Source of the DNA: Geobacter sp.
Lineage (GTDB): Bacteria > Desulfobacterota > Desulfuromonadia > Geobacterales > Geobacteraceae
Length of the DNA: 64,000 nucleotides
Direction: 5' to 3'
NCBI GenBank assembly: GCA_016177775.1
Contig: JACOUQ010000015.1
Location: 62,001-126,000 of the forward strand
The stretch's first letter is position 1; every line of letters starts with the position of its first letter. The translations under genes were made by a program, and so were the position numbers. Under the pieces are notes generated by a model. That model was given only the letters and a program-made list of their open reading frames with translations. It was not told the origin of the DNA and ran no database searches. Shown piece after piece: positions 1 to 64,000 of the stretch.

Positions 1-757
1 AATGTCCTGGACCCGTCGGGTCAAGCATCCCTCTTCCGTTCTCACTGTCGGCGAGGAAGTGGAGACCCTGGTACTCGGTGTGGATGTTGATAACCGCCGG
101 ATATCCCTCGGCCTGAAGCAGACCATGGTGAATCCCTGGACCGTGATCGGCGAGAAATACCCGGTCGGCACGAAGATAGAGGGGGAAATCAAGAACATCA
201 CCGATTTCGGGGCCTTCATCGGCATCGAGGAGGGGATCGACGGCCTGGTGCATGTTTCGGACATCTCCTGGACCAAGCGGATCAAGCACCCCTCCGAGAT
301 ATTCAAGAAAGGTGACGTGGTTCAGGCGGTGGTGCTCAATATAGACGTCCAGAACGAGAGACTGTCGCTGGGGATCAAGCAGCTGGAGCCGGACCCCTGG
401 AGCCTGATACCGGCGAAGTACAAGCCGGGCACCAGGGTGAAGGGTAAGGTTACTTCCATCACCGATTTCGGAGTTTTCATAGAAATCGAGGAGGGAATCG
501 AAGGACTGATTCACGTTTCCGAGCTCTCCACGGAGAAAGTCGAGTCCCCGAAAGATTTCACTGCAGTGGGGAATGAGATCGAAGCCGTTGTGCTGAGTGT
601 TGACGCGGCAGAGCGTAAGATCGGGCTTTCGATCAAGGCGTTGCAGGTTGCCAAGGAGAAGGCGGAGATAGCCTCTTATCTCGGTTCCCAGGGTGAAGCG
701 ACCTCCAATCTTGGCGCGCTGCTTCAGGAACTGAAGAAAAACGGCGAAGGCGAATAG
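1..757 (+). CDS. rpsA: 30S ribosomal protein S1, C-terminal part (5' end outside window)
   Basis: Ribosomal protein S1 binds mRNA on the 30S subunit and helps start translation of structured messages. Only the last ~251 residues are present; the frame is open to the left edge. The end of one S1 (OB-fold) repeat is followed by two complete repeats, each with the VKG/IEG-x-ITDFGxFIxIEEGIxGLxHVS signature, and a short tail rich in Lys and Glu. Both complete repeats also carry the NERLSLGIKQL/ERKIGLSIKAL ending. The next gene encodes an IHF/HU protein, and rpsA followed by ihfB is a widely conserved pair in proteobacteria, which supports both calls. Confidence 0.95.
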   Translation, partial: MSWTRRVKHPSSVLTVGEEVETLVLGVDVDNRRISLGLKQTMVNPWTVIGEKYPVGTKIEGEIKNITDFGAFIGIEEGIDGLVHVSDISWTKRIKHPSEIFKKGDVVQAVVLNIDVQNERLSLGIKQLEPDPWSLIPAKYKPGTRVKGKVTSITDFGVFIEIEEGIEGLIHVSELSTEKVESPKDFTAVGNEIEAVVLSVDAAERKIGLSIKALQVAKEKAEIASYLGSQGEATSNLGALLQELKKNGEGE

Positions 758-809
758 ACAACAATCTTTTGATATCCGGCATATTCGGAGCAGCGTGAGG
801 TGGCAGGTT

Positions 810-1091
810 ATGACTAAGAGTCAACTGGCGGAGAAACTGGCTGAAACCAACGGTGTGCTTACGCGTAAAGAGGCCGAAACTATAGTAAATATTGTGTTTG
901 ACAGCATTCAGGACGCGCTGCAGAACGGGGACAAGGTCGAGATTCGCGGTTTCGGCAGCTTCACGGTCCGCGAACGGGGTCCGCGTGAGGCACGCAACCC
1001 CAAGAGCGGGGAAAGGGTCTCCATTCCCTCGAAGAAGACCCCGTTTTTCAAGACCGGCAAGGAACTGCGGGAGAGGGTCAACGATCTTTAG
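810..1091 (+). CDS. ihfB: Integration host factor / HU-family DNA-bending protein (IHF beta type)
   Basis: Small DNA-bending nucleoid protein of about 93 residues, the usual HU/IHF length. It begins MTKSQLAEKLAETNG and carries the family signature GFGSFTVRERGPREARNPKSG followed by VSIPSKKTPFFKTGKELRE, which includes the beta-arm with its proline. The ATG at 810 is preferred over an in-frame GTG at 795 because it gives the standard IHF-beta N-terminus and follows a GAGG-type site. Position after rpsA suggests the beta subunit, but sequence alone does not fully separate IHF-beta from HU. IHF is also the bending factor for sigma-54 promoters, of which two candidates are seen in this window. Confidence 0.9.
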   Translation: MTKSQLAEKLAETNGVLTRKEAETIVNIVFDSIQDALQNGDKVEIRGFGSFTVRERGPREARNPKSGERVSIPSKKTPFFKTGKELRERVNDL

Positions 1092-1269
1092 CCCGGGCAG
1101 GAAAACCGTTATTTTTACGTAACGTTTCGGTGATAACGCGGGTAGTTTCATCCTGCGTTTCCTCTCCGGCAACACCCTGAAGCAGTTTTATTGCGCAAGG
1201 ATTTCACTCGACTATCCCGGCGCGAATGCAAGGGAAAACTCACAACCTGATAAAGGTGCAGGCAAATCG

Positions 1270-1356
1270 GCCCGGGTGGCGGAATTGGTAGACGCAAGGG
1301 ACTTAAAATCCCTCGCCGGCAACGGTGTACCGGTTCGAGTCCGGTCCCGGGCACCA
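1270..1356 (+). tRNA. tRNA-Leu (anticodon UAA)
   Basis: An 87-nt cloverleaf. The acceptor stem GCCCGGG pairs with CCCGGGC, and A-CCA is encoded. The D arm contains GCGGAATTGGTAGACGC. The anticodon stem AGGGA/TCCCT (1297-1301 and 1309-1313) holds the loop CTTAAAA with anticodon TAA at 1304-1306. A long class II variable arm is present, as expected for tRNA-Leu, and the T arm contains GGTTCGAGTCC. The ~178 bp between the IHF gene and this tRNA holds no convincing gene; it presumably carries the tRNA promoter, which I cannot place with confidence. Confidence 0.97.
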
Positions 1357-1372
1357 CGTAGAGATATTTTAC

Positions 1373-1400
1373 AAGGCATGGTCATTCCATGCCTTTTTTA
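1373..1400 (+). terminator. Rho-independent terminator after tRNA-Leu
   Basis: Perfect 9-bp stem AAGGCATGG (1373-1381) / CCATGCCTT (1387-1395) with loop TCATT, running into a T-tract, 17 nt after the tRNA CCA end. Confidence 0.85.
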
Positions 1401-1473
1401 TTGCTCATTTGTCCCCGCCAGTCGTGATGGTGCAACATGCCTGATGCAAACCTGACAGTTTTGATGGTTTTTG

Positions 1474-1490
1474 CTGGCATGCATGTTGCT
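1474..1490 (+). promoter_or_regulatory. Candidate sigma-54 (RpoN) -24/-12 promoter
   Basis: CTGGCATGCATGTTGCT matches the consensus YTGGCACGRNNNTTGCW at all but two defined positions. It has the obligatory 10 nt between GG and GC. It lies 40 bp before the kinase start at 1531, so transcription would begin near 1502. GCAACATGC at 1432-1440 is the inverse of GCATGTTGC inside the -12 region (1481-1489) and could be incidental. A sigma-70 alternative (TTGCTG, 18 bp, TATATC at 1495-1500) overlaps it. Confidence 0.55.
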
Positions 1491-1530
1491 ATGCTATATC
1501 AGTTTTAAGGAATAGTCCGGAGCGGGGCGC

Positions 1531-3561
1531 ATGGATGGTAAAAAAGTCCTTGTCATCGACAAGGCGTCAAATATGGTCCGGCAGGTGCGGGGCGCATTGG
1601 CCTCCTCAGGGGTTGAAGTCGAACATGCTCTGCAGTTGGACGCGGCATTGGAGCATGCCGTTGCTGCTAAGCCGGATGTGATCCTGGTGGATTTCACCTG
1701 CGACGAAGGTGTGCATGCCTGCCGCAGGATCAGGTCCCTCTCTGTGACCAGTGCCATCCCGGTGATTGCTGTTTCCTCCCGCACCGACGCAGTGTCAATC
1801 GATGCTGCATTCGAAGCCGGGGCTGATGATTTCATGTGCGAGCCGCTCTCGGCAGCGGAACTTCGGAGCAAGGTCCGGGCAAACCTGAAGCGTCGCGATA
1901 TCCTGGCTGAAACAGAGGAGAAGACCAGGGAACTGGAAACGCTCCTGGAAATCTCCCAGGCGCTCACTTCCACCCTTAATACTGCCGAAATACTCCGGAT
2001 AATAGTAAACAAGATTGCGGCCAACATACACGTGGAGCGCTGCTCCATCGCCCGGGTCCATGAAGGCGAGAGATACGGGCTGGTGCTCGCCTCCAGCGAC
2101 AACTCAACGCTCAATGGCCTGAAGATCAGTCTTGAGCGCTACCCGGAAATCCGCGAGGTCATCCGCACAGGGAAAACGGTCCTGATCGAGGATGCGCAGA
2201 CCCATCCCTTGTTGAACGATGTCAGGGAAAATCTGGCGCACCTCGACTTCAACACCATCCTTGTTTTGCCGGTCATATACCAGAGCGAGGTGATCGGCAC
2301 CCTGATGCTCCGCACCGTGCGGAACAGGCCTGCTTTCACCGACCGCGAAATCCGTTTCTGCCAGCTTGTGGCCAATGTCTCTGCCAATGCTCTCAAGAAC
2401 GCCCGTCTTTTCGAGCTGATCCGGGACGAGTCGTTCGAGCTCCGCGAAGCAAAGAGCAGGATAGAGGAGGAGTTGCGGGCAAAGGAAGTGTACGAGTCGC
2501 TCTTCGAGCATGCGTCAGAAGGACTCATGGCGGTAAACGTCCGCGGTGAGATAGCTTACGTGAACATGGGTGCCCTTGAAATTTTCGGTTATGAAAGGGA
2601 CGAGGCCGTAAAGTTGACGTTGCAGGATGTTCTGGCCGAAGAGAGCCTCCCTGAAACTCTGGAAAACCATATCAATTTCTTTCTGGGGCGCGGTTACAAG
2701 AAAAAGCTCGATCTTATAATCACAAGTCCGGCGGGGGAGAAGCGGTGCGTGCAGGTATCTGTCAGCGGCCACCGGCTCCTCGGGCAATATTGCATCATAT
2801 CCTTCATGGACGTTACCGAGGAACGGAAGCGGGAGTATGACCTGCGTGAGGCGAACGCCCGGCTGGTGGATGTCGATCGTCTCAAGTCCGAATTCATCAA
2901 CACTGCTGCCCATGAGCTGCGCACCCCCATCACCGTGGTCCACGGCTATTCAACATTGGTCAGGGAGTTGGGGATGGAGAACCTGAGCGAGCAGCAGTGT
3001 GAATACATTAACGCGGCCATCCAGGGAACCGAGATGATCATGGAGTTTGTGGAGGATCTGCTCGACCTCGCGAGGATGAAATCCGGGAAGCTGGAGCTGA
3101 AGTTGGAAGAAAAAGACGTGATGGAGCCGATCCGTGATGTCTATAAGGTTTTTGCCCCGTTTGCCAGCCAGAAGGGGTTGGTCCTTGTGATGGATGCAAC
3201 CGAGGATAACATACGCGCCTGCTTTGACCGCGAGAAGATCGAGAGGGTGCTCACCAACCTGATCGGCAACGCCATGAAATTCACCCCCGAGGGTGGGACC
3301 ATAGGCATTCTTGTTGACCGGGCTGGCGAGGAAGTCCACGTGTCGGTTACGGACAACGGTTCCGGTATTCCACAGGAGTATCTTGCCCGGATCTTCGACG
3401 AATTTTACCAACTCGAACCTGACGAGACCAGGCCTGGAAGCGGCCTTGGACTGCCGATCTGCAAGCGGCTCGTGGAAGCGCACAATGGCCGGATATGGGT
3501 CGCCAGCGAGCTTTCCCGCGGGAGCCGCTTCACCTTCTCCCTTCCAGTCGGCAGCGCCTGA
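1531..3561 (+). CDS. Soluble hybrid sensor histidine kinase, REC-GAF-PAS-HisKA-HATPase
   Basis: 676 residues with no membrane segment. An N-terminal receiver-like domain (about 5-118) is followed by GAF (135-295), PAS (320-430), HisKA with H-box AAHELRTP (His461) and a HATPase domain with [21 protein letters not shown] and [10 protein letters not shown]. Kinase and ATPase motifs look intact. The receiver is degenerate: the acceptor Asp54 is present, but the acidic pair reads D10-K11 and the conserved Lys before Pro is Glu104. It may therefore be a pseudo-receiver that binds a partner rather than being switched by phosphate. No response regulator is adjacent. The start follows GGAGCGGGG. A sigma-54-like site lies upstream, and a strong terminator follows. 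Input signal unknown. Confidence 0.88.
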
Positions 3562-3590
3562 TTCATTCAAACGATCGTTCCAGCTTAAAC

Positions 3591-3627
3591 AGCCTTTCCG
3601 GCGCTCTCCGGAAAGGCTTTGCTGTTT
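3591..3627 (+). terminator. Terminator after the hybrid kinase gene
   Basis: Perfect 11-bp stem AGCCTTTCCGG (3591-3601) / CCGGAAAGGCT (3608-3618) with a 6-nt loop, followed by a T-rich stretch. It separates the kinase from the IscR-box promoter region of cysE. Confidence 0.75.
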
Positions 3628-3641
3628 GTGGAGACAGGTTA

Positions 3642-3666
3642 ATAGTTGACAATAATAGTAAGGTAT
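3642..3666 (+). promoter_or_regulatory. IscR type 1 operator in the cysE-iscR-iscS promoter
   Basis: The 25 bp read ATAGTTGAC-AATAAT-AGTAAGGTAT. Against the E. coli type 1 IscR consensus (ATASYYGACT-RWWWY-AGTCRRSTAT) 23 of 25 positions fit. The two misses, positions 10 and 19, are symmetric. The box contains a TTGACA (3646-3651) and its right end overlaps TATGCT (3664-3669), so bound protein would cover the core promoter. The IscR gene lies 740 bp downstream in the same operon, which fits autorepression by the [2Fe-2S] form. Confidence 0.75.
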
Positions 3667-3714
3667 GCTACTGGTAGAAGCGTACGGCACAACACCTGAT
3701 AGCGGAGGGCTATT

Positions 3715-4389
3715 ATGTTTGCTAGGATGAGGGAAGACATTCAGTCGGTGTTCGAGCGGGACCCTGCTGCGCGGAGCGCTTTCGAGGTCCTGTTTTGTTA
3801 TCCCGGGCTGCACGCAGTCTGGTTTCATCGCGTCGCCCACTGGTTCTGGACGCGCAACTGCCATTTCGCCGGCCGCCTGATCTCCCATCTCGGCCGTTTT
3901 TTCACCGGCATCGAGATACATCCGGGTGCCACGATCGGCCGAAGGTTTTTCATCGATCACGGCATGGGGGTGGTAATAGGCGAGACCGCAGAGATCGGCG
4001 ACAACGTCACCATGTATCACGGTGTTACCCTCGGCGGAGTCAGTCTGGAAAAGGTGAAGCGCCACCCCACCATCGAGGACAACGTGGTGATAGGTTCCGG
4101 AGCCAAGGTGCTTGGGCCCTTTACCGTGGGCAAGGGGAGCAAGATCGGCTCCAATTCCGTGGTGGTCAAAGAGGTTCCTGCCCATGCCACGGTGGTAGGG
4201 ATTCCGGGACGGATAGTCATGATGGCCGACACCCCTCTGGAAAAGGCCGATGTTGAGCACGGCAAGCTTCCCGATCCAGAGGCCAAGGCAATCTCCTGCC
4301 TGTTCGACCAGATCCGCGAGCTGGAACGCAAACTGAACGCACTGACAGCCGAACACGAGGCGCTGAAAAAACGGCTGTCAGCTACTTAA
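3715..4389 (+). CDS. cysE: Serine O-acetyltransferase
   Basis: Makes O-acetylserine from serine and acetyl-CoA, the carbon acceptor for cysteine synthesis. The protein is a left-handed beta helix of hexapeptide repeats with the catalytic segment [16 protein letters not shown] and GVTLGGV, ending in GIPGRIV. It has 224 residues, the short EpsC/CysE form that lacks much of the enterobacterial N-terminal helical domain. The C-terminus carries a heptad-like segment ([25 protein letters not shown]) that could be a coiled coil. It is the first gene of a cysE-iscR-iscS-mnmA-mtaB operon, so cysteine supply is coupled to the desulfurase that consumes it. Confidence 0.93.
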
Positions 4390-4408
4390 AGCTTCACAGG
4401 GACTATTC

Positions 4409-4834
4409 ATGCGCTTATCAACAAGGGCACAATACGCAGTGCGGGCCATGGTGGACCTGACCCTCAATTCCAACGGCTCGCCGGTCTCCCTTAGAGAGAT
4501 AGCCTCCCGGGAGAATATCTCCCTGAACTATCTGGAGCAGCTGTTTCACAGGCTGAAGAAGGGTGCGGTGGTCCTCAGTGTCCGCGGCCCCGGTGGAGGC
4601 TACCTGCTTGCCCGGGACAGCGCCAGCATCAGGCTGGGGGAGATCGTCACCCTCGTGGAAGAGCCCTTGGCGCCCGTTGCCTGCATGGATGAAGGGAAAA
4701 AAGGGTGCACCAGGGGTGATGTCTGCGTGACGCACATGGTCTGGCAGGGGCTGGGGGAGCGGATCAGGGGGTTTCTCGACTCGATCACACTGGCGGACCT
4801 GGTGAGGGAGGCCAGGGGGGAGGAGAAGCGCTAG
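4409..4834 (+). CDS. iscR: Rrf2-family Fe-S regulator IscR
   Basis: 141 residues, starting MRLSTRAQYAVRAMVDL with the Rrf2 winged helix-turn-helix. The SLNYLEQLFHRLKK-VRGPGGGYLL core is nearly identical to E. coli IscR. The [2Fe-2S] ligand set is present: Cys92, Cys100, Cys106 and His109 (CMDEGKKGCTRGDVCVTH), with two more residues between the first two Cys than in E. coli. In E. coli, holo-IscR represses type 1 sites; the type 1-like box before cysE implies the same here. It lies between cysE and iscS, 19 nt after cysE. The 3' flank is a word-repeat palindrome. Confidence 0.93.
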   Translation: MRLSTRAQYAVRAMVDLTLNSNGSPVSLREIASRENISLNYLEQLFHRLKKGAVVLSVRGPGGGYLLARDSASIRLGEIVTLVEEPLAPVACMDEGKKGCTRGDVCVTHMVWQGLGERIRGFLDSITLADLVREARGEEKR

Positions 4835-4838
4835 TAAG

Positions 4839-4948
4839 GAGCGAGAGTTTGATGCGAGAGAAAAAAGCGAAAGTGAGACGCGAAACAATGCTTCACTCTT
4901 ACGCTGTTAACTCTCGCTTTACACTCTCGTCTTTTAATTCTCGCTTTT
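4839..4948. repeat. Word-repeat quasi-palindrome (GCGAGAG word) between iscR and iscS
   Basis: The left half carries about four degenerate copies of a ~15-bp unit centred on GCGAGAG or GCGAAAG (4841, 4854, 4867, 4880). The right half carries reverse-complement copies: ACTCTTACGC, AACTCTCGCTTT, ACTCTCGTCTTTT and ATTCTCGCTTTT. The arms match as words rather than base for base. The element fills the whole spacer inside the operon and stops at the ribosome-binding site of iscS. There is no T-run terminator. Confidence 0.7.
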
Positions 4949-4959
4949 GAAGGATGCCT

Positions 4960-6105
4960 ATGATTTACATGGACCATAACGCCACGACTCCGGTCCGGCC
5001 GGAGGTGCTGGAGGCGCTGCTTCCTTATTACCGTGAGCATTTCGGCAACCCGTCCAGCATCCACTGGGCGGGTCGTGCTGTCAAAGGAGCCGTGGATGCC
5101 GCGCGGGAGCAGGTGGCGGCCCTGGTGAACTGCGATCCCTCCGAGGTGGTGTTTACTTCCTGCGGCTCGGAGGCGGACAACATGGCGCTCAAGGGAGTCG
5201 CCGCGGCCCAGCGCGACCGTGGTAACCACATCATCACCACCCGGGTGGAGCATCCGGCGGTCCTCAACACCTGTCTCTATCTGGAGAACCAGGGGTACGA
5301 GATAACGCTGCTCGATGTTGACCGGGAGGGGATGCTTGACCCGGCGGCCCTGGAGGCTGCCATAACGCCGCGCACCATCCTCGTTTCCGTCATGCATGCC
5401 AACAATGAGACCGGCGTGCTCTCCCCCGTGGGAACAATCGGGGAGATCGCGGCGCGGTACAAGGTCTATTTTCATTGTGATGCGGTCCAGGCAGCGGGTA
5501 AGGTACCCATCGATTTCAAGGGGAACCAGTTGACCCTGCTTGCCCTCTCCGGACACAAGCTCGGCGCCCCGAAGGGGGTGGGGGCGCTGATCGCCAGGAA
5601 GGGTGCAAAACTCCATCCCCTCATTCACGGCGGCTCCCAGGAACGAAACCGCCGCGCCGGTACTGAGAATGTAGCTGGCATCGTCGCCTTCGGCAAGGCC
5701 TGCGAGCTGGCGATGCAGGAAATGGCGAGCGAGTCGGCGCGCATTGCAGAGTTGCGAGACCGGCTGGAGCAGGGAATCATGTCGCGTATACCCGATGTGA
5801 GGATAAACGGCCACAGGGAAGAGCGGCTCCCCAATACGCTCAACATCTCATTTGCGGGGGTGGAGGCCGATTCGCTCCTTCTCAGCCTTGACCTGGAAGG
5901 GATAGCCGTTTCGTCCGGCTCGGCGTGCAGCTCAGGAGCGCTGAAGACTTCGCCGGTGCTGGCAGCCATGGGAATCGATCCGGTTCTGGCGCGCGGCTCG
6001 CTCCGCTTTTCGCTGGGGTGGGGGAACAGCGCCACGGAGGTGGACCGGGTCCTTCAGGTCTTGCCGGGGATCGTGGAGAGGCTGCGCAAAAGCGGTGAAA
6101 AGTGA
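4960..6105 (+). CDS. iscS: Cysteine desulfurase
   Basis: PLP enzyme that takes sulfur from cysteine as a persulfide and passes it to Fe-S or tRNA-thiolation acceptors. Family motifs are the N-terminal IYMDHNATTPVRPEV, the PLP lysine in LSGHKLGAPKG (Lys200) and the persulfide cysteine in VSSGSACSSGALKTS (Cys323). Length about 381, typical for group I IscS/NifS. An ATG at 4954 is in frame, but TGAAGG ends at 4953, so the ATG at 4960 has the correct spacing. No iscU, hscA or fdx follows. The next gene is mnmA, which needs sulfur for s2U34, so this IscS may mainly feed tRNA modification. Confidence 0.93.
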   Translation: MIYMDHNATTPVRPEVLEALLPYYREHFGNPSSIHWAGRAVKGAVDAAREQVAALVNCDPSEVVFTSCGSEADNMALKGVAAAQRDRGNHIITTRVEHPAVLNTCLYLENQGYEITLLDVDREGMLDPAALEAAITPRTILVSVMHANNETGVLSPVGTIGEIAARYKVYFHCDAVQAAGKVPIDFKGNQLTLLALSGHKLGAPKGVGALIARKGAKLHPLIHGGSQERNRRAGTENVAGIVAFGKACELAMQEMASESARIAELRDRLEQGIMSRIPDVRINGHREERLPNTLNISFAGVEADSLLLSLDLEGIAVSSGSACSSGALKTSPVLAAMGIDPVLARGSLRFSLGWGNSATEVDRVLQVLPGIVERLRKSGEK

Positions 6106-6116
6106 ATGACCCAACA

Positions 6117-6150
6117 ATGCATGGGCCTAATGGTGAATGGTGAATGGTAA
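6117..6150. repeat. TGGTGAA tandem words at the mnmA start
   Basis: Tandem AATGGTGAATGGTGAATGG (6127-6145) preceded by related GTGAAAAGTGAATGA in the end of iscS. This is a single arm of the word-repeat type. The ATG used by mnmA (6144) lies inside the last copy. Confidence 0.45.
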
Positions 6151-7280
6151 GAGACAATAAGAAAAAGCGCGTGGTGATCGCCATGAGCGGCGGGGTGGAT
6201 TCGTCCGTGGCGGCCCTTCTCCTCAGGGATGAGGGGTACGACGTCATCGGCCTCTCCATGCAGATCTGGGATTATTCAACCTTTGTGGCTAAGGAAGGGG
6301 AGAAGTTCGGCACCTGCTGCTCCCTGGATGACATCTACGATGCCCGGCGCGTGGCAGAGCAGATCGGCATCCCGTTTTACGTGGTAAACTTCGAGGAAGA
6401 GTTCCGGCGGCATGTCATCGACGACTTTGTCGACGAGTATTTCCGCGGCCGCACACCCAATCCCTGCGTACGCTGCAACCAGCGGCTCAAGTTCGAGCTT
6501 CTGCTCGCCAAGGCGCGGGACCTGGGGGCGGAGTACATTGCCACCGGTCACTACGCCCGGATCGAGCGTGAAAGCGACGGCCTGTTGCACCTTCTCAAGG
6601 GGGCCGACCCAGGCAAGGACCAGTCATATTTCCTCTTCACCCTTACCCAGGAGCAGCTGGCTCACACCCTGTTTCCGCTCGGCGGGATGACCAAGCCGGA
6701 GGTGCGGGAGATCGCGGCGCGAAACAAGCTGCGGGTCGCGGAAAAGAGCGAGAGCCAGGAGATTTGCTTCGTCCCCGATGACGACTATGTCCGTTTCCTG
6801 GAGGAGGAGCGGGGGCAGGGGCGCCTCTCTGGCGATATCGTCGACAAGAGCGGCAGAAAGCTCGGCCGTCACGACGGGACCTACCGATACACCATCGGCC
6901 AGCGGCGTGGGCTCGGCATCTCCCATCCCGAGCCGCTTTATGTGACCGGTATCGACGCCGAGCGGAATGAGGTTATCGTAGGGACGAAACAGGAGCTGTA
7001 TACTTCCGGGTTGACGGCCAGCGAGGTGAATTGGATCACTCCGCCCGCCGGAGAGACGGTCGAGGCGAGTTGCAAGATCCGCTACCGCCATTCGCCGGTG
7101 CCGTGCACTGTGACCATCCTACACGGAAATCGCGTAGAGGTCCGTTTCGATTCTCCGGAAAAGTCGGTTACCCCCGGCCAGGCAGTGGTCTTTTACCGGG
7201 GGGACGAGGTCCTGGGGGGCGGCTGGATTGATAAGGCGGGGACTGGGGACCAGGGACCGGGGACCGGAGAGATGCGGTAA
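6144..7280 (+). CDS. mnmA: tRNA-specific 2-thiouridylase MnmA
   Basis: Thiolates U34 of tRNA-Lys/Glu/Gln using ATP and IscS-derived sulfur. The PP-loop SGGVDSS is at 15-21. The catalytic cysteine pair corresponds to Cys111 ([10 protein letters not shown]) and Cys208 ([11 protein letters not shown]), and GHYAR and IGQRRGLGI are present. The domain proper ends near GGGWIDKA; the last ~13 residues ([13 protein letters not shown]) are encoded by a GGGGACC word repeat and look like an added tail. The start at 6144 lies in another word repeat without a strong ribosome-binding site, so it is less certain than the rest. It stops 3 nt before mtaB. Confidence 0.92.
7237..7268. repeat. GGGGACC tandem words inside the 3' end of mnmA
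   Basis: Tandem units GGGGACT, GGGGACCA, GGGACCG, GGGGACCGG. Reverse-complement words (AGTCCCCAGTCCACAGTCCC) occur at 23673-23694, and a GGGACCGG copy at 13706. Here the word encodes the last residues of MnmA. Confidence 0.55.
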
Positions 7281-7283
7281 AAC

Positions 7284-8576
7284 ATGAAAACCGTTGCGAT
7301 CACAACGCTTGGCTGCAAGACCAACCAGTTCGAATCCGCGGCCATGCACGAGGCCCTGGCCGGCGAGGGGTACAGCATGGTGCCGTTCGACGAGTCGGCG
7401 GATGTCTATATCATCAATACCTGCACGGTAACGGCCAAAACCGATGCCGAGTCGCGCAAGCTGATTCGGCGTGCGGTCCGGTTGAACCCCGCGGCGCAGA
7501 TCGTCGTGACCGGCTGCTATGCCCAGATCGCGCCCGAGGAGCTGAAAGAGCTGCCGGGGGTGAGCCTGATAATGGGCAATGCGGAGAAGAAGGGGATTGT
7601 CGGGCTTTTGCGGGAGCTGAGCGACACGCCACAAGTGCTGGTTTCGGACATCTCGCTGGAGAGCGACGGTGGTGTTGTTTCCCTTGAGACTTTCGCGGAG
7701 CACACCCGCGCGTTTCTCCAGATCCAGACAGGCTGCGATGCCTTCTGTTCCTACTGCATCGTTCCCCATGCCCGGGGGAGGAGCCGCAGCGTGCCGTTCG
7801 AAGACGCGCTGAAGGGGATCGCCACCTTTAGCGCGCAAGGTTTCCGCGAGGTGGTACTGACCGGCATCCACCTCGGCGGCTACGGCCTCGACCTGGAGCA
7901 GGGCCGCACCCTCCTCGACCTTCTGAAGGCCGTCGAGGAGCTAAACCTTGTCCAGAGGCTCCGGATCGGCTCGGTGGAGCCGCTGGAGATCCCGGAGGAG
8001 ATGGTCAGTTATTTCGCATCCTCGCGCATCCTCTGCCCCCACATGCACATCCCGCTACAGAGCGGCGATAATCACGTCCTGGGCCTGATGAACCGCCGGT
8101 ATTCCACGGGCTATTATCGTGATCTTATGCAGCGGCTTGTGGAGGCGATTCCCGGCATATGCCTCGGCACCGACATCATAGCCGGATTCCCCGGCGAGTC
8201 GGAGCGGGAGTTCGAAAACACCTACCATTTTCTCGATTCTCTCCCCCTTGCCTATCTCCACGTGTTCCCGTTCTCGCCTCGGGAGGGGACGCCGGCCGCC
8301 ACCATGCCCGACCATATTCATCCCGCGGTTATCCGCGAGCGGGCCAAGGCGCTTCGGCGCCTCTCCGAGCTGAAGCGCCGCGCCTATTACCGGAGCTTCC
8401 TGGGGAAAGAACTGCTGATTCTGATTCAGGGGAAGAATGAGGATGGCATGCTGACCGGGTTGTCGCGCAACTACATTCCGGTTCTGCTGGCGGGCGATGA
8501 AACGCTGGTCAATACCGAGGTTGCCGTGGAGGTGACGGAGGTGGTGCGGGAGAAGGTGATCGGGCGGGTGGTGTAG
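7284..8576 (+). CDS. mtaB: tRNA (t6A37)-methylthiotransferase MtaB
   Basis: Radical SAM enzyme of the MiaB/RimO/MtaB family that turns t6A37 into ms2t6A37. The N-terminal UPF0004 domain supplies the auxiliary cluster cysteines Cys11, Cys47 and Cys78 (TLGCKTNQ, NTCTVT, TGCYAQ). The radical SAM motif is CDAFCSYC (Cys151, 155, 158). A C-terminal TRAM-like segment ends at GRVV. GCKTNQFES and length 430 fit MtaB better than MiaB. The enzyme carries two [4Fe-4S] clusters and consumes sulfur, so its place at the end of an IscR-box operon with iscS and mnmA makes sense. Confidence 0.9.
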   Translation: MKTVAITTLGCKTNQFESAAMHEALAGEGYSMVPFDESADVYIINTCTVTAKTDAESRKLIRRAVRLNPAAQIVVTGCYAQIAPEELKELPGVSLIMGNAEKKGIVGLLRELSDTPQVLVSDISLESDGGVVSLETFAEHTRAFLQIQTGCDAFCSYCIVPHARGRSRSVPFEDALKGIATFSAQGFREVVLTGIHLGGYGLDLEQGRTLLDLLKAVEELNLVQRLRIGSVEPLEIPEEMVSYFASSRILCPHMHIPLQSGDNHVLGLMNRRYSTGYYRDLMQRLVEAIPGICLGTDIIAGFPGESEREFENTYHFLDSLPLAYLHVFPFSPREGTPAATMPDHIHPAVIRERAKALRRLSELKRRAYYRSFLGKELLILIQGKNEDGMLTGLSRNYIPVLLAGDETLVNTEVAVEVTEVVREKVIGRVV

Positions 8577-8600
8577 GGGCAATGCATGGATTGCCCCTAC
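8573..8600. repeat. GTAGGGGC inverted repeat between convergent genes
   Basis: Perfect 11-bp stem GTAGGGGCAAT (8573-8583) / ATTGCCCCTAC (8590-8600), loop GCATGG. It overlaps the mtaB stop and lies before the end of the minus-strand gene. The same GTAGGGGC ends recur at 26479-26537. It could terminate both transcripts but lacks T-runs. Confidence 0.6.
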
Positions 8601-8610
8601 GGATTACGTG

Positions 8611-9888
8611 TCAAATGTGTTTCAGGAATTCATCCATCACCCGCACATCGTCCAATATCCTGAACTCGCGATAGGCGTCGGCCTTGTCCGGGTCAAGGCC
8701 CCGGTAAAACCTGGGGCGCGGGGTCGAGAGCCCTTCCAGCACTTTTCCCGAGGCATAGCTGAAATCATCACGCTCACGCCGGAGGCGTTTCGCCTCGTGC
8801 CGCAGGCGAGTGACGAGGCCGAAGCCGAGTTGGAACAGTCTTTTGAGGTATTCCCCTTCAACAATCACCGTTGCCCTGGCTTCGTCATTTCCGCTCAGAT
8901 GCTCCAGGGCGATGTTGAGATAGCCATAGACGCGCTGAAAAACTGTCGTCATGGCTCCGGTGTCGGAAAACTGCACCTGCTCCGCCACCAGGGCCGCGTT
9001 GAGAAGGTAGTTCAACTCGGTCAGCACCGTTTCCGAGACACCTCTGGACAAGATACGCTCCAGCAGGGTCCCTTCCACAAGGTGCACGGGAACGGGGGGA
9101 GCGACCACTCCGTAAACAGGCTCTTTTGCATGGGCCGGGGCGAAACTCGCGGGATCGAGGGGCGCATAGACGGCAAGCGCGTCGTCCAGTTCGGGGAAGC
9201 CGAGGTCGGCGAGTCTTCCCGATCTGGAGCGGAAGGCCTGGTCCTCCAGTTCGCTATCCATTTCGTTCTTCACCCCTTCCATCAGGCCGAGGTAGAGATT
9301 TCTCGCACGGCGAAACAGGATGTCCAGCAGTTTTGCGACCAGCTGGGATGACTCCTTGTGGAGAAAGGTGATGTAATAGATGTTGTCGAAGGAGTGGTCC
9401 CATGGAGTGAGTCGTTCTTCGTCTGTGACCAGCTCGCCGACTCCGCCGCCAACTTCGATCTCTTTCCTGAACATGAGGAGAAGCAATTCCAGGTCAAGTT
9501 GTGGGATAGTCTCGACGATTTTAGCTTCTCCACATTCCAGGAGACGTTCCAGCCACTCGACTCCAGTTTCCCTGGAATAGTTCCACTTTATCCATACCTC
9601 CATGTCGAGGAAAAAGGCGATCTGTTTAGGTGAAGCGTAATCGATGAGTTCCATGGCGTCCTGCTCACCGATTTCCTTGATGGTCCAGAAAAGCTCCTGG
9701 GGGATGAGGGCGCAGGTAAGGCGCCTGCCTTCCGGGTCGGCGGTTATCATGTCCAGTATTGCCTTGGGGGATAGCTTTTTCAGGTAGCCGACCTTCTCGT
9801 TGAACGGTAGGGCGAGAAACTCTTTCTCGGAGAGTTTGCCCCCTTTGATAATCGTGAGCTGGGTCGTGTTTGCTTGTGTGTCAGTCAA
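8611..9888 (-). CDS. DUF6178-like conserved protein of unknown function
   Basis: 425 residues, soluble, without signal peptide or membrane segment. Leu- and Glu-rich helical sequence begins MTDTQANTTQLTIIKGGKLSEKEFLALPFNEKVGYLKKLSPKAILDMI. Segments such as DPEGRRLTCALIPQELFWTIKEIGEQDAMELI and ASPKQIAFFLDMEVWIKWN resemble the DUF6178 family as I remember it from Geobacter and other Desulfuromonadota; this is recognition, not a search. The alternating helical pattern suggests an alpha-solenoid-like scaffold. A small YkgJ-type gene lies just upstream on the same strand across a word-repeat palindrome. Function unknown. Confidence 0.7.
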   Translation of the reverse strand: MTDTQANTTQLTIIKGGKLSEKEFLALPFNEKVGYLKKLSPKAILDMITADPEGRRLTCALIPQELFWTIKEIGEQDAMELIDYASPKQIAFFLDMEVWIKWNYSRETGVEWLERLLECGEAKIVETIPQLDLELLLLMFRKEIEVGGGVGELVTDEERLTPWDHSFDNIYYITFLHKESSQLVAKLLDILFRRARNLYLGLMEGVKNEMDSELEDQAFRSRSGRLADLGFPELDDALAVYAPLDPASFAPAHAKEPVYGVVAPPVPVHLVEGTLLERILSRGVSETVLTELNYLLNAALVAEQVQFSDTGAMTTVFQRVYGYLNIALEHLSGNDEARATVIVEGEYLKRLFQLGFGLVTRLRHEAKRLRRERDDFSYASGKVLEGLSTPRPRFYRGLDPDKADAYREFRILDDVRVMDEFLKHI

Positions 9889-9917
9889 TGCTGTCTATGC
9901 TCCTTGTAAATTGTAAT

Positions 9918-9985
9918 CAGGCTATAGGCTTGTAGACTGTAGGCTGGAGTAAATCTTGAACCTCCAGCCTATAGCCTATGGCCTG
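9918..9985. repeat. Word-repeat quasi-palindrome (TATAGGCTG word)
   Basis: The left arm CAGGCTATAGGCTTGTAGACTGTAGGCTGGAG is, in words, the reverse complement of the right arm CTCCAGCCTATAGCCTATGGCCTG (9962-9985). The left arm has one extra copy of the AGGCTTGTAGACTGT-type unit. The right arm overlaps the last codons and stop of the YkgJ-type gene. A related CAGGCTG/CAGCCTACAGCCTG pair is at 57275-57305. Confidence 0.7.
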
Positions 9986-10242
9986 CGCTCTTTTTTGTAC
10001 CCGCAGTCGCCGTGTAGCCAGGGAAGGGATGCTGCCAGTTCCGGCGTCAGCTTGACGCATTCCGGGTTTATCTCGAAACGCTTCTCGTAGATCCGGCATT
10101 CCCTGGTGACCACATCCAGATAGCGGCACGGGGTCTGGGTATAAAATATGGTGCCGGTGCCGGTCTCGTACTTTTCAAAGCAGCAGAGCCCGCAGCGGTG
10201 GCAGAGGTCTTCCCATGACTGGTCGATGCGTGAATTTTCCAT
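9976..10242 (-). CDS. YkgJ-type cysteine-cluster protein
   Basis: 88 residues with the UPF0260/YkgJ cysteine pattern: CHRCGLCCFEKY near residue 15, then TPCRYLD, RECRIYEKR, PECVKLTPE and HGDCGY. The eight cysteines suggest zinc or Fe-S binding, as assumed for this family, whose biochemical role is not established. The final KKERRP is encoded by the right arm of a word-repeat palindrome, so the C-terminus may have been replaced or extended by repeat insertion. The gene is divergent from the DsbC-like gene across an AT-rich 115-bp spacer, and followed on its own strand by the DUF6178-like gene. Confidence 0.82.
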   Translation of the reverse strand: MENSRIDQSWEDLCHRCGLCCFEKYETGTGTIFYTQTPCRYLDVVTRECRIYEKRFEINPECVKLTPELAASLPWLHGDCGYKKERRP

Positions 10243-10293
10243 ATGATGAAAATAACGATTAGTTTCCGTAGTGTCAATGAATACAATTTATCA

Positions 10294-10321
10294 TTGAAAT
10301 TATGGGTGAAAATTGTAAAAA
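10294..10321 (+). promoter_or_regulatory. Possible sigma-70 promoter for the DsbC-like gene
   Basis: TTGAAA (10294-10299), 16-bp spacer, TAAAAA (10316-10321) in an AT-rich divergent intergenic region, 37 bp before the GTG start. The match is modest. Confidence 0.35.
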
Positions 10322-10357
10322 TAGGGTGTCCAATTCTTAATCTGTGAGGTGCGATAA

Positions 10358-11185
10358 GTGATAAAGTCCGTATTCAGCGTGATAGGTCTTGTTATTCCCC
10401 TGGCGTTTATTGCAGGGACAGCCAGCGGCTTCGGGGCAGGTGCCGAGGGATGCGGCAGCGACTGCGCCGCGTGCCATTCGTTCAAGAAGGAGGAGGCGCA
10501 GGGCCTGCTCAAGGAGCTGGCGCCCGACATCAATGTCGTGGATGTTGCCCCGGCGCCTGTGCGGGGGCTGTTCCAGGTTTTTATCAAGAAGGGTAAGGAC
10601 GACGGGGTGGTCTACGTCGATTATTCCAAGAAGTACGTGGTCAGCGGCGCGATCATCGATGTGGGACGCAAGCGGGACGTGACACGCGAGCAGCTAGAGG
10701 ACCGCAAGCAAGTGAACGTGGCGGCCATTCCGCTGGATAACGCGCTTGTCATGGGGAACCGCAACGGCACGCGCAAGCTCTACGTCTTCACCGATCCGGA
10801 GTGTCCCTTCTGCGCCAAATTCCATGAAGAGCTCACCGCCATGGTGAAGGAGGACAAGGATCTTCTGGTTTATATCTTCCTCTATCCCCTGGATATCCAC
10901 CCCGATTCGCTCTGGAAGACCGACGCCATTGTCTGCGCGTCCAAGAAGAACATGGAGCGGGCCCTGCAAATGCTGGAAGACAGCTTTGCCAAGAAAAGCC
11001 TGGAGAAAGATGCTTGCGGCAGCGAGTACGGAAAGTCCGCCAAGAAGCTGGCCAATGAACTGGGCCTCGCCATGACCCCCTCCATCGTTCTCGCCGACGG
11101 CAAGGTAATCTTCGGAGCGAAGAAGAAGGATGAATTGCGCAAGCTGATTGACGAGCATACGCCCAAGGTGGCGGAGAAAAAATAG
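10358..11185 (+). CDS. Periplasmic DsbC/thioredoxin-fold protein with N-terminal CXXCH motif
   Basis: 275 residues. A signal peptide (MIKSVFSVIGLVIPLAFIAG) leads into GCGSDCAACHSF, in which Cys36-x-x-Cys39-His40 fits a covalent haem c site. After a DsbC-N-like segment (about 45-120) comes a thioredoxin-fold domain with FTDPECPFC (Cys149/Cys152) and cis-Pro loop AMTPSIV, as in DsbC/DsbG disulfide isomerases. The GTG start is supported by the GAGGTG site just before it. Whether CAACH binds haem or is part of the DsbC-N family cysteine pattern cannot be decided here. Likely a periplasmic disulfide isomerase or reductase, useful in an organism that makes many multihaem cytochromes. Confidence 0.8.
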   Translation: MIKSVFSVIGLVIPLAFIAGTASGFGAGAEGCGSDCAACHSFKKEEAQGLLKELAPDINVVDVAPAPVRGLFQVFIKKGKDDGVVYVDYSKKYVVSGAIIDVGRKRDVTREQLEDRKQVNVAAIPLDNALVMGNRNGTRKLYVFTDPECPFCAKFHEELTAMVKEDKDLLVYIFLYPLDIHPDSLWKTDAIVCASKKNMERALQMLEDSFAKKSLEKDACGSEYGKSAKKLANELGLAMTPSIVLADGKVIFGAKKKDELRKLIDEHTPKVAEKK

Positions 11186-11201
11186 GAACATCGTCAGGTA
11201 G

Positions 11202-11275
11202 GTTGGGCAAAGCATAGCGTGCCCAACGGAAACGGCGGCCATGTTGGGCACGGCATGAAACCGCCTTTGCCCAAC
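11202..11275. repeat. GTTGGGCA/TGCCCAAC inverted repeat pair
   Basis: Two nested hairpins. GTTGGGCAAAG...GTGCCCAAC (11202-11226) is followed by GTTGGGCACGG...CCGCCTTTGCCCAAC (11243-11275). The outermost arms (GTTGGGCAAAG and CTTTGCCCAAC) also pair with each other, so the whole can form a large palindrome. It belongs to the intergenic repeat class seen throughout the window. Confidence 0.65.
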
Positions 11276-11314
11276 AATGATTAGAGCCAATCTCCCGCTA
11301 TGTCTTCAAACAGT

Positions 11315-11420
11315 CCCCTCTCCCTGAGGGAGAGGGCTAGGGTGAGGGGGATATGGTGGATTAATCGGGACTGCTGCCCCCTCATCCGGCCTTCGGCCAC
11401 CTTCTCCCTCATGGAGAAGG
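11315..11420. repeat. CCCTCTCCCTGAGGGAGAGGG-type repeat
   Basis: Palindromic CCCTCTCC-CTGAGGG-AGAGGG with a GGGTGAGGGGG tail (11316-11350), then a second block CCCCCTCATCCGGCC-TTCGG-CCACCTTCTCCCT (11377-11410) that is largely its reverse complement. Similar elements are common between genes in many proteobacteria. Together with the preceding repeat it fills the 283-bp gap between the DsbC-like and PDZ genes, where I see no gene. Confidence 0.65.
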
Positions 11421-11468
11421 GTTCAGCGGAAGATCAGTGCTAATCATGAAAATCAACGTAACATGGTG

Positions 11469-11837
11469 CTAGCGCCCAGCGCCTGCCGTTACCAACTGCC
11501 GCCGCGTCAGCGTGATGCGGCGCAGTTTTTTCTCTCCGGGGTGGTGGACAACAAGCATTACCTTTGTTCCGGCTCTGCCGCGCAGTCGCCGGTCCACCAT
11601 CTGCTGGAAATCGCTCCCCCGAGTTGCTTTACCGTCGATGCTGACGATCACGTCCCCCGGTTTGATTCCCCCCTGCTGCGCAGGTCCGCCGACTACAATC
11701 TGGCGGACCTCGATCTGCCCGTCGGCATGCGGAACGCCGTCGATCCCCACTCCCCCGAAGTTTTTCTCAGAGTTCCCCGCGAAAACAGTGGAAAAACCGA
11801 GCAGCATGCATATAATGGTTAGGCTGATTCGTTGCAT
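11469..11837 (-). CDS. Small exported PDZ-domain protein
   Basis: 122 residues from the ATG at 11837, chosen because GGAGGAGGCA precedes it directly and it opens a clean signal peptide (MQRISLTIICMLLGFSTVFA). The rest is a single PDZ domain: GGVGIDGVPHADGQIEVRQIVVGGPAQQGGIKPGDVIVSIDGKAT, ending VMLVVHHPGEKKLRRITLTRR. There is no protease domain, unlike DegP/CtpA, so it probably acts as a periplasmic peptide-binding adaptor or is a remnant of a larger PDZ protein. It is flanked by repeats on its 3' side and by a CGCAAAG word palindrome upstream. Confidence 0.75.
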   Translation of the reverse strand: MQRISLTIICMLLGFSTVFAGNSEKNFGGVGIDGVPHADGQIEVRQIVVGGPAQQGGIKPGDVIVSIDGKATRGSDFQQMVDRRLRGRAGTKVMLVVHHPGEKKLRRITLTRRQLVTAGAGR

Positions 11838-11905
11838 TGCCTCCTCCTTGTCGGGAAATATACGAATTTTCTTGGGCAAAGGCAACCAAGCCTTTGAGAA
11901 TTTTT

Positions 11906-11982
11906 AACGCAAAGGCGCAAAGGCGCCAGGAACAACATGTTGCAGGTTAAGTTTTTCCTTTGCGTCGTAGCGTCTTTGCGTT
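11906..11982. repeat. Word-repeat quasi-palindrome (CGCAAAG word)
   Basis: Left arm AACGCAAAGGCGCAAAGGCG (11906-11925). Right arm CCTTTGCG-TCGTAGCG-TCTTTGCGTT (11957-11982). Each arm holds two to three copies of a CGCAAAG/CTTTGCG word. The same word family occurs at 23758-23832. It lies 31 bp before the asnS start. Confidence 0.7.
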
Positions 11983-12013
11983 GATTGTCTTGTTGATTTC
12001 GAAAGGGATTTAC

Positions 12014-13396
12014 ATGGTTAGAACCAGGATCAAGGATGTCTTGGGCGACGAGAAAGCTGGCGCCGAGATCACGGTAGCCGGCTGGGCACGGACGGTTCGC
12101 GTCGGCAAGGGGGTAACCTTCATCGCCCTCAGCGACGGCTCCTGCTTTGCCTCGCTCCAGGTGGTCTGCGAACCGTCCCTGGCAAACTATGCCGAGGTGG
12201 AGAAACTCGGCACCGGGAGCGCCTTGCGGGTTAAAGGCACTCTGGTCGACTCTCCGGCCGCCGGGCAGCGCTTCGAGTTGAAGGCCGAATCCGTGGAGAT
12301 CGTCGGTGCGGCCGACGAGAGCTTTCCCCTCCAGAAGAAGCGTCACTCCTTCGAGTACCTGCGCACCATTGCCCACCTCCGTCCCCGCACCAATACCTTC
12401 GGTGCCGTGTTCCGGATGCGGTCCAGGCTGGCCCAGGCAGTGCACCGTTTCTTCAGCGAGCGGGGGTTCGTCTATGTCCACACCCCGATCATCACCTCCA
12501 GCGACTGCGAGGGGGCGGGAGAGCTGTTCCGCGTCACCACCCTGCCTGCCGAGAGCCCGCCGCTCGTCGACGGCGAGGTGGATTTTTCCCGTGACTTCTT
12601 CGCCCAGTCGACCGGCCTCACCGTCAGCGGCCAGCTGGAGGGAGAACTTTTCACCATGGCCTTCTCGGACATATACACCTTTGGTCCCACCTTCCGGGCC
12701 GAGAATTCCAACACCCCGCGCCACGCCGCCGAATTCTGGATGATCGAGCCGGAAATGGCCTTCTGCGACCTGATGGGGGACGCGGCCCTGGCCGAGGAGT
12801 TCATGAGGTACCTTTGCCGCGCGGCCCTGGATGAATGCGGCGAGGACATGGCCTTTTTCGACCAGCAGATCGAGAAGGGGCTGATTTCGCGCATCGAAGC
12901 CGTCGCCAATGCCTCCTTCGCCATGATGGATTACGGCGAGGCGATCGAGCGGCTGAAAAAGGCGCCTGTTGCATTCGAGTACCCGGTGGAATGGGGACTC
13001 GACCTCCAGACCGAGCACGAGCGTTATCTCACCGAGCAGGTGGTTGGGGGGCCGGTCTTCATCGTCAACTACCCCAAGTTCATCAAGGCCTTCTACATGC
13101 GCCAGAACGACGACGACAAGACCGTCGCCGCCATGGACCTGCTGGTGCCGCGGGTAGGGGAGATAATCGGCGGGAGCCAGCGCGAGGAGCGGCTCGATCT
13201 CCTGACACTGCGCATGGAAGAGGTGGGGATGGACCCTGACGGCATCTGGTGGTACCTCGATTCCCGCCGATGGGGTTCCTGCCCTCACGCCGGCTTCGGC
13301 CTCGGCTTCGAGAGGCTCATCATGTATCTCACCGGGATGGAAAATATCCGCGACGTCATACCGTTCCCGCGTACCCCGCGGCATGCGGAATTTTAA
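12014..13396 (+). CDS. asnS: Asparaginyl-tRNA synthetase
   Basis: Class II aminoacyl-tRNA synthetase that charges tRNA-Asn. The N-terminal OB-fold anticodon domain is ITVAGWARTVRVGKGVTFIALSDGS. Class II motif 2 lies in PTFRAENSNTPRHAAEFWMIEPE and motif 3 in GFGLGFERLIMYLTG, with the AsnRS-typical ending DVIPFPRTP. Length 460, standard. The start at 12014 is chosen because it gives the usual N-terminus (MVRTRIKDVLG); an upstream in-frame ATG at 11960 falls inside the word-repeat palindrome. A small Dabb gene follows after 12 nt. Confidence 0.96.
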   Translation: MVRTRIKDVLGDEKAGAEITVAGWARTVRVGKGVTFIALSDGSCFASLQVVCEPSLANYAEVEKLGTGSALRVKGTLVDSPAAGQRFELKAESVEIVGAADESFPLQKKRHSFEYLRTIAHLRPRTNTFGAVFRMRSRLAQAVHRFFSERGFVYVHTPIITSSDCEGAGELFRVTTLPAESPPLVDGEVDFSRDFFAQSTGLTVSGQLEGELFTMAFSDIYTFGPTFRAENSNTPRHAAEFWMIEPEMAFCDLMGDAALAEEFMRYLCRAALDECGEDMAFFDQQIEKGLISRIEAVANASFAMMDYGEAIERLKKAPVAFEYPVEWGLDLQTEHERYLTEQVVGGPVFIVNYPKFIKAFYMRQNDDDKTVAAMDLLVPRVGEIIGGSQREERLDLLTLRMEEVGMDPDGIWWYLDSRRWGSCPHAGFGLGFERLIMYLTGMENIRDVIPFPRTPRHAEF

Positions 13397-13408
13397 GGAG
13401 GAAATTAA

Positions 13409-13699
13409 ATGGTAACCCACATCGTCTTCTTCAAGCTCACCAACCCCACCACCGAGAACATCACCGTGACCAAGGCCAAGCTCCTCAGCATGGACGGCAA
13501 AATCGACCTGCTCCGCCACCTGGAGGTTGGGGAGGACGTCATACGCTCAGAGCGTTCCTACGACCTGGCGCTGGTAACGAAATTCGATTCCCTGGACGCT
13601 CTACAGGCCTACCAGGTGCATCCCTACCACGCCGGCGAAGTGGTGCCGCACATGAAGAGTGTCTGCTCGTCCGTGGTTGCAGTGGATTACCAATCCTAG
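13409..13699 (+). CDS. Dabb (stress-responsive alpha/beta barrel) family protein
   Basis: 96 residues. The ferredoxin-like Dabb fold is recognised from MVTHIVFFKL, then the pattern LEVGEDVIRSERSYDLALVTKFDSLDALQAYQVHPYHAGEVVPHMK and the ending SVVAVDYQS. Family members form dimeric barrels, and many have no known substrate; plant members are induced by salt stress. Strong ribosome-binding site AAGGAGG. Likely cotranscribed with asnS. Confidence 0.85.
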   Translation: MVTHIVFFKLTNPTTENITVTKAKLLSMDGKIDLLRHLEVGEDVIRSERSYDLALVTKFDSLDALQAYQVHPYHAGEVVPHMKSVCSSVVAVDYQS

Positions 13700-13702
13700 A
13701 GG

Positions 13703-13800
13703 CAGGGACCGGAGATCGGTGATTGGTGATCGGTAAATAGCACACAACCACCTTCACCGGTCTTTGGTTCATTCACTATTCACGTCTCACGACTCACAGC
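13703..13800. repeat. Mixed word repeats between the Dabb and DUF503 genes
   Basis: GGGACCGG is followed by tandem ATCGGTG-ATTGGTG-ATCGGTA (13715-13735), a partly complementary CCTTCACCGGT (13753-13763), and then tandem ATTCACT-ATTCACG-TCTCACG-ACTCACA (13771-13798). These look like half-elements of two or three word families placed side by side. Confidence 0.5.
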
Positions 13801-13804
13801 CTTT

Positions 13805-14086
13805 ATGCACGTTCACTCCATCACAATAGAACTCGCCCTCCCCACCGACTCTCTGAAAGGGAAGCGGGGGATCGTCAAGAGCATCCTGGCCCGGGCGCGG
13901 CACCGCTTCAACGTGGCCGCCGCCGAGGTGGACCTCCAGGATGTCCGCGACACCGCCGTCATTGCCTTTGTCACCGTTACAGAAAGCCGTGCCGCCGGTC
14001 CTAACATCCTCCGGCAACTGGCGGAGTGGATTGCGGAGGAGCGGCCGGATGTGGAAATTTTGATGGCGGAGATAGAAGAACGGTGA
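13805..14086 (+). CDS. DUF503 family protein (YlxP-like)
   Basis: 93 residues beginning MHVHSITIELALPTDSLKGKRGIVKSILARARHRFNVAAAEVDLQD, a typical DUF503 sequence: a ferredoxin-like fold with the conserved SLKxKRxxxKSI...RxRxxFNVAxAEV pattern. In many bacteria this gene sits beside rbfA/truB/infB, but here it is alone. Biochemical function is not established. Confidence 0.85.
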   Translation: MHVHSITIELALPTDSLKGKRGIVKSILARARHRFNVAAAEVDLQDVRDTAVIAFVTVTESRAAGPNILRQLAEWIAEERPDVEILMAEIEER

Positions 14087-14181
14087 AAGTTGCACTTCTC
14101 CCTTTATGTGGTACCTTTGAATAGTCGCGCCTTGCTGCCAGCGCGGCATTGCGAACCGTAACCACAAAGGAGGAAGTAAAA

Positions 14182-14757
14182 ATGGCTTACACTGCGAAGG
14201 ATTATGCCAAACTTGTCGGCATGCAGGGCTTCAGCGAAACCCTGCTGAAAAACCACTTCACCCTCTACCAGGGGTATGTGACCAATACCAACAAGGTGCT
14301 CGACACCCTCGACCAGTTGGCAAAGGAAGGGAAGGCCGCTACACCGGAGTATGCAGAGCTCAAGCGCCGCCTTGGCTGGGAATTCAACGGCATGCGGCTG
14401 CACGAGTATTACTTCGAGAACCTCGGCGGCAAGGGGGGCGCTCCGCAGGGAAAACTGGCCCAGAAGATTGCCGAGAGCTTCGGCAGCTTAGAGGCATGGG
14501 AAAAGGACTTCAGGGCCACCGGCGCCATGCGCGGCATTGGCTGGGCGGTCCTTTACGAGGACACTGCCAGCGGCCGGCTGATAAATTTCTGGGTAAACGA
14601 GCACGACGTGGCCCATCCGGCCGGCTGCGCCCCGCTCCTCATCATGGACGTGTTCGAGCATGCCTTCATGCTGGATTACGGGCTCAAGCGGGCCGACTAC
14701 ATCGAGGCGTTCTTCAAGAACATCGATTGGGCGGCTGCCGAGGCGAGGGTGAAGTGA
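14182..14757 (+). CDS. sodB: Superoxide dismutase (Fe/Mn family)
   Basis: Dismutates superoxide to peroxide and oxygen. 191 residues from the ATG at 14182, which follows AAAGGAGGAAG. All four metal ligands of the Fe/Mn SOD fold are present: His25 (NHFTLYQGY), His74 (MRLHEYYFENLGG), Asp156 and His160 (IMDVFEHAFMLDYG). Several usually constant residues differ (HFTLYQGYV in place of HHxxY, DVFEH in place of DVWEH), so it belongs to a divergent subgroup; metal preference cannot be read from the sequence. No signal peptide, so cytoplasmic. Its stop overlaps the start of a DJ-1-like gene. Confidence 0.9.
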   Translation: MAYTAKDYAKLVGMQGFSETLLKNHFTLYQGYVTNTNKVLDTLDQLAKEGKAATPEYAELKRRLGWEFNGMRLHEYYFENLGGKGGAPQGKLAQKIAESFGSLEAWEKDFRATGAMRGIGWAVLYEDTASGRLINFWVNEHDVAHPAGCAPLLIMDVFEHAFMLDYGLKRADYIEAFFKNIDWAAAEARVK

Positions 14758-15266
14758 ACATCCTCATCATCAGTGCCGATAACTTCGAGGATTCGGAGCT
14801 GCTGGTGCCTTTCTACCGCTTCAAGGAAGAAGGTGCGCGCGTGGACATTGCTTCCCTGAAGCGGGGGAAGATCACCGGCAAGCACGGCTACGAGGTGGAG
14901 GCGAATATCTCCCTGGACGAGGTGGAGCCGGATGCTTACGATGCCCTGGTTCTTCCCGGAGGTAAGGCACCAGAGGCGGTCCGCAGGAGCCAGCGCGCGA
15001 TTGATATTGCGCGGCGGTTCTTCGAGAAGAGCAAGCCGGTCGCTGCCATCTGCCACGGGCCGCAGACCCTGATAACCGCTGGCCTTCTGAAGGGGCGTTA
15101 CGCCACCTGCTACAAGTCGGTGGCCGACGAGATGAAACTGGCCGGTGCACTCTACGAGGACAGGGAAGTGGTGGTGGACGGCAACCTGGTCACCTCCCGC
15201 ATGCCGCAGGATCTGCCTGCCTTCATGCGCGAGACCATGAAAATAATCAGGAAGAGCGGAAACTGA
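14754..15266 (+). CDS. DJ-1/PfpI family protein
   Basis: 170 residues starting at a GTG whose last bases overlap the sod stop codon (GTGA), which implies translational coupling. DJ-1/PfpI fold: NILIISADNFEDSEL with Glu12, LVLPGGKAPEA, and the nucleophile elbow AAICHGPQTLITAG with Cys100-His101, as in PfpI/YhbO. Relatives act as peptidases, glyoxalases or deglycases against reactive carbonyls; which applies here is unknown. The tight pairing with SOD argues for a role in oxidative or carbonyl stress. A clear terminator follows. Confidence 0.85.
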   Translation: MNILIISADNFEDSELLVPFYRFKEEGARVDIASLKRGKITGKHGYEVEANISLDEVEPDAYDALVLPGGKAPEAVRRSQRAIDIARRFFEKSKPVAAICHGPQTLITAGLLKGRYATCYKSVADEMKLAGALYEDREVVVDGNLVTSRMPQDLPAFMRETMKIIRKSGN

Positions 15267-15291
15267 GCTTCCGCAGTTATAGGACCCTTGA

Positions 15292-15321
15292 AAAGCGCGG
15301 CCAAAACCGCGCTTTTTTATT
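15292..15321 (+). terminator. Terminator after the sod-DJ-1 pair
   Basis: Stem AAAGCGCGG (15292-15300) / CCGCGCTTT (15307-15315), loop CCAAAA, running into TTTTTT. Confidence 0.9.
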
Positions 15322-15397
15322 TGAGCTGCTTCACAGTGGCACGAAATAGTGCTATGTATGTGCTAAAAGATCACCAAATGTCCGGAGACATGCCGCC

Positions 15398-16615
15398 ATG
15401 CCCCCCACTGACCTCTCAAAACTGAAGATAGAGAAGGAAAGCCCGCTCAAAACCGCGCGGCCGCGTAAGAAGAGACTCCTGATATGGGTGGGAGGTGCGG
15501 TCGCATTGGCCGTCGTGCTGCTGATGCTGGCAAAGTTCTTTGCCCCGGCCGTGGAAGTGGAGACGGTCACCGTTTCCCAGGTTTATCCCTCCCAGACCTT
15601 CACACTGCTGAATGCCAGCGGCTATGTGGTGGCGCAGCGCAAGGCGGCGGTCGCTTCCAAGACCACCGGGCGGCTGGAGTGGCTTGGCGTGGAGGAGGGG
15701 AGTCGGGTGAAGGCTGGTCAGGTTCTGGCACGCCTGGAGAACCAGGATGCGGTGGCTTCCCGCGAGCAGGCTGCCGCCAATCTCACGACCTCGCGCCACA
15801 ACCTGGAACAGGCCAAGGCCGAATTGCACGATGCCGAGCTGGCCTATAACCGGCAGAAGAGCCTGGTGGAACAGGGGATCGTGGCCAGGGCGGAGTACGA
15901 TGCCGCGGAGGCCCGCTTCCGGAAGGCCAAGGCCGCGGTAGCGGCGGCCGAGTCTTCATTGAAGTCCGTCACGGCCGCTCTCCGCGGTGCCGATGTTGCG
16001 GTGGAATACACCCTGATCCGCGCTCCGTTTGATGGAGTGGTGCTCACCAAGAACGCGGACCTGGGGGACATTGTCACGCCAATCGGCGCGGCCGCCAATG
16101 CCAAGGCAGCGGTGGTGACCATGGCCGACCTCGGCTCGCTCCAGGTTGAGGTGGATGTCTCCGAGTCGAACCTCGTGAAGGTGACGCCTGGACAGCCGTG
16201 CGAGATCCAGCTTGATGCCCTGCCCGACAGCCGTTTCCGGGGAGTGGTGCATATCATCGTGCCTACGGCAGACCGGAGCAAGGCCACGGTTATGGTGAAG
16301 GTCCGCTTCCTTGACCTCGATCCCCGTATCCTGCCGGAGATGAGCGCCAAGGTTGCGTTCCTGGAGCGGCCGGTGGCGCCCGCGGAACGAAAGCCCCGTA
16401 CGGCGGTCAATCCGGTGGCAGTGGCAAAGCGGGATGGAAAGGATATCGTCTTCGTGGTCCGGGGTGATCGCGTGGCCGCCGTACCGGTCACGCTTGGTCC
16501 CCGCATCGGCGAGAGTGTGGAAGTAACCAGCGGCGTGAAGGCAGGGGAGCGGATAGTCCTGCGGCCTCTGGATAAGCTGAAGGACGGCAGGAAGATAAAG
16601 ACGGCGGAAAAATAG
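15398..16615 (+). CDS. Periplasmic adaptor (membrane fusion) subunit of an ABC exporter
   Basis: 405 residues. A cytoplasmic basic N-terminus and one membrane anchor (LLIWVGGAVALAVVLLMLAKFF, about 28-49) precede a biotinyl-lipoyl-like domain split by a long helical hairpin (about 125-210, AANLTTSRHNLEQAKAELHDAELAYNRQKSL). The beta-barrel and membrane-proximal domains follow (VEVDVSESNLVKVTPGQPCEIQLD). This layout is that of HlyD/MacA adaptors, which bridge an inner-membrane pump to an outer-membrane channel. The ATPase gene begins immediately after the stop. No outer-membrane factor is in the operon; a TolC-like gene lies about 10 kb further on. Substrate unknown. Confidence 0.88.
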   Translation: MPPTDLSKLKIEKESPLKTARPRKKRLLIWVGGAVALAVVLLMLAKFFAPAVEVETVTVSQVYPSQTFTLLNASGYVVAQRKAAVASKTTGRLEWLGVEEGSRVKAGQVLARLENQDAVASREQAAANLTTSRHNLEQAKAELHDAELAYNRQKSLVEQGIVARAEYDAAEARFRKAKAAVAAAESSLKSVTAALRGADVAVEYTLIRAPFDGVVLTKNADLGDIVTPIGAAANAKAAVVTMADLGSLQVEVDVSESNLVKVTPGQPCEIQLDALPDSRFRGVVHIIVPTADRSKATVMVKVRFLDLDPRILPEMSAKVAFLERPVAPAERKPRTAVNPVAVAKRDGKDIVFVVRGDRVAAVPVTLGPRIGESVEVTSGVKAGERIVLRPLDKLKDGRKIKTAEK

Positions 16616-17299
16616 ATGTTACAATCCCCCATCGTCGAAATCCGCAACCTCTTCAAGTCCTACCGCCGCGGCAGTCAGGTAATCCCGGTGCTGCAGGACA
16701 TCTCCTTCGACATTGCCGAAGGGGAGTTCCTGGCGCTGATGGGGCCGTCCGGTTCGGGGAAGAGCACGCTCTTGAACCTGATTGCCGGGATAGATACCGT
16801 CGATAGCGGGACGATCCGGGTCGGCGGGGTGGTGATCGGCGCCCTCTCCGAGGCCGAGCTGGCCAAGTGGCGCGCCGCCAACGTGGGTTTCATCTTCCAG
16901 TTCTACAACCTGATCCCGGTGCTGACCGCTTTCGAGAACGTGGAGCTGCCGCTCCTGCTTACCGGCCTCTCCCGCCGTGAGCGGCACGAGCATGTGGAGG
17001 CGGTGCTGGCGCTGGTCAACCTCACCGACCGGATGGACCATAACCCCTCACAACTCTCCGGCGGCCAGCAGCAGAGGGTCGCCATCGCCCGGGCCATAGT
17101 CACCGACCCGACCATCCTCGTGGCCGACGAGCCGACCGGGGATCTGGACCGGGTCTCCGCGGAAGAAATCCTCTCCCTGATGGACAGGCTGGTGCATGAT
17201 TTCGGCAAGACCATAGTAATGGTGACCCACGACCCGAAGGCTGCCGAAAAGGCGCACGTGGTGCGGCATCTGGAGAAGGGGATTTTGACGAGTTCCTGA
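16616..17299 (+). CDS. ABC transporter ATP-binding protein (MacB/LolD type)
   Basis: 227 residues with Walker A GPSGSGKST (43-51), Q-loop FIFQFYNLIPVLTAFENVELP, signature LSGGQQQR, Walker B ILVADEPTGDLD and H-loop MVTHD. The FYNLIPVLTAxENVELPL pattern is characteristic of the MacB/LolD/FtsE class that drives mechanotransmission exporters rather than importers. Its ATG abuts the adaptor gene stop. The permease gene follows after a CACAGAG word palindrome. Confidence 0.9.
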   Translation: MLQSPIVEIRNLFKSYRRGSQVIPVLQDISFDIAEGEFLALMGPSGSGKSTLLNLIAGIDTVDSGTIRVGGVVIGALSEAELAKWRAANVGFIFQFYNLIPVLTAFENVELPLLLTGLSRRERHEHVEAVLALVNLTDRMDHNPSQLSGGQQQRVAIARAIVTDPTILVADEPTGDLDRVSAEEILSLMDRLVHDFGKTIVMVTHDPKAAEKAHVVRHLEKGILTSS

Positions 17300-17311
17300 A
17301 AATCAGATCTG

Positions 17312-17389
17312 GCCACAGAGACACAGAGACACGGAGAAAATCACAGAGGAAGAAATCTCTGAGTCTCTGAGTCTCTGTGACTCTGTGGC
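17312..17389. repeat. Word-repeat quasi-palindrome (CACAGAGA word) inside an ABC operon
   Basis: The left arm has GCCACAGAG-ACACAGAG-ACACGGAG and then TCACAGAGG (17312-17349). The right arm is CTCTGAGTCTCTGAG-TCTCTGTG-ACTCTGTGGC (17357-17389). Each arm holds three to four 8-bp words, and the arms complement each other word by word with one to two mismatches. The element occupies nearly all of the spacer between the ATPase and permease genes. Confidence 0.75.
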
Positions 17390-17404
17390 AAAAACAATCT
17401 ATTT

Positions 17405-18562
17405 ATGTTCTTATTGAAACTAATCCTGCGCAACGCCTTCCGACACAAGCTCCGCTCCATCCTCACGGTCGTGGGGGTGGCGGTGGCTATCCTCGCTTTC
17501 GGGCTGCTGCGCACGCTGGTGGGGCTCTGGTACCTGGGGGTGGAGAGCTCGTCCGCCACCCGTCTCATTTCCCGCAACGCCATTTCCCTTGTATTTCCTC
17601 TTCCCATCGCCTACCGCGACCGGATCCGCCGGGTCGAAGGGGTCACCGGCGTGGCTGGGGCAAGCTGGTTCGGCGGCATTTATATCGACGAGAAGCACTT
17701 TTTCCCCAGTTTCGCCGTTGAAGCTAAACCCTACCTGGATCTATATCCCGAGTTTGTTTTGACGGAGGATGAGAAGAAGGTCTTTTTGCATGACCGACGG
17801 GGTGCGATTGTCGGCCGCAAGCTTGCAGCCAAGGAAGGGTGGAAAATAGGGGATCAGATCACCCTGCGGGGTACGATCTTTCCGGGCCAGTGGGCCTTCG
17901 TGCTGCGCGGCATCTACCATGGCGCACAGAAGAGCACCGACGAGACCCAGTTTATTTTCCAATGGGACTATCTTAACGAGACCATGAAGAGGACCATTCC
18001 GCGCCGGGCAGATCAGGCCGGTATCTACATCGTCGGCGTGGCCGCGCCTGAGCTGGCGCCGCAGGTGGCCCAGACCATCGATGCCATGTTCAAGAACTCG
18101 CTGGCGGAGACCCTTTCCGAGACGGAAAAGGCGTTCCAGCTCAGCTTTGTCGCCATGACCGAAGCGATCATGATCGCCATCCAGATTGTCTCCTACGTGG
18201 TGATCGTGATCATCATGATCGTGGCCGCCAACACCATGGCAATGACCGCCCGCGAGCGGATCGCCGAGTACGCCACAATGAAGGTCATGGGATTCGGGCC
18301 GTTCCACATAGCCCTGACGGTTTTCGGAGAGTCGCTGACCATCGCTTTTGCTGGAGGGATGCTGGGAGTGGTCTTGACTTTTCCGGCAGCCCGCTGGATC
18401 GAGGTGAACCTCTCCCAGTTCTTCCCGGTGTTCATGATCTCGCCTGTCACGATTTTATTGCAGATGGCGGCGGCGGTTGTGGTGGGCGCTGTGGCTGGGG
18501 TGTTTCCGACCTGGCGGGGGAGCACCATAAGGATTGCGGAGGGGCTTCGGCGGGTGGGGTAG
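17405..18562 (+). CDS. ABC transporter permease, MacB/FtsX type
   Basis: 385 residues. TM1 near the N-terminus (SILTVVGVAVAILAFGLLRTL) is followed by a ~210-residue MacB-PCD-like periplasmic domain and then three C-terminal membrane segments (IQIVSYVVIVIIMIVAANTMAM; IAFAGGMLGVVLTF; ILLQMAAAVVVGAVAGVFPTW). This four-helix layout with MTARERIAEYATMKVMGF and the ending PTWRGSTIRIAEGLR is typical of type VII/MacB permeases. With the two upstream genes it makes a complete inner-membrane export unit. It is convergent with the chemoreceptor gene across a 19-bp hairpin. Confidence 0.88.
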   Translation: MFLLKLILRNAFRHKLRSILTVVGVAVAILAFGLLRTLVGLWYLGVESSSATRLISRNAISLVFPLPIAYRDRIRRVEGVTGVAGASWFGGIYIDEKHFFPSFAVEAKPYLDLYPEFVLTEDEKKVFLHDRRGAIVGRKLAAKEGWKIGDQITLRGTIFPGQWAFVLRGIYHGAQKSTDETQFIFQWDYLNETMKRTIPRRADQAGIYIVGVAAPELAPQVAQTIDAMFKNSLAETLSETEKAFQLSFVAMTEAIMIAIQIVSYVVIVIIMIVAANTMAMTARERIAEYATMKVMGFGPFHIALTVFGESLTIAFAGGMLGVVLTFPAARWIEVNLSQFFPVFMISPVTILLQMAAAVVVGAVAGVFPTWRGSTIRIAEGLRRVG

Positions 18563-18567
18563 GGGAT

Positions 18568-18617
18568 TGAATCCGTGAGGATTGAGCGTCCCGTTGCACT
18601 CAATCCTCACGGATTCA
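18568..18617. terminator. Perfect 19-bp hairpin between convergent genes
   Basis: TGAATCCGTGAGGATTGAG (18568-18586) and its exact reverse complement (18599-18617) around a 12-nt loop. The ABC permease ends on one side and the minus-strand chemoreceptor on the other. There is no T-run on either side, so it may be a repeat element acting as a bidirectional barrier rather than a classical terminator. Confidence 0.6.
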
Positions 18618-18627
18618 GTGGGGGTGT

Positions 18628-21117
18628 TTAAAGGGGCTTCTCTCCTTCGGCAACCTTGAACCCCGCCATTTCCGATTCCAGCGTCTTTATCTGGCCGGAA
18701 AGGCTCGACACGGACTCGTCCATCACCCTGGCAGCTTCCAGATTGATGCCGGACGACTCCTGGATGTCCTGGACCGCGTGGAGGATCTGCTCGCTACCCC
18801 GGCTCTGCTCGTCGCAGGCGAGCTTTATCCGCCGGATCATGTCGGTGATGCTTTCGGTCGATTTCGCAATCAGGTTCCCCACATTGCTCTGCTCGCGGGT
18901 GGAGTTTCTCACCTGGGCGGTCAACCCGCTCATCTTTTCTGCCGCAGAAAGGATCAGGTCGCTCCCTTTTCTCTGCTCGCCGGTGGCCCTGGCGATCTGG
19001 TCAACCATTTCGGAAACCTGTTCCGCGGCTTCGCGGATCATCAGGCTCCCCTGGGCCTGCTCCAGTGTGGCGCGGGCTATTTCCGTCACCTGATCGCTGG
19101 CCTTCTTCGTTCCGGAAACGATCTTGGCCAATGCTTCGCCCGAATTCCGGGACAGAAGTTCGCCGTCGGTAATGCTCTTTTCCGACTGGGTGATCGCTGC
19201 CACTGCCCTGCTGGTTTCGTTCTGGACCCCCTTGATAACTTCAGCTATCTCGCGGGTGGAGCTGCTGGTCCGGTCCGCCAGTTCCTTGATCTCGTCCGCG
19301 ACAACTGCGAAGCCTTTGCCGTGTTCGCCTGCCTGGGCAGCGATGATGGCGGCGTTCAGGGCGAGCAGGTTGGTCTGCCCGGCCACTTCGTCGATCACCG
19401 ACAGGATTGCGCCGATGTCCCCTGCCTTTTCGGAGAGGGTGGCGATCACTTCCGCGGTGATGCCGGAAGAACGCTTGATTTCGGCGATGCCGGCGATGGT
19501 GGCCTCAACTGATTTCTTTCCCGTCTCCGCGTCTTTGAGGACCTCGCTGGAAATGGCCGCCGCATCCTTTGCGTTGAATTCCACCTGCTTGATGGAGCCA
19601 TCCATCTGCGCCACCGAGGATGCCGTCCTGGTGGAGGCCTCCAGTAGGTTGGCGACGCTGCCGTCTATCTGCCGCAGGGAAGCGGCCATTTCCATGATGG
19701 AAGAGCTGACCTCGTCAACCGATTGCGACAGGGTTTCGACGTTAATTACCACCTCTTCAACGCTGGCCGCCATCTCCAGGATCGAGGAAGAGGTTTCCGC
19801 TGCCGACAGGGAGAGGCCGTCAACCCCGTTGGCGATTCCTTTGGTGGATGCATTTATTTCGATTATCGCCGAAGAGGTTTCCTGGGTGCCGCTTGCCTGG
19901 AGCTCCGCGGCGCTGACCACGCTCTTGGATGCGTCCAGGATGTTTCTGGAGACCCTGCCCAACTCGTCGATGATTTTCTTGGTCTTGCCGACCATCTCCG
20001 CGAGTTTCCGGGTCATGGCATTGAAATCGTTCCCCATCTCGCCGATCTCGTCCCTGGTATCCACGTTCAGCTGCCTGGTCAGGTCCCATGTGGTCGTCAC
20101 GCCGAGGATGTGCTGCTTCAGGTCATTGAACAGATGGAGGCTCTTCCTGACAGAGAGGAACAGGAGCGCCGATGCGCCGAGCAGTATGGCCGCGAAGGTG
20201 AGGATATTGGCGATGATTCCTTTCCACATGGTGGAGTACAGGGAGGTTACGTCCTTCTGGGAAAAGATGACGCCGACCGTTGTGCCGGCAGCGTCCTGTA
20301 TCGGGCTTGCTGCCACCATATACTTCGTCCCGTCCAGATTCACCACGGAAACCATCGGTTCCTTCAAACCGCTTGCCATTCTGTCGCCGAGCTTTGTTGC
20401 CAGCTTGAGGGTAATCTCTCTGCTGGTCGGATAGATCATGGAAAAATTACCTGCTTTTTCGCTCTTGTGATCGGTCGGGTGGCTCTTCAGGAAATCATCC
20501 GTAAGAAAGATGCTGACGTCGTTGCCGGTTATCTCCTTCATCTGCTGGAAGACATGGTCAATCTCCTCGGCTATTTCCATGTAGCCGATCGGTTTCCCCC
20601 CATATGTCACCGGACGGACGCTCCGGAGGGAGAAGAAGTTCTTTCCCATCTCGATCCCGGCCGCGAGCTGGTTTGTGGCAGCCGCCTTCTTGAACGTGGC
20701 CCTGCTCAGCTTGTCGCCCGACTCGGCCGGCTTGTGCACGCGGAGCAGAACCGTGCCGTCAGGCTGGATGAAATACATGTGGGTAATGTTGTTATTCTGT
20801 TTGATCTCTTCGAAGATCGGCTTGGCCGCTGCCAGAAGTTCATCCCTTTTCCCGGCGGCGAACAGCCCCAGCAGCCTGTCCAATTTGGTAAGACCGGAAT
20901 GGGCCCTGGCAAGGCCATCCGCGTCACCTTTCAATATCGATTGAAAGAGGTTGCTCTGATTGTTTGCCAGATCCTTGAATCTGTCCGTGAGCTGGTTCGC
21001 CTGGCCGCGGTAGGCAAAAAAGCCCATCAACGCCGTGCTGGCAAGAAAAATTCCGATTACGGTAATGATAACCCTGCGCTTGATTGTCAAATTTCCGTCT
21101 TTCATGTCCATTCCCAT
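18628..21117 (-). CDS. Methyl-accepting chemotaxis protein
   Basis: About 829 residues. TM1 ([21 protein letters not shown]) is followed by a ~270-residue periplasmic sensor of the Cache type ([20 protein letters not shown]... [37 protein letters not shown]), TM2 ([19 protein letters not shown]), a HAMP domain and a long coiled-coil signalling domain. The hairpin tip reads [33 protein letters not shown]: residues equivalent to Tsr Glu385 and Arg388 are Ile and Gln. Possible starts are ATG 21117, 21111, 21105 or TTG 21126; none has a clear ribosome-binding site. It lies 26 nt or less downstream of the aminotransferase gene, probably cotranscribed. Confidence 0.9.
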
Positions 21118-21143
21118 CTTATTCAATAGAATTCTTTTCGATT

Positions 21144-22337
21144 TTAACGAAACAGTCCTGCATCCTTGGCCAGCCGCTCCCAGGCCGGCAGGCTCCGCTC
21201 AATCATTCCCATCTCCACGCAGTAGGCAATGCGGAAAAAGCCGGGCGCCCCGAAGCCGGCACCTGGGACGAGGAGGATGTTATGCTGCTGGGCGAGCCTT
21301 ACGAACTCCACGTCGTCCGGCAGCGGTGATTTGGGGAAGAGGTAGAAGGCGCCGTCGGGTTTGACCATGGAAAAACCCATTCTGGTGAGGTTGTCACAGA
21401 GCAGGTCGCGCTTCTGCTGGTAGAGGCCGATGTCCACAGAGACGCGCTGGAGCTTTGCCACCAGCCGCTGCATTAGGGCCGGAGCGTTGACGAAGCCGAG
21501 GACGCGATTGCAGAAGACCGCACCCTCCATGAACTGCTCCACGTCATGCATCCGGGGGTTGGCGGCCAGATAGCCGATCCTCTCTCCCGGAAGGGCCAGA
21601 TCCTTGCTGTGGGAGGTGACGATCACCGCATTGGTGACAAAGGGGAATATGTTCGGCACATGCTTGCCGTCGTAGCTGATCCGGGCGTACGGCTCGTCGG
21701 ATATGACATATATTTGCCGCCCCAGTTCCCGCTCTTTGCGCTCCAGCATCTCGCCGAGAGCCCTCAGTCGCTCCGCCGGGTAGATGACCCCCGTCGGGTT
21801 GTTGGGAGAGCAGATGATGATGGCGCGGGTCTTGTCGGTGATGGCCGCCTCGATGGCCGGAATGTCCAGCTGGAAAGTCTCCCTGTCGGTCCAGACTTCT
21901 TTCGGCACCCCTCCGTGGTTGTCGATGTAGAACTTGTACTCCACGAAGTATGGCGTGAGGATGATCACCTCCTCGCCGGGGTTGAGGATGGTCTTGAGCA
22001 CGACGTTGAGCGCCCCGCCGGCACCGCAGGTCATGATGACGTGGGCACCCTGCACCGGAAGGCCCGATGCCTCGGACAGCACGTCGGCAACGGCGCTGCG
22101 GGTCTCATCGTAGCCGGCGTTGCTCATGTAGCGGTGCATGCCGGGGATGGGATGGAGTGCCAGCTTGCGGAACTCCTCATTGAATTCCTCCGGTGGCTCC
22201 ACGTCCGGGTTGCCAATGGTGAAATCGAAGACGTTCTCGCCGCCGTGGATCTTGCGCAGTCGCGCCCCTTCCTCGAACATTTTCCTGATCCAGGAGGCCC
22301 GCTCGATGGAGGCGGCTATCTTGACGGCTATGGCCAT
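21144..22337 (-). CDS. Pyridoxal-phosphate aminotransferase, class I/II
   Basis: 397 residues of fold type I. Motifs are GNPDVEPP, the NPTGVIYP loop, the SDEPYARI segment and the PLP lysine in [19 protein letters not shown]. The pattern resembles aspartate or broad-specificity aminotransferases (AspB-like). The ATG at 22337 is preferred to those further upstream because AAGGAG precedes it by 6 nt. Amino-acid specificity cannot be assigned from the sequence. The chemoreceptor gene lies directly downstream on the same strand, which may reflect simple operon packing. Confidence 0.88.
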
Positions 22338-22433
22338 GGTCATCTCCTTGTGTGGCATGGGAAAGTTTCAAAAATACCATAACAGTTGTCTGCGCGGCAA
22401 GCAGAAGATTGTCTACATCAGCGGCAAAAATCC

Positions 22434-22462
22434 TTGACACCCCTTGTGTTTCTCCGCACAAT
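22434..22462 (+). promoter_or_regulatory. Sigma-70-type promoter before the glycosyltransferase gene
   Basis: TTGACA (22434-22439), 17-bp spacer, CACAAT (22457-22462), 35 bp before the ATG at 22497. It lies in the divergent spacer between the aminotransferase and glycosyltransferase genes. Confidence 0.5.
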
Positions 22463-22496
22463 TCCCCCCGTAGCCATCCATTATGCGAGGCCTCCG

Positions 22497-23630
22497 ATGT
22501 TTTCGACAATCCTCCCCTGGATATTGATCCTGCCGCCGCTGGCGTATTCGCTGATTTCGCTCTTCTGCGGCCGTTCATACTTTGGCCGTTCGCACGCTGC
22601 TGCCGACCACACTCCTTCTGTAACTATCATCAAGCCGGTGAAGGGGAGGGATGCCGAAAGCTACGAGAACTTCGCCTCCTTCTGCCGCCAGGATTATCCC
22701 GTCCATCAGATAGTATTTGCCGTGGCCGATGCCGAAGACCCAGCCATCCCCGTTATCCACCGGATCATGGCCGATTTCCCGGATGTCGACATCGAACTGG
22801 TCATCGACCGTCGCATCCATGGCCCGAATTACAAGGTCTGCAACCTTATGAATGCTTGGCCCAAGGCGAAGCACGACATTGTGATCGTCTGCGACAGCGA
22901 CATCCGCGTGGTTGCATCATTCCTCCGCGAAGTCTGCGCTCCGTTCAGCGACCCGCAGGTGGGGCTGGTGACGTCGCTCTACCGCACTTCCAGCGTGCAG
23001 GGGACAGCCAGTGCCCTGGAGGCCCTCGGTTTTACGACGGAAATGGTCCCCAACGTGATGACTGCCCTGAAGCTGGAGGGGCTCTCCTTCGCCCTCGGCG
23101 CATCCATGGCGGTGCGGCGCGAGGCTGTCGAGAAAATCGGCGGTTTCGCGGTGCTGGTGGATTACCTGGCGGACGATTACCAGCTCGGCAATCAGGTGTT
23201 CAAGGCCGGCTACCGGCTGGAGCTTTCCGACTGCTTCGTGGAGAGTGTGATGCGCAGGGAGCGCCTCTCCACGGTCCTTTCCCGCCAGCTTCGCTGGGCC
23301 CGTACCATGCGGGTTTCCCGCCCCGGCGGGTACCTGGCATCCGGCATTACCCAGCCGTTTCCCCTCGCATTGCTGGCCATTGTCATTGCCGGTTTCTCCG
23401 TTTCCGGCATAGCTGCGGCGGCACTTCTCTATGCGGTCCGCTTCAGCGTGGCGCTGGTTTACAGCCGCGCTTTTGTCCGTGATAACCTCCTTCCCCGCTG
23501 GCTCTGGCTCCTCCCCATGCGCGATGCACTCTCCTTCGCCACCTGGGCGCTCTCCTTCCTCGGCGACCGGGTCCGCTGGCGCGGCCACCTTTTCCGAGTC
23601 CTCCCCGGAGGAAAATTGAAGGAAATTTGA
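22497..23630 (+). CDS. hpnI: Glycosyltransferase, probable HpnI (hopanoid glycosyltransferase, GT2/GT21 type)
   Basis: 377 residues. An N-terminal membrane helix (ILPWILILPPLAYSLISLF) is followed by a ceramide-glucosyltransferase-like GT-A domain: VTIIKPVKGRDAESYENFASFCRQDYP, CDSDIRV (DxD), LSFALGASMAVRREAVEKIGGF, DYLADDYQLG and QLRWARTMR (QxxRW). Two or three C-terminal membrane segments follow. This is the layout of HpnI, which attaches N-acetylglucosamine to bacteriohopanetetrol; ceramide glucosyltransferase homology is shared. No other hpn gene is in the window, so the hopanoid role rests on sequence resemblance only. The ATG at 22497 gives the family N-terminus. Confidence 0.72.
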   Translation: MFSTILPWILILPPLAYSLISLFCGRSYFGRSHAAADHTPSVTIIKPVKGRDAESYENFASFCRQDYPVHQIVFAVADAEDPAIPVIHRIMADFPDVDIELVIDRRIHGPNYKVCNLMNAWPKAKHDIVIVCDSDIRVVASFLREVCAPFSDPQVGLVTSLYRTSSVQGTASALEALGFTTEMVPNVMTALKLEGLSFALGASMAVRREAVEKIGGFAVLVDYLADDYQLGNQVFKAGYRLELSDCFVESVMRRERLSTVLSRQLRWARTMRVSRPGGYLASGITQPFPLALLAIVIAGFSVSGIAAAALLYAVRFSVALVYSRAFVRDNLLPRWLWLLPMRDALSFATWALSFLGDRVRWRGHLFRVLPGGKLKEI

Positions 23631-23638
23631 ACGAGTCC

Positions 23639-23697
23639 GGTTTCAAGTTTCGAGTTTCGTGTTTCGAGACTCTAGTCCCCAGTCCACAGTCCCTGCT
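23639..23697. repeat. Tandem TTTCGAG and AGTCC words after the glycosyltransferase gene
   Basis: TTTCAAG-TTTCGAG-TTTCGTG-TTTCGAG (23641-23668) is followed by AGTCCCC-AGTCCAC-AGTCCC (23673-23693). Both are single arms. The second is the reverse complement of the GGGGACC words in mnmA. Confidence 0.5.
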
Positions 23698-23757
23698 TTT
23701 CACTCCCCTTGCCCCTCATCCTCACCTTGTTATACTGAATCAAAAGCATAACTTCTC

Positions 23758-23832
23758 AACGCAAAGCCGCAAGGACGCAAAGAACACTCCTGATTAGTCA
23801 TTGGTTTTGTTGCGTCTTGGCGTCTTTGCGTT
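23758..23832. repeat. Word-repeat quasi-palindrome (CGCAAAG word), second copy
   Basis: Left arm AACGCAAAG-CCGCAAGG-ACGCAAAG (23758-23782). Right arm TTGCGTC-TTGGCGTC-TTTGCGTT (23810-23832). Same word family as 11906-11982, but with different copy order and centre. With the preceding block it fills the 226-bp gap before the MDR gene. Confidence 0.7.
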
Positions 23833-23856
23833 ACGCTTTGACTGGGAGGTGAAGCC

Positions 23857-24819
23857 ATGCGCGCGATTCGTGTCAATGCATTCGGCGAGCCGAAGGTGAT
23901 GCGGCTGGAGGAAGTGCCGGACCTGCGGCTGGGAGCCGGCGAGGTGGTGGTAAAGGTTCATGCTGTCGGGGTCAACCCGGTGGATGCCTATATCCGTTCC
24001 GGAATGTATCGCCCCGACCTGGAACTTCCCTATACCCCCGGTATCGACGGGGCAGGGGTGATAGCGGCGGTGGGGGAAGGGGTCAGGCACAGGAAGGTAG
24101 GGGACCGGGTCTACGTGGCCTGGTGCCTGTCGGGCACCTATGCGGAGCAGGTCCTTTGCAGGGAATTCCAGACCCACCACTTGCCGGATCATGTATCATT
24201 CGCCCAAGGCGCGGCTGTCGGAGTTCCATATGGCGCGGCTTTCCGGGCATTGTTCCAGCGGGCCAGGGCCGTGGCGGGCGAATCGATTCTGGTCCATGGG
24301 GCAAGCGGCGGTGTGGGGATCGCGGCAGTTCAACTCGCCAAGGCAGCAGGGCTCTGGATCATCGGCACCGCCGGCTCCGAGCGGGGAATGGAACTGGTCC
24401 GCGCCCAGGGGGCGCACCATGTTCTGAACCACAAAATGCCCGGCTATCTGGAGGGGCTGAAGGAGTTTCCCTGCGGCAAAGGGGTAGATGTGGTGCTGGA
24501 GATGCTGGCCAATGTCAACCTTGGGAGTGATCTCGGCATTCTTGCCCCCGGTGGCCGGGTGGTGGTGATCGGCAGCCGTGGCACTGTGGAGATCGATCCG
24601 CGCAACATGCTTCTACCGGAGAGCGCAATTTTCGGCATGAGCCTTTACAGTGCCACGGAGAAGGAGAGGATGAGCATGCACGCCGCCTTTGACGCTGGTC
24701 TGGAAAACGGCACCCTGATGCCGGTGATAAGCCGTGAGCTGCCGCTGGCCGAGGCCGCCGCCGGCCACCATGCGGTCATGGAGGCGAGTACGTTCGGGAA
24801 GATCGTTCTCATCCCTTGA
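23857..24819 (+). CDS. Zinc-independent MDR oxidoreductase (quinone oxidoreductase type)
   Basis: 320 residues of the medium-chain dehydrogenase/reductase superfamily. GroES-like N-terminus (MRAIRVNAFGEPKVMRLEEVP...VNPVDAYIRSGMY, PGIDGAGVI) and a Rossmann domain with VHGASGGVGIAAVQLAKAAG and GRVVVIGSRG. The catalytic zinc ligands of alcohol dehydrogenases are absent, and AxGVNPVD is typical of zeta-crystallin/QOR enzymes, which reduce quinones or enones with NADPH. Ribosome-binding site GGGAGG. No functional partner is adjacent. Confidence 0.85.
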   Translation: MRAIRVNAFGEPKVMRLEEVPDLRLGAGEVVVKVHAVGVNPVDAYIRSGMYRPDLELPYTPGIDGAGVIAAVGEGVRHRKVGDRVYVAWCLSGTYAEQVLCREFQTHHLPDHVSFAQGAAVGVPYGAAFRALFQRARAVAGESILVHGASGGVGIAAVQLAKAAGLWIIGTAGSERGMELVRAQGAHHVLNHKMPGYLEGLKEFPCGKGVDVVLEMLANVNLGSDLGILAPGGRVVVIGSRGTVEIDPRNMLLPESAIFGMSLYSATEKERMSMHAAFDAGLENGTLMPVISRELPLAEAAAGHHAVMEASTFGKIVLIP

Positions 24820-24913
24820 ATCATGGGGGCTGGCCGGTTGCAATTCCTCCAAGACCCGTTAAACTTTAAATTAAGCGCTTCAGGGCAATTACAAAGCATC
24901 CACGGAGGAGAGT

Positions 24914-25684
24914 TTGACGCTGCTGATCCGGAAACTGGGAGCCCTGGCCCTGTTCATTCTGGGGGAGATGGGGCGGATGCTCGATTTTCTCCTCTACGGG
25001 ATTTACTGCATCGTCCGCTTTCCCGGCCGGCCGGTGCACATCTTGAAGCAGATCCATTTCATCGGCGCCAGATCATCCTTCGTCATTCTGCTTACTGCAT
25101 CCTTCACGGGGATGGTTCTCGGGCTCCAGGGGTACTACACCCTCTCCAAATTCGGGTCCGAGGGGCTCCTCGGCTCCGCGGTGGCGCTTTCCCTGATTCG
25201 CGAGCTGGGGCCGGTCCTTTCGGCGCTGATGGTCACCGGACGGGCCGGTAGCGCCATAACCGCCGAGATCGGCATCATGCGCATCACCGAGCAGATTGAC
25301 GCCCTGGACACGATGGCGCTCAATCCGTTCAAGTATCTCATCTCCCCCAAGCTCCTGGCCGCCCTGGTGGCACTCCCCCTTCTCTGTGCGATTTTCGACG
25401 TGGTCGGGATATACGGCGGCTACGTGGTGGGGGTCAAGCTGCTGGGGGTCAATCCCGGCGCATATTTCCACGAGATGGAGAAGAGCGTGGAGTGGAAGGA
25501 TGTCTACTCCGGGATTATGAAATCGCTGTCGTTCGGCGTCATCATCGCCTGGGTCTGCTGCTACAAGGGTTACTACTGCGGTCACGGCGCCGAAGGGGTT
25601 TCGCGGGCAACCACCTCGGCGGTCGTGATGTCGTCGGTGGTGATTCTGATATGGGACTATTTCCTGACATCGGTATTGCTTTAG
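24914..25684 (+). CDS. mlaE: Lipid-asymmetry ABC transporter permease MlaE
   Basis: 256 residues, five to six membrane segments, MlaE/DUF140 family. Core motifs are LTASFTGMVLGLQGYYTL, IRELGPVLSALMVTGRAGSAITAEIG and MRITEQIDALDTMALNPFKYLISPKLLAALVALPLL. It begins at a TTG after GGAGGAG; no better-placed ATG gives the family N-terminus. With MlaF, MlaD and MlaC it forms an inner-membrane complex that moves phospholipids between inner and outer membranes. First gene of mlaE-mlaF-mlaD-tolC-mlaC. Confidence 0.93.
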   Translation: MTLLIRKLGALALFILGEMGRMLDFLLYGIYCIVRFPGRPVHILKQIHFIGARSSFVILLTASFTGMVLGLQGYYTLSKFGSEGLLGSAVALSLIRELGPVLSALMVTGRAGSAITAEIGIMRITEQIDALDTMALNPFKYLISPKLLAALVALPLLCAIFDVVGIYGGYVVGVKLLGVNPGAYFHEMEKSVEWKDVYSGIMKSLSFGVIIAWVCCYKGYYCGHGAEGVSRATTSAVVMSSVVILIWDYFLTSVLL

Positions 25685-25687
25685 CTA

Positions 25688-26434
25688 ATGATAAAACTCA
25701 TCAACCTGGAAAAATCGTTCAATGGCCAGAAGGTCCTCAACAAGCTCAACCTGGAGGTTCCGGAGGGGCAGATCACTGCCATCATCGGTCCGAGCGGTGA
25801 GGGGAAGAGCGTCCTTCTGAAGCATGTGATCGGTCTTCTCAAGCCGGATCGCGGGATTGTAATGGTGGACGATGATGATATTACCTGGATGGGGCGCAAT
25901 GAGCTGAACAGGGTACGGGAGAAGTTCGGGATGCTGTTTCAGAACGCCGCGCTGTTCGACTCCATGACCGTGTTCGAGAATGTGGCTTTTCCTCTGGAGG
26001 AAAAGACCAGGCTGACCCGCAACGAGATCCGGGACAAGGTGCACGAAGCGTTGGAGCACGTTGGGTTGAAGGGGATCGACCATAAATATCCGGACGAGCT
26101 CTCGGGAGGAATGAAGAAACGTGTCGGCCTGGCAAGGGCACTGCTCCTCGATCCGAAGATCATTCTCTTCGACGAGCCGACAACCGGGCTCGATCCGATC
26201 ATCTGCCGGGCCATTCATCAGCTCATCTGGGAGACGCACCAGAAGTTCGGCTTCACGGCGTTGATCGTTTCCCACGAGATCCCGGAGATTTTCGACATTT
26301 CCCACAATGTGGCCATGCTCTACCACGGGGAGATCCTGGAAATGGGGACTCCGGCGGATATCCAGCGCTCGGAGCATCCGGCGGTGAGGCAGTTTATTAC
26401 GGGGAGCCTGGAAGGGCCAATCCACATGGTTTAG
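25688..26434 (+). CDS. mlaF: Lipid-asymmetry ABC transporter ATP-binding protein MlaF
   Basis: 248 residues. Walker A GPSGEGKS (34-41; the Glu is common in the MlaF class), Q-loop LFQNAALFDSMTVFENVAFPL, signature LSGGMKKRVGLARAL, Walker B IILFDEPTTGLDP and H-loop IVSHEI. The NAALFDSMTVxENV and GGMKKRVGLARAL strings are diagnostic for MlaF. It starts 3 nt after the mlaE stop. A GTAGGGGC repeat separates it from mlaD. Confidence 0.94.
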   Translation: MIKLINLEKSFNGQKVLNKLNLEVPEGQITAIIGPSGEGKSVLLKHVIGLLKPDRGIVMVDDDDITWMGRNELNRVREKFGMLFQNAALFDSMTVFENVAFPLEEKTRLTRNEIRDKVHEALEHVGLKGIDHKYPDELSGGMKKRVGLARALLLDPKIILFDEPTTGLDPIICRAIHQLIWETHQKFGFTALIVSHEIPEIFDISHNVAMLYHGEILEMGTPADIQRSEHPAVRQFITGSLEGPIHMV

Positions 26435-26478
26435 TAGGGAAACGCGGCTTTTGTGAAATTGAAAATGCATGAGGTTTT

Positions 26479-26537
26479 GTAGGGGCAGACCTGTGTGTCT
26501 GCCCAGGTTTTGGGCGAACACACGGGTTCGCCCCTAC
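26479..26537. repeat. GTAGGGGC inverted repeat inside the mla operon
   Basis: GTAGGGGCAGACCTGTGTG-TCTGCCC (26479-26504) and GGGCGAACACACGGGTTCGCCCCTAC (26512-26537) form two hairpins, while the ends GTAGGGGC/GCCCCTAC pair across the whole element. A member of the same group as 8573-8600, it sits between mlaF and mlaD. Confidence 0.65.
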
Positions 26538-26556
26538 CATCAACCGAAGGTGGCTA

Positions 26557-27006
26557 ATGAAAAATGTAAACCTGGAAACCATTGTCGGTGTTTTCGTGCT
26601 GATCGGCATTCTCTGTCTCGGTTACCTCTCGGTCAAGCTGGGGAAGATGGAGCTGCTGGGGGGGGACTATTACGAGGTCTATGCCGAGTTTGACAATGTG
26701 TCGGGATTGAAAAAAGGTGCGTCGGTGGAGATCGCCGGCGTGGAGATCGGCAGGGTCGACCGGATCATGCTGAACAGCGGCAAGGAAAAGGCGAAGGTTT
26801 ACCTGCGGGTCAACTCGAGTCTGAAACTGCAGGATGACGTGATTGCCTCGGTCCGGACCAGGGGGATAATAGGAGACAAGTTCATCAGGCTGAAACCGGG
26901 CGGTTCCGATGTTTTTATCAATCCGGGGGGGAAGATCCGGGAGAGCGAGTCGTCCATCGACCTGGAGGAGCTGGTGAGCAAATACATACATGGCAATGTG
27001 GAGTGA
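26557..27006 (+). CDS. mlaD: MCE-domain lipid-binding protein MlaD
   Basis: 149 residues. One N-terminal membrane anchor (ETIVGVFVLIGILCLGYLSVKL) and a single MCE domain (YEVYAEFDNVSGLKKGASVEIAGVEIGRVDRIML ... IIGDKFIRLKPGGS). MlaD forms a hexameric ring on MlaE through which phospholipids pass. The length matches MlaD rather than the multi-MCE PqiB/YebT proteins. Ribosome-binding site GAAGGTGG. A 151-bp inverted-repeat element lies between it and the next gene. Confidence 0.93.
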   Translation: MKNVNLETIVGVFVLIGILCLGYLSVKLGKMELLGGDYYEVYAEFDNVSGLKKGASVEIAGVEIGRVDRIMLNSGKEKAKVYLRVNSSLKLQDDVIASVRTRGIIGDKFIRLKPGGSDVFINPGGKIRESESSIDLEELVSKYIHGNVE

Positions 27007-27016
27007 GTGGGTGTGT

Positions 27017-27167
27017 GAGCCGTCTTGGTGACTTCCATGAAATAAATGGTAATCAGTCACCGGCATGCGCTCGGACCACGGAATACCATTTTCGGGCGAC
27101 TTGCCCGGAATAATCATATTGCACGAAGGCCATACCATTTATTTCATGGAAGTCACCAAGACGGCTC
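27017..27167. repeat. MITE-like element: perfect 35-bp terminal inverted repeats
   Basis: GAGCCGTCTTGGTGACTTCC (27017-27036) continues as ATGAAATAAATGGTA to 27051. The exact reverse complement of all 35 bp occupies 27133-27167. The 81-bp centre contains a smaller imperfect hairpin (TTCGGGCGACTTGCCCGGAA, 27091-27110) and no open frame. Size and structure fit a non-autonomous transposable element or a large RNA hairpin. No certain target-site duplication is visible. It explains the 209-bp gap between mlaD and the TolC gene. Confidence 0.75.
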
Positions 27168-27215
27168 TTTGGAGTGTGGCGGTGTTTCCGGGCGTGGAAA
27201 ACGGGAGGGTAAAAT

Positions 27216-28571
27216 ATGACGTCACTTGCACGAGCCATTGTACTTGTTTTATGCAGCTACTTTCTGGCCTTCCCGACGCTTGCAGCCGAGGGGGGGAAGC
27301 AGGTTCTGGGGCTTGACGACTGCATCCGTAAGGCGCTGGCGGCTGCCCCCGAGCTGGGCGAATCGAGCGCCGACATCGATCTTGCCGCCTCCAAGCTTAA
27401 TGAGGCCAAGGCCCACCGCTACCCGCAGATCGAGTTCCTGGGTCTCATCGGCCCGGTTCCCCAGGCGAGGGGTAACCAGGTCTCTTCTCCCGACGGGATC
27501 GATGACAAAGACCAGTGGACGGTTTTCGAGCGGGGCGACATACTGCTGATCCAACCGCTTTATACCTTCGGCAAGATCAGCGAGAACATGCGGGCCGCCC
27601 GGCACGGCGTCGCGGTAGACCAGGCACGAAAGGAGCAGCGGGGGAACGAGATCGCCCTCAAGGTGAAGGAGTATTACTATGGCCTGCTCTTGTCCAGGGA
27701 GATGAAGGAGCTGGTCCTGGAGGTCAAGGAGGACCTGGACAAGGCGAGGGACAAGGCGCGGGAGCTTCTGGACAAGGGTTCACCTAACGTGGAGCAGGTC
27801 GACATCTTCAAGCTCGACGCCTTTGCCGGCGAGGTGGGGAAATATCTGGAGGAGGCGAGGAAGGGGGAGGCCTTGGCCCTTGCCGCACTTCGCACCCGTA
27901 TCGGACTTCCCGCGGGCGCCAAGATGGACATTGCCACCGAACGCCTTACTCCTCCGGAGGAGAAAGTGGGTCAGGTGGAAGTCTACATTGACGCATCGAA
28001 AGCCAAGCGCCCGGAATACCGGCAGGTCAAAGAGGGTCTTGAGGCCAGGGCAGCGCTGGTGGAGGCCGCGCGGGCCAATTACTGGCCCGATGTCTTTCTC
28101 GCCGGCTATTTTTCGGCTGCCAATGCCGACAAGCGGACACGCATCGACAATCCCTTTGTTCCGGACCAGTATAACCATCTCTGGGCCGGGATTGCCCTGG
28201 GGGTAAAGTGGAAGCTCGATTTCGGCATCACCGACGCCAAGGTGGCGGCGGAGCAGGCCCAGTATAACCGGCTGCTCCATACCAGGGATTACGCTGAAAC
28301 CAATATCCCGCTTCAGATCAGGAAGGCCTGGCTGGAGTTGCAGGAGGCGGAGAATAGCATTGTCGCCACGAAGGAAGCATATTCCAACTCTAAGAAATGG
28401 GCAGTGGCTGCCATTGCGAACTTCGATTTCGGCATCGGCCCGGCCAAGGAGATATTCGAGTCGCTGCAGAACTATGCCAGGATGCGGGCCGGCTATTTTC
28501 AGTCCATCTATAATTACCGGGTGGCGGAGGCGAATCTTGATTACGCTGTTGGCGAGGCGCCGGTTAAGTGA
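27216..28571 (+). CDS. TolC-family outer-membrane efflux protein
   Basis: 451 residues. Signal peptide (MTSLARAIVLVLCSYFLAFPTLAAEG), then two OEP repeats rich in heptad helices (LNEAKAHRYPQIEFLGLIGPVPQARG; LVEAARANYWPDVFLAGYFSAAN), as in TolC channel proteins. It lies within an mla operon between mlaD and mlaC (4 nt before mlaC), where an outer-membrane channel is not part of the classical E. coli set. It may connect the MlaFED-like pump to the outer membrane, or be shared with the ABC exporter 10 kb upstream. Confidence 0.85.
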   Translation: MTSLARAIVLVLCSYFLAFPTLAAEGGKQVLGLDDCIRKALAAAPELGESSADIDLAASKLNEAKAHRYPQIEFLGLIGPVPQARGNQVSSPDGIDDKDQWTVFERGDILLIQPLYTFGKISENMRAARHGVAVDQARKEQRGNEIALKVKEYYYGLLLSREMKELVLEVKEDLDKARDKARELLDKGSPNVEQVDIFKLDAFAGEVGKYLEEARKGEALALAALRTRIGLPAGAKMDIATERLTPPEEKVGQVEVYIDASKAKRPEYRQVKEGLEARAALVEAARANYWPDVFLAGYFSAANADKRTRIDNPFVPDQYNHLWAGIALGVKWKLDFGITDAKVAAEQAQYNRLLHTRDYAETNIPLQIRKAWLELQEAENSIVATKEAYSNSKKWAVAAIANFDFGIGPAKEIFESLQNYARMRAGYFQSIYNYRVAEANLDYAVGEAPVK

Positions 28572-28616
28572 GGCGTGAAGGGTGAAGGGTGGTACGATAT
28601 GAACTGGAGGTTCCCC

Positions 28617-29219
28617 ATGCGACATATTCTGCTCCTTGTCCTGCTGCTCGGTGTGATCTCGTTCCGGCCGGCCTCGGCCCTGGCGACAGTGACCGAGGAA
28701 GTGAAAAAGACCGTGGACGAGGTGGTCAATATCGTTCAGAACGAGGAGATGAAGAAGAAATCGAACGAGAAGAAGCGCCGTGCGGCACTCAAGCAGGCTA
28801 TCGGCCGGATCTTTGATTACGGCGAGATGGCGAAGCGTTCCATGGCAACGCACTGGAAGGGGCGCTCCCCTGCGGAGCAGAAGGAGTTCGTGACGCTTTT
28901 CGAGACGCTTCTGGAGAACTCCTACGCCGGCAAGATCGAATCGTACAACCAGGAAAAGATCGTCTACCTGAAGGAAACTACGGAAGAGAATTACGCGGAG
29001 GTAAAGAGCAAGGTCATCACTGCCAAGCGGGATGAATATACCCTCGATTATCGCCTCATGAACAAGGGTGGCAAATGGATGGTCTACGACGTGGTGATAG
29101 AGGGGGTGAGCATGGTCTCCAACTACCGCACCCAGTTCAACAAGATCATAACCAGCGAGGGGTACCCTGCGCTGCTCAAGAAGTTGAAGACAAAGAGCGA
29201 GGAGATAAAGGCGCCGTAA
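28617..29219 (+). CDS. mlaC: Periplasmic phospholipid carrier MlaC (Ttg2D family)
   Basis: 200 residues from the ATG at 28617, chosen because GGAGG lies 6 nt before it and it opens a signal peptide (MRHILLLVLLLGVISFRPASA); upstream in-frame ATGs lack this. MlaC/Tol_Tol_Ttg2 fold: FDYGEMAKRSMATHWKGRSPAEQKEFVTLFETLLENSYAGKI, ending WMVYDVVIEGVSMVSNYRTQFNKIITSEGYPALLKKLKTK. MlaC ferries phospholipids across the periplasm between the outer-membrane component and MlaFED. No mlaA is seen. A strong terminator ends the operon. Confidence 0.93.
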   Translation: MRHILLLVLLLGVISFRPASALATVTEEVKKTVDEVVNIVQNEEMKKKSNEKKRRAALKQAIGRIFDYGEMAKRSMATHWKGRSPAEQKEFVTLFETLLENSYAGKIESYNQEKIVYLKETTEENYAEVKSKVITAKRDEYTLDYRLMNKGGKWMVYDVVIEGVSMVSNYRTQFNKIITSEGYPALLKKLKTKSEEIKAP

Positions 29220-29272
29220 ACGCTTTCCAGCTGAAGGAATACAGCGACGCGCCTCCGAACTGCCGGGAAAGG

Positions 29273-29302
29273 GCCGGAAAATCGACGATTTTCCGGCTTT
29301 TT
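29273..29302 (+). terminator. Terminator of the mla operon
   Basis: Stem GCCGGAAAAT (29273-29282) / ATTTTCCGGC (29288-29297), loop CGACG, followed by TTTTT. Confidence 0.9.
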
Positions 29303-29305
29303 CTG

Positions 29306-29335
29306 TTGACAATACTTTGCTGTAAAAAATATTAT
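29306..29335 (+). promoter_or_regulatory. Sigma-70 promoter of leuB
   Basis: TTGACA (29306-29311), 18-bp spacer, TATTAT (29330-29335), immediately after the mla terminator and 35 bp before the leuB ATG. Confidence 0.65.
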
Positions 29336-29369
29336 AAGGAACTTTTTGATATGAGTTCAGGGGGTTAAG

Positions 29370-30458
29370 ATGTCAAAGGCATTCAAGGTTGCGGTTCTTC
29401 CGGGTGACGGCATAGGGCCCGAGGTCATGGCTGAAGCGCTCAAGGTTCTTGACGCGATCGAGCCGCTGTACAACATGAAGTTCGAGCTTACCCACGCCAA
29501 CGTGGGTGGGGCGGGCATAGACAACGAGGGGAAGGCCCTTCCCGAGACCACGGTGAACATCTGCAAGGCTTCCGATGCCATCCTGTTCGGCTCGGTTGGC
29601 GGCCCCAAGTGGGAATCGCTTCCTCCCGACGAGCAGCCGGAGCGGGGCGCGCTTCTGCCGCTACGGAAGATATTCGGCCTGTACGCCAACCTGCGGCCGG
29701 CCATAATATTCCCCTCCCTGACCGGCGCCTCGTCGCTGAAGGAGGAGGTGATCGCGGGGGGCTTCAACGTCCTGGTCATCCGCGAGTTGACCGGCGGCAT
29801 CTACTTTGCCCAGCCCAAGGGGATTGACGGCGAGGGGCGCGACCGGGTCGGCTACGATACCATGCGCTACAGCGTGCCGGAGATCGAGCGGATCGCCCAC
29901 GTGGCGTTCCTGGCTGCCCGCAAGCGGGGGAGGAAGGTCTGCTCCATCGACAAGGCTAACGTCCTCTCCTCCTCGATCCTTTGGCGTGAGATCGTTGTCG
30001 GGATTGGCAAGGAGTACCCGGACGTTGAGCTCTCCCACATGTACGTGGACAATGCAGCCATGCAGCTTGTCCGTTGGCCGAAGCAGTTCGACGTGATACT
30101 GTGCGAGAATATGTTCGGGGACATCCTCTCCGACGAGGCCGCCATGCTTACTGGCTCCCTCGGCATGCTCCCCTCCGCATCGCTCGCCGAGGGGACCTTC
30201 GGGATGTACGAGCCGTCCGGCGGCTCCGCTCCCGACATTGCCGGGCAGGGAATCGCCAACCCCATCGCTCAGATCCTCTCGGCCGGGATGATGCTCCGTT
30301 ACTCCTTCGGCATGATCGCCGCCGCGGACGCCATCGACAATGCCGTGGCAAAGGTGCTGGACAAGGGATACCGGACCCGCGACATCTTCCAGGGGAAGCA
30401 GGGAGAGAAGCTGGTGAACACTAGTGAAATGGGTGACGCGATAGTTAAGAACCTCTAG
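29370..30458 (+). CDS. leuB: 3-isopropylmalate dehydrogenase
   Basis: Oxidatively decarboxylates 3-isopropylmalate in leucine synthesis, with NAD+. 362 residues. Motifs are [22 protein letters not shown], the [13 protein letters not shown] segment, [14 protein letters not shown], the lysine region CSIDKANVL, and the metal/substrate site [34 protein letters not shown]. The YFAQPKG and LYANLRP strings favour isopropylmalate over isocitrate or tartrate. It has its own promoter and is followed by asd after 37 nt, grouping amino-acid synthesis genes. Confidence 0.96.
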
Positions 30459-30495
30459 CAGATTTTAGATAATAGATAGAGAAAGGAAGATGACT

Positions 30496-31593
30496 ATGAA
30501 AGTCGGGCTCGTAGGTTGGCGTGGCATGGTTGGGTCGGTTCTGCTCCAGCGGATGCAGGAGGAGAATGATTTCGCGGGTATCGAACCGGTATTCTTCTCC
30601 ACCTCCCAGGCGGGGCAGGCCGCTCCCATGAATGCCGGGACCCTGAAGGACGCCTCGGACATCGCGGAGTTGAAGAAGCTGGATATCATCATCACCTGCC
30701 AGGGTGGAGATTACACGAAGAGTGTCCACCCGGAGCTGAGAAAAAGCGGCTGGCAGGGTTACTGGATAGACGCTGCCTCCACCCTCCGGATGGAGGAGAA
30801 CGCGGTCATCATCCTGGACCCGGTCAATCGCAATGTCATCGACGCTGCCCTGGCCAAGGGTCAGAAGGATTTCATCGGCGGCAACTGCACCGTGAGCCTG
30901 ATGCTGATGGCTCTCGGCGGGCTCTTCCGGGCCGGGCTGGTGGAGTGGCTCACCTCCATGACTTACCAGGCTGCCAGCGGCGCCGGTGCACCCAACATGC
31001 GCGAACTTCTCAGCCAGATGGGGGTACTGCACGGCTCGGTGGCGGAGCATCTCAAGAATCCCGGATCGGCCATCCTGGAGATCGACCGGAAGGTGACTGC
31101 GGAACTCCGTGGCGACGTCATCCCGAAGAAGGAATTCGGCAACCCGCTGGCCGGCAACGTGCTTCCCTGGATCGACCGGGAAGTAGAGGACGGCCAGAGC
31201 CGCGAGGAGTGGAAAGGGTATGCCGAGACCAATAAGATCCTCGGCACCGCAACCCCGATCCCGGTGGACGGCATCTGCGTCCGGGTCGGCGCCATGCGCT
31301 GCCACAGCCAGGCCCTGACCATCAAGCTGAACAAGGACGTGCCGCTCGCCGACATCGAAAACCTGATCGCGAACGACAACCAGTGGGTGAAGTTCGTCCA
31401 CAACAACAAGGCCGACACCCTGGCGCACCTTACCCCTGCCGCGATTTCCGGGACCCTCACGGTCCCCATCGGCCGTGTCCGGAAGATGAAGATGGGACCG
31501 CAGTACCTCCAGGCATTCACCTGCGGCGACCAGCTCCTCTGGGGAGCAGCCGAGCCGCTGCGCAGGATGCTGCGCATCCTGGTGGAAAAATAA
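30496..31593 (+). CDS. asd: Aspartate-semialdehyde dehydrogenase
   Basis: Reduces beta-aspartyl phosphate to the semialdehyde with NADPH, the branch point to lysine, threonine and methionine. 365 residues from the ATG at 30496; AAGGAAG fits this start better than the ATG at 30490. Motifs are [18 protein letters not shown] (dinucleotide binding), [10 protein letters not shown] with the catalytic Cys131, [16 protein letters not shown] and the His in [16 protein letters not shown]. This pattern, with [10 protein letters not shown], is the Gram-negative form like E. coli Asd. Confidence 0.95.
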
Positions 31594-31638
31594 CACTCTT
31601 ATCCCTGTTTGGAAAAGTGGGGCGCGGGAGGTTTTGGG

Positions 31639-31672
31639 AAAGGGGACAACGCATGATTTGTCCCCTTTTTTT
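31639..31672 (+). terminator. Terminator between asd and the Uma2 gene
   Basis: Stem AAAGGGGACAA (31639-31649) / TTGTCCCCTTT (31658-31668), loop CGCATGAT, then a T-run to 31672. Confidence 0.88.
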
Positions 31673-31751
31673 ACCTGTTTGCATGCGGGCAGGGTTCATG
31701 GTATAAGCAGCAATAAGTTTACGCGGCAGCGGCAGGGCGAAGGAGGCTGTG

Positions 31752-32339
31752 ATGGGTTCAACGGCAAAGCGGGTGGGGAATGGATTCACCTATGCGGATT
31801 ACCTGACCTGGCCCGATGACGAGCGGTGGGAGATAATCGGCGGCGAGGCCTACGCCATGACCCCGGCGCCGACTCTGCGGCACCAGGATGTGGCCGGCAA
31901 TATCTTCGCCAAGTTCAAGGAGCACTTCAGAGGGAAGCCGTGCAAACCCTTTTATGCCCCTACTGATGTGGTTTTGGATGACCACAATGTCGTTCAGCCC
32001 GATATCCTGATTGTCTGCGACAAGAACAAAATGACCGACGCCAATATCCAGGGGGCTCCGGACCTGATCGTGGAAATCCTCTCCCCTTCTACGGGACTTA
32101 AGGACAAGCGGGAAAAAAAGGCTCTTTACGAACGGTTCGGTGTGCGGGAATACCTGGTCGTCGATCCGGAGCACGAGATGGTGGAACGTTTTGTCCTTGC
32201 AGACGGTCGGTACGGCCGTGAGGATGTGTTCGGCTGGAAGGAGGCACTCCCCCTCGCCGTTTTCCCGGAGCTTTCGCTCGACCTGTGGGAGATCTTTGAC
32301 AAGGAGCTTTCACAGGATGATGCAAGCGGGCCATTGTAA
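31752..32339 (+). CDS. Uma2-family (DUF820) putative restriction-endonuclease-like protein
   Basis: 195 residues of the Uma2 family, a PD-(D/E)xK nuclease-like fold. It shows the family opening YADYLTWPDDERWEIIGGEAYAMTPAPTLRHQ, the catalytic-type VVQPDILIVCDKNK, DLIVEILSPST and ALYERFGVREYLVVDPEHEMVE. Members are abundant in cyanobacteria and some Desulfuromonadota, often scattered and mobile; activity has rarely been tested. The start at 31752 follows GAAGGAGG. The gene stands alone between two terminators and looks like an independently acquired cassette. Confidence 0.85.
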   Translation: MGSTAKRVGNGFTYADYLTWPDDERWEIIGGEAYAMTPAPTLRHQDVAGNIFAKFKEHFRGKPCKPFYAPTDVVLDDHNVVQPDILIVCDKNKMTDANIQGAPDLIVEILSPSTGLKDKREKKALYERFGVREYLVVDPEHEMVERFVLADGRYGREDVFGWKEALPLAVFPELSLDLWEIFDKELSQDDASGPL

Positions 32340-32361
32340 AAAGAAATCAAATAACAAGCGC

Positions 32362-32395
32362 AAAAGGCGCAGAGTTTCGGCTCCGCGCCTTTTTT
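32362..32395 (+). terminator. Terminator after the Uma2 gene
   Basis: Stem AAAAGGCGC (32362-32370) / GCGCCTTTT (32385-32393), extended inward by GAG/CTC, followed by TT. Confidence 0.85.
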
Positions 32396-32451
32396 GTCCC
32401 TGAGCCTGTGAGTCATCAGGTCCCAGGCATTAATGAAGGTATTTAAGAACC

Positions 32452-33183
32452 ATGCGCAACATCAAACTGACAATCGAATACGACGGCACCAGTTACGCCG
32501 GCTGGCAGATACAGCCGAACGGGCTTGCCATCCAGCAGGTGATGGAGGAGGCGCTGGCGAAGATGCTCCAGGAGTCGGTGCGCCTGCACTCCTCCGGCCG
32601 GACTGACGCCGGGGTCCATGCGCAGGGGATGGTGGCCGCGTTCACGACGGAAAGAACCATTCCGCTGCGGGCCTTCACCGAAGGGCTCAATGCCCTGCTT
32701 CCTTCCGACATTGCCGTCCGTGATGCCGCGGAAATGCCGCTGGAGTTCCACCCTCGCTTTGACGCTCAGGGAAAGCGTTACCGGTACACGCTCCACATCG
32801 GCCGGTATCGCTCCCCTCTTTGTCGCCTCTACGCCTGGCATGTCCGGGGAAAGCTCGATCTGGAGAAGATGCGGGAAGCCGCCGGGCTATTTATCGGGGA
32901 AAAGGATTTCGCCTCTTTCCGCACCGTCGGTTGTGCGGCAAGGACCACGGTCCGGCGGATCGATGCCGTTCGCATTACGCAGGAAGATGACCTTGTCCAT
33001 ATCGACGTGACCGGTTCGGGCTTTCTCCGGAACATGGTCCGGATCATGGCCGGGACCCTTGTGGCTGTGGGGCGCGGCAAGCTTTCACCTGACGACGTCA
33101 ATCGCTGCTTCGAGGTTCCCGGTACTCCGGCAGGGCCTACTTCGCCACCCCACGGGCTCTGCCTTATCGAGGTGTATTACTGA
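32452..33183 (+). CDS. truA: tRNA pseudouridine(38-40) synthase
   Basis: Isomerises U38-U40 in the anticodon arm of many tRNAs. 243 residues. The catalytic motif SSGRTDAGVHA contains Asp52, and the typical TruA strings YDGTSYAGWQ, FDAQGKRYRYTL, KDFASF, FLRNMVRIMAGTLVAVGRG and PPHGLCLIEVYY are present. Standard length. Monocistronic between the Uma2 terminator and the pstS-like promoter. Confidence 0.95.
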   Translation: MRNIKLTIEYDGTSYAGWQIQPNGLAIQQVMEEALAKMLQESVRLHSSGRTDAGVHAQGMVAAFTTERTIPLRAFTEGLNALLPSDIAVRDAAEMPLEFHPRFDAQGKRYRYTLHIGRYRSPLCRLYAWHVRGKLDLEKMREAAGLFIGEKDFASFRTVGCAARTTVRRIDAVRITQEDDLVHIDVTGSGFLRNMVRIMAGTLVAVGRGKLSPDDVNRCFEVPGTPAGPTSPPHGLCLIEVYY

Positions 33184-33192
33184 CCCCTGCCT

Positions 33193-33220
33193 TTGACATG
33201 CCGCTCTCCCAAGGTATAGT
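33193..33220 (+). promoter_or_regulatory. Strong sigma-70 promoter before the PstS-like gene
   Basis: TTGACA (33193-33198), 16-bp spacer, TATAGT (33215-33220), starting right after the truA stop. Transcription would begin near 33227, giving a ~45-nt leader for the ATG at 33272. Confidence 0.65.
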
Positions 33221-33271
33221 AAATAGATGGTGGATGCCTCTTTGCCAGGCATTTGCCGCCAGGGAGAGACC

Positions 33272-34099
33272 ATGGGCAGAAGTCGAGAAATGGGTGTGCT
33301 TGCGGCGGTTGCGTTGCTGATCGGTCTGTTGTGCTGTAACGCATTCGCCAGCGATGAAGGGAAGCTGCTTTTCACCGGCTCCAGCACCATGACGCCGCTG
33401 ATGAGGGAGATCGCCAAACGGTTCGAGGCGATACACCCCAACGCCAGGATCGAGGTTCAGGCGGGCGGGTCTGGACGGGGCATAGCCGACGTCCGGCAGG
33501 GGAGGGCCGATATCGGCATGGCATCCCGCCCCCTGACCGATGCGGAGCAGGACCTTTTCGGCTTCGCCATTGCCCGCGACGGGGTCTGCATCATCATTCA
33601 TCGTGACAACCCGGTCAAATCCCTCGCCAGCCGTCAGGTAATCGATATCTTCACCGGCAAGACCACCAACTGGAAGAAGGTCGGCGGCCGGGATGCCACG
33701 ATAACAGTCCTGAATGCAACGTCCGGCTACAGCTCGGCCGAGCTTTTCACCCATCACTTCAAGATCAACCATTCCGAGATCAAGGCCCACCAGACAGTGG
33801 GGGATAACCCCGCGCGCATAAAGGCAGTGAGCGAGAACCCCAACGCCATTGTCTACGTATCGGTCGGCGAGGCGGAGCGAAAGGCTCAAGGAGGCGCCCC
33901 CATCAGGCTTTTGCCGGTCGATGGCGTGGCGGCCACCAGCAGGAACGTCCGCAGCGGCAATTTCCCCATATCCCGCCCCCTGCTATTGGTCACCAAAAGC
34001 CTTCCCAAGGGGTTGGCCAAGGCGTTCATCGAATTTTCGCTCTCCCCCCAGGTTGCCGACCTGATAATGGCCCACGATTTTGTTCCCTACACCGACTGA
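33272..34099 (+). CDS. PstS-like periplasmic substrate-binding protein
   Basis: 275 residues from the ATG at 33272, which follows AGGGAGAG. Signal peptide (GVLAAVALLIGLLCCNAFA), then a PBP-like_2 fold: LLFTGSSTMTPLMREIAKRFEAIHPNARIEVQAGGSGRGIADVRQGRADIGMASRPL, matching the phosphate-binding loop region (GSSTM, GGSGRGI) of PstS. No pstC/A/B genes follow. Instead, 21 nt downstream lies a membrane GGDEF/EAL sensor gene, so this may be a solute sensor rather than a transporter subunit. Phosphate is plausible but not proven; a similar fold binds other oxyanions. Confidence 0.82.
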   Translation: MGRSREMGVLAAVALLIGLLCCNAFASDEGKLLFTGSSTMTPLMREIAKRFEAIHPNARIEVQAGGSGRGIADVRQGRADIGMASRPLTDAEQDLFGFAIARDGVCIIIHRDNPVKSLASRQVIDIFTGKTTNWKKVGGRDATITVLNATSGYSSAELFTHHFKINHSEIKAHQTVGDNPARIKAVSENPNAIVYVSVGEAERKAQGGAPIRLLPVDGVAATSRNVRSGNFPISRPLLLVTKSLPKGLAKAFIEFSLSPQVADLIMAHDFVPYTD

Positions 34100-34120
34100 G
34101 CAGGGCGTAAAGAGGAGTCG

Positions 34121-37100
34121 ATGCAAACTGTTTCCGGGATATTAGGTTGGTTCAATGGGCTCAGCCTCCGGGCCAAACTCGCTGCCGGCTTCATCGGAGT
34201 GATCGCCGTGAGCCTGCTGGGAGCGGGCGTTTCGCTCTTGAGCCAGCAACGGATGCGGCTGGCGGTCGCAAAATTCGTAAATGTCTCCCATCCGATAGAC
34301 GAGCTCAGCCTGGACAGCAATGTCGCCATGCTGAAGGCAAGGCGTCACGAGAAGGATTTTTACCTGAAGGTGAACGAATTCGGGTTCCAGGAGGCGAGGT
34401 CGCGCTACACTGCCCTCCTGCGGATGGAGCTGGAGGAGATCCGGCGGAATATGGCGAAAATCCGCAGCCTGACCGCCGATCCGGACATCGCGCGTAAGAC
34501 CGAAGATATCGTGCGGGCTGTCGACCGGTACGAAGCCGGTTTCAGGCGGGTCGTCGATTTATACGGCGTTCTCGGCTTTGCGGACAAGGGTCTGGAGGGG
34601 GGCTTTCGCGCCAAGGCCCACGAGATCGAATCGATCCTCGAAGGAGCGGGGAGCGGTCCCCTTGTTGTCGATCTGCTGGGGATCCGCCGGCGGGAAAAGG
34701 ATTTCCTGCTGCGGGGGCTCGACAGGGATGCGGATGCCTTAGGCCGCGAGGTGGCGAAGTTCAAGGCGGATGTAACCGGGTCAGGGCTTGCGCCGGCGCA
34801 AAAGCAGAAACTGGCGCGGTTGATTACGGATTACCAGGCATTGTTCGACCGCTATGTACAAGTCAAGGCCGAGATCAGTCAGGAAAAGGCGCAGTACATA
34901 GGCGCGGTCGATTCCGTGGAGCCGGGGCTGGAGTTGCTCCGCGTCAGGGCCGGGCTGTCTGAGACCGCGGCCGCCAAAACCTTGCGGAGCATGGCCGCGG
35001 CAACTGGCTGGACGATAGTTGCGGCCGGCCTGTTCGCGTTTCTTCTCGGCCTGACTGTGGCCTACTTCATTTCGCGCGGCATTGTAAGGTCGGTAAAGGG
35101 GTGCATGGAGTTTGCCGGAAGGATTGCCAAGGGTGATCTGGATTCCCGCATGGAGGTTGGCGGCGGCAGCGAGTTCGCACGGCTCTCCGAGGCATTGAAC
35201 GGCATGGCGGATGCACTGCACGCAGCGCAGGTGGTCCAGGAAAAGCGGACGATCGAGTTGCAGGAGGTGAACGAAGCGCTGCAGAAAGAGGTGGCAGACC
35301 GCAGGATCGCCGAGGAATCCTTGCACCAGCGCCAGCGCGCCATCGAATCCAGCAGCAACGGGATAATCATCACAGATGCAACCCGGCCCGGCAACCCGAT
35401 CACATACGCCAATCCAGCTTTTGAGCGGATCACCGGCTATTCGGTCAAAGAGGTGCTGGGGCGCAATGCCAGGTTCCTGCTTGGGGACAACCATGATCAG
35501 GCGGCTTTGGGAGATATCCATGCCGCCATTCAGGAAGGGCGCGAAGGGCATGCGGAGCTCCGCAACTACCGCAAGAACGGAAGTCTTTTCTGGAACGAGC
35601 TTTCCATTTCCCCGGTGCGCGATGAGGCCGGAAGGGTAACCAATTTCGTCGGAATAATTAACGACATAACCGACCGCAAGGAGTTCGAGGAGCAGCTTGC
35701 ATACCAGGCCAACCATGACGTGCTTACCAGCCTTCCCAACCGAAGCCTGCTCATTGACCGGCTCAACCAGGCGATCTCCTATGCCGGCCGCTATCGCAAG
35801 CGCACTGCGGTATTGTTCGTCGATCTTGACCATTTCAAGGTCATTAATGACAGCCTTGGCCACGAAATCGGCGACCTGCTTCTGAAAGAGGCTGCAAAAC
35901 GGCTGGCGAAATGCGTGCGCTCCATTGACACGGTGGCTCGCCATGGCGGCGATGAATTTGTCATAGTTCTTCCTGACCTGACAACGAGCGATGATGCAGC
36001 AAAGGTGGCCAATAAAATAGAGGAAGCCGTGAGCCGGCCGTTCAGAATAGATGAGCATGATCTGGTGGTCTCGTGCAGCACAGGCATCAGTATCTTCCCG
36101 AAGGACGGGGAGAATGCGCAGGATTTGCTGAAAAATGCTGATGTGGCAATGTACAGGGCAAAGGAGCAGGGGCGCAACAATTTCAGGTTCTATACCAGCG
36201 AACTGAATGACAAGGTGATTGTGCGCATGACCATGGAAAAGCACCTCCGCCTGGCCCTGGAAAGGAACGAGTTCATCCTTCATTACCAGCCGCAGGTGGA
36301 TCTCGATTCCGGCATGATCATCGGGATGGAGTCCCTGATACGCTGGCAGAGCCCGGAGCTGGGGTTGGTGCCGCCGGCCAGATTCATTCCCCTTGCCGAA
36401 GAGACAGGGCTGATAGTGTCTATCAGCGAATGGGTGCTGCAGGCCGCATGCGCGCAAAACCGCGCCTGGCAGGATGCAGGGCTCACGCCGGTGGTAATGG
36501 CGGTAAACATCTCCCCTCGCCAGTTCCGGCAGGAGGGTCTGGCCGATACGGTGGACCGGATACTGGACGAGGCCGGTCTGGAGCCGAAATATCTGGAAAT
36601 GGAAATCATCGAGAGCATGGTCATGCATGATGTCGAGGCTGCCGCGGTCATATTGAATAAATTGAAGGGGCTGGGAATCCTGCTGACGATGGACGATTTC
36701 GGCACCGGCTATTCCAGCCTGAGCTACCTGAACCGCTTCCCCTTCGATAAGTTGAAGATTGACCAGTCCTTTGTCCGAAACATTACGAGCGATCCGGACA
36801 GTGCGGCCATAGCCAGGGCGATAATCGTCATGGGGCACAGCATGAATCTCCGGGTGATTGCCGAAGGGGTGGAAACGGAAGCGCAGCTGGGGTATCTCCG
36901 CGCCAACGGCTGCGACGACATGCAGGGATTTTATTTCGGGCGTCCGGTGCCGGCAGAGGAGTTCGAGCGCCTGCTGCGGGAGCAGAAAAGGTTGCAATTC
37001 CCGGCGGGGATCACGTATTCTCCGGAGAGGACGCTTCTCCTGGTGGATGACGAGCCGAGCGTCACCGGCGCATTGGCAAGGCTGCTGCAGGACGAGGGGT

Positions 37101-37441
37101 ATAATATTCTCATTGCCGATAGTGCCCATCGGGGATTCGATCTCCTTGCCGTGAACCGGGTCGGCGTCATTGTCAGCGACGTCCGGATGCCGGGAATGAG
37201 CGGCATCGAATTCCTGACGCGTGTCAGGGTGCTCTATCCCGATGCGGTACGCATTACGCTGACCGGTTATTCCGATATGGAGGCCGTCACTGCCGCCATC
37301 AACCGCGGTGCTGTCTACAAGTTCCTGGCCAAGCCGTGGGACAATGCGCAACTGCTGAGTATAGTCAGGGATGCGTTCAGGCATTATGAAGCGAGCATGG
37401 AAAGGGTCGAACGGGGTGGCAATGTCAGGGCCGCTTCCTGA
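34121..37441 (+). CDS. Membrane GGDEF/EAL protein with helical periplasmic sensor, HAMP, LOV-like PAS and C-terminal receiver
   Basis: 1,106 residues. TM1 (~20-40) and TM2 (~296-316) enclose a ~255-residue helical sensor with two EKDF motifs (RRHEKDF at 74-80, RRREKDF at 189-195), suggesting a bimodular HBM-like bundle. Then come HAMP (~317-370), PAS (~400-520), GGDEF (~525-690; intact GGDEF at 609-613, inhibitory site RSID at 600-603), EAL (~705-950; the EAL triplet reads ESL at 737-739, while DDFGTGYSS and the rest are intact) and a receiver (~970-1090; Asp976/977, Asp1020, Lys1071 all present). The PAS has the LOV string GRNxRFL but Ala450 where photoreceptors have Cys. A receiver at the C-terminus is unusual. 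Probably makes or degrades a cyclic dinucleotide. Likely cotranscribed with the PstS-like gene. Confidence 0.9.
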   Translation: MQTVSGILGWFNGLSLRAKLAAGFIGVIAVSLLGAGVSLLSQQRMRLAVAKFVNVSHPIDELSLDSNVAMLKARRHEKDFYLKVNEFGFQEARSRYTALLRMELEEIRRNMAKIRSLTADPDIARKTEDIVRAVDRYEAGFRRVVDLYGVLGFADKGLEGGFRAKAHEIESILEGAGSGPLVVDLLGIRRREKDFLLRGLDRDADALGREVAKFKADVTGSGLAPAQKQKLARLITDYQALFDRYVQVKAEISQEKAQYIGAVDSVEPGLELLRVRAGLSETAAAKTLRSMAAATGWTIVAAGLFAFLLGLTVAYFISRGIVRSVKGCMEFAGRIAKGDLDSRMEVGGGSEFARLSEALNGMADALHAAQVVQEKRTIELQEVNEALQKEVADRRIAEESLHQRQRAIESSSNGIIITDATRPGNPITYANPAFERITGYSVKEVLGRNARFLLGDNHDQAALGDIHAAIQEGREGHAELRNYRKNGSLFWNELSISPVRDEAGRVTNFVGIINDITDRKEFEEQLAYQANHDVLTSLPNRSLLIDRLNQAISYAGRYRKRTAVLFVDLDHFKVINDSLGHEIGDLLLKEAAKRLAKCVRSIDTVARHGGDEFVIVLPDLTTSDDAAKVANKIEEAVSRPFRIDEHDLVVSCSTGISIFPKDGENAQDLLKNADVAMYRAKEQGRNNFRFYTSELNDKVIVRMTMEKHLRLALERNEFILHYQPQVDLDSGMIIGMESLIRWQSPELGLVPPARFIPLAEETGLIVSISEWVLQAACAQNRAWQDAGLTPVVMAVNISPRQFRQEGLADTVDRILDEAGLEPKYLEMEIIESMVMHDVEAAAVILNKLKGLGILLTMDDFGTGYSSLSYLNRFPFDKLKIDQSFVRNITSDPDSAAIARAIIVMGHSMNLRVIAEGVETEAQLGYLRANGCDDMQGFYFGRPVPAEEFERLLREQKRLQFPAGITYSPERTLLLVDDEPSVTGALARLLQDEGYNILIADSAHRGFDLLAVNRVGVIVSDVRMPGMSGIEFLTRVRVLYPDAVRITLTGYSDMEAVTAAINRGAVYKFLAKPWDNAQLLSIVRDAFRHYEASMERVERGGNVRAAS

Positions 37442-37454
37442 AATGATTTTTTTC

Positions 37455-37483
37455 TTGACTTTAGTCGGCTAATGGACTATTTT
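37455..37483 (+). promoter_or_regulatory. Strong sigma-70 promoter of rplM-rpsI
   Basis: TTGACT (37455-37460), exactly 17 bp, TATTTT (37478-37483), 47 bp before the rplM ATG. Confidence 0.7.
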
Positions 37484-37530
37484 GCAAGCTTTCGTAGATT
37501 AAATAGCAACAAATTCGTTGTGAGGTGGCG

Positions 37531-37959
37531 ATGAAGACGCAGGTAGCCAAAAAAGAAGAAGTTACCAGGGATTGGTTCCTGGTTGATGCTGACAACAAGG
37601 TCCTCGGCAGGATTGCCACTGAGATCGCAAAGGTTCTGCGCGGCAAGAACAAGCCTGTTTATACCCCGAGCGTGGACACCGGCGACTTTGTCGTAGTTGT
37701 GAACGCCGAGAAGATAGCCCTGACCGGCAAAAAGCTCTCCGACAAGGTCTATTACCACCATTCCGGCTATGTCGGCGGCATCAAGTCCATCACCGCCGGC
37801 AAGCTTCTGGAGAAGAAGCCGGAAGATCTGCTTCGCATCGCGGTGCGTGGCATGCTTCCGAAGAACAAGCTTGGCCGTCATATGCTGAAAAAGCTGAAGG
37901 TTTACAGCGGCGGCGAGCACCCGCACAAGGCCCAGCAGCCGAAAGTCATGGAATTCTAA
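37531..37959 (+). CDS. rplM: 50S ribosomal protein L13
   Basis: 142 residues, the standard length. Strings such as [61 protein letters not shown] and [27 protein letters not shown] are typical of L13. The ATG at 37531 is preferred over a GTG six bases upstream because TGAGGTGG fits it and homologues start MKT. Forms the classic rplM-rpsI pair behind its own promoter. Confidence 0.97.
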
Positions 37960-37993
37960 ACTTTAAAAGATAAATGTAATCAGGAGAATCGAG

Positions 37994-38386
37994 ATGGCAG
38001 CAACTACCTTTTACGGTACCGGCAAAAGAAAATCTTCAGTGGCCAGGGTCTGGATCAAACCCGGCAGCGGCAAGATCACGGTGAACAGCAAGAGCCTGGA
38101 CGACTATTTCGGCAGGGAGACCAGCAAGATGGTCGTCAAGCAGCCGCTGGAGCTGACCGAGAACGCCGACAAATTCGACGTCATGGTAACTGTGTGCGGC
38201 GGCGGCATTTCCGGCCAGGCGGGCGCGATCAAGCACGGCATCACCAAGGCCCTGCTGGAGGCCGATGTTGCCCTGCGCGGCACCCTGAAAAAGGCCGGCT
38301 TCATCACCCGCGACTCTCGCGTCAAGGAACGTAAGAAGTACGGCAAGGCCGCAGCCCGCAGGAGCTTCCAGTTCTCCAAGCGTTAA
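37994..38386 (+). CDS. rpsI: 30S ribosomal protein S9
   Basis: 130 residues. [26 protein letters not shown] opens the protein, followed by [23 protein letters not shown] and the basic tail [25 protein letters not shown] that reaches the ribosomal P site. 34 nt downstream of rplM, with a strong terminator after it. Confidence 0.97.
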
Positions 38387-38422
38387 GAAGCTTGCGGAAT
38401 CAGGAACGTTATGGTTGTATGG

Positions 38423-38455
38423 AAGGGGAAATCCGCGAGGGTTTCCCCTTTTTTA
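38423..38455 (+). terminator. Terminator of rplM-rpsI
   Basis: Stem AAGGGGAAA (38423-38431) / TTTCCCCTT (38442-38450), followed by TTTTA. Confidence 0.9.
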
Positions 38456-38483
38456 TTTTCTTGAAGTATAAAAGGAGTCAGCC

Positions 38484-39524
38484 ATGCTTAAAGTTGCCAT
38501 TGTCGGTGCCAGTGGCTATACGGGTGTTGAACTGATCCGGCTTCTCCACTGCCATCCCGAAGTGGCGGTGACCTGCGTCACCTCCGAACAGAGTGCCGGA
38601 AAGAAAATCTCGGATGTTTTCCCCTCTTTGCGGAACCGCTGCGACCTGCTGCTGGAGAACCTGGAGCCTGTGCGGGTGGCGGAGAAGGCCGACTTCATCT
38701 TCACGGCTCTCCCCCACAAGGCGGCGATGGAGGTGGTCCCCACATTCCTGAAGCTCGGGAAGCGGGTGGTTGACCTTTCCGCGGACTACCGGCTGCGGGA
38801 TGCGAAGGAGTATGAAAAGTGGTACGAGCCCCACATGAATCCGGAGCTTCTCAAGGGGGCGGTTTATGGATTGCCGGAGATCCGCCGGACAATAATTGCT
38901 GGCGCGGAGCTGGTCGCCAACCCCGGCTGCTACCCCACCAGCATCATCCTGGGACTGGCGCCGCTGCTGAAAAAGAAGCTTATCGACCCGGCAAGCATTA
39001 TTGCGGACTCCAAATCCGGGGTATCCGGGGCCGGGAGGAGCGCCAAGGTGGATAACCTCTACTGCGAGGTGAACGACGGGTTCAAGGCCTATGGCGTCGG
39101 CGGCGCGCACCGGCACATCCCGGAGATAGAGCAGGAGCTGTCACTGTTGGCTGGCAGGGAGCTGGTCATCTCGTTCACCCCGCACCTGGTGCCGATGGAC
39201 CGGGGGATACTGTCAACCATCTATGCCCAACCCGCTGGTGCGGTAACTACAGCTATACTTCTCGATCTCTATAACGAGTTTTACAGCGGGGAGCCGTTCG
39301 TGCGCGTCCTTCCTGCGGGGACTTTCCCTTCTACTGCCCATGTGCGGGGTTCCAACTTCTGCGACATCGGCGTCACCGTTGACGAGCGGACCGGACGGAT
39401 AATCATAGTTTCCGCTATCGACAACCTGGTCAAGGGGGCGTCGGGGCAGGCAGCGCAGAACATGAACATTATGCAGGGGTTCCCGGAGAACTTGGGGCTG
39501 GATGGATTGGCGCTTTTCCCGTGA
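38484..39524 (+). CDS. argC: N-acetyl-gamma-glutamyl-phosphate reductase
   Basis: Third step of arginine synthesis, NADPH-dependent. 346 residues. Motifs are [18 protein letters not shown] (Rossmann), ANPGCYPTS with catalytic Cys149, [10 protein letters not shown], and the C-terminal [42 protein letters not shown]. Start after AAGGAG. It stands alone between the rpsI terminator and the hairpin at 39572. Confidence 0.96.
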
Positions 39525-39571
39525 GGCTTGTGTAATTACTTCAGCCTAATAAAAACCTTGCAATCTTAATT

Positions 39572-39608
39572 AAGCCGTGCAATATATGCATGGCTTTTAT
39601 TTTTTCAT
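39572..39608 (+). terminator. Terminator after argC
   Basis: Stem AAGCCGTGCA (39572-39581) / TGCATGGCTT (39587-39596; one G-T pair), loop ATATA, then TTATTTTTTC. Confidence 0.85.
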
Positions 39609-39631
39609 GAAACTCCGTACGGAGCAAGGGC

Positions 39632-40189
39632 ATGCGGCATTGGGGCAAAAGTGGAGGTTTCACGCTGGTGGAACTCCTCGTGGTGGTCACTGTCATCGGG
39701 ATCATCAGTGCTGTCGCCATACCTGCCTTCAGCAGCTATTATAGCGGTTGCTGTCTGAAAACGGTGATCTTCGAAATTTGCGGCATGATCAAGGAGGCCA
39801 AGCAAAAAGCGTTGGGGGAGAACGATTACGCGATCACGTTCGATCCGGATGCCAATGGCGGCAAGGTGACACTTTTGTCCGGCAAGGGGCCTGACGGTGA
39901 CTGGGAAACTGCCGATGATCAAGTAATCCGCTCGTTCCGGCTACAAGACAAGGGAGGCGGCCTCCGGTTCGGATATGGAAGCTGCGGACCCGTTCCAGGC
40001 ATTGTCCCTTCCGACGACGGCATCACATTCGCCAGCAATCGGCTGGTCTGCAATACCGAACTGACCGGGAGTTCGGGCTCGGTACATATTAGATCCGTCT
40101 CCGGCTGCGCCATGGCCCTTGTCATGAATACCACCGATGCCGGCTATTCTTTATGGAGATGGGACGGAAGTCAGTGGGTGAAGCATTAA
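39632..40189 (+). CDS. Type IV minor pilin, GspH/FimT family
   Basis: 185 residues. Short basic leader MRHWGKSGG followed by FTLVELLVVVTVIGIISAVAIPAFSSYY: a prepilin peptidase site (G/F, Glu at +5) and the hydrophobic N-terminal helix. The C-terminal GspH-like beta domain contains several cysteines (C47, C48 and C56 near the N-terminus, then GSCGP, LVCN and SGCAM), more than usual, suggesting disulfides. First of a minor-pilin set with pilV, pilW, pilX and pilY1, though a perfect 16-bp hairpin separates it from pilV. Assigned to FimT/FimU by sequence character only. Confidence 0.85.
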   Translation: MRHWGKSGGFTLVELLVVVTVIGIISAVAIPAFSSYYSGCCLKTVIFEICGMIKEAKQKALGENDYAITFDPDANGGKVTLLSGKGPDGDWETADDQVIRSFRLQDKGGGLRFGYGSCGPVPGIVPSDDGITFASNRLVCNTELTGSSGSVHIRSVSGCAMALVMNTTDAGYSLWRWDGSQWVKH

Positions 40190-40224
40190 GAAAACGTGTC
40201 GAAGGAGAAATTTGGGTTGTTTTT

Positions 40225-40264
40225 CTGCGAAGACCATGCATAATTTGCATGGTCTTCGCAGTTT
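40225..40264. terminator. Perfect 16-bp hairpin after the GspH/FimT-like gene
   Basis: CTGCGAAGACCATGCA (40225-40240) and exact reverse complement (40246-40261), loop TAATT. Only TTT follows on the plus strand; on the left side TTTTT precedes it. Probably an attenuating or bidirectional terminator that makes pilV-Y1 a separate unit. Confidence 0.65.
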
Positions 40265-40334
40265 GACCGGCATGTAAATCTACCGATGTGACTGGAATGG
40301 CCCTATTTTCAGTGATTTGTATGATGTTGAATTC

Positions 40335-40351
40335 TTGGTAAAATCTTTGCA
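40335..40351 (+). promoter_or_regulatory. Candidate sigma-54 promoter before pilV
   Basis: TTGGTAAAATCTTTGCA has the -24 TTGG and -12 TTTGCA with the required 10 nt between GG and GC; three defined positions of YTGGCACGRNNNTTGCW deviate. A TATAAT (40352-40357) overlaps its end, with TTGAAT 19 bp before it as a poor sigma-70 partner. The pilV ATG is 43 bp downstream. Sigma-54 control is known for pilus genes through PilR in related bacteria. Confidence 0.5.
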
Positions 40352-40393
40352 TATAATGAGTATAAATATTTTTGGTTAAGGAGCGAAGAGGTC

Positions 40394-40852
40394 ATGTTAA
40401 ATCAACGTGGCATCGCGCTGATAGAAATCATTGTTGCGATGTTTATCACCCTTGTGGGATTTCTGGGGATGATGACCGTTCAGATAATGTCTGTTTCCGG
40501 GACAACGGTTGCCAGGAATGAGACGGCAGCGATGAATCTTGCGCAGGCGCTTGTGGAGAAGCTTGCCAGAACCTCGTATAGTAATGCTGCATTTAATACT
40601 GGTCTGCATTCCGCGGCTGCGGGAGATTCGGATGTGACAGGGGGTCTCGTCAGGGCCAATCCGATATTTTCGAATAATTCCACAGCCTCCACCGGTGTGC
40701 CAAACGTCCAGTTTACCCGGACCTGGACTGTCACTGACCAGACGGTAAATACTCAAATTTTGAAAAAGGTAGTTGTTGAAGTCAGGTGGGGAGAAGGAAC
40801 AATGGGACAAAAGACAAGAACATTGACCTTCTGGAAGAGCCAATTTTATTGA
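40394..40852 (+). CDS. pilV: Type IV pilus minor pilin PilV
   Basis: 152 residues. Leader MLNQRG cut before IALIEIIVAMFITLVGFLGMMTVQIMSV (Glu at +5). PilV-family character is seen in the longer N-terminal helix and the ARNETAAMNLAQALVEKLART segment. Minor pilins of this class prime pilus assembly and sit at the pilus tip with PilY1. Strong ribosome-binding site AAGGAG. Gene order pilV-pilW-pilX-pilY1 is conserved. Base use in pilV and pilW is visibly richer in A and T than in the neighbours. Confidence 0.88.
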   Translation: MLNQRGIALIEIIVAMFITLVGFLGMMTVQIMSVSGTTVARNETAAMNLAQALVEKLARTSYSNAAFNTGLHSAAAGDSDVTGGLVRANPIFSNNSTASTGVPNVQFTRTWTVTDQTVNTQILKKVVVEVRWGEGTMGQKTRTLTFWKSQFY

Positions 40853-40863
40853 GGAGAACATAG

Positions 40864-41967
40864 ATGTGTTCTTATGAAGATAACAGAGGATTCACCCTGG
40901 TAGAAATACTAGTGGCTATTGCAATACTGCCGATTATTCTGGCTGGTGTTTATGCAGGTTATCTCAGCATGGAAACTACCCGCAACGTGCAGGGGCAAGT
41001 TACGGAAATGCAAAGAAACGCCCGCTCCGCCATGCATATGATACTCCAGGACCTGAGGCAGGGGGGGTATGGCATGACGGAGATGCCGGATATTCCCATA
41101 TGGCAATACTATAAGGAGTCTGATGGTTCAACGGAGAGTACAATTCCGGTGTATGCCGTAAAAAGCCCCATGAACGGTATTTTTCTTAATGGCCAGACGC
41201 AACTCACCAATACAGACAGCGTCGAATTGTATTTTAATACCTACGCTTCGCAGAATACCGCTCCGCTCAAAGTGGATGGGACCAAAACAAACCAGATTGA
41301 AGCCTCTCTTACATTTATGAACGATGTTGGGGGGCTGAATGTCGGGGATATCATAGTTGCCTACGATTATACGACCACTCCGCCGCAAGCACTGGTATAT
41401 GAAGTAACATCAGTGGACCCTCCGCCGGGGACGGTAAAAATCGGCCATAATGCGGGCCAATCCGGGACAGTCAACGCACCCGGCGGCTTTATCCCTTTCA
41501 CCCAAAACTGGACTGGGAATACCAATATTTTAAACCTCAATCTCAGTTCAGGAAGCTGGATCGGCTATTTTGTCGATAGCAATAATAACCTGGTTCGTTC
41601 GGTAAAAAAGCGGGTCGGAACAGATTGGGTAACCGAGCAGAAAAAGATCGCAAGTGGTATTGAAGACCTCCAGATTGAATATACTTTCAAAGATGGCCCA
41701 ATCCGTAACTTGCCGATTGTGCAAAGCTGGACGAGCGGCGGCGCTGTGCCCACGGAAGACTCAACGTATGGCCCTACGAAAATCAGGAGCATTTCAGTCG
41801 GAATTATTGCGCGCACAACGAAATCCGATCCCAAATATACCGACACAACGGTATACAAGCTCAAGGATGGCGTTGCCCACAGCGGCGGCGGTTATCGTAG
41901 GATGGTCCTCACCAGCGATGTGGCGTTGCGAAATCTTATGGCAAAAGATAATAACCAGGCGCCTTAA
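40864..41967 (+). CDS. pilW: Type IV pilus assembly protein PilW
   Basis: 367 residues. Leader MCSYEDNRG, then FTLVEILVAIAILPIILAGVYAGYLSM. A PilW-type domain follows with MQRNARSAMHMILQDLRQGGYGM and a long beta-rich C-terminal part ending near RRMVLTSDVALRN. Minor pilin needed for initiating pilus assembly. Begins 11 nt after pilV with GAGGAGAAC in front. Codon use is AT-rich compared with pilY1, which may reflect relaxed selection or separate acquisition. Confidence 0.87.
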   Translation: MCSYEDNRGFTLVEILVAIAILPIILAGVYAGYLSMETTRNVQGQVTEMQRNARSAMHMILQDLRQGGYGMTEMPDIPIWQYYKESDGSTESTIPVYAVKSPMNGIFLNGQTQLTNTDSVELYFNTYASQNTAPLKVDGTKTNQIEASLTFMNDVGGLNVGDIIVAYDYTTTPPQALVYEVTSVDPPPGTVKIGHNAGQSGTVNAPGGFIPFTQNWTGNTNILNLNLSSGSWIGYFVDSNNNLVRSVKKRVGTDWVTEQKKIASGIEDLQIEYTFKDGPIRNLPIVQSWTSGGAVPTEDSTYGPTKIRSISVGIIARTTKSDPKYTDTTVYKLKDGVAHSGGGYRRMVLTSDVALRNLMAKDNNQAP

Positions 41968-41991
41968 TTTGCTTACGTAAGGAAGGTATCG

Positions 41992-42642
41992 ATGTTATTG
42001 CCAAAAACACTGAAAAACGAAGACGGTTTGGCCCTCATAGTGTCATTGGTATTTCTGCTGATCACCCTGGTCATTGCCGGGGTAGTGAGCCAAACGACGA
42101 TCTCCGAAATTATTTTTTCCCGCAAGGAGGCAAGGGAGAAAATGGTCCTTGCCATGGCCGACGCCGGGTCCAAGGATGCCATCAGTTGGCTGAACTCCCA
42201 AGCTGCGCCGCCTGAAGGGGGTCTGGCCAAGATCAATGGTAAAAGTGCTTTTTACAAGGACGACAACACCATCTCGGGTACCACCACCTATTCCTGGTGG
42301 AGCGGCGTCACTCCCCCGACCGTCACTGGTTGGAGCTCCTACAAATTTCTGGATGCGCCGAACACAACTACCGACGTCTACCGGTACTACCCCTCCACCG
42401 CTGCTGGCTGGACAAATTACGTGGTGGAGGGCAATGCTCGTTACAGGTACTATATCGAGCATCTGCCGAGCGATTACTCGGATTCGACCGGGACCGCCAC
42501 CGCCCAGAGTATCAAGGTCGGAAACAAGTATGATGCCACCGGAGGAAACGCATACCGGATGTACCGGATCACGTCGGTCGGTTCGACATCGGATGACAGC
42601 ATAAAGAGATGCATCGAAATGAATTACGCCGTCAAGTACTGA
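41992..42642 (+). CDS. pilX: Type IV pilus assembly protein PilX
   Basis: 216 residues with the PilX N-terminal pattern KNEDGLALIVSLVFLLITLVIAGVVSQTTISEIIFSRKEAREKMVLAMADAG. Position +5 after the glycine is not Glu (LALIV), as in other PilX proteins, so processing by PilD is less certain. The C-terminal half is rich in Thr, Ser and Tyr, with paired Trp residues. Follows pilW by 24 nt and precedes pilY1 by 13 nt. Confidence 0.85.
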   Translation: MLLPKTLKNEDGLALIVSLVFLLITLVIAGVVSQTTISEIIFSRKEAREKMVLAMADAGSKDAISWLNSQAAPPEGGLAKINGKSAFYKDDNTISGTTTYSWWSGVTPPTVTGWSSYKFLDAPNTTTDVYRYYPSTAAGWTNYVVEGNARYRYYIEHLPSDYSDSTGTATAQSIKVGNKYDATGGNAYRMYRITSVGSTSDDSIKRCIEMNYAVKY

Positions 42643-42655
42643 CAGGAGCATTGCC

Positions 42656-45600
42656 ATGAGCCGCACTCTAAGGAACATTTCAACCGCCTATCTGACCCTC
42701 ATCGCATTCCTGGTCATCTTCGTATGCTACGCCCTGGCCTTGACCATTCCGTCCACGCCGCTCTTCGTCTCCACGGTGCAGCAGCCGAACGTCCTGCTGC
42801 TCCTGGACGTCTCTCCCACCATGCAGTGCACCGAGTGGGATTCCACCTACAATCCCGAGACAAGCAGCGCCACCTTCAGCAAGTTCGACCCGAACTACGA
42901 CTGGAACGTGCTGGTCAAGGTGGGGAGCAAACTCATCATGGTCTACCACGACGATGCCGGCGCGGTGAAGGCAGACAAGGAAAACATTGGTGGCCTGGAC
43001 ATCACGATTGACTCCAAAACCGTCACATTCCCCGACCCAGCAACCGGCAAGGCCCGCGCCTATTTCCCCGTCGCCGTCGGCAGCATTCCGGCCGGGGAAT
43101 ACCCCTGTTATATCTATGACGGGAAGTATATGAACTGGGCATTTGATAACGGCAAAAACATTTCAAGCCATACCAATACCCGGATCGGGTCCATCATCGA
43201 CCCGTCATCCACCAACAGCCTCAATCAGTTCGTAAAGAACAACCCAACGTTCCGGTTCGGCCTGATGGCGACCGGGCCCAACGGCACCAACAGCGGCGTC
43301 CTCAAGAATGCGTGCGGCGATCTGACCGCCAGCAACGTGGATATAGTCCTGGGCAAGGACGATCCGGACACTACGTACACGAACACCGAATATCTTCTTG
43401 ATCCCGACAACCCCAATTCCTTTTACAAGAAGAACCGCGTCTATATCCTCGGATCCGGCTCCTCCGACACCGTCAACGACTGCCAGATCGGCGAGGCCCT
43501 CACCGAAACCTGGCAGGTATTCAAGGGGGGGACATCGGAATACGACAACACCAAGACTTATACCTCGCCGATTTCCGCCTCCTGTCAGGCGAACTTCGTG
43601 GTTCTCTTCTCCAGCGGCCGCCCCCATTTGGACAACGTCTATGACAAGTATTCCATCACGACCAGTTCCAGCGACGATTTCGCCACTACAGCCCCGATCT
43701 CATCGGGGGTCACTTACGCGGCGACCAACTTCGACACCCGCGCTCCGGCCATCGCCGCGTACATGAAACTCCACAATCCCTCCGCCATCGCAAACAGCAA
43801 GTCAATTCTTACCTATACTGTGGGAGTGGGGTACAACTACCCTTCGGCCACGGATTCCACCAGACTCTTGCAGAAAATCGCTGCCGATGGGGGCGGGGTG
43901 TTCAGCACGGTGAACAGTACATCAGGTCTGGGCGCGGCCCTGAACGCCGTCGGGGCCGGGGTGGTCCAGGCAATTTCATCCGCCAGCTCTGTTGCGGTCA
44001 ATACCGCCTTCCTCCAGACCAACACCCAGCTCTTCACAGCCCAATTCCTCCCTGGCGTATGGACAGGGGACGTTATCGCCAAGGATATCGATCCGACGAA
44101 CGGTAATATCAGCGTATCCAATGCCTGGAGCGCATCGGTGCTTCTCGCCAGTCGGACCGAGGCCTCCCGTGATATCTTCACCACGTATAGCACCTCGTCC
44201 AACCGGTACACCTACACATCCTTCCACACTGACGCGGCGGGGACCCTTCAGTCCTGGCTCGGGACAGTCGATTCGACCGACACCGAAAAGGTCATCAAGA
44301 CCGTGCGCGGCACCTATAGCGGTGACGGTATCTTTGCCAACGGTTACCGGGAACTCCCTAAAGAGGGCGGAAACATCAAGAAGCTCGGCGATGTTGTCAG
44401 TTCCTCGCCGGTCTATGTCGGATCGCCACCTTTCTATTACAGCTATGCCGGTTACCGTAACTTCCAGGTGAGCAACCAGGGGCGCAAGGGAATGGTCTAT
44501 ATCGGCGGCAACGACGGGATGCTGCACGCCTTTCATGCCGGCACCGCTGAGGACACCACCACTTTCGGCACGGAGGGAGGAAAGAAGGGTGGGGAAGTCT
44601 GGGCCTATATCCCCAACAACCTGATGAGGGGGCCGAACCCTGTTCTTCCCGTGAATGGCGACGCGATCAACAATACCCCTCGCCGCATCAGGAGCCTGGC
44701 CCGCCCCGACAACTATGCCGCGTTCTCCAACCCTGTGCAGTACGGCACCGCCTCCCTGCCGCACCAGATGATGGTGAACGGTACCGCCACCACGGGTGAC
44801 GCGGTGGTGGGGTTCCAGAACTATTCAACACCCAAGTGGGGGACAGTGGTCATCGGCACCGAGCGCGAGGGCGGCAAGGGAATATTCGCCCTGAACGTAA
44901 CCGACCCGCGCAAGCCGAACAGTAGCGCCAACGCCCTGGGGCAGACCGGGGTGACCCCGATGTGGGAGTATTCCGACTATCACGATCAGGCCATGGGGTA
45001 TACCTATTCCTCGGTGGCCATAGCCAGGCTCCGTTACTCCGCCCCCCTGGACGGCGGCTTTGTCCCGCTGGATACATGGGTGGCCATATTCGGCAACGGC
45101 TACAATTCCAAGGAAGGGAAGGCCTACCTGATGGTGGTGGACATCAAGACAGGCAAGCTGATCAAGAAGATGCCCACAGACAACACGCTGGACAACGGTC
45201 TGTCGTCGCCGGCGGTAATCGTCGACTCCAGCGGATACGTCAAGTATGCCTATGCCGGAGACCTCAAGGGGAGGCTCTACCGGTTTGATTTCAAGTCATC
45301 CGATGCCGATGCGCCGTCCGGGAGTGGCTTGGCAAAATGGAACAACTACGTGGGCTCGTGGACCTCTACGCTGCTGTTTAACCAGATACAGCCGATTACG
45401 TCCGCACCTGACGTTGCCTATGACGGGAGCAAGTACCTAGTGCTGTTCGGCACAGGGCAGTACCTGGACAGCGCCGACATCGGCCCCACGGACATTCAGA
45501 CCTTCTACTGCGTTTTCGATACCGGCTCCTACAGCGGCCTTACCCGTTCCAATCTTGCCCCCCGGACTCTTAACGAGGATTCGATCGGCACCAAGAGCAT

Positions 45601-46096
45601 ACGGTACGTTACGGGCTCAGCCCTGGGGACGAACGATAAGGGGTGGTATCTGGACCTTAAGGACCCCGATCTTGCGGCCACCGGAGAGCGGGTCGTCACC
45701 GACCCGGTGGCCTACTCCGGGAACGTGATCTTCACGTCGTTCATCCCGACGACCACTGCCTGTGAGTACGGTGGTTATAGCTGGCTGAACGTGGTGGACT
45801 TCAAGACCGGGCTCCAGCCGGCGAAGACCGACCTGGACATAACCGGCGAGGGGACGATTGATTCGTCCGACACGATCACGGTGGGCGGCACGGTCTACAA
45901 TCCTTCCAGCCTCAAGTTCGTCGGCGCCGGGATGGCATCGAGCCCGACGGTGCTCAGTGCAAGCGGAGGGATCGCCTACAAGTATACGACCCTCAGTTCC
46001 GGCGTGGTCGTCAAGACAACGGAAACCGGCTCTGCGGCGGCTGGTAGCAATTTTATCCGGGCGTGGCGGGAAATTTTCCCGTATCAGGGAATATAA
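42656..46096 (+). CDS. pilY1: PilY1, pilus tip adhesin / assembly factor
   Basis: 1,146 residues. Signal-like N-terminal helix (YLTLIAFLVIFVCYALALT), then a VWA-like region starting NVLLLLDVSPTMQ, whose metal-site motif reads DVSPT rather than DxSxS. The C-terminal half is the PilY1 beta-propeller: RKGMVYIGGNDGMLHAFHAGT, VWAYIPNNLM, GKGIFALNVTDPRKPN and LVLFGTGQYL, with a Ca-binding-type loop possible near DLDITGEGTIDSSDT. PilY1 sits at the pilus tip with minor pilins, aids extension, and in some species senses surfaces. It is the last gene before the GEMM riboswitch. Confidence 0.9.
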   Translation: MSRTLRNISTAYLTLIAFLVIFVCYALALTIPSTPLFVSTVQQPNVLLLLDVSPTMQCTEWDSTYNPETSSATFSKFDPNYDWNVLVKVGSKLIMVYHDDAGAVKADKENIGGLDITIDSKTVTFPDPATGKARAYFPVAVGSIPAGEYPCYIYDGKYMNWAFDNGKNISSHTNTRIGSIIDPSSTNSLNQFVKNNPTFRFGLMATGPNGTNSGVLKNACGDLTASNVDIVLGKDDPDTTYTNTEYLLDPDNPNSFYKKNRVYILGSGSSDTVNDCQIGEALTETWQVFKGGTSEYDNTKTYTSPISASCQANFVVLFSSGRPHLDNVYDKYSITTSSSDDFATTAPISSGVTYAATNFDTRAPAIAAYMKLHNPSAIANSKSILTYTVGVGYNYPSATDSTRLLQKIAADGGGVFSTVNSTSGLGAALNAVGAGVVQAISSASSVAVNTAFLQTNTQLFTAQFLPGVWTGDVIAKDIDPTNGNISVSNAWSASVLLASRTEASRDIFTTYSTSSNRYTYTSFHTDAAGTLQSWLGTVDSTDTEKVIKTVRGTYSGDGIFANGYRELPKEGGNIKKLGDVVSSSPVYVGSPPFYYSYAGYRNFQVSNQGRKGMVYIGGNDGMLHAFHAGTAEDTTTFGTEGGKKGGEVWAYIPNNLMRGPNPVLPVNGDAINNTPRRIRSLARPDNYAAFSNPVQYGTASLPHQMMVNGTATTGDAVVGFQNYSTPKWGTVVIGTEREGGKGIFALNVTDPRKPNSSANALGQTGVTPMWEYSDYHDQAMGYTYSSVAIARLRYSAPLDGGFVPLDTWVAIFGNGYNSKEGKAYLMVVDIKTGKLIKKMPTDNTLDNGLSSPAVIVDSSGYVKYAYAGDLKGRLYRFDFKSSDADAPSGSGLAKWNNYVGSWTSTLLFNQIQPITSAPDVAYDGSKYLVLFGTGQYLDSADIGPTDIQTFYCVFDTGSYSGLTRSNLAPRTLNEDSIGTKSIRYVTGSALGTNDKGWYLDLKDPDLAATGERVVTDPVAYSGNVIFTSFIPTTTACEYGGYSWLNVVDFKTGLQPAKTDLDITGEGTIDSSDTITVGGTVYNPSSLKFVGAGMASSPTVLSASGGIAYKYTTLSSGVVVKTTETGSAAAGSNFIRAWREIFPYQGI

Positions 46097-46171
46097 CCAG
46101 TGCACCAAAGATCATTGAGTTGTACCGATAGTTGTGATATACAATCTGTCAGTTCATAGCAGTTGTTTAAC

Positions 46172-46249
46172 CGATAACGACAATACTCAACCACCCGCGA
46201 GGGTGGGGCGGAAAGCCCACAGGGTCTCTTGAAGACAGCCGGGTTGCCG
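46172..46249 (+). promoter_or_regulatory. GEMM-I riboswitch aptamer, A20 variant (predicted 3',3'-cGAMP sensing)
   Basis: P1 CGATAAC (46172-46178) / GTTGCCG (46243-46249). P2 CCACCC-GCGA-GGGTGG (46191-46206) with a GNRA loop. Conserved GGGGCGGAAAGCC (46205-46217). P3 GTCT/AGAC in CACAGGGTCTCTTGAAGAC, then AGCCGGG. Aligned to the Vibrio Vc2 aptamer, A18, A47 and C92 are kept (46183, 46212, 46239), but position 20, which is G in c-di-GMP sensors, is A (46185). A20 is the hallmark of GEMM-Ib aptamers that prefer cyclic AMP-GMP, known from Geobacter. It lies between pilY1 and xre-pilMNOPQ. Confidence 0.88.
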
Positions 46250-46295
46250 AATTATCAACATGATGATTGATGATCGGTCCCGGCTGTTTTGTTTT
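46235..46295 (+). terminator. Expression platform: terminator overlapping the aptamer 3' half
   Basis: ACAGCCGGG (46235-46243) pairs perfectly with CCCGGCTGT (46279-46287). Inward it extends through CCGAATTATCAA / TTGATGATCGG, and TTTTGTTTTT follows. The 5' arm contains the aptamer segment AGCCGGG next to C92 and the first base of P1. Ligand-stabilised folding should therefore prevent termination, giving an ON switch. Confidence 0.85.
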
Positions 46296-46342
46296 TAATT
46301 CCATTCAAAAGCATCTAATTGTTTTCAATTTAAAGAAATTAC

Positions 46343-46370
46343 TTGACAATCATTTCAATTGAATTAAACT
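46343..46370 (+). promoter_or_regulatory. Promoter with embedded palindromic operator before the xre gene
   Basis: TTGACA (46343-46348), 16-bp spacer, TAAACT (46365-46370). The spacer holds the perfect palindrome TTCAATTGAA (46354-46363). TTTCAATT also occurs exactly 30 bp earlier (46323-46330 versus 46353-46360), about three helical turns. This fits an operator for the small XRE protein encoded just downstream. If active, it gives a second entry to the pilM operon that bypasses the riboswitch. Confidence 0.55.
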
Positions 46371-46402
46371 CCCTGCAAAATCGCTTAAAAGCAGGGAATG
46401 CC

Positions 46403-46603
46403 ATGAAATATAAAAACAATGTGAAACGGCTCCGTGAGGCGAAGCTGGTCAGCAAATCGGAGCTCGCCAGGCTGGCCGGCGTGTCGCCGGCCACAATCGA
46501 CCGGATCGAGCGCGGCGAGGAGTGCCGCATGGAGACGAAGCGAAAGATCATCCTGGCGCTCGGCTATTCGCTGGAAGAAAAAGACAAGGTATTTCAGGAC
46601 TAA
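46403..46603 (+). CDS. Small XRE-family helix-turn-helix regulator
   Basis: 66 residues (MKYKNNVKRLREAKLVSKSELARLAGVSPATIDRIERGEECRMETKRKIILALGYSLEEKDKVF), essentially a single HTH_3 domain with the recognition helix SPATIDRIERG. No effector domain. It is the first gene after the riboswitch and lies 17 nt before pilM. The palindrome in its promoter suggests autoregulation. The ATG at 46403 follows GCAGGGA. Targets unknown; control of pilMNOPQ or of itself is the simplest guess. Confidence 0.85.
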   Translation: MKYKNNVKRLREAKLVSKSELARLAGVSPATIDRIERGEECRMETKRKIILALGYSLEEKDKVFQD

Positions 46604-46620
46604 TACCATAGGACTTGGCG

Positions 46621-47673
46621 ATGTTATTCAAGAAATCGAAAGACATACTCGGCATCGACATCGGTTCCAGCGCCATCAAACTGGTGCAGCTAAGGGAGTC
46701 CAAGGGGGGGTATCAGCTCGTCAATATCGGCCTTGTCCCGCTTCCTCCCGAGGCCATTGTCGACAACAGCCTCATGGACACATCATCCATTGTCGAGGCG
46801 CTCAAATCGCTGGTGCAAGGTGTCGGCACAAAGATCAAGTCCGCCGCTGCCGCGATATCCGGCAGTTCGGTCATTATTCGAAAGATCAGCCTGCCGGCCA
46901 TGACCGAGGAGGAGCTGGAGGACCAGATACAGTGGGAGGCGGAGCAGTATATCCCCTTTGACATCAACGACGTGAACCTTGATTTTCAGATTCTCGATAC
47001 GTCGCTTACCGATGCCAGCAAGATGAACGTGCTCCTGGTGGCTAGCAAGAAGGAGATCATCAACGATTACGTGACCGTTTTTGCCGAGGCGGATCTGAAG
47101 CTGGACGTCATTGATGTGGATGCCTTTGCTGTCCAATGCGCATACGAGGTCAACTATGATGTGGTGCCGGACGAGGTCGTGGCACTGGTCAACATCGGGG
47201 CGAACGTCGCGAACCTGAACATCATTAAGGACGGCCTCTCGCTCTTTACCCGCGATATCCAGATGGGGGGGAACCTTTACAACGAGGAGATCCAGCGGCA
47301 GTTCGGCATCAAGGGGGAAGAGGCCGAGCAGATCAAACTTCACGGAGGGGGAGAAGACCCCCTGAGGTTGCAGGAGATTGTCGGACGGATCAATGACTCC
47401 ATTGCCATGGAAATCAGGCGCTCCATCGATTTCTACATATCCACGGCAGCCGAGGAAAAGGTTCACAAGCTTTTCCTGAGCGGTGGGGCCGCGAAGATCG
47501 CCGGCCTGCTCGACTCCGTTGCGCAGCGGCTCAATGTCCCGGTGGCCCTGCTGGATCCTTTGTTGCGAGTTCGTTACAACGAGAAAGAATTCGACCCTGA
47601 ATACATACAAGAAATCGGGCCTTTTATGGCGGTTGCGACTGGGCTGGCGACAAGGAGGCTCGGGGATAAATGA
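46621..47673 (+). CDS. pilM: Type IV pilus inner-membrane platform ATPase-like protein PilM
   Basis: 350 residues with an actin-like fold: ILGIDIGSSAIKLVQL (phosphate 1), EQYIPFDINDVNLDFQIL, VVALVNIGANVANLNIIKDG (phosphate 2) and KLFLSGGAAKIAGLLDSVAQRL (adenosine). PilM is cytoplasmic and binds the N-terminal tail of PilN; here that tail starts MIRINLLPVRAAKKKE, the expected binding peptide. The ATG at 46621 gives MLFKKSKDILGID. pilN overlaps its stop (ATGA). Confidence 0.95.
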   Translation: MLFKKSKDILGIDIGSSAIKLVQLRESKGGYQLVNIGLVPLPPEAIVDNSLMDTSSIVEALKSLVQGVGTKIKSAAAAISGSSVIIRKISLPAMTEEELEDQIQWEAEQYIPFDINDVNLDFQILDTSLTDASKMNVLLVASKKEIINDYVTVFAEADLKLDVIDVDAFAVQCAYEVNYDVVPDEVVALVNIGANVANLNIIKDGLSLFTRDIQMGGNLYNEEIQRQFGIKGEEAEQIKLHGGGEDPLRLQEIVGRINDSIAMEIRRSIDFYISTAAEEKVHKLFLSGGAAKIAGLLDSVAQRLNVPVALLDPLLRVRYNEKEFDPEYIQEIGPFMAVATGLATRRLGDK

Positions 47674-48218
47674 TCCGTATCAACCTGTTGCCCGTCAGGG
47701 CCGCGAAAAAAAAGGAAACCGCAAAACAGCAGCTTTCCATTCTCGGTCTGTCGATCGTCGGTGTTTTGCTGATTTTCGCTGTGCTTTATTTAACGATGCT
47801 CGCCAAGATCAGTACGGCAAAGGATGAAATTTCACGTGCCGACAGTGAGCTTCAGCAGCTCAAGACAAAGATCGGCGAGATCAATAACATCAAGAAGCTG
47901 AAGGACGACGTTCAGAAAAAACTTGACGTTCTCAACCGGCTGCGCAAGGGCAAAACCGGTCCGGCCCTAAGACTTGCGGCGCTTAGCGATGCAGTGCCGG
48001 AAAAACTATGGTTGACAAGCTATTCCGAAGGCGAGGATTCCGTAAAGCTTGGCGGCATAGCATTTTCCGAAGAGCTGATCGCAACCTTCATGCGTAATCT
48101 GGAGGCTTCGGAGCATTATGCCGGTGTCGAGCTGATAGTTTCCGAACAGGTGGAAATCGCCGGCGTGAAGGGGAAGAAATTCGAAATCACATGCAAGTTG
48201 GAACCTCCAAAGAAGTAA
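47670..48218 (+). CDS. pilN: Type IV pilus alignment protein PilN
   Basis: 182 residues. The conserved MIRINLLPVR cytoplasmic tail binds PilM. One membrane segment (LSIVGVLLIFAVLYLTML) is followed by a coiled coil (EISRADSELQQLKTKIGEINNIKKLKDDVQKKLDVLNRL) and a ferredoxin-like periplasmic domain. Forms the alignment complex with PilO. Translationally coupled to pilM. Confidence 0.94.
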   Translation: MIRINLLPVRAAKKKETAKQQLSILGLSIVGVLLIFAVLYLTMLAKISTAKDEISRADSELQQLKTKIGEINNIKKLKDDVQKKLDVLNRLRKGKTGPALRLAALSDAVPEKLWLTSYSEGEDSVKLGGIAFSEELIATFMRNLEASEHYAGVELIVSEQVEIAGVKGKKFEITCKLEPPKK

Positions 48219-48293
48219 GCCGACCAGCCGCCGAAGAAAAAAATCGACAAACGACAGGATGAAGAACACTATCCGCGCTAACCGGTGATAATT

Positions 48294-48893
48294 ATGGACC
48301 CTCGCATAGAAAAAACCCTCAAACTGCCGACAAAACAGAAAATCGCCCTGCTGATCCTGATCATTCTGGGTATTGGTGCTGCCCTCTATTTTTCCCTGTA
48401 TATGCCGAAGCTGAATGAGTACAAGGAACTGCAGGCCTCTTTGGAGAAGAAGCAGAAAGAGGTGGACGAAAACCGGAAGATCGCCGACAATCTCCCGAAA
48501 TTCAAGCAGGAGTTCGAAAACCTCAATCTTGAGCTCCAGAAGGCACTCACCGAGCTTCCAAACCAGAAGGAGATCCCTTCGCTTTTGACGAGCATTACGG
48601 GCGCCGGGAAAAGTGCGGGTCTGGATTTTCTCATTTTCCGGCCAAAACCCGAGGAGCCCAAGGATTTTTATGCCGCTGTTCCGGTGGATATAACCGTTGC
48701 GGGTTCTTTCCATAACACGGCGGCATTTTTCAAGGCTGTAGCTGAATTGCCACGCATCGTCAACATCAACAATGTCGTATTTTCGGACCCTAAAAATGTC
48801 GGCGGTCGCATGATGCTGAAGGTGACCTGCCTGTCCACCACATTCCGATTCGTTGAGAAGAAAGAGACCAAGGATGAAAAGAAGGGGAAATAA
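48294..48893 (+). CDS. pilO: Type IV pilus alignment protein PilO
   Basis: 199 residues. One membrane helix (KIALLILIILGIGAALYFSLY), coiled coil (LNEYKELQASLEKKQKEVDENRKIADNLPKFKQEFENL) and a periplasmic domain with LPNQKEIPSLLTSITGAGKSAGL and DFYAAVPVDITVAGSFHNTAAFFKAVAELPRIVNI, typical of PilO. Partner of PilN and PilP. The ATG at 48294 is chosen over a GTG nine bases upstream; neither has a strong ribosome-binding site. Confidence 0.93.
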   Translation: MDPRIEKTLKLPTKQKIALLILIILGIGAALYFSLYMPKLNEYKELQASLEKKQKEVDENRKIADNLPKFKQEFENLNLELQKALTELPNQKEIPSLLTSITGAGKSAGLDFLIFRPKPEEPKDFYAAVPVDITVAGSFHNTAAFFKAVAELPRIVNINNVVFSDPKNVGGRMMLKVTCLSTTFRFVEKKETKDEKKGK

Positions 48894-49404
48894 ACCCATA
48901 ATGCATGCCGTGTTTTTGCTGGCCGCAATGCTTCTTTTTGCCGGCGGCTGCAAGAAAAAGGAGGAAGCGCCACCTCCGCCACCTCCGTCCAAGCCGCATA
49001 AGCCTGTTCAGAAAGCGGTTACTTCGGCAGCAGCGTTAGTGGAGCCTTCTCTGGACTTTACCAATAGAAAAGACCCGTTCCGCCCCTTTGTCGTCGTGGC
49101 TCCGAAGCCCACGGCGCCGACAGGAAGGCGGCCGGTTCGGGAAGCTTTGCTCCCCATTCAGAATTATGATGTTTCCCAGTTCAAGGTGATAGGCATAGTG
49201 GCCGGTCTCAAGGAAAACAGTGCCATGATCGTCGATCCGACCGGGAAAGGGTATGTCGTCCGAAAGGGGATGCTGATCGGCAGGAATGAGGGCCGCATTA
49301 CCCGGATTACCCCTTCCGGAGTCGAGGTCTATGAGCAGTTTCGTGACGACAGCGGCAAGATAGTAAAAAGGACCATAAAACTCACTCTCCCAAGGAAACA
49401 GTAA
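48874..49404 (+). CDS. pilP: Type IV pilus lipoprotein PilP
   Basis: About 176 residues. Basic start MKRRGNKPIM, hydrophobic signal and lipobox-like LLFAGGC, then a proline-rich linker (EEAPPPPPPSKPHKP) and the PilP beta domain (YDVSQFKVIGIVAGLKENSAMIVDPTGKGYVVRKGMLIGRNEGRITRI). PilP links the PilN/PilO complex to PilQ. The start at 48874 overlaps pilO by 20 nt; ATG 48901 is an alternative with a shorter N-terminus. Confidence 0.9.
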   Translation: MKRRGNKPIMHAVFLLAAMLLFAGGCKKKEEAPPPPPPSKPHKPVQKAVTSAAALVEPSLDFTNRKDPFRPFVVVAPKPTAPTGRRPVREALLPIQNYDVSQFKVIGIVAGLKENSAMIVDPTGKGYVVRKGMLIGRNEGRITRITPSGVEVYEQFRDDSGKIVKRTIKLTLPRKQ

Positions 49405-49416
49405 GGAGATTACCCG

Positions 49417-52254
49417 ATGAGAGCAGGTATTCAATACGGTAAATTTACCGCACTTTTTATGCTGATCGTGACTTTGGGCGCTGCTGCCGGGTGTGCGCAC
49501 CGGCCACTCGATGAAAGCCGCCTGGATGCGCGTGGCTCGCTCGGGAGCCTTCAGGATATCAGAACCGCAAGCAATGAAGAGTACGATCGCGTGGAAATCA
49601 CGGCAGACCGGGCGCTTACGTACACATTTTACAAATTGCCTGATCCTCCCGTTGCCGTATTGGATATCTCCGATGTGACGCCGGGGTCGGTAGTCTCGTC
49701 GATAGATGTGAACTCGGGAAATCTTGGGAAAATCGCTGTTAACCGGCATGATCTTGCCGGCGGGGTTCTGACACGTGTTGAGATCGGCCTGAAAAGGGAC
49801 CTCGACGTGTCTGTGACTGTAGATCCCGAAAACAAGGCAAAACTCTTTGTAACGTTGCAAGCTCCAACTACCCAAGAGGCAAAGACGCCTGCTCCCACTA
49901 TTCCTGTTGAACCTGCTGTCGTGCAAAAGGCAGAAGAAAGTCCGTCGGCTGTCAAGCAGGAAGCGGCTCCCTCAGCTTCACAGCTTCAGTCAGAGCCTGC
50001 AAAGGAGACGGTTGAAACGAAGCCGGAACCTCCAATGGCGAAGGAAAATGAAAGCAGGCAGACCGAAGCGCCTGCTGCATCTGCTGCTGAGCCAAAAGAA
50101 TTCGTACAGGTCGCCCAACTCGAAACCAACCAACCTGCGGCTACGGAAAAGGGCGAAACGAAGGGCGCCGCTTCCGATCAGCCTCAGGTAAAGGTGTTGA
50201 CTTCGCTTAAAACGGTTCAAGACGGTGTGGAAATTGCGGTCACTGGTCCGGTCGAAAATTACAAGGTTTTCACGCTCAAGGAGCCTGCACGGTTGGTGAT
50301 AGATCTGTTCGGCGTAAAGAGCGGAGTTGTAGGACGCAAGATAGGTGTCGACGCCTTTGGTGTCGCCTCGGCCCGGATCGGCGAGTACCAGGACAAGACC
50401 AGGATCGTATTCGATGCCGCACAGACGCTCCTCCCCGCATACGAGGTCGTACGCACGGATGCGGGAATAAAGCTGGCGATGACGCCGCCGTCCGCGGAGG
50501 CCGTCCAGAAAGCGGCGAAGCCTGTTGCGCCGGTAGCGGAGGAAAAGGCTCTGGTTCAGCCTGTTAGGGCCAAGGCGGGAGTGGTTGAATCTCTCGATTT
50601 CAAATCCCAGGATGATATGTCCCGGATAGTTGTGAAGGTGACCGGCGACTGCCGGACAGATGAGCCTGCCAAGATTCCCGGCGGAATTGCGTTTACCGTT
50701 AGAAACTGCGCGCTTCCCAAAAAGCTCCAGCGGAGTCTGGATACCAGCGCCTTTGCCGGGTCCGTGCTCAGGGTGACGCCGTATCAGGTCAGGACCAAGA
50801 AAGGCGCTGATACTAAGGTCGTTGTAAAACTGCGTCAGGACACCGAATACAGTCTGAGTCGCGAGGGTGACGCGATAGTTCTCGCGTTGAAAAATCCGCC
50901 ACGAGAAGAGACCCCGGCACTTATTTCCGAAGCTGTGAAGCCTGCCGAAGCTGCGCCAGTTACGAAAGCGGCTGTTGCGCAGGGCACTGCCAAAAACATG
51001 AATGCGGTTGAGGAAAAAGCTGGGCAGGATTCGCCTGCCCGTGCTAAGTCCGGTGAAAAGAAGACCTACACAGGGAGGCGGGTAACCCTCGAGTTTGTTG
51101 ATGCCGATATCCGGAAAATCTTCCAGCTCCTGGCTGAGGTGAGCAACCTGAACTTCCTGATTGGTGATGATGTTTCCGGGACAATCAGCATCAAGCTTGT
51201 GAACGTCCCGTGGGACCAGGCGCTGGACGTTATTCTGGAGGCCAAGAATCTCGGCATGCAGCGTGAAGGAAATATCGTCCAGATACGTCCCAAGGACAAG
51301 ATAAAGAGCCTTGCCGAAGAGGAAGTGGCTGCGAAGAAGGCCCGCGAACAGGCTATGGAACTGCGGACTGAGATCTTCGAGGTGAATTTTGCATCGATTG
51401 GTGATGTGGCCTCGCAATTTAATTCGCTGAAGAGTGAGCGAGGCACCATCACCCAGGATGCCCGTACCAACAAGGTTATCGTCAAGGATGTTCCCACAGC
51501 CATCGAGGATATGAAGTTTCTGCTGAAGACCCTGGACGTGCCGGAAAAACAGGTCATGATCGAAGCCAGGATCGTTGAGGCTACGTCTACTTTTACACGC
51601 GATCTCGGCGTTCAGTGGGGCATCCATTATAAGGACGGATCAGCGCAATTCTTTGGGATAAACAGCCTGGATGCCGGGTTAGGTGGTGTTGTCTCTTCAG
51701 CGCCAACATCTGGGACTTCGGGGCCGGGAGCGGCAGTTGGAATGTCTTTTGGAAAGCTCACGAGTAATGTCCAACTGGATCTGAAGTTGTCTGCAGCGGC
51801 AACAGCAGGGCTTATCAAGATAATCTCCACACCTAAAGTTGCAACGTTGAACAATAAGGCTGCGAAAATATCACAGGGCCAATCTATCCCTTATCAGACT
51901 ACATCAGCTGAAGGAACCAAGACCGAATTCGTCGAAGCGGCTCTCACTCTCGAAGTGACACCACACATAAGCTCAGACGGAAGCATTATCATGAAAATAA
52001 AAGCGTCAAATAACTCGCCAGGCACCGGTTCTCCACCTCCGATCAACAAAAAGGAGACAACAACCGAACTTCTGGTGAAGAGTGGAGAGACAACGGTTAT
52101 CGGTGGCATTTACGTTGATAGTGACACCGAAAATGATACGGGCGTGCCTTTCCTGCAGAACATTCCGCTATTGGGCTGGCTTTTTAAGTCCAATACCAAG
52201 ACAAAGACGAAAACAGAGCTGTTGATCTTCATAACACCACGACTCATGATTTAG
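49417..52254 (+). CDS. pilQ: Type IV pilus secretin PilQ
   Basis: 945 residues, long for PilQ. Lipobox GAAAGC near residue 25. An AMIN-like domain (~45-150) is followed by a ~110-residue Pro/Ala/Glu/Lys-rich linker, two further AMIN-type domains (~265-360 and ~390-495), a second linker, the STN domain (VTLEFVDADIRKIFQLLAEVSNLNFLIGDDVSGTISIKL), secretin_N (TEIFEVNFASIGDVASQFNSL) and the secretin barrel (VMIEARIVEATSTFTRDLGVQWG ... VPFLQNIPLLGWLFKS). AMIN domains bind peptidoglycan; three suggest firm wall anchoring. Forms the outer-membrane gate for pili. Confidence 0.94.
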   Translation: MRAGIQYGKFTALFMLIVTLGAAAGCAHRPLDESRLDARGSLGSLQDIRTASNEEYDRVEITADRALTYTFYKLPDPPVAVLDISDVTPGSVVSSIDVNSGNLGKIAVNRHDLAGGVLTRVEIGLKRDLDVSVTVDPENKAKLFVTLQAPTTQEAKTPAPTIPVEPAVVQKAEESPSAVKQEAAPSASQLQSEPAKETVETKPEPPMAKENESRQTEAPAASAAEPKEFVQVAQLETNQPAATEKGETKGAASDQPQVKVLTSLKTVQDGVEIAVTGPVENYKVFTLKEPARLVIDLFGVKSGVVGRKIGVDAFGVASARIGEYQDKTRIVFDAAQTLLPAYEVVRTDAGIKLAMTPPSAEAVQKAAKPVAPVAEEKALVQPVRAKAGVVESLDFKSQDDMSRIVVKVTGDCRTDEPAKIPGGIAFTVRNCALPKKLQRSLDTSAFAGSVLRVTPYQVRTKKGADTKVVVKLRQDTEYSLSREGDAIVLALKNPPREETPALISEAVKPAEAAPVTKAAVAQGTAKNMNAVEEKAGQDSPARAKSGEKKTYTGRRVTLEFVDADIRKIFQLLAEVSNLNFLIGDDVSGTISIKLVNVPWDQALDVILEAKNLGMQREGNIVQIRPKDKIKSLAEEEVAAKKAREQAMELRTEIFEVNFASIGDVASQFNSLKSERGTITQDARTNKVIVKDVPTAIEDMKFLLKTLDVPEKQVMIEARIVEATSTFTRDLGVQWGIHYKDGSAQFFGINSLDAGLGGVVSSAPTSGTSGPGAAVGMSFGKLTSNVQLDLKLSAAATAGLIKIISTPKVATLNNKAAKISQGQSIPYQTTSAEGTKTEFVEAALTLEVTPHISSDGSIIMKIKASNNSPGTGSPPPINKKETTTELLVKSGETTVIGGIYVDSDTENDTGVPFLQNIPLLGWLFKSNTKTKTKTELLIFITPRLMI

Positions 52255-52329
52255 CCTACTCCACGTGCATGTAAATGTGCTGTGTAAACAGGCCCGAAGG
52301 TTGCGCAGAAATATATCAAGGGAGGGGAA

Positions 52330-53067
52330 ATGAAAGTGCGGAGCTTCATAAGGATAATCTCGGGAATCATGCTGCTTGCTTTGACTGCATGTGGCAGCGG
52401 TGGGGGGGGCGGTGGCGAAGGGTTGAATGGTTCTCTGTCACTCGATGCAACGGCAACAGGTAAAACAGTAACCGCAACCGCTACATATTCTCATCCAACG
52501 GAAAGCAACAAGATCGGAGTTCCGATTACTTTCATTTCCGGTGGTCAAACAGTGACTACTCAAAATACGAATGGCTCAGGCACTGTACAGATAGCATATA
52601 ATCTTGCCGCGTTTAATAATACACAAAATGTAATAGTGCAAGCCAGGACAGGGAGTCTCGAAGCCTATAAAGTCCTTTCCGTAACAGGACGAACTCTGAC
52701 AATGACTGCTCCTGGAGATGTGACGCAAACGACCACTCAGGCGGCGGGTACCACTGTGACTATTCCACTGACTACTTCTAGTTTCGTGACTTATAGTGAT
52801 CCCTTTGATCCCACCTCTGTCGCCGGTCGAACGATCAATATTTCTGCTTCCGCATCACTGACTGATACAACCGATACTTTAACATCCCCGTCAACTACAA
52901 CGACTGTTTCCAGCGGCACGGCACCGCTGGCAGGAGCACAGATCGTCATGCATGTTCAGGCACTGAATGTCGCGAATATTGCCGTTATTACCTGGACAGC
53001 CACAGACGCCCTTACAGGGCTGACGGCGTCGGGAATCACCAAGGTCACCTTGACGAAGACATCTTAA
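52330..53067 (+). CDS. Lipoprotein of unknown function with Ig-like beta repeats
   Basis: 245 residues. Signal peptide and lipobox (SGIMLLALTACGSGGGGGGEG), a six-glycine linker, then Thr/Ser-rich beta sequence. An invasin- or Big-like segment (LNGSLSLDATATGKTVTATATYSHPTESNKIGVPITFISGGQTVTTQNTNGSGTVQIAY) is followed by a second, less regular half. Surface or periplasmic lipoprotein, function unknown. It sits 75 bp after pilQ and is bounded by a terminator, so it may be an accessory of the pilus system. AT-richer codon use than pilQ or aroC. Confidence 0.75.
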   Translation: MKVRSFIRIISGIMLLALTACGSGGGGGGEGLNGSLSLDATATGKTVTATATYSHPTESNKIGVPITFISGGQTVTTQNTNGSGTVQIAYNLAAFNNTQNVIVQARTGSLEAYKVLSVTGRTLTMTAPGDVTQTTTQAAGTTVTIPLTTSSFVTYSDPFDPTSVAGRTINISASASLTDTTDTLTSPSTTTTVSSGTAPLAGAQIVMHVQALNVANIAVITWTATDALTGLTASGITKVTLTKTS

Positions 53068-53094
53068 GGGTTGTCGAAATATCATGCCTAAACG

Positions 53095-53122
53095 AACGCC
53101 AGGGTCTCCCTGGCGTTTCTTT
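53095..53122 (+). terminator. Terminator between the pil and aro regions
   Basis: Stem AACGCCAGGG (53095-53104) / CCCTGGCGTT (53108-53117), loop TCT, then TCTTT. Confidence 0.8.
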
Positions 53123-53139
53123 AACGAAAAGGAGTACTC

Positions 53140-54321
53140 ATGCTGCGCTACCTTACCGCCGGCGAATCCCACGGTCCCCAGTTGACTGCGATACTTGAAG
53201 GGGTTCCTGCCGGGCTCAAGGTCCGCGAAGAGGACATCAATACTGATCTCGCCCGCCGTCAGTGCGGCTATGGGCGTGGTGGGCGGATGCTGATCGAGAA
53301 GGACACCGTGCAGATCCTCTCGGGAGTGCGCTGGGGGGAGGCCATCGGATCGCCGGTCACTCTCTGCGTGGTGAACAGGGATTGGGTAAACTGGCAGGAA
53401 AAGATGTCGCCGTACGAAATTCACCGGGACGATAAAATCCGGGTGACCCGTTCCCGCCCTGGGCATGCCGACTTGCCCGGTGCCATGAAATACGGCCATC
53501 ACGATGTGCGCAATATTCTCGAACGCTCAAGCGCCCGGGAAACCGCGATCCGGGTTGCCGTCGGCACGGTGGCGAAGCTATTACTGGCTTCGTTCGGCGT
53601 CGAGGTGTTCGGGTTCGTGGCAGAGGTGGGGGGGGTACGGGCCAGTCGGCCGGCTCTACCCCTTGCCCGTCTGCGGGAGCTTGCCGAGAAGTCCGAATTT
53701 TTCACCTACGATCAGGACGTCGAAGAAGGAATGAAGCGGCTGGTTGATGGCGCAAAGGATGCGGGCGACACGCTGGGGGGCGTGGTCGAGGTGATCGTTT
53801 CCGGTCTTCCACCTGGGCTTGGCAGCCATGTGCAGTGGGACCGGAAGCTGGATGCCCGGCTTGCCATGGCTGTAATGAGTATCCAGGCCATCAAGGGGGT
53901 CGAGATCGGCATGGGATTCGAGGCCGCCAGGAAACCGGGATCTCAGGTGCACGACGAGATATATTATGACTCCGAACGCATGCTGAAAGGAGCCCAAACC
54001 GGTTTTTACCGCAGGACAAATAACGCGGGGGGCTTGGAAGGCGGGATCACTAATGGGGAAGACCTTGTGGTTCGTGCTGCGATGAAGCCGATTCCCACCC
54101 TGTACAAACCGTTGAAGTCTGTGGATATGCAAACCAAGGAGCAGTTCGAGGCAACGGTCGAGCGCTCCGATGTCTGTGCGGTTCCGGCAGCGGCGGTGGT
54201 GGCCGAAGCAGTGGTGGCTGTCGAGCTCGCCAACGCCTTCCTGGAGAAGTTCGGTGGGGACTCGATCCTGGAAATCCGCAGAAACTTTGAAGCCTATCTG
54301 GAATATCTGAGAAATTTCTAG
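53140..54321 (+). CDS. aroC: Chorismate synthase
   Basis: FMN-dependent last step to chorismate. 393 residues. Motifs are [96 protein letters not shown] and [26 protein letters not shown]. Full length and intact. First gene of an aroC-aroK-aroB shikimate block; the chorismate formed also feeds MqnA (61.3 kb) for menaquinone. Start after AAAGGAG. Confidence 0.96.
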
Positions 54322-54831
54322 ATGAAGAACGTCATTCTGACAGGCTTCATGGGGAGCGGTAAGAGCTCGGTCGGCAGAATCGTGGCAAAACGCCTGGGGT
54401 ATGAATTCCGGGATCTCGATGCCGTGATCATGGAAGAGGCCGGACTGTCGATTAACGATATTTTCTCCCGCCATGGCGAGGAGCATTTTCGTGCTGTTGA
54501 GTCCCGAGCGGTCGAGAGGGTCGCGGGGAGTACAGCGCTCGTGGTGGCTACCGGCGGTGGTGCCGTCATCAGCACGGAAAATCGCAGGCTGTTCAGGTCT
54601 TCCGGAATAGTCATAAATCTTATGGCATCCATGGAGAGCATTCTGAACAGGTTGCGCAATGACAGCAGCCGGCCGCTTCTGCGTGGGCCCGACAGGGAGG
54701 AGAAAATCTCGCGCCTTTTGAGTGAACGGGAGGCCTGTTATGCCGATGCCGACATCAGGATTGACACCACGGGCAAAAAGGTGGAAGATGTGGCGGCGGA
54801 AATCCTCACATATCTGAAAGGGAAGCTGTAG
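54322..54831 (+). CDS. aroK: Shikimate kinase
   Basis: 169 residues. P-loop [13 protein letters not shown] (about 7-19), shikimate-binding [31 protein letters not shown] and GGGAVIS, lid region [28 protein letters not shown]. Its ATG directly follows the aroC stop, which implies coupling. aroB follows after 2 nt. Confidence 0.95.
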
Positions 54832-54833
54832 CC

Positions 54834-55919
54834 GTGGAACATGTGGATGTCGGCCTTGAAGAGCGGAGTTACCGGATAGATATCGGTACGCGCCTGCTCG
54901 GGACATTGGGAGAAGAGTGCAGGAAGCTGGGACTGGGCCGGACGGTTGCCGTGGTTTCCAATACCACGGTGGCCCCTCTTTACGGAGAACAGGTTCGTAC
55001 TTCCCTTGAGGCTGCCGGCTTTGCGGTTCGCGAGATTACGCTTCCCGACGGCGAGGAATACAAGAACCTCGAAACCCTGAACCTGATTTTTGACGGGCTG
55101 ATCCGGGCAGGGCTTGACCGCGGCTCGTTCATCGTTGCCCTTGGTGGCGGGGTTGTGGGGGACATGGCTGGGTTTGCCGCCGCCACCTACCTGCGCGGCA
55201 TACCGTTCGTCCAGGTTCCGACCACGCTTCTCGCCCAGGTGGACAGCAGTGTCGGGGGGAAGACCGGTGTAAATCACGCCATGGGAAAAAACCTCATCGG
55301 GGCGTTCTACCAGCCACGTTTTGTGCTGATAGACCTGAACACGCTCGATACTCTTCAAGCCAGAGAGTATGCAGCCGGTCTGGCAGAGGTTGTCAAATAC
55401 GGCGTCATTCTGGATGAAGGGCTCTTTGCGCTTCTGGAGGAAGGGCGCGAACGGATACTTGCCAGGGGCAAGGAGTTGCTTCGTTCCATTGTGAAGCGTT
55501 GCTGCACCATTAAGGCAGACGTGGTTGCTGCGGATGAGCGCGAGTCCGGCCTGCGTGCGGTTCTGAACTATGGGCATACCCTGGGGCATGCGGTAGAGGC
55601 CCTGACCGGCTATGAAAAGGTACTTCACGGCGAGGCCGTGGCGATCGGCATGGTCCAGGCGGCAAGGATTTCAGAGCAGCGAGGGCTGGCGACTGCCACA
55701 GATACTGGGCGGATAACCACCCTGCTGAAGGGATTCGGGTTGCCGGTCGACCTGCCGGTTTTCCCATTTGATGATTATCTGGAAGTCCTTCTGCGCGACA
55801 AGAAGGTGCGCGAAGGAGGGCTGACCTTTGTTCTCAATCGCGGCATCGGCAACTTCGCCCTCGAACGGATCGAGGATCTCAAGGGAGTGCTCAAGGGCTG
55901 TGGACTGGCAGGGGTATGA
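54834..55919 (+). CDS. aroB: 3-Dehydroquinate synthase
   Basis: 361 residues, NAD+ and metal dependent. Motifs are [76 protein letters not shown], the metal ligand region [11 protein letters not shown], and [12 protein letters not shown] with the metal histidine. GTG start 2 nt after the aroK stop; no in-frame ATG is nearby. It ends overlapping the TPR gene region. Confidence 0.95.
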
Positions 55920-55921
55920 CT

Positions 55922-56917
55922 ATGCAACAGGAACCCGTCTCTTTCTGGTCGGAGATCAAGAAGTACGAGGATATGCTTTCCGCGGACCCCGATTCCTTCT
56001 GCTTCGCTCCTCTGGCTGAACTCTACCGCAAGAGCGGCATGCTGGACGAGGCGATCCGCATCGCGAAAGAGGGAGTCGAGAAGCATCCCGATTACGTCGG
56101 AGGGCTCATGGCGCTCGGACGTGCCTGCTTTGACAAGGGACTCAAACAAGAGAGCCGTGAGGCGTTCGAGAAGGTCGTGGCGACAGCCCCGGATAATTTT
56201 CTTGCTCTGAAGACCCTCGGCCGACTCTATCAGGACTCCGGCGAATATCCCCGGGCCGTGGAAATGCTGAGAAAGGTCCTTGTGTTGAATCCCGAAGACT
56301 ATGAAAGCCGGGATGCTCTGGAGAACCTGGAGAGCATGTCTGCCCCGCCTGTGGAGCTACCTGCGGAGCACCAGCCCGAAACCGCTTCTCCCCTGGATGA
56401 TCTCTGGTCCCTGGCTGAAGAAACGACCGGGCCGGAGGAGGAACTGGAGGAAGTGGAACTACTCGACGAGATTGTTGAACCCTCGGATGAGAGCATTTTC
56501 GAAGAGTTCGCTTTTGAGGACGAATCCGAGGTCGCTGCCGTTCAAGAGGAGATACTGCCGCCCTCACGCGAGGAGAAGGGGCCGCTGCCAACAATTACCC
56601 TGGCCGAGATGTACATATCTCAGGGATACCACAAGCGTGCCATGACGGTATACTGGGACATCCTGAAGGCCGATCCCGACAATCCCGACTTGAAGCGCCG
56701 CATCTACGAGTTGAAGATGGCGATAGACGAGGATGTGGACCATGCCCGGCGGGAGGCGCTCAGCCTTGCTATGGAGGAGGGGGAAACAGCGGCTGCCCCA
56801 GCGGTGACCGAAATGGCCGAGATCAGGGAAGAAGTTGCGTCCGCTTTGCCCGAAACACCCCTCGCCACGCTGGAACGCTGGATGGAAAACATCAGGAGGA
56901 GAAAACATGGCGTTTAA
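55922..56917 (+). CDS. TPR protein with acidic central linker
   Basis: About 331 residues, no signal peptide. TPR units: [62 protein letters not shown] and LKTLGRLYQDSGEYPRAVEMLRKVLVLNPED (about 30-135). An acidic, Glu/Asp-rich linker (~145-235) leads to another TPR (LAEMYISQGYHKRAMTVYWDILKADPDN). The C-terminus ends WMENIRRRKHGV. A scaffold for protein contacts; partner unknown, perhaps the roadblock protein whose gene overlaps its end. Start 55922 fits AGGGG spacing better than 55916. Confidence 0.85.
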   Translation: MQQEPVSFWSEIKKYEDMLSADPDSFCFAPLAELYRKSGMLDEAIRIAKEGVEKHPDYVGGLMALGRACFDKGLKQESREAFEKVVATAPDNFLALKTLGRLYQDSGEYPRAVEMLRKVLVLNPEDYESRDALENLESMSAPPVELPAEHQPETASPLDDLWSLAEETTGPEEELEEVELLDEIVEPSDESIFEEFAFEDESEVAAVQEEILPPSREEKGPLPTITLAEMYISQGYHKRAMTVYWDILKADPDNPDLKRRIYELKMAIDEDVDHARREALSLAMEEGETAAAPAVTEMAEIREEVASALPETPLATLERWMENIRRRKHGV

Positions 56918-57269
56918 GGAAATCCTCAGGAAGGTCGTCGAATCGGTTGACGGTGCCAACGGAGCGATCGTCATCGGCTATGACGGAATCCCGATCGACC
57001 AGTATCTGGCGGAAGACGTGACGCTCGATCTCCATCTGCTGGCGGTGGAATATTCCTCCATCCTGCGCGACATAAAGAAGACCCTGGAGGTCCTGGGGAG
57101 CGGCGACATGGAGGAAGTCTCCATCAATACCGGGACAACGCGGGTGATAATGCGGCCGGTTACCGAGGAGTTTTTCGTTGCCCTTGCCCTTGATGCGGAA
57201 GGGAATTACGGCAAGGGGCGCTATGTACTCAAGCGTGACGCTGGAAAGCTGCGCGAGGAGCTTGCTTGA
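56907..57269 (+). CDS. Roadblock/LC7-domain protein
   Basis: 120 residues: MAFKEILRKVVESVDGANGAIVIGYDGIPIDQYLAEDVTLDLHLLAVEYSSILRDIKKTLEVLG, a complete roadblock/LC7 fold as in MglB. Such proteins regulate small Ras-like GTPases; MglB controls MglA, which sets cell polarity and pilus pole switching in Myxococcus. No GTPase gene is in the window. Overlaps the TPR gene by 11 nt, with AGGAGGAG in front, so the two are probably made together. Confidence 0.88.
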   Translation: MAFKEILRKVVESVDGANGAIVIGYDGIPIDQYLAEDVTLDLHLLAVEYSSILRDIKKTLEVLGSGDMEEVSINTGTTRVIMRPVTEEFFVALALDAEGNYGKGRYVLKRDAGKLREELA

Positions 57270-57274
57270 TGATG

Positions 57275-57305
57275 CAGGCTGAAGGTAGAAGCAGCCTACA
57301 GCCTG
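57275..57305. repeat. Short CAGGCTG palindrome before aroQ
   Basis: CAGGCTGAAGGTAG (57275-57288) against CAGCCTACAGCCTG (57292-57305), complementary at 12 of 14 positions. It shares its word with the 9918-9985 element. Short hairpin between the roadblock gene and aroQ. Confidence 0.5.
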
Positions 57306-57318
57306 ATATGGGGTTAAG

Positions 57319-57753
57319 ATGAAAATACTCGTTCTGCACGGCCCAAATCTGAACCTGCTCGGCACGCGCGAGCCGGGGGTATACGGTTCGGTCACCCTGG
57401 AGGAGATTAACCGGATGCTTGGATCCCTTGCATCCGAGCTCGGCTGCGAGCTGGAGATTTTCCAATCCAACTCCGAGGGTGCCCTGGTCGACCGGATACA
57501 GGCTGCTGCCACGGACGTTTCCGGCATACTCATCAATCCCGCCGCCTACACCCATACCAGCGTGGCGATCCGCGATGCCTTGGCCGCTGTCGGTGTTCCG
57601 ACTGTGGAAGTCCACCTTTCCAATATCCACAGCCGTGAGGAATTCCGCAGTCACAGCTATATCGCGCCAATAGCCAAGGGACAGATCTGCGGCTTCGGCC
57701 CTGACAGCTATCTCCTTGGCCTGCGCGCCCTTTTTACCCTCATTAAAAAATGA
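57319..57753 (+). CDS. aroQ: 3-Dehydroquinate dehydratase, type II
   Basis: 144 residues. [30 protein letters not shown] with the catalytic Tyr region, [32 protein letters not shown] with the catalytic His region, and [32 protein letters not shown]. Type II dodecameric enzyme of the shikimate pathway, consistent with aroC-K-B upstream. Confidence 0.95.
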
Positions 57754-57773
57754 ATTGTAATCCCGGAGCAGTT

Positions 57774-58841
57774 ATGCTAAATAGGGTCACTGCTGTTCGC
57801 AGGTATCTGGAGAGCACCGGGGCGGACGCCCTGCTTGTCTCTGATATCAACAACATACGGTACCTTGCGGGATTCACCGGGAGCAGCGCTCTGCTTCTTC
57901 TGGCAGCTTCCGACGGCTGGTTCCTGACCGATTCGCGGTATACCGAGCAGGCCCGCCAGGAAGTCCATGGATTTCAGATAATCGAATATTCACGGATGCT
58001 GGAAGGCATATCCGGCTGCGTGAACGCTCAAGGATTCCGGCGTGTTGCCTTTGAGGCGGCGAACGTTACGGTGGAATTCCATGACTCCCTTGCCAGGAGC
58101 ATCCCGGAGTGCGAATTTGTACCGCTGGAGACCGGAATTGATGCGGTCAGGGCAGTGAAGGACGAACCGGAGCTGGCTGCCTTGCGGCGTGTTGCCGCCC
58201 TTGTCTCGGAGTCTTTCCTGAAGATCCTGGACGGGATCAAGCCGGGGGTGCGTGAGCGCGAAGTTGCCATGGAGTTCGAATTTGCCATGCGGCGCGCCGG
58301 GATCGACAACAAGGCCTTCGATTTCATTGTCGCATCCGGTGAGCGGGGGGCGCTCCCACACGGCAAGGCGAGTGACAAGGCCATACGTTCGGGGGAGCTG
58401 GTTACCGTCGATTTCGGCGGTATCCTGGACGGGTACAATTCCGATGAAACCGTGACCGTGGCGGTGGGTGAGCCGGACAACCGGCAGCGCGAGATTTACC
58501 ACGTCGTCAAGGATGCCCACGACCGGGCGATTGATGCGGCCCGTCCTGGAATCCCGTGCCGGGAGCTGGACGCGGTCGCCCGTGATTACATAAATTCGCA
58601 GGGGTACGGTGACTACTTCGGTCATGGCTTGGGCCACGGTGTCGGTCTAGAGGTCCACGAAAAGCCGGTTATTTCTCCGCGTAGTGAGGGTGTCGTGGAG
58701 GAAGGAATGGTGTTCACCATCGAGCCCGGCATCTATATTCCAGGGTGGGGAGGGGTCAGGATCGAGGACACGGTCCGCGTGCACCGCGATGGATGCGAGA
58801 TAATTACACAGGTGCCGAAGGATTTGATTATAGTCGAGTGA
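57774..58841 (+). CDS. pepP: Xaa-Pro aminopeptidase (M24 family)
   Basis: 355 residues from the ATG at 57774, preceded by GGAG; an ATG at 57750 overlapping the aroQ stop is less likely. N-terminal creatinase-like domain (VSDINNIRYLAGFTGSSALLLL), then the pita-bread fold with all five metal ligands in place: VTVDFGGILDGYNSDETVTV (two Asp), GHGLGHGVGLEVHE (His), TIEPGIYIPGWGGVRIED (two Glu). Probably removes N-terminal residues before proline; PepQ-type dipeptidase is an alternative. Confidence 0.9.
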   Translation: MLNRVTAVRRYLESTGADALLVSDINNIRYLAGFTGSSALLLLAASDGWFLTDSRYTEQARQEVHGFQIIEYSRMLEGISGCVNAQGFRRVAFEAANVTVEFHDSLARSIPECEFVPLETGIDAVRAVKDEPELAALRRVAALVSESFLKILDGIKPGVREREVAMEFEFAMRRAGIDNKAFDFIVASGERGALPHGKASDKAIRSGELVTVDFGGILDGYNSDETVTVAVGEPDNRQREIYHVVKDAHDRAIDAARPGIPCRELDAVARDYINSQGYGDYFGHGLGHGVGLEVHEKPVISPRSEGVVEEGMVFTIEPGIYIPGWGGVRIEDTVRVHRDGCEIITQVPKDLIIVE

Positions 58842-58856
58842 CGTAGAGTTTATTAC

Positions 58857-58891
58857 AGGGGCTGATTTTAGCCTGGCTAAAATCAGCCCCT
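58857..58891. repeat. Near-perfect 35-bp palindrome before accB
   Basis: AGGGGCTGATTTTAGCC (58857-58873) and its exact reverse complement (58875-58891) around a single T. It lies 22 bp before the accB ATG and just before its ribosome-binding site. It may end pepP transcription or be part of the accB leader. Confidence 0.7.
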
Positions 58892-58913
58892 ATGAACCAA
58901 AAGGAGAGCGCTC

Positions 58914-59378
<465 letters not shown>

Positions 59379-59382
59379 TACT

Positions 59383-59467
59383 GGCAAAAGGCAACAGGCA
59401 CTAGGCAAATCGATCCAACAGCTACATATCCGTTTTTCCCTTTGCCCTTTGCCCAGTGCCTATTGCC
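59383..59467. repeat. Word-repeat quasi-palindrome (GGCAAAAGGCA word) between accB and accC
   Basis: Left arm GGCAAAAGGCAACAGGCACT-AGGCAAAT (59383-59409). Right arm CCCTTTGCCCTTTGCCC-AGTGCC-TATTGCC (59438-59467). The copies run as AGGCA/GGCAA words in one arm and TTGCC/TGCC words in the other, with unequal copy number. No T-run terminator follows. It separates two genes whose products act in one complex. Confidence 0.72.
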
Positions 59468-59485
59468 GATTTCGGAGATTTTATC

Positions 59486-60826
59486 ATGTTCCATAAAGTC
59501 CTTATAGCAAACCGCGGCGAGGTGGCCCTCCGTATCATCCGGGCATGCAAGGAGCTCGGCATCAAGACCGTGGCTGTCTATTCCACGGCTGACCGCGACT
59601 CGCTGCATGTGAAGCTGGCCGACGAGAGTGTTTGCATCGGCCCGCCGCCGAGCATCAACAGCTATCTCAATATCAATTCCATCATCGCCGCTGCGGAGCT
59701 TACCGATGCCGAGGCGATCCATCCCGGTTACGGCTTTCTTTCCGAAAACGCCGCTTTCGCCGAGATTTGCGAGAACTGCGGTATTACCTTCATCGGTCCT
59801 TCTGCCGAGAGCATGCGCCTCTTGGGTGACAAGATCAGCGCCCGCCAGGCGGTGATCAAGGAAGGGGTGCCGATTCTTCCCGGCACCAAGGAAGGGGTCC
59901 ATGACGTCAACGAGGCGATCCGGATCGCCAAGGAGATCGGCTTTCCGGTGATTATCAAGGCAACGGCAGGCGGCGGCGGGCGCGGCATGAAAATTGTCCA
60001 CTCGCCGGCAACTCTCCCGAACGCCTTTGCCACGGCCCGGGCCGAGGCCCAGGCCGCCTTTGCCAATCCGGATGTCTACATCGAAAAATACTGCGAAAAG
60101 CCGCGCCACGTGGAAATCCAGATCCTGGCCGACAAGCATGGAAACGTAATCCACCTGGGGGAGCGCGACTGCTCCATCCAGCGCCGGCACCAGAAGCTGA
60201 TCGAGGAGGCCCCCTCCACGGTCCTGACCCCCGAGAACCGCAAGGCGATGGGGGAGGCTGCGGTACGGGCCGCAAAGGCGGTCGGTTATAACAGCGTCGG
60301 GACAATGGAATTCCTGGTGGACAAGAACAACAACTTCTACTTCATGGAGATGAACACCCGCGTACAAGTGGAGCACCCGGTCACGGAGATGATAACCGGT
60401 GTGGATATTGTGCGGGAGCAGATCCGCTCCGCGGCAGGAGAAAAGCTCCGTTATTCACAGAAAGACATCAAGTTCCACGGGCACGCTATCGAATGCCGCA
60501 TCAACGCCGAGGATCCGGTCAAGTTCACCCCCTGCCCAGGCAAGATCAACGGTTACCATACACCGGGGGGGCTTGGCGTCCGGGTTGACTCTTTCGTCTA
60601 TGACCAGTATACTGTGGTTCCGCATTACGATTCCCTGATCGCCAAGCTGATCGTCCATGGCGAAACCCGCGAGGACGCCATCCGGCGCATGGCGCGGGCA
60701 CTGGACGAGTACCTGATCGAGGGGATCAAGACCACCATTTCGTTCCACAAGCGGATCATGGCAAACAAGGAATTCATCGAAGGGGACATCGACACCGGGT
60801 TCCTGGAAAGGGTTGTGCTGGAGTAG
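59486..60826 (+). CDS. accC: Biotin carboxylase of acetyl-CoA carboxylase
   Basis: 446 residues, ATP-grasp enzyme that carboxylates biotin on Acc[43 protein letters not shown], glycine-rich [58 protein letters not shown] and [11 protein letters not shown] are all intact. The size is that of a stand-alone AccC. The ATG at 59486 gives the standard N-terminus. Confidence 0.97.
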
Positions 60827-60829
60827 GAT

Positions 60830-61216
60830 ATGGAATTTCCCGACGAACTGAAGTACAGCAAGGAACATGTCTGGGTGAGGGTAGAGGGAGATAGGGCGGT
60901 CATCGGCATCAGCGACTATGCCCAGGAAGAACTCGGAACGATCCGGGGGATTGAGCTCCCTTCTGTTGGGGATGAGCTGGAGCAGGACGACTCGTTCGGG
61001 TCAGTGGAGGCGCGCAAGACCATAGCCGACCTTTATGCGCCGGTGAGCGGCGCGGTTCTGGAAGTGAACGAGGAATTGGCGGATTCGCCCGGCGTGGTGA
61101 ACGACGACCCCTATGACAGCGGCTGGATGGTCGTGGTGGAGATGAAATACCCTGAAGAGCTCAAATCGCTCATGTCTCCGGGAGATTATGAGGAATACGT
61201 GGAAACCAGCGAATAA
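60830..61216 (+). CDS. gcvH: Glycine cleavage system H-type lipoyl protein
   Basis: 128 residues. KYSKEHVWVRVEGDRAVIGISDYAQEELGTIRGIELPSVGDELEQDDSFGSVEARKTIADLYAPVSGAVLEVN; the lipoyl lysine is Lys63. SVEARKT replaces the usual SVESVKA. No gcvT, gcvP or lipoate genes are nearby; it starts 3 nt after accC. It may serve a glycine cleavage system encoded elsewhere or act as a lipoate carrier. A clear terminator follows, closing the acc operon. Confidence 0.92.
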   Translation: MEFPDELKYSKEHVWVRVEGDRAVIGISDYAQEELGTIRGIELPSVGDELEQDDSFGSVEARKTIADLYAPVSGAVLEVNEELADSPGVVNDDPYDSGWMVVVEMKYPEELKSLMSPGDYEEYVETSE

Positions 61217-61242
61217 TTCAAAGGTTTCTAAAACTGAACGGG

Positions 61243-61275
61243 AAGGCGGGATATCATTGTCCCGCCTTGCTTTAT
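61243..61275 (+). terminator. Terminator after accB-accC-gcvH
   Basis: Stem AAGGCGGGA (61243-61251) / TCCCGCCTT (61260-61267), loop TATCATTG, followed by GCTTTATTT. Confidence 0.8.
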
Positions 61276-61292
61276 TTGGGGGATTGTCATAA

Positions 61293-62114
61293 ATGTTGCG
61301 CATCGGCCAGATAGATTACGCCAACTGCGTCCCCATATTCACCATGCTCAGGGAGCGGTTCGACTGCGCGGGGTACCGGTTCGTCACCGGAATTCCCTCG
61401 GAGCTGAACGCCATGCTCTCCCGTGGTGAGATTGACGTCAGCCCTTCCTCCTCCATCGAGTATGGCAAGGCCTCCGACCGGTACATGCTCCTCCCCGACC
61501 TCTCCATCAGCTCCGTCGGCCCGGTGAAAAGCGTCTTTCTCTTTTCCCGCGTTCCCATCGAGGAACTCTCTGGTGCCCGGATCGCCCTTACTACCGAATC
61601 GGACACCTCGGTCAATCTCCTCCGGATTATCCTGGCAAGGCGTTACGGCTTCATCAACAGCTTTGTCCGCTGTCCGGCTCCGCTGCTTGATGCCTTGCGG
61701 GATTTCCCCGCAATGCTCCAGATCGGCGACGCCGCTCTTCGCAGCGCCTCGCAGCCGACCGACCTCCATGTCTACGACTTGGGTGAGTTGTGGCACGACT
61801 TCACCGGGCTCCCCTTCGTCTTTGCTCTCTGGATAATCAGGCGCGATGCCGTTCAAAGCAGTCGCAGCGAGGTGAGGAGGCTTCTGGCCGATCTCTTGGC
61901 CGCCAAGGAGCTTGCCCGTGCAAACTACGACACCCTGAGCCTCGAATCCCCCTCCTGCCCCTGGATGCCCCGGAGTGAGCTGGCCGCATACTGGCACAAC
62001 ATCTCCTACGACCTCACCCCCAACCACATCGCCGGCCTTCGGCTATACTTCCGCCATGCGGCCGAGCTCGGCATTCTGGAAAGGGAGCCGGAAATCTCCC
62101 TTTTCACACCATAG
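61293..62114 (+). CDS. mqnA: Chorismate dehydratase MqnA (futalosine menaquinone pathway)
   Basis: 273 residues with the MqnA/MqnD periplasmic-binding-protein-like fold: RIGQIDYANCVPIF, GIPSELNAMLSRGEIDVSPSSSIEYGK, VKSVFLFSRVPIEELSGARIALTTESDTSVNLLRIIL, FPAMLQIGDAAL and YDLGELWHDFTGLPFVFALW. MqnA removes water from chorismate to give 3-enolpyruvyl-benzoate, the entry to menaquinone. Menaquinone is the likely respiratory quinone of a Geobacter-type organism. MqnA versus the related MqnD is decided by SSIEYGK and GDAAL, with good but not absolute certainty. Confidence 0.88.
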   Translation: MLRIGQIDYANCVPIFTMLRERFDCAGYRFVTGIPSELNAMLSRGEIDVSPSSSIEYGKASDRYMLLPDLSISSVGPVKSVFLFSRVPIEELSGARIALTTESDTSVNLLRIILARRYGFINSFVRCPAPLLDALRDFPAMLQIGDAALRSASQPTDLHVYDLGELWHDFTGLPFVFALWIIRRDAVQSSRSEVRRLLADLLAAKELARANYDTLSLESPSCPWMPRSELAAYWHNISYDLTPNHIAGLRLYFRHAAELGILEREPEISLFTP

Positions 62115-62118
62115 AAAA

Positions 62119-62703
62119 ATGCCGGCTTCTCCTCTTAATAACCTGGACCTTCGTGGGGCCGTGCCCCTCTGCCACGCCTTTCTCCGACAGATAGTCCGCA
62201 AGGGTGACCGGGTGTTGGACGCCACCTGCGGCAACGGCAATGACACTCTCCTTCTTGCCCAACTGGTCGGGGGAGGTGGGATGGTCTGGGGCTTCGATCT
62301 TCAGCAAGAGGCCATCGCCGCCACCGATTCGCTTCTTCGCCTGCACGGCTGCCGCGGTCAGGTCGAGCTGCTCCATGCCGGCCACGAGGAACTCGCCACC
62401 CACATCTCCGAACCTCTTCGGGCCGTGGTCTTCAACCTCGGCTACCTACCCGGCGGTGACAAGGGGGTGGTCACCCGGCCCGAATCTACCATATCCGCCC
62501 TCAAACAGGCCCTGGAGCTTCTCCTCCCCGGCGGTCTTCTCCTGATTGTCCTTTACACAGGCCATCCCGGCGCGCTGGAAGAATGCGGCGCAATCAAACA
62601 ATGGGCCGCCTCCCTTTCACCCAAATCCTTCCACGTATGGCGAAGCCGCCAGCTCAACCGTCCGGAAACCGCGCCGTATCTGGTTCTTGTAGAAAAAGCC
62701 TGA
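62119..62703 (+). CDS. Class I SAM-dependent methyltransferase (YtqB/rRNA-methylase type)
   Basis: 194 residues. SAM motif I VLDATCGNGNDTLLLAQL, acidic FDLQQEAI, motif IV-like VVFNLGYLPGGDKGVVT, and ALELLLPGGLLLIVLYTGHPGALEE. NLGYLPGGD and TCGNGNDT are typical of the YtqB/PF06962 rRNA-methylase family. RNA substrate not established. Starts 4 nt after mqnA, so cotranscribed. Confidence 0.85.
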   Translation: MPASPLNNLDLRGAVPLCHAFLRQIVRKGDRVLDATCGNGNDTLLLAQLVGGGGMVWGFDLQQEAIAATDSLLRLHGCRGQVELLHAGHEELATHISEPLRAVVFNLGYLPGGDKGVVTRPESTISALKQALELLLPGGLLLIVLYTGHPGALEECGAIKQWAASLSPKSFHVWRSRQLNRPETAPYLVLVEKA

Positions 62704-62774
62704 TTTGGTTCGCTAATCCGGAAAAATATTCTTGCTTTGTAGTACTACACATGCAAACAGGCATTAAAATACCG

Positions 62775-62803
62775 TTGACACAACATCTGCAAAGGTGTAA
62801 TAG
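62775..62803 (+). promoter_or_regulatory. Sigma-70 promoter before the metallophosphoesterase gene
   Basis: TTGACA (62775-62780), 17-bp spacer, TAATAG (62798-62803), 88 bp before the ATG at 62891. The remaining 5' leader shows no recognisable riboswitch. Confidence 0.55.
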
Positions 62804-62890
62804 GAGCGCATTAATTTGATGTGACAAATAATCCCGTCGTTTTCTCGGTTTGGAATGATAGGAGACTACTGTAAACAGAGGAGGGGAGCC

Positions 62891-64000
62891 ATGCTTGTAT
62901 TTCTCAGCGACATACACCTTACGGACGGGACTTCGGGGGAGACGATCAAGTCGACGGCATTCCGGATTTTTGCCGAGAGTGTCAAAAAGCTCGCAGGGAC
63001 TGTGGACCCCCTGAGGGAGATACGAATAGTCCTTCTCGGCGATATCTTCGATGTCATCCGCTCCACCAGATGGCTCGATGCGAATGTTCGACCTTGGAAT
63101 GACGCGAATGTGAATCAGCAGCAGGTCGTGAGCGAGATCGTCAACGGGATTCTCTCATCTGCAGAAAACAGTTCTTCCATCGAACACATTAAATCCATCA
63201 GGGAGGCTGCCGACGCCAGGAACGTGCCTTTCTCTATCGAGTACGTCATCGGCAATCACGACTGGCTCATCAACAGGTATCCGGAAGCAATCCAGGCCGT
63301 TTCCGATAAGCTTGGCACGGCGGCTGTGACGTTCCCTGCCGAGGTCTACTACGAGGATTACAAGGCATATGCCTGCCACGGGGACAAGTACGACGAGTTC
63401 AACCATACCGGGAACCGGAATGCGTCATCCATTGGCGATGCCATAGTAATCGAGCTCCTGAACCGCTTCCCGGCGGAGGTGGAAAAGAAGCTGAACGATC
63501 CGGCCGAGGACTGGGAGATCTCGGCGAAAGAAAAGTCCCGCGTCATCGATCTCCTGAAAGAGATCGACAATATCCGCCCACTTCTCGATGCGCCGACCTG
63601 GGTCCTGATGGTGCAGGAGAAAGTCCCGAGCAAGAAGGTGCAGAAAATGATCGACGAGACGTGGCAGAAGTGCGTCGACAACTTCCTTAAGCTGGAGTTC
63701 ATCAAAAAGTTCGACAAATTCCTCTGGCCTGACCTTGTGGACGGACTGGAGTTTGTGCTCAGACTTTCGAGCCAAGCTTCCGGGCGGGTACGGGAGAAGG
63801 TCGCCGAAACCGTGAAGTCGCTCATGTCCGACACGGAGGGCGAAAAGTATCTCAAACGGGCATATGGCGAAGCCAGACTTCGTTCCGGCGCAGCCAGCTA
63901 TGTTCTCTACGGTCATACCCATGACCACAAATTGATTCCCCTCGACCAAGCGCCCAACAACACTTTGAAGCCGGACGATAAGATATATTTCAATACCGGC
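62891..64000 (+). CDS. Calcineurin-like metallophosphoesterase (3' end outside window)
   Basis: At least 370 residues, open to the right edge. The dimetal motifs come in order: MLVFLSDIHL (Asp7, His9), LLGDIFD (Asp51), VIGNHDW (Asn122, His123), ACHGDKYDEFN and YGHTHDHKL. About 170 helical, charged residues lie between the HGD and GHTH motifs, far longer than in small phosphoesterases, so there is an inserted cap or substrate domain. Start after GAGGGGAGCC. No signal peptide, so cytoplasmic. Substrate unknown; resemblance to LpxH-type or nuclease-type enzymes is only at the motif level. Confidence 0.8.
   Translation, partial: MLVFLSDIHLTDGTSGETIKSTAFRIFAESVKKLAGTVDPLREIRIVLLGDIFDVIRSTRWLDANVRPWNDANVNQQQVVSEIVNGILSSAENSSSIEHIKSIREAADARNVPFSIEYVIGNHDWLINRYPEAIQAVSDKLGTAAVTFPAEVYYEDYKAYACHGDKYDEFNHTGNRNASSIGDAIVIELLNRFPAEVEKKLNDPAEDWEISAKEKSRVIDLLKEIDNIRPLLDAPTWVLMVQEKVPSKKVQKMIDETWQKCVDNFLKLEFIKKFDKFLWPDLVDGLEFVLRLSSQASGRVREKVAETVKSLMSDTEGEKYLKRAYGEARLRSGAASYVLYGHTHDHKLIPLDQAPNNTLKPDDKIYFNTG

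Follow-up and report, generated by a model that had tools for sequence, protein, structure and literature searches.

The RNA encoded at 46173-46296 of the 64,000-nt stretch of Geobacter sp. DNA analysed here (hereafter the window) is likely a cGAMP-responsive ON switch that passes upstream transcription into xre-pilMNOPQ, above the output of a likely basal promoter at 46343-46370. The pilM cGAMP riboswitch itself is not new, being already described in the available text of two published studies (PMC9262584; PMC6456294). What appears to be new concerns the layout of the locus: a promoter after the switch would probably bypass it, and a sigma-54-like site accompanies the aptamer in most relatives that carry the riboswitch, though not in the window. 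The features of the window to which we refer are as follows.

40336-40351, + strand: sigma-54-like site TGGTAAAATCTTTGCA, 9/11 letters, 42 nt before the open reading frame at 40394
40394-40852, + strand: open reading frame with an N_methyl match below the cut-off (Pfam)
40864-41967, + strand: PilW (Pfam)
41992-42642, + strand: open reading frame of 216 aa, no Pfam match
42656-46096, + strand: pilY1 (PF05567, 3.5e-35)
46173-46256, + strand: GEMM-I aptamer with P1, P2 and P3 (RF01051 match; our own model R2)
46185, + strand: position 20, A, cGAMP-type (alignments, assumed Vc2 numbering)
46212, + strand: position 47, A, kept (RF01051 and RF03167 alignments, assumed numbering)
46247, + strand: position 92, C, kept; partner of G46277 in the predicted terminator fold (alignment and folding)
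46234-46296, + strand: predicted intrinsic terminator (folding; shuffles)
46343-46370, + strand: likely sigma-70-type promoter of xre-pilMNOPQ (consensus scan; TTGAC conservation)
46403-46603, + strand: xre, a 66-aa Cro/C1-type HTH protein (PF01381, 1.4e-9)
46621-52254, + strand: pilM-N-O-P-Q (PF11104, PF05137, PF04350, PF04351, PF00263), with pilM at 46621-47673 (ATG start taken), pilN at 47670-48218, pilO at 48285-48893, pilP at 48853-49404 and pilQ at 49417-52254 (Pfam)

The Pfam matches agree with the identities that the initial annotation had given to pilY1 and to xre-pilMNOPQ. From the open reading frame at 40394, three genes and then pilY1 follow one another closely to 46096. The pilY1 stop lies 78 nt before the RF01051 match, and a scan of 45900-46700 found no terminator-like site between this stop and the aptamer. 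A pilin or pilY1 query also matched upstream of xre or pilM in 11 of 12 relatives (all except L154), the matches being mostly weak and scattered. Further upstream in the window, 34121-37441 encodes a HAMP-PAS-GGDEF-EAL protein with a C-terminal receiver domain; genes for ribosomal L13 and S9 and for a semialdehyde dehydrogenase lie between it and the pilin genes.

A complete GEMM-I aptamer had been proposed between pilY1 and the pilM operon, and the covariance-model search of Rfam that had been suggested as a check bears this out. RF01051 (GEMM-I, or c-di-GMP-I) matched at 46175-46251 on the + strand by cmscan with 41.8 bits (E = 8.5e-5), above the gathering score of 35 bits that defines membership, although this score is modest and as such counts against our preferred reading. 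RF03167 (c-di-GMP-I-GGC) scored 46.3 bits with a better E-value than RF01051, but this identity was rejected because its own gathering score is 59; the RF03167 consensus has G after GACGC, where the window has A.

Pocket residues were assigned through the Rfam alignment using Vc2 numbering, which we take to apply to the window as follows: A18 is 46183, position 20 is A46185, C21 is 46186, U22 is 46187, C44 is 46209, G45 and G46 are 46210 and 46211, A47 is 46212 and C92 is 46247. On this assumed numbering the alignment confirms the earlier reading that A18, A47 and C92 are kept and that position 20 is A46185, the letter of the GEMM-Ib (cGAMP) type. The Vc2 aptamer of Vibrio cholerae, which belongs to c-di-GMP-I, carries A18, A47, C92, G20 and the pairs G21-C46 and C22-G45. 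The window shares its fold and its A18, A47 and C92, whereas it has A20 for G20 and, in lower P2, C21-G46 (46186/46211) for G21-C46 and U22.G45 (46187/46210) for C22-G45. A20, C21-G46 and U22.G45 were found together in all 16 sequences compared.

Conservation among orthologues supports the fold. The window aptamer scored 105.6 bits with our covariance model R2, whose training set of 16 sequences includes it. Across 15 distinct sequences, 7 of 22 pairs showed double-sided changes (shuffled mean 2.9). The upper helix of P2 covaries, being paired in 100% of cases with both sides changed in four of its six pairs, and the two lower P2 pairs are invariant. P3 is 96.6% paired, which says little because 7 of its 10 pairs never vary. 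The sequence would also allow P1 to form between 46173-46177 and 46252-46256. At 46188 the window has C, where the other 35 rows of the family aptamer alignment have A, a point that also speaks against our preferred reading.

The aptamer is followed by a predicted intrinsic terminator that reuses its 3' strand. The 5' arm, placed at 46235-46243 by the initial annotation, was found at 46234-46243, pairing with 46279-46288 ahead of a T-tract at 46287-46296, and an inner stem joins 46246-46250 to 46274-46278, so that C92 (46247) is sequestered. The minimum free energy structure of 46165-46296 is the terminator fold (-53.0 kcal/mol), compared with -21.9 kcal/mol when the aptamer is enforced with P1 and -30.8 kcal/mol without P1. 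The terminator hairpin has a ΔG of -31.0 against a shuffled mean of -13.3, and when the downstream stretch was shuffled by mononucleotides 200 times, it never folded as low. With the RNA folded in steps of increasing length, P2 kept its upper helix and P3 most of its pairs as far as 46280, and by 46285 the terminator was dominant. In unconstrained folding at nine lengths the C21-G46 and U22.G45 pairs never formed, and P1 formed at one length only (46260), which likewise counts against our preferred reading. A simple terminator scan of 45900-46700, limited to loops of 3-8, reported none.

Since the terminator arm takes up the aptamer 3' strand, ligand binding and termination would be mutually exclusive, which predicts an ON switch: the bound aptamer would keep P1, P3 and C92 (46247) out of the terminator and let RNA polymerase pass 46296. 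Folding thus agrees with the design by which the terminator takes both the 3' strand and C92, and the earlier expectation that ligand should favour read-through holds as a model prediction, the same design recurring in 14 of 14 loci. The pilM GEMM-Ib riboswitch of G. metallireducens is described in a similar way: it turns transcription on with cGAMP, and its terminator ties up C75, which pairs with the ligand (PMC9262584, in the part available). As far as that text goes, the two are alike in standing before the pilM operon as ON switches, in a terminator that takes the stabilising strand and the ligand-pairing C, and in having a lower P2 with a G-U pair (U15-G38 there, which is 22-45 by our own mapping). 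The window aptamer differs in following pilY1 and in having no sigma-54-like site just before it, and its ligand is a predicted one.

To analyse the distribution of the riboswitch, 36 aptamers of the family were made into a covariance model (R1), which was run over 88 pilM loci, 45 from whole family genomes and 43 from named contigs, which are partly the same loci. The 45 are what remained of 48 family genomes once G035, with no match, and G043 and G045, with weak matches alone, were set aside. The riboswitch was found in 14 of these 45 loci with 65-76 bits, and all 14 have A20 and the same pocket letters; the four named contigs that matched appear to hold four of these same loci. In each of the 14, a downstream arm takes 9-15 pairs from the aptamer 3' strand. 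This arm was more stable than all 200 mononucleotide shuffles in 13 loci and than 199 in the last (L115), where the T-run is badly placed, too far away. L106, with a 12.6-bit remnant that has lost P2, was counted as without a riboswitch. The same decayed pilM riboswitch is seen in L256 (~1070-1240, G002:C33; 1067-1125 in L106), where a short stretch replaces P2, whereas P3, terminator-like sequence and an upstream sigma-54-like TGGTAAAGAAATTGCA are kept. On the PilM tree, 4 changes of the riboswitch label are needed (shuffled mean 12.1). This fits an old element lost several times, the tree itself giving no direction and placing the PilM of the window on a long branch (0.62).

By tblastn, xre precedes pilM in 44 of the 45 loci, with 73-85% identity in relatives with or without the riboswitch. 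The exception is L124 (G001:C60), the sole riboswitch-bearing locus of the 14 without detectable xre; TTGAC is kept there after the terminator. In the window, a sigma-70-type site (TTGACA-N16-TAAACT, 10 of 12 consensus letters, + strand) lies downstream of the terminator at 46343-46370. Its -10, TAAACT, is a weak match, and although it is the sole such site in 45900-46700, shuffles give 0.8, so that alone it is no better than chance. We take it as a likely promoter because TTGAC is conserved, not because of the consensus match: with xre starts in relatives placed by homology, all 44 xre-pilM loci of the family, 31 of them without a riboswitch above the cut, have TTGAC 58-72 nt ahead of xre, while mononucleotide shuffles have TTGAC anywhere in the same 130 nt in a mean of 5.5 loci (maximum 12). 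A 10-bp perfect palindrome, TTCAATTGAA, lies at 46354-46363 between the -35 and -10; from its sequence and place it is a possible XRE operator for autoregulation.

Transcription that starts at the promoter-like motif is beyond the reach of the switch, because the motif begins 46 nt past the T-tract. Because xre is present in 44 of 45 loci, the riboswitch in 14 of 45 and TTGAC in 44 of 44 (past the terminator in those loci that have one), the part played by the riboswitch is probably limited to additional transcription arriving from upstream, on top of a basal level. The ON switch proposed earlier for xre-pilMNOPQ stands as a predicted design. To say that a cyclic dinucleotide sets the level of the pilus platform is overstated with a promoter-like 46343-46370 after the terminator and a riboswitch in just 14 of 45 loci. 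Because xre-pilMNOPQ has its own likely promoter, cGAMP would add to an existing level of the platform rather than turn on its expression from nothing.

Expression data from a relative bear on this point. In G. sulfurreducens, deletion of gacA, the gene of the cGAMP synthase, lowered a transcriptional regulator and pilMNOP genes 2-3 fold, and loss of GacA lowered omcST 2-3 fold, pgcA 10 fold and omcAHG and GSU0181-0183 16 fold, according to the available portion of that study (PMC6456294). With a bypass promoter one would expect pilMNOP to fall as little as this beside the 10-fold drop of pgcA and the 16-fold drop of omcAHG; omcST showed the same 2-3 fold decrease, so that a small effect does not single out pilM. 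The G. sulfurreducens system resembles that of the window in its riboswitch-controlled regulator and pilMNOP genes and in a GacA-like protein in the genome; the difference is that the response was measured there (2-3 fold), whereas that of the window locus is predicted. We regard it as unlikely that the operon depends mainly or wholly on the riboswitch, with nearly all xre-pilMNOPQ transcription arriving from upstream through the terminator and the downstream promoter motif weak or repressed, for example by XRE. The terminator is strong at -31.0, the -10 TAAACT is weak, the palindrome between the hexamers could be an operator, and the omcST response means that a small effect need not imply bypass; against such control stand TTGAC in 44 of 44 loci, including the 31 without a riboswitch above the cut, and the fall of just 2-3 fold in pilMNOP.

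Sites before the aptamer were scored against 11 letters that we take to be the sigma-54 consensus. Of 13 loci scanned (the window included, L097 not), 11 have a sigma-54-like site, matching at least 8 of these 11 letters, at a distance of 44-101 nt from the aptamer; all 11 sites have 9 or 10 letters, and dinucleotide shuffles gave a mean of 0.54 (maximum 3). The two loci without a site are L099 (7 of 11 letters) and the window, where no site of at least 8 letters was found within 46000-46175. For L097, at a contig end, the upstream sequence was supplied by L255 (exact 141-nt overlap, related gene upstream) and has no such site. Among relatives with the pilM riboswitch, the site is thus present in 11 of 13, with one borderline (L099) and one without (L097/L255). 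In pilM loci without the riboswitch it was found in 7 of 31, L106 among them, near chance (shuffled mean 4.6, maximum 10).

Control aptamers came from 134 aligned matches, minus 6 with less than 110 nt upstream and 6 duplicates; 59 loci of the set were hand-picked among the matches listed, and the G20 rows were drawn from the highest-scoring matches and from the window's own genome. With at least 8 of 11 letters required within 130 nt upstream of the aptamer, a site was seen in 3 of 67 first-in-array A20 aptamers (shuffled mean 2.4), or 3 of 66 others once L215, the pilM riboswitch of G032, is set apart, and in 0 of 10 A20 aptamers later in an array (shuffled mean 0.2). The figures for G20 aptamers were 1 of 26 first-in-array (shuffled 0.7) and 0 of 19 later (shuffled 0.8). 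A sigma-54 site as a general feature of GEMM-I RNAs was rejected on these counts. As controls gave 3 of 66 against 11 of 13 in the relatives, the site is associated with the pilM riboswitch and not with A20 aptamers at large. The four control sites all match at least 9 letters, for which the shuffled figures are 0.5 and 0.1; a small number of such RNAs may therefore have real sigma-54 sites.

RpoN (PF04552) was found in 46 of 48 family genomes and not in the assembly that contains the window (G000), nor in G039, which is 84% complete. Loss of sigma-54 in G000 was rejected: 22 sigma-54 activator matches are kept (E 1.7e-46 or better) and the assembly is 85% complete, which makes an assembly gap likelier, and probably the explanation of the absence. 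Counting both strands, the window has 8 sites with 9 of 11 letters. The nearest of these upstream is 40336-40351, a candidate distal promoter of the minor-pilin/pilY1 genes.

As the window has no sigma-54-like site before the aptamer and the aptamer lies 78 nt past pilY1, the switch may gate read-through from the minor-pilin/pilY1 genes. The passing polymerase would come from these genes, perhaps from the site at 40336, unless a weak promoter within 46097-46172 supplies it; its source in most relatives with the riboswitch would be the sigma-54-like promoter directly before the aptamer. Rather tentatively, we see the pilM riboswitch as an add-on gate between transcription units. In most relatives that carry it, a constitutive xre promoter may be overlaid by a two-input AND gate, in which a sigma-54-driven supplement of the pilus platform also requires cGAMP, and in this lineage, with the sigma-54 site gone, it may couple minor-pilin/pilY1 to pilMNOPQ. 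The literature, as far as it was available, was found to mention neither a sigma-54 site upstream of the pilM riboswitch nor a promoter downstream of it; Kellenberger 2015 and Nelson 2015 may do so.

The genome also encodes a putative source of the signal. A search of G000 gave 17 GGDEF matches besides 34121-37441, two of them in one frame and one GacA-like. The latter is a receiver-GGDEF protein of 478 aa (L138, 604-2040) with the letters GHLIGS ... YGGDEY (GH..GS, GGDEY), whose Ser we take to be position 348 in PleD numbering. Its best PDB match is 6d9m (E 2.4e-28), an endolysin fused to a response receiver sensor diguanylate cyclase. In the available text of PMC6456294, the GGDEF domain of G. 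metallireducens GacA is fused to T4 lysozyme, a construct that is presumably the structure in 6d9m, and Ser for Asp at position 348, with GGDE[F/Y], is given as the mark of Hypr enzymes. Judged by these letters, which it has, the L138 product would be a GacA-like, Hypr-type GGDEF protein and a putative source of cGAMP.

Ten GEMM-I aptamers in G000 scored above the cut-off, four with A20 (the window, L005, L008 and L010) and six with G20. The aptamer at L008 1501-1577 (G000:C13) is much like that of pilM, with a terminator-like stretch after it by eye and no long reading frame that stood out directly downstream; L005 1501-1578 (G000:C19) has a mixed signature, with A20 and a G21-C46 pair of the c-di-GMP type. 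That 6 of the 10 have G20 counts against our preferred reading. Nevertheless, a response in the cell mainly to c-di-GMP, or to both dinucleotides, seems quite improbable. The Rfam family is named c-di-GMP-I, the genome has the GGDEF-EAL protein of 34121-37441 and 17 further GGDEF matches, and aptamers of the cGAMP type can bind c-di-GMP too (PMC9262584, in part); but A20, C21-G46 and U22.G45 recur in 16 of 16 sequences, a gene for a Hypr-type cyclase is apparently present, and A here is associated with better binding of cGAMP among the aptamers tested in the available part of PMC9481103. It is very improbable that the aptamer is decayed and merely the terminator of the pilY1 gene cluster, since, even with a decayed copy in a relative (L106/L256) and a window without the sigma-54-like site of most riboswitch-bearing relatives, A18, A47 and C92 are kept, the score exceeds the gathering score and P1, P2 and P3 can pair.

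Read as a cGAMP ON switch above a basal promoter, the locus would bring a divergent genus with its own GacA-like enzyme into a characterised kind of cGAMP riboswitch. The conserved promoter after the switch offers a possible reason for the mere 2-3 fold response of pilMNOP to cGAMP loss. The link of the sigma-54-like site with the pilM riboswitch, which other A20 GEMM-I RNAs do not share, suggests this leader as a meeting point of sigma-54 control and cGAMP signalling.
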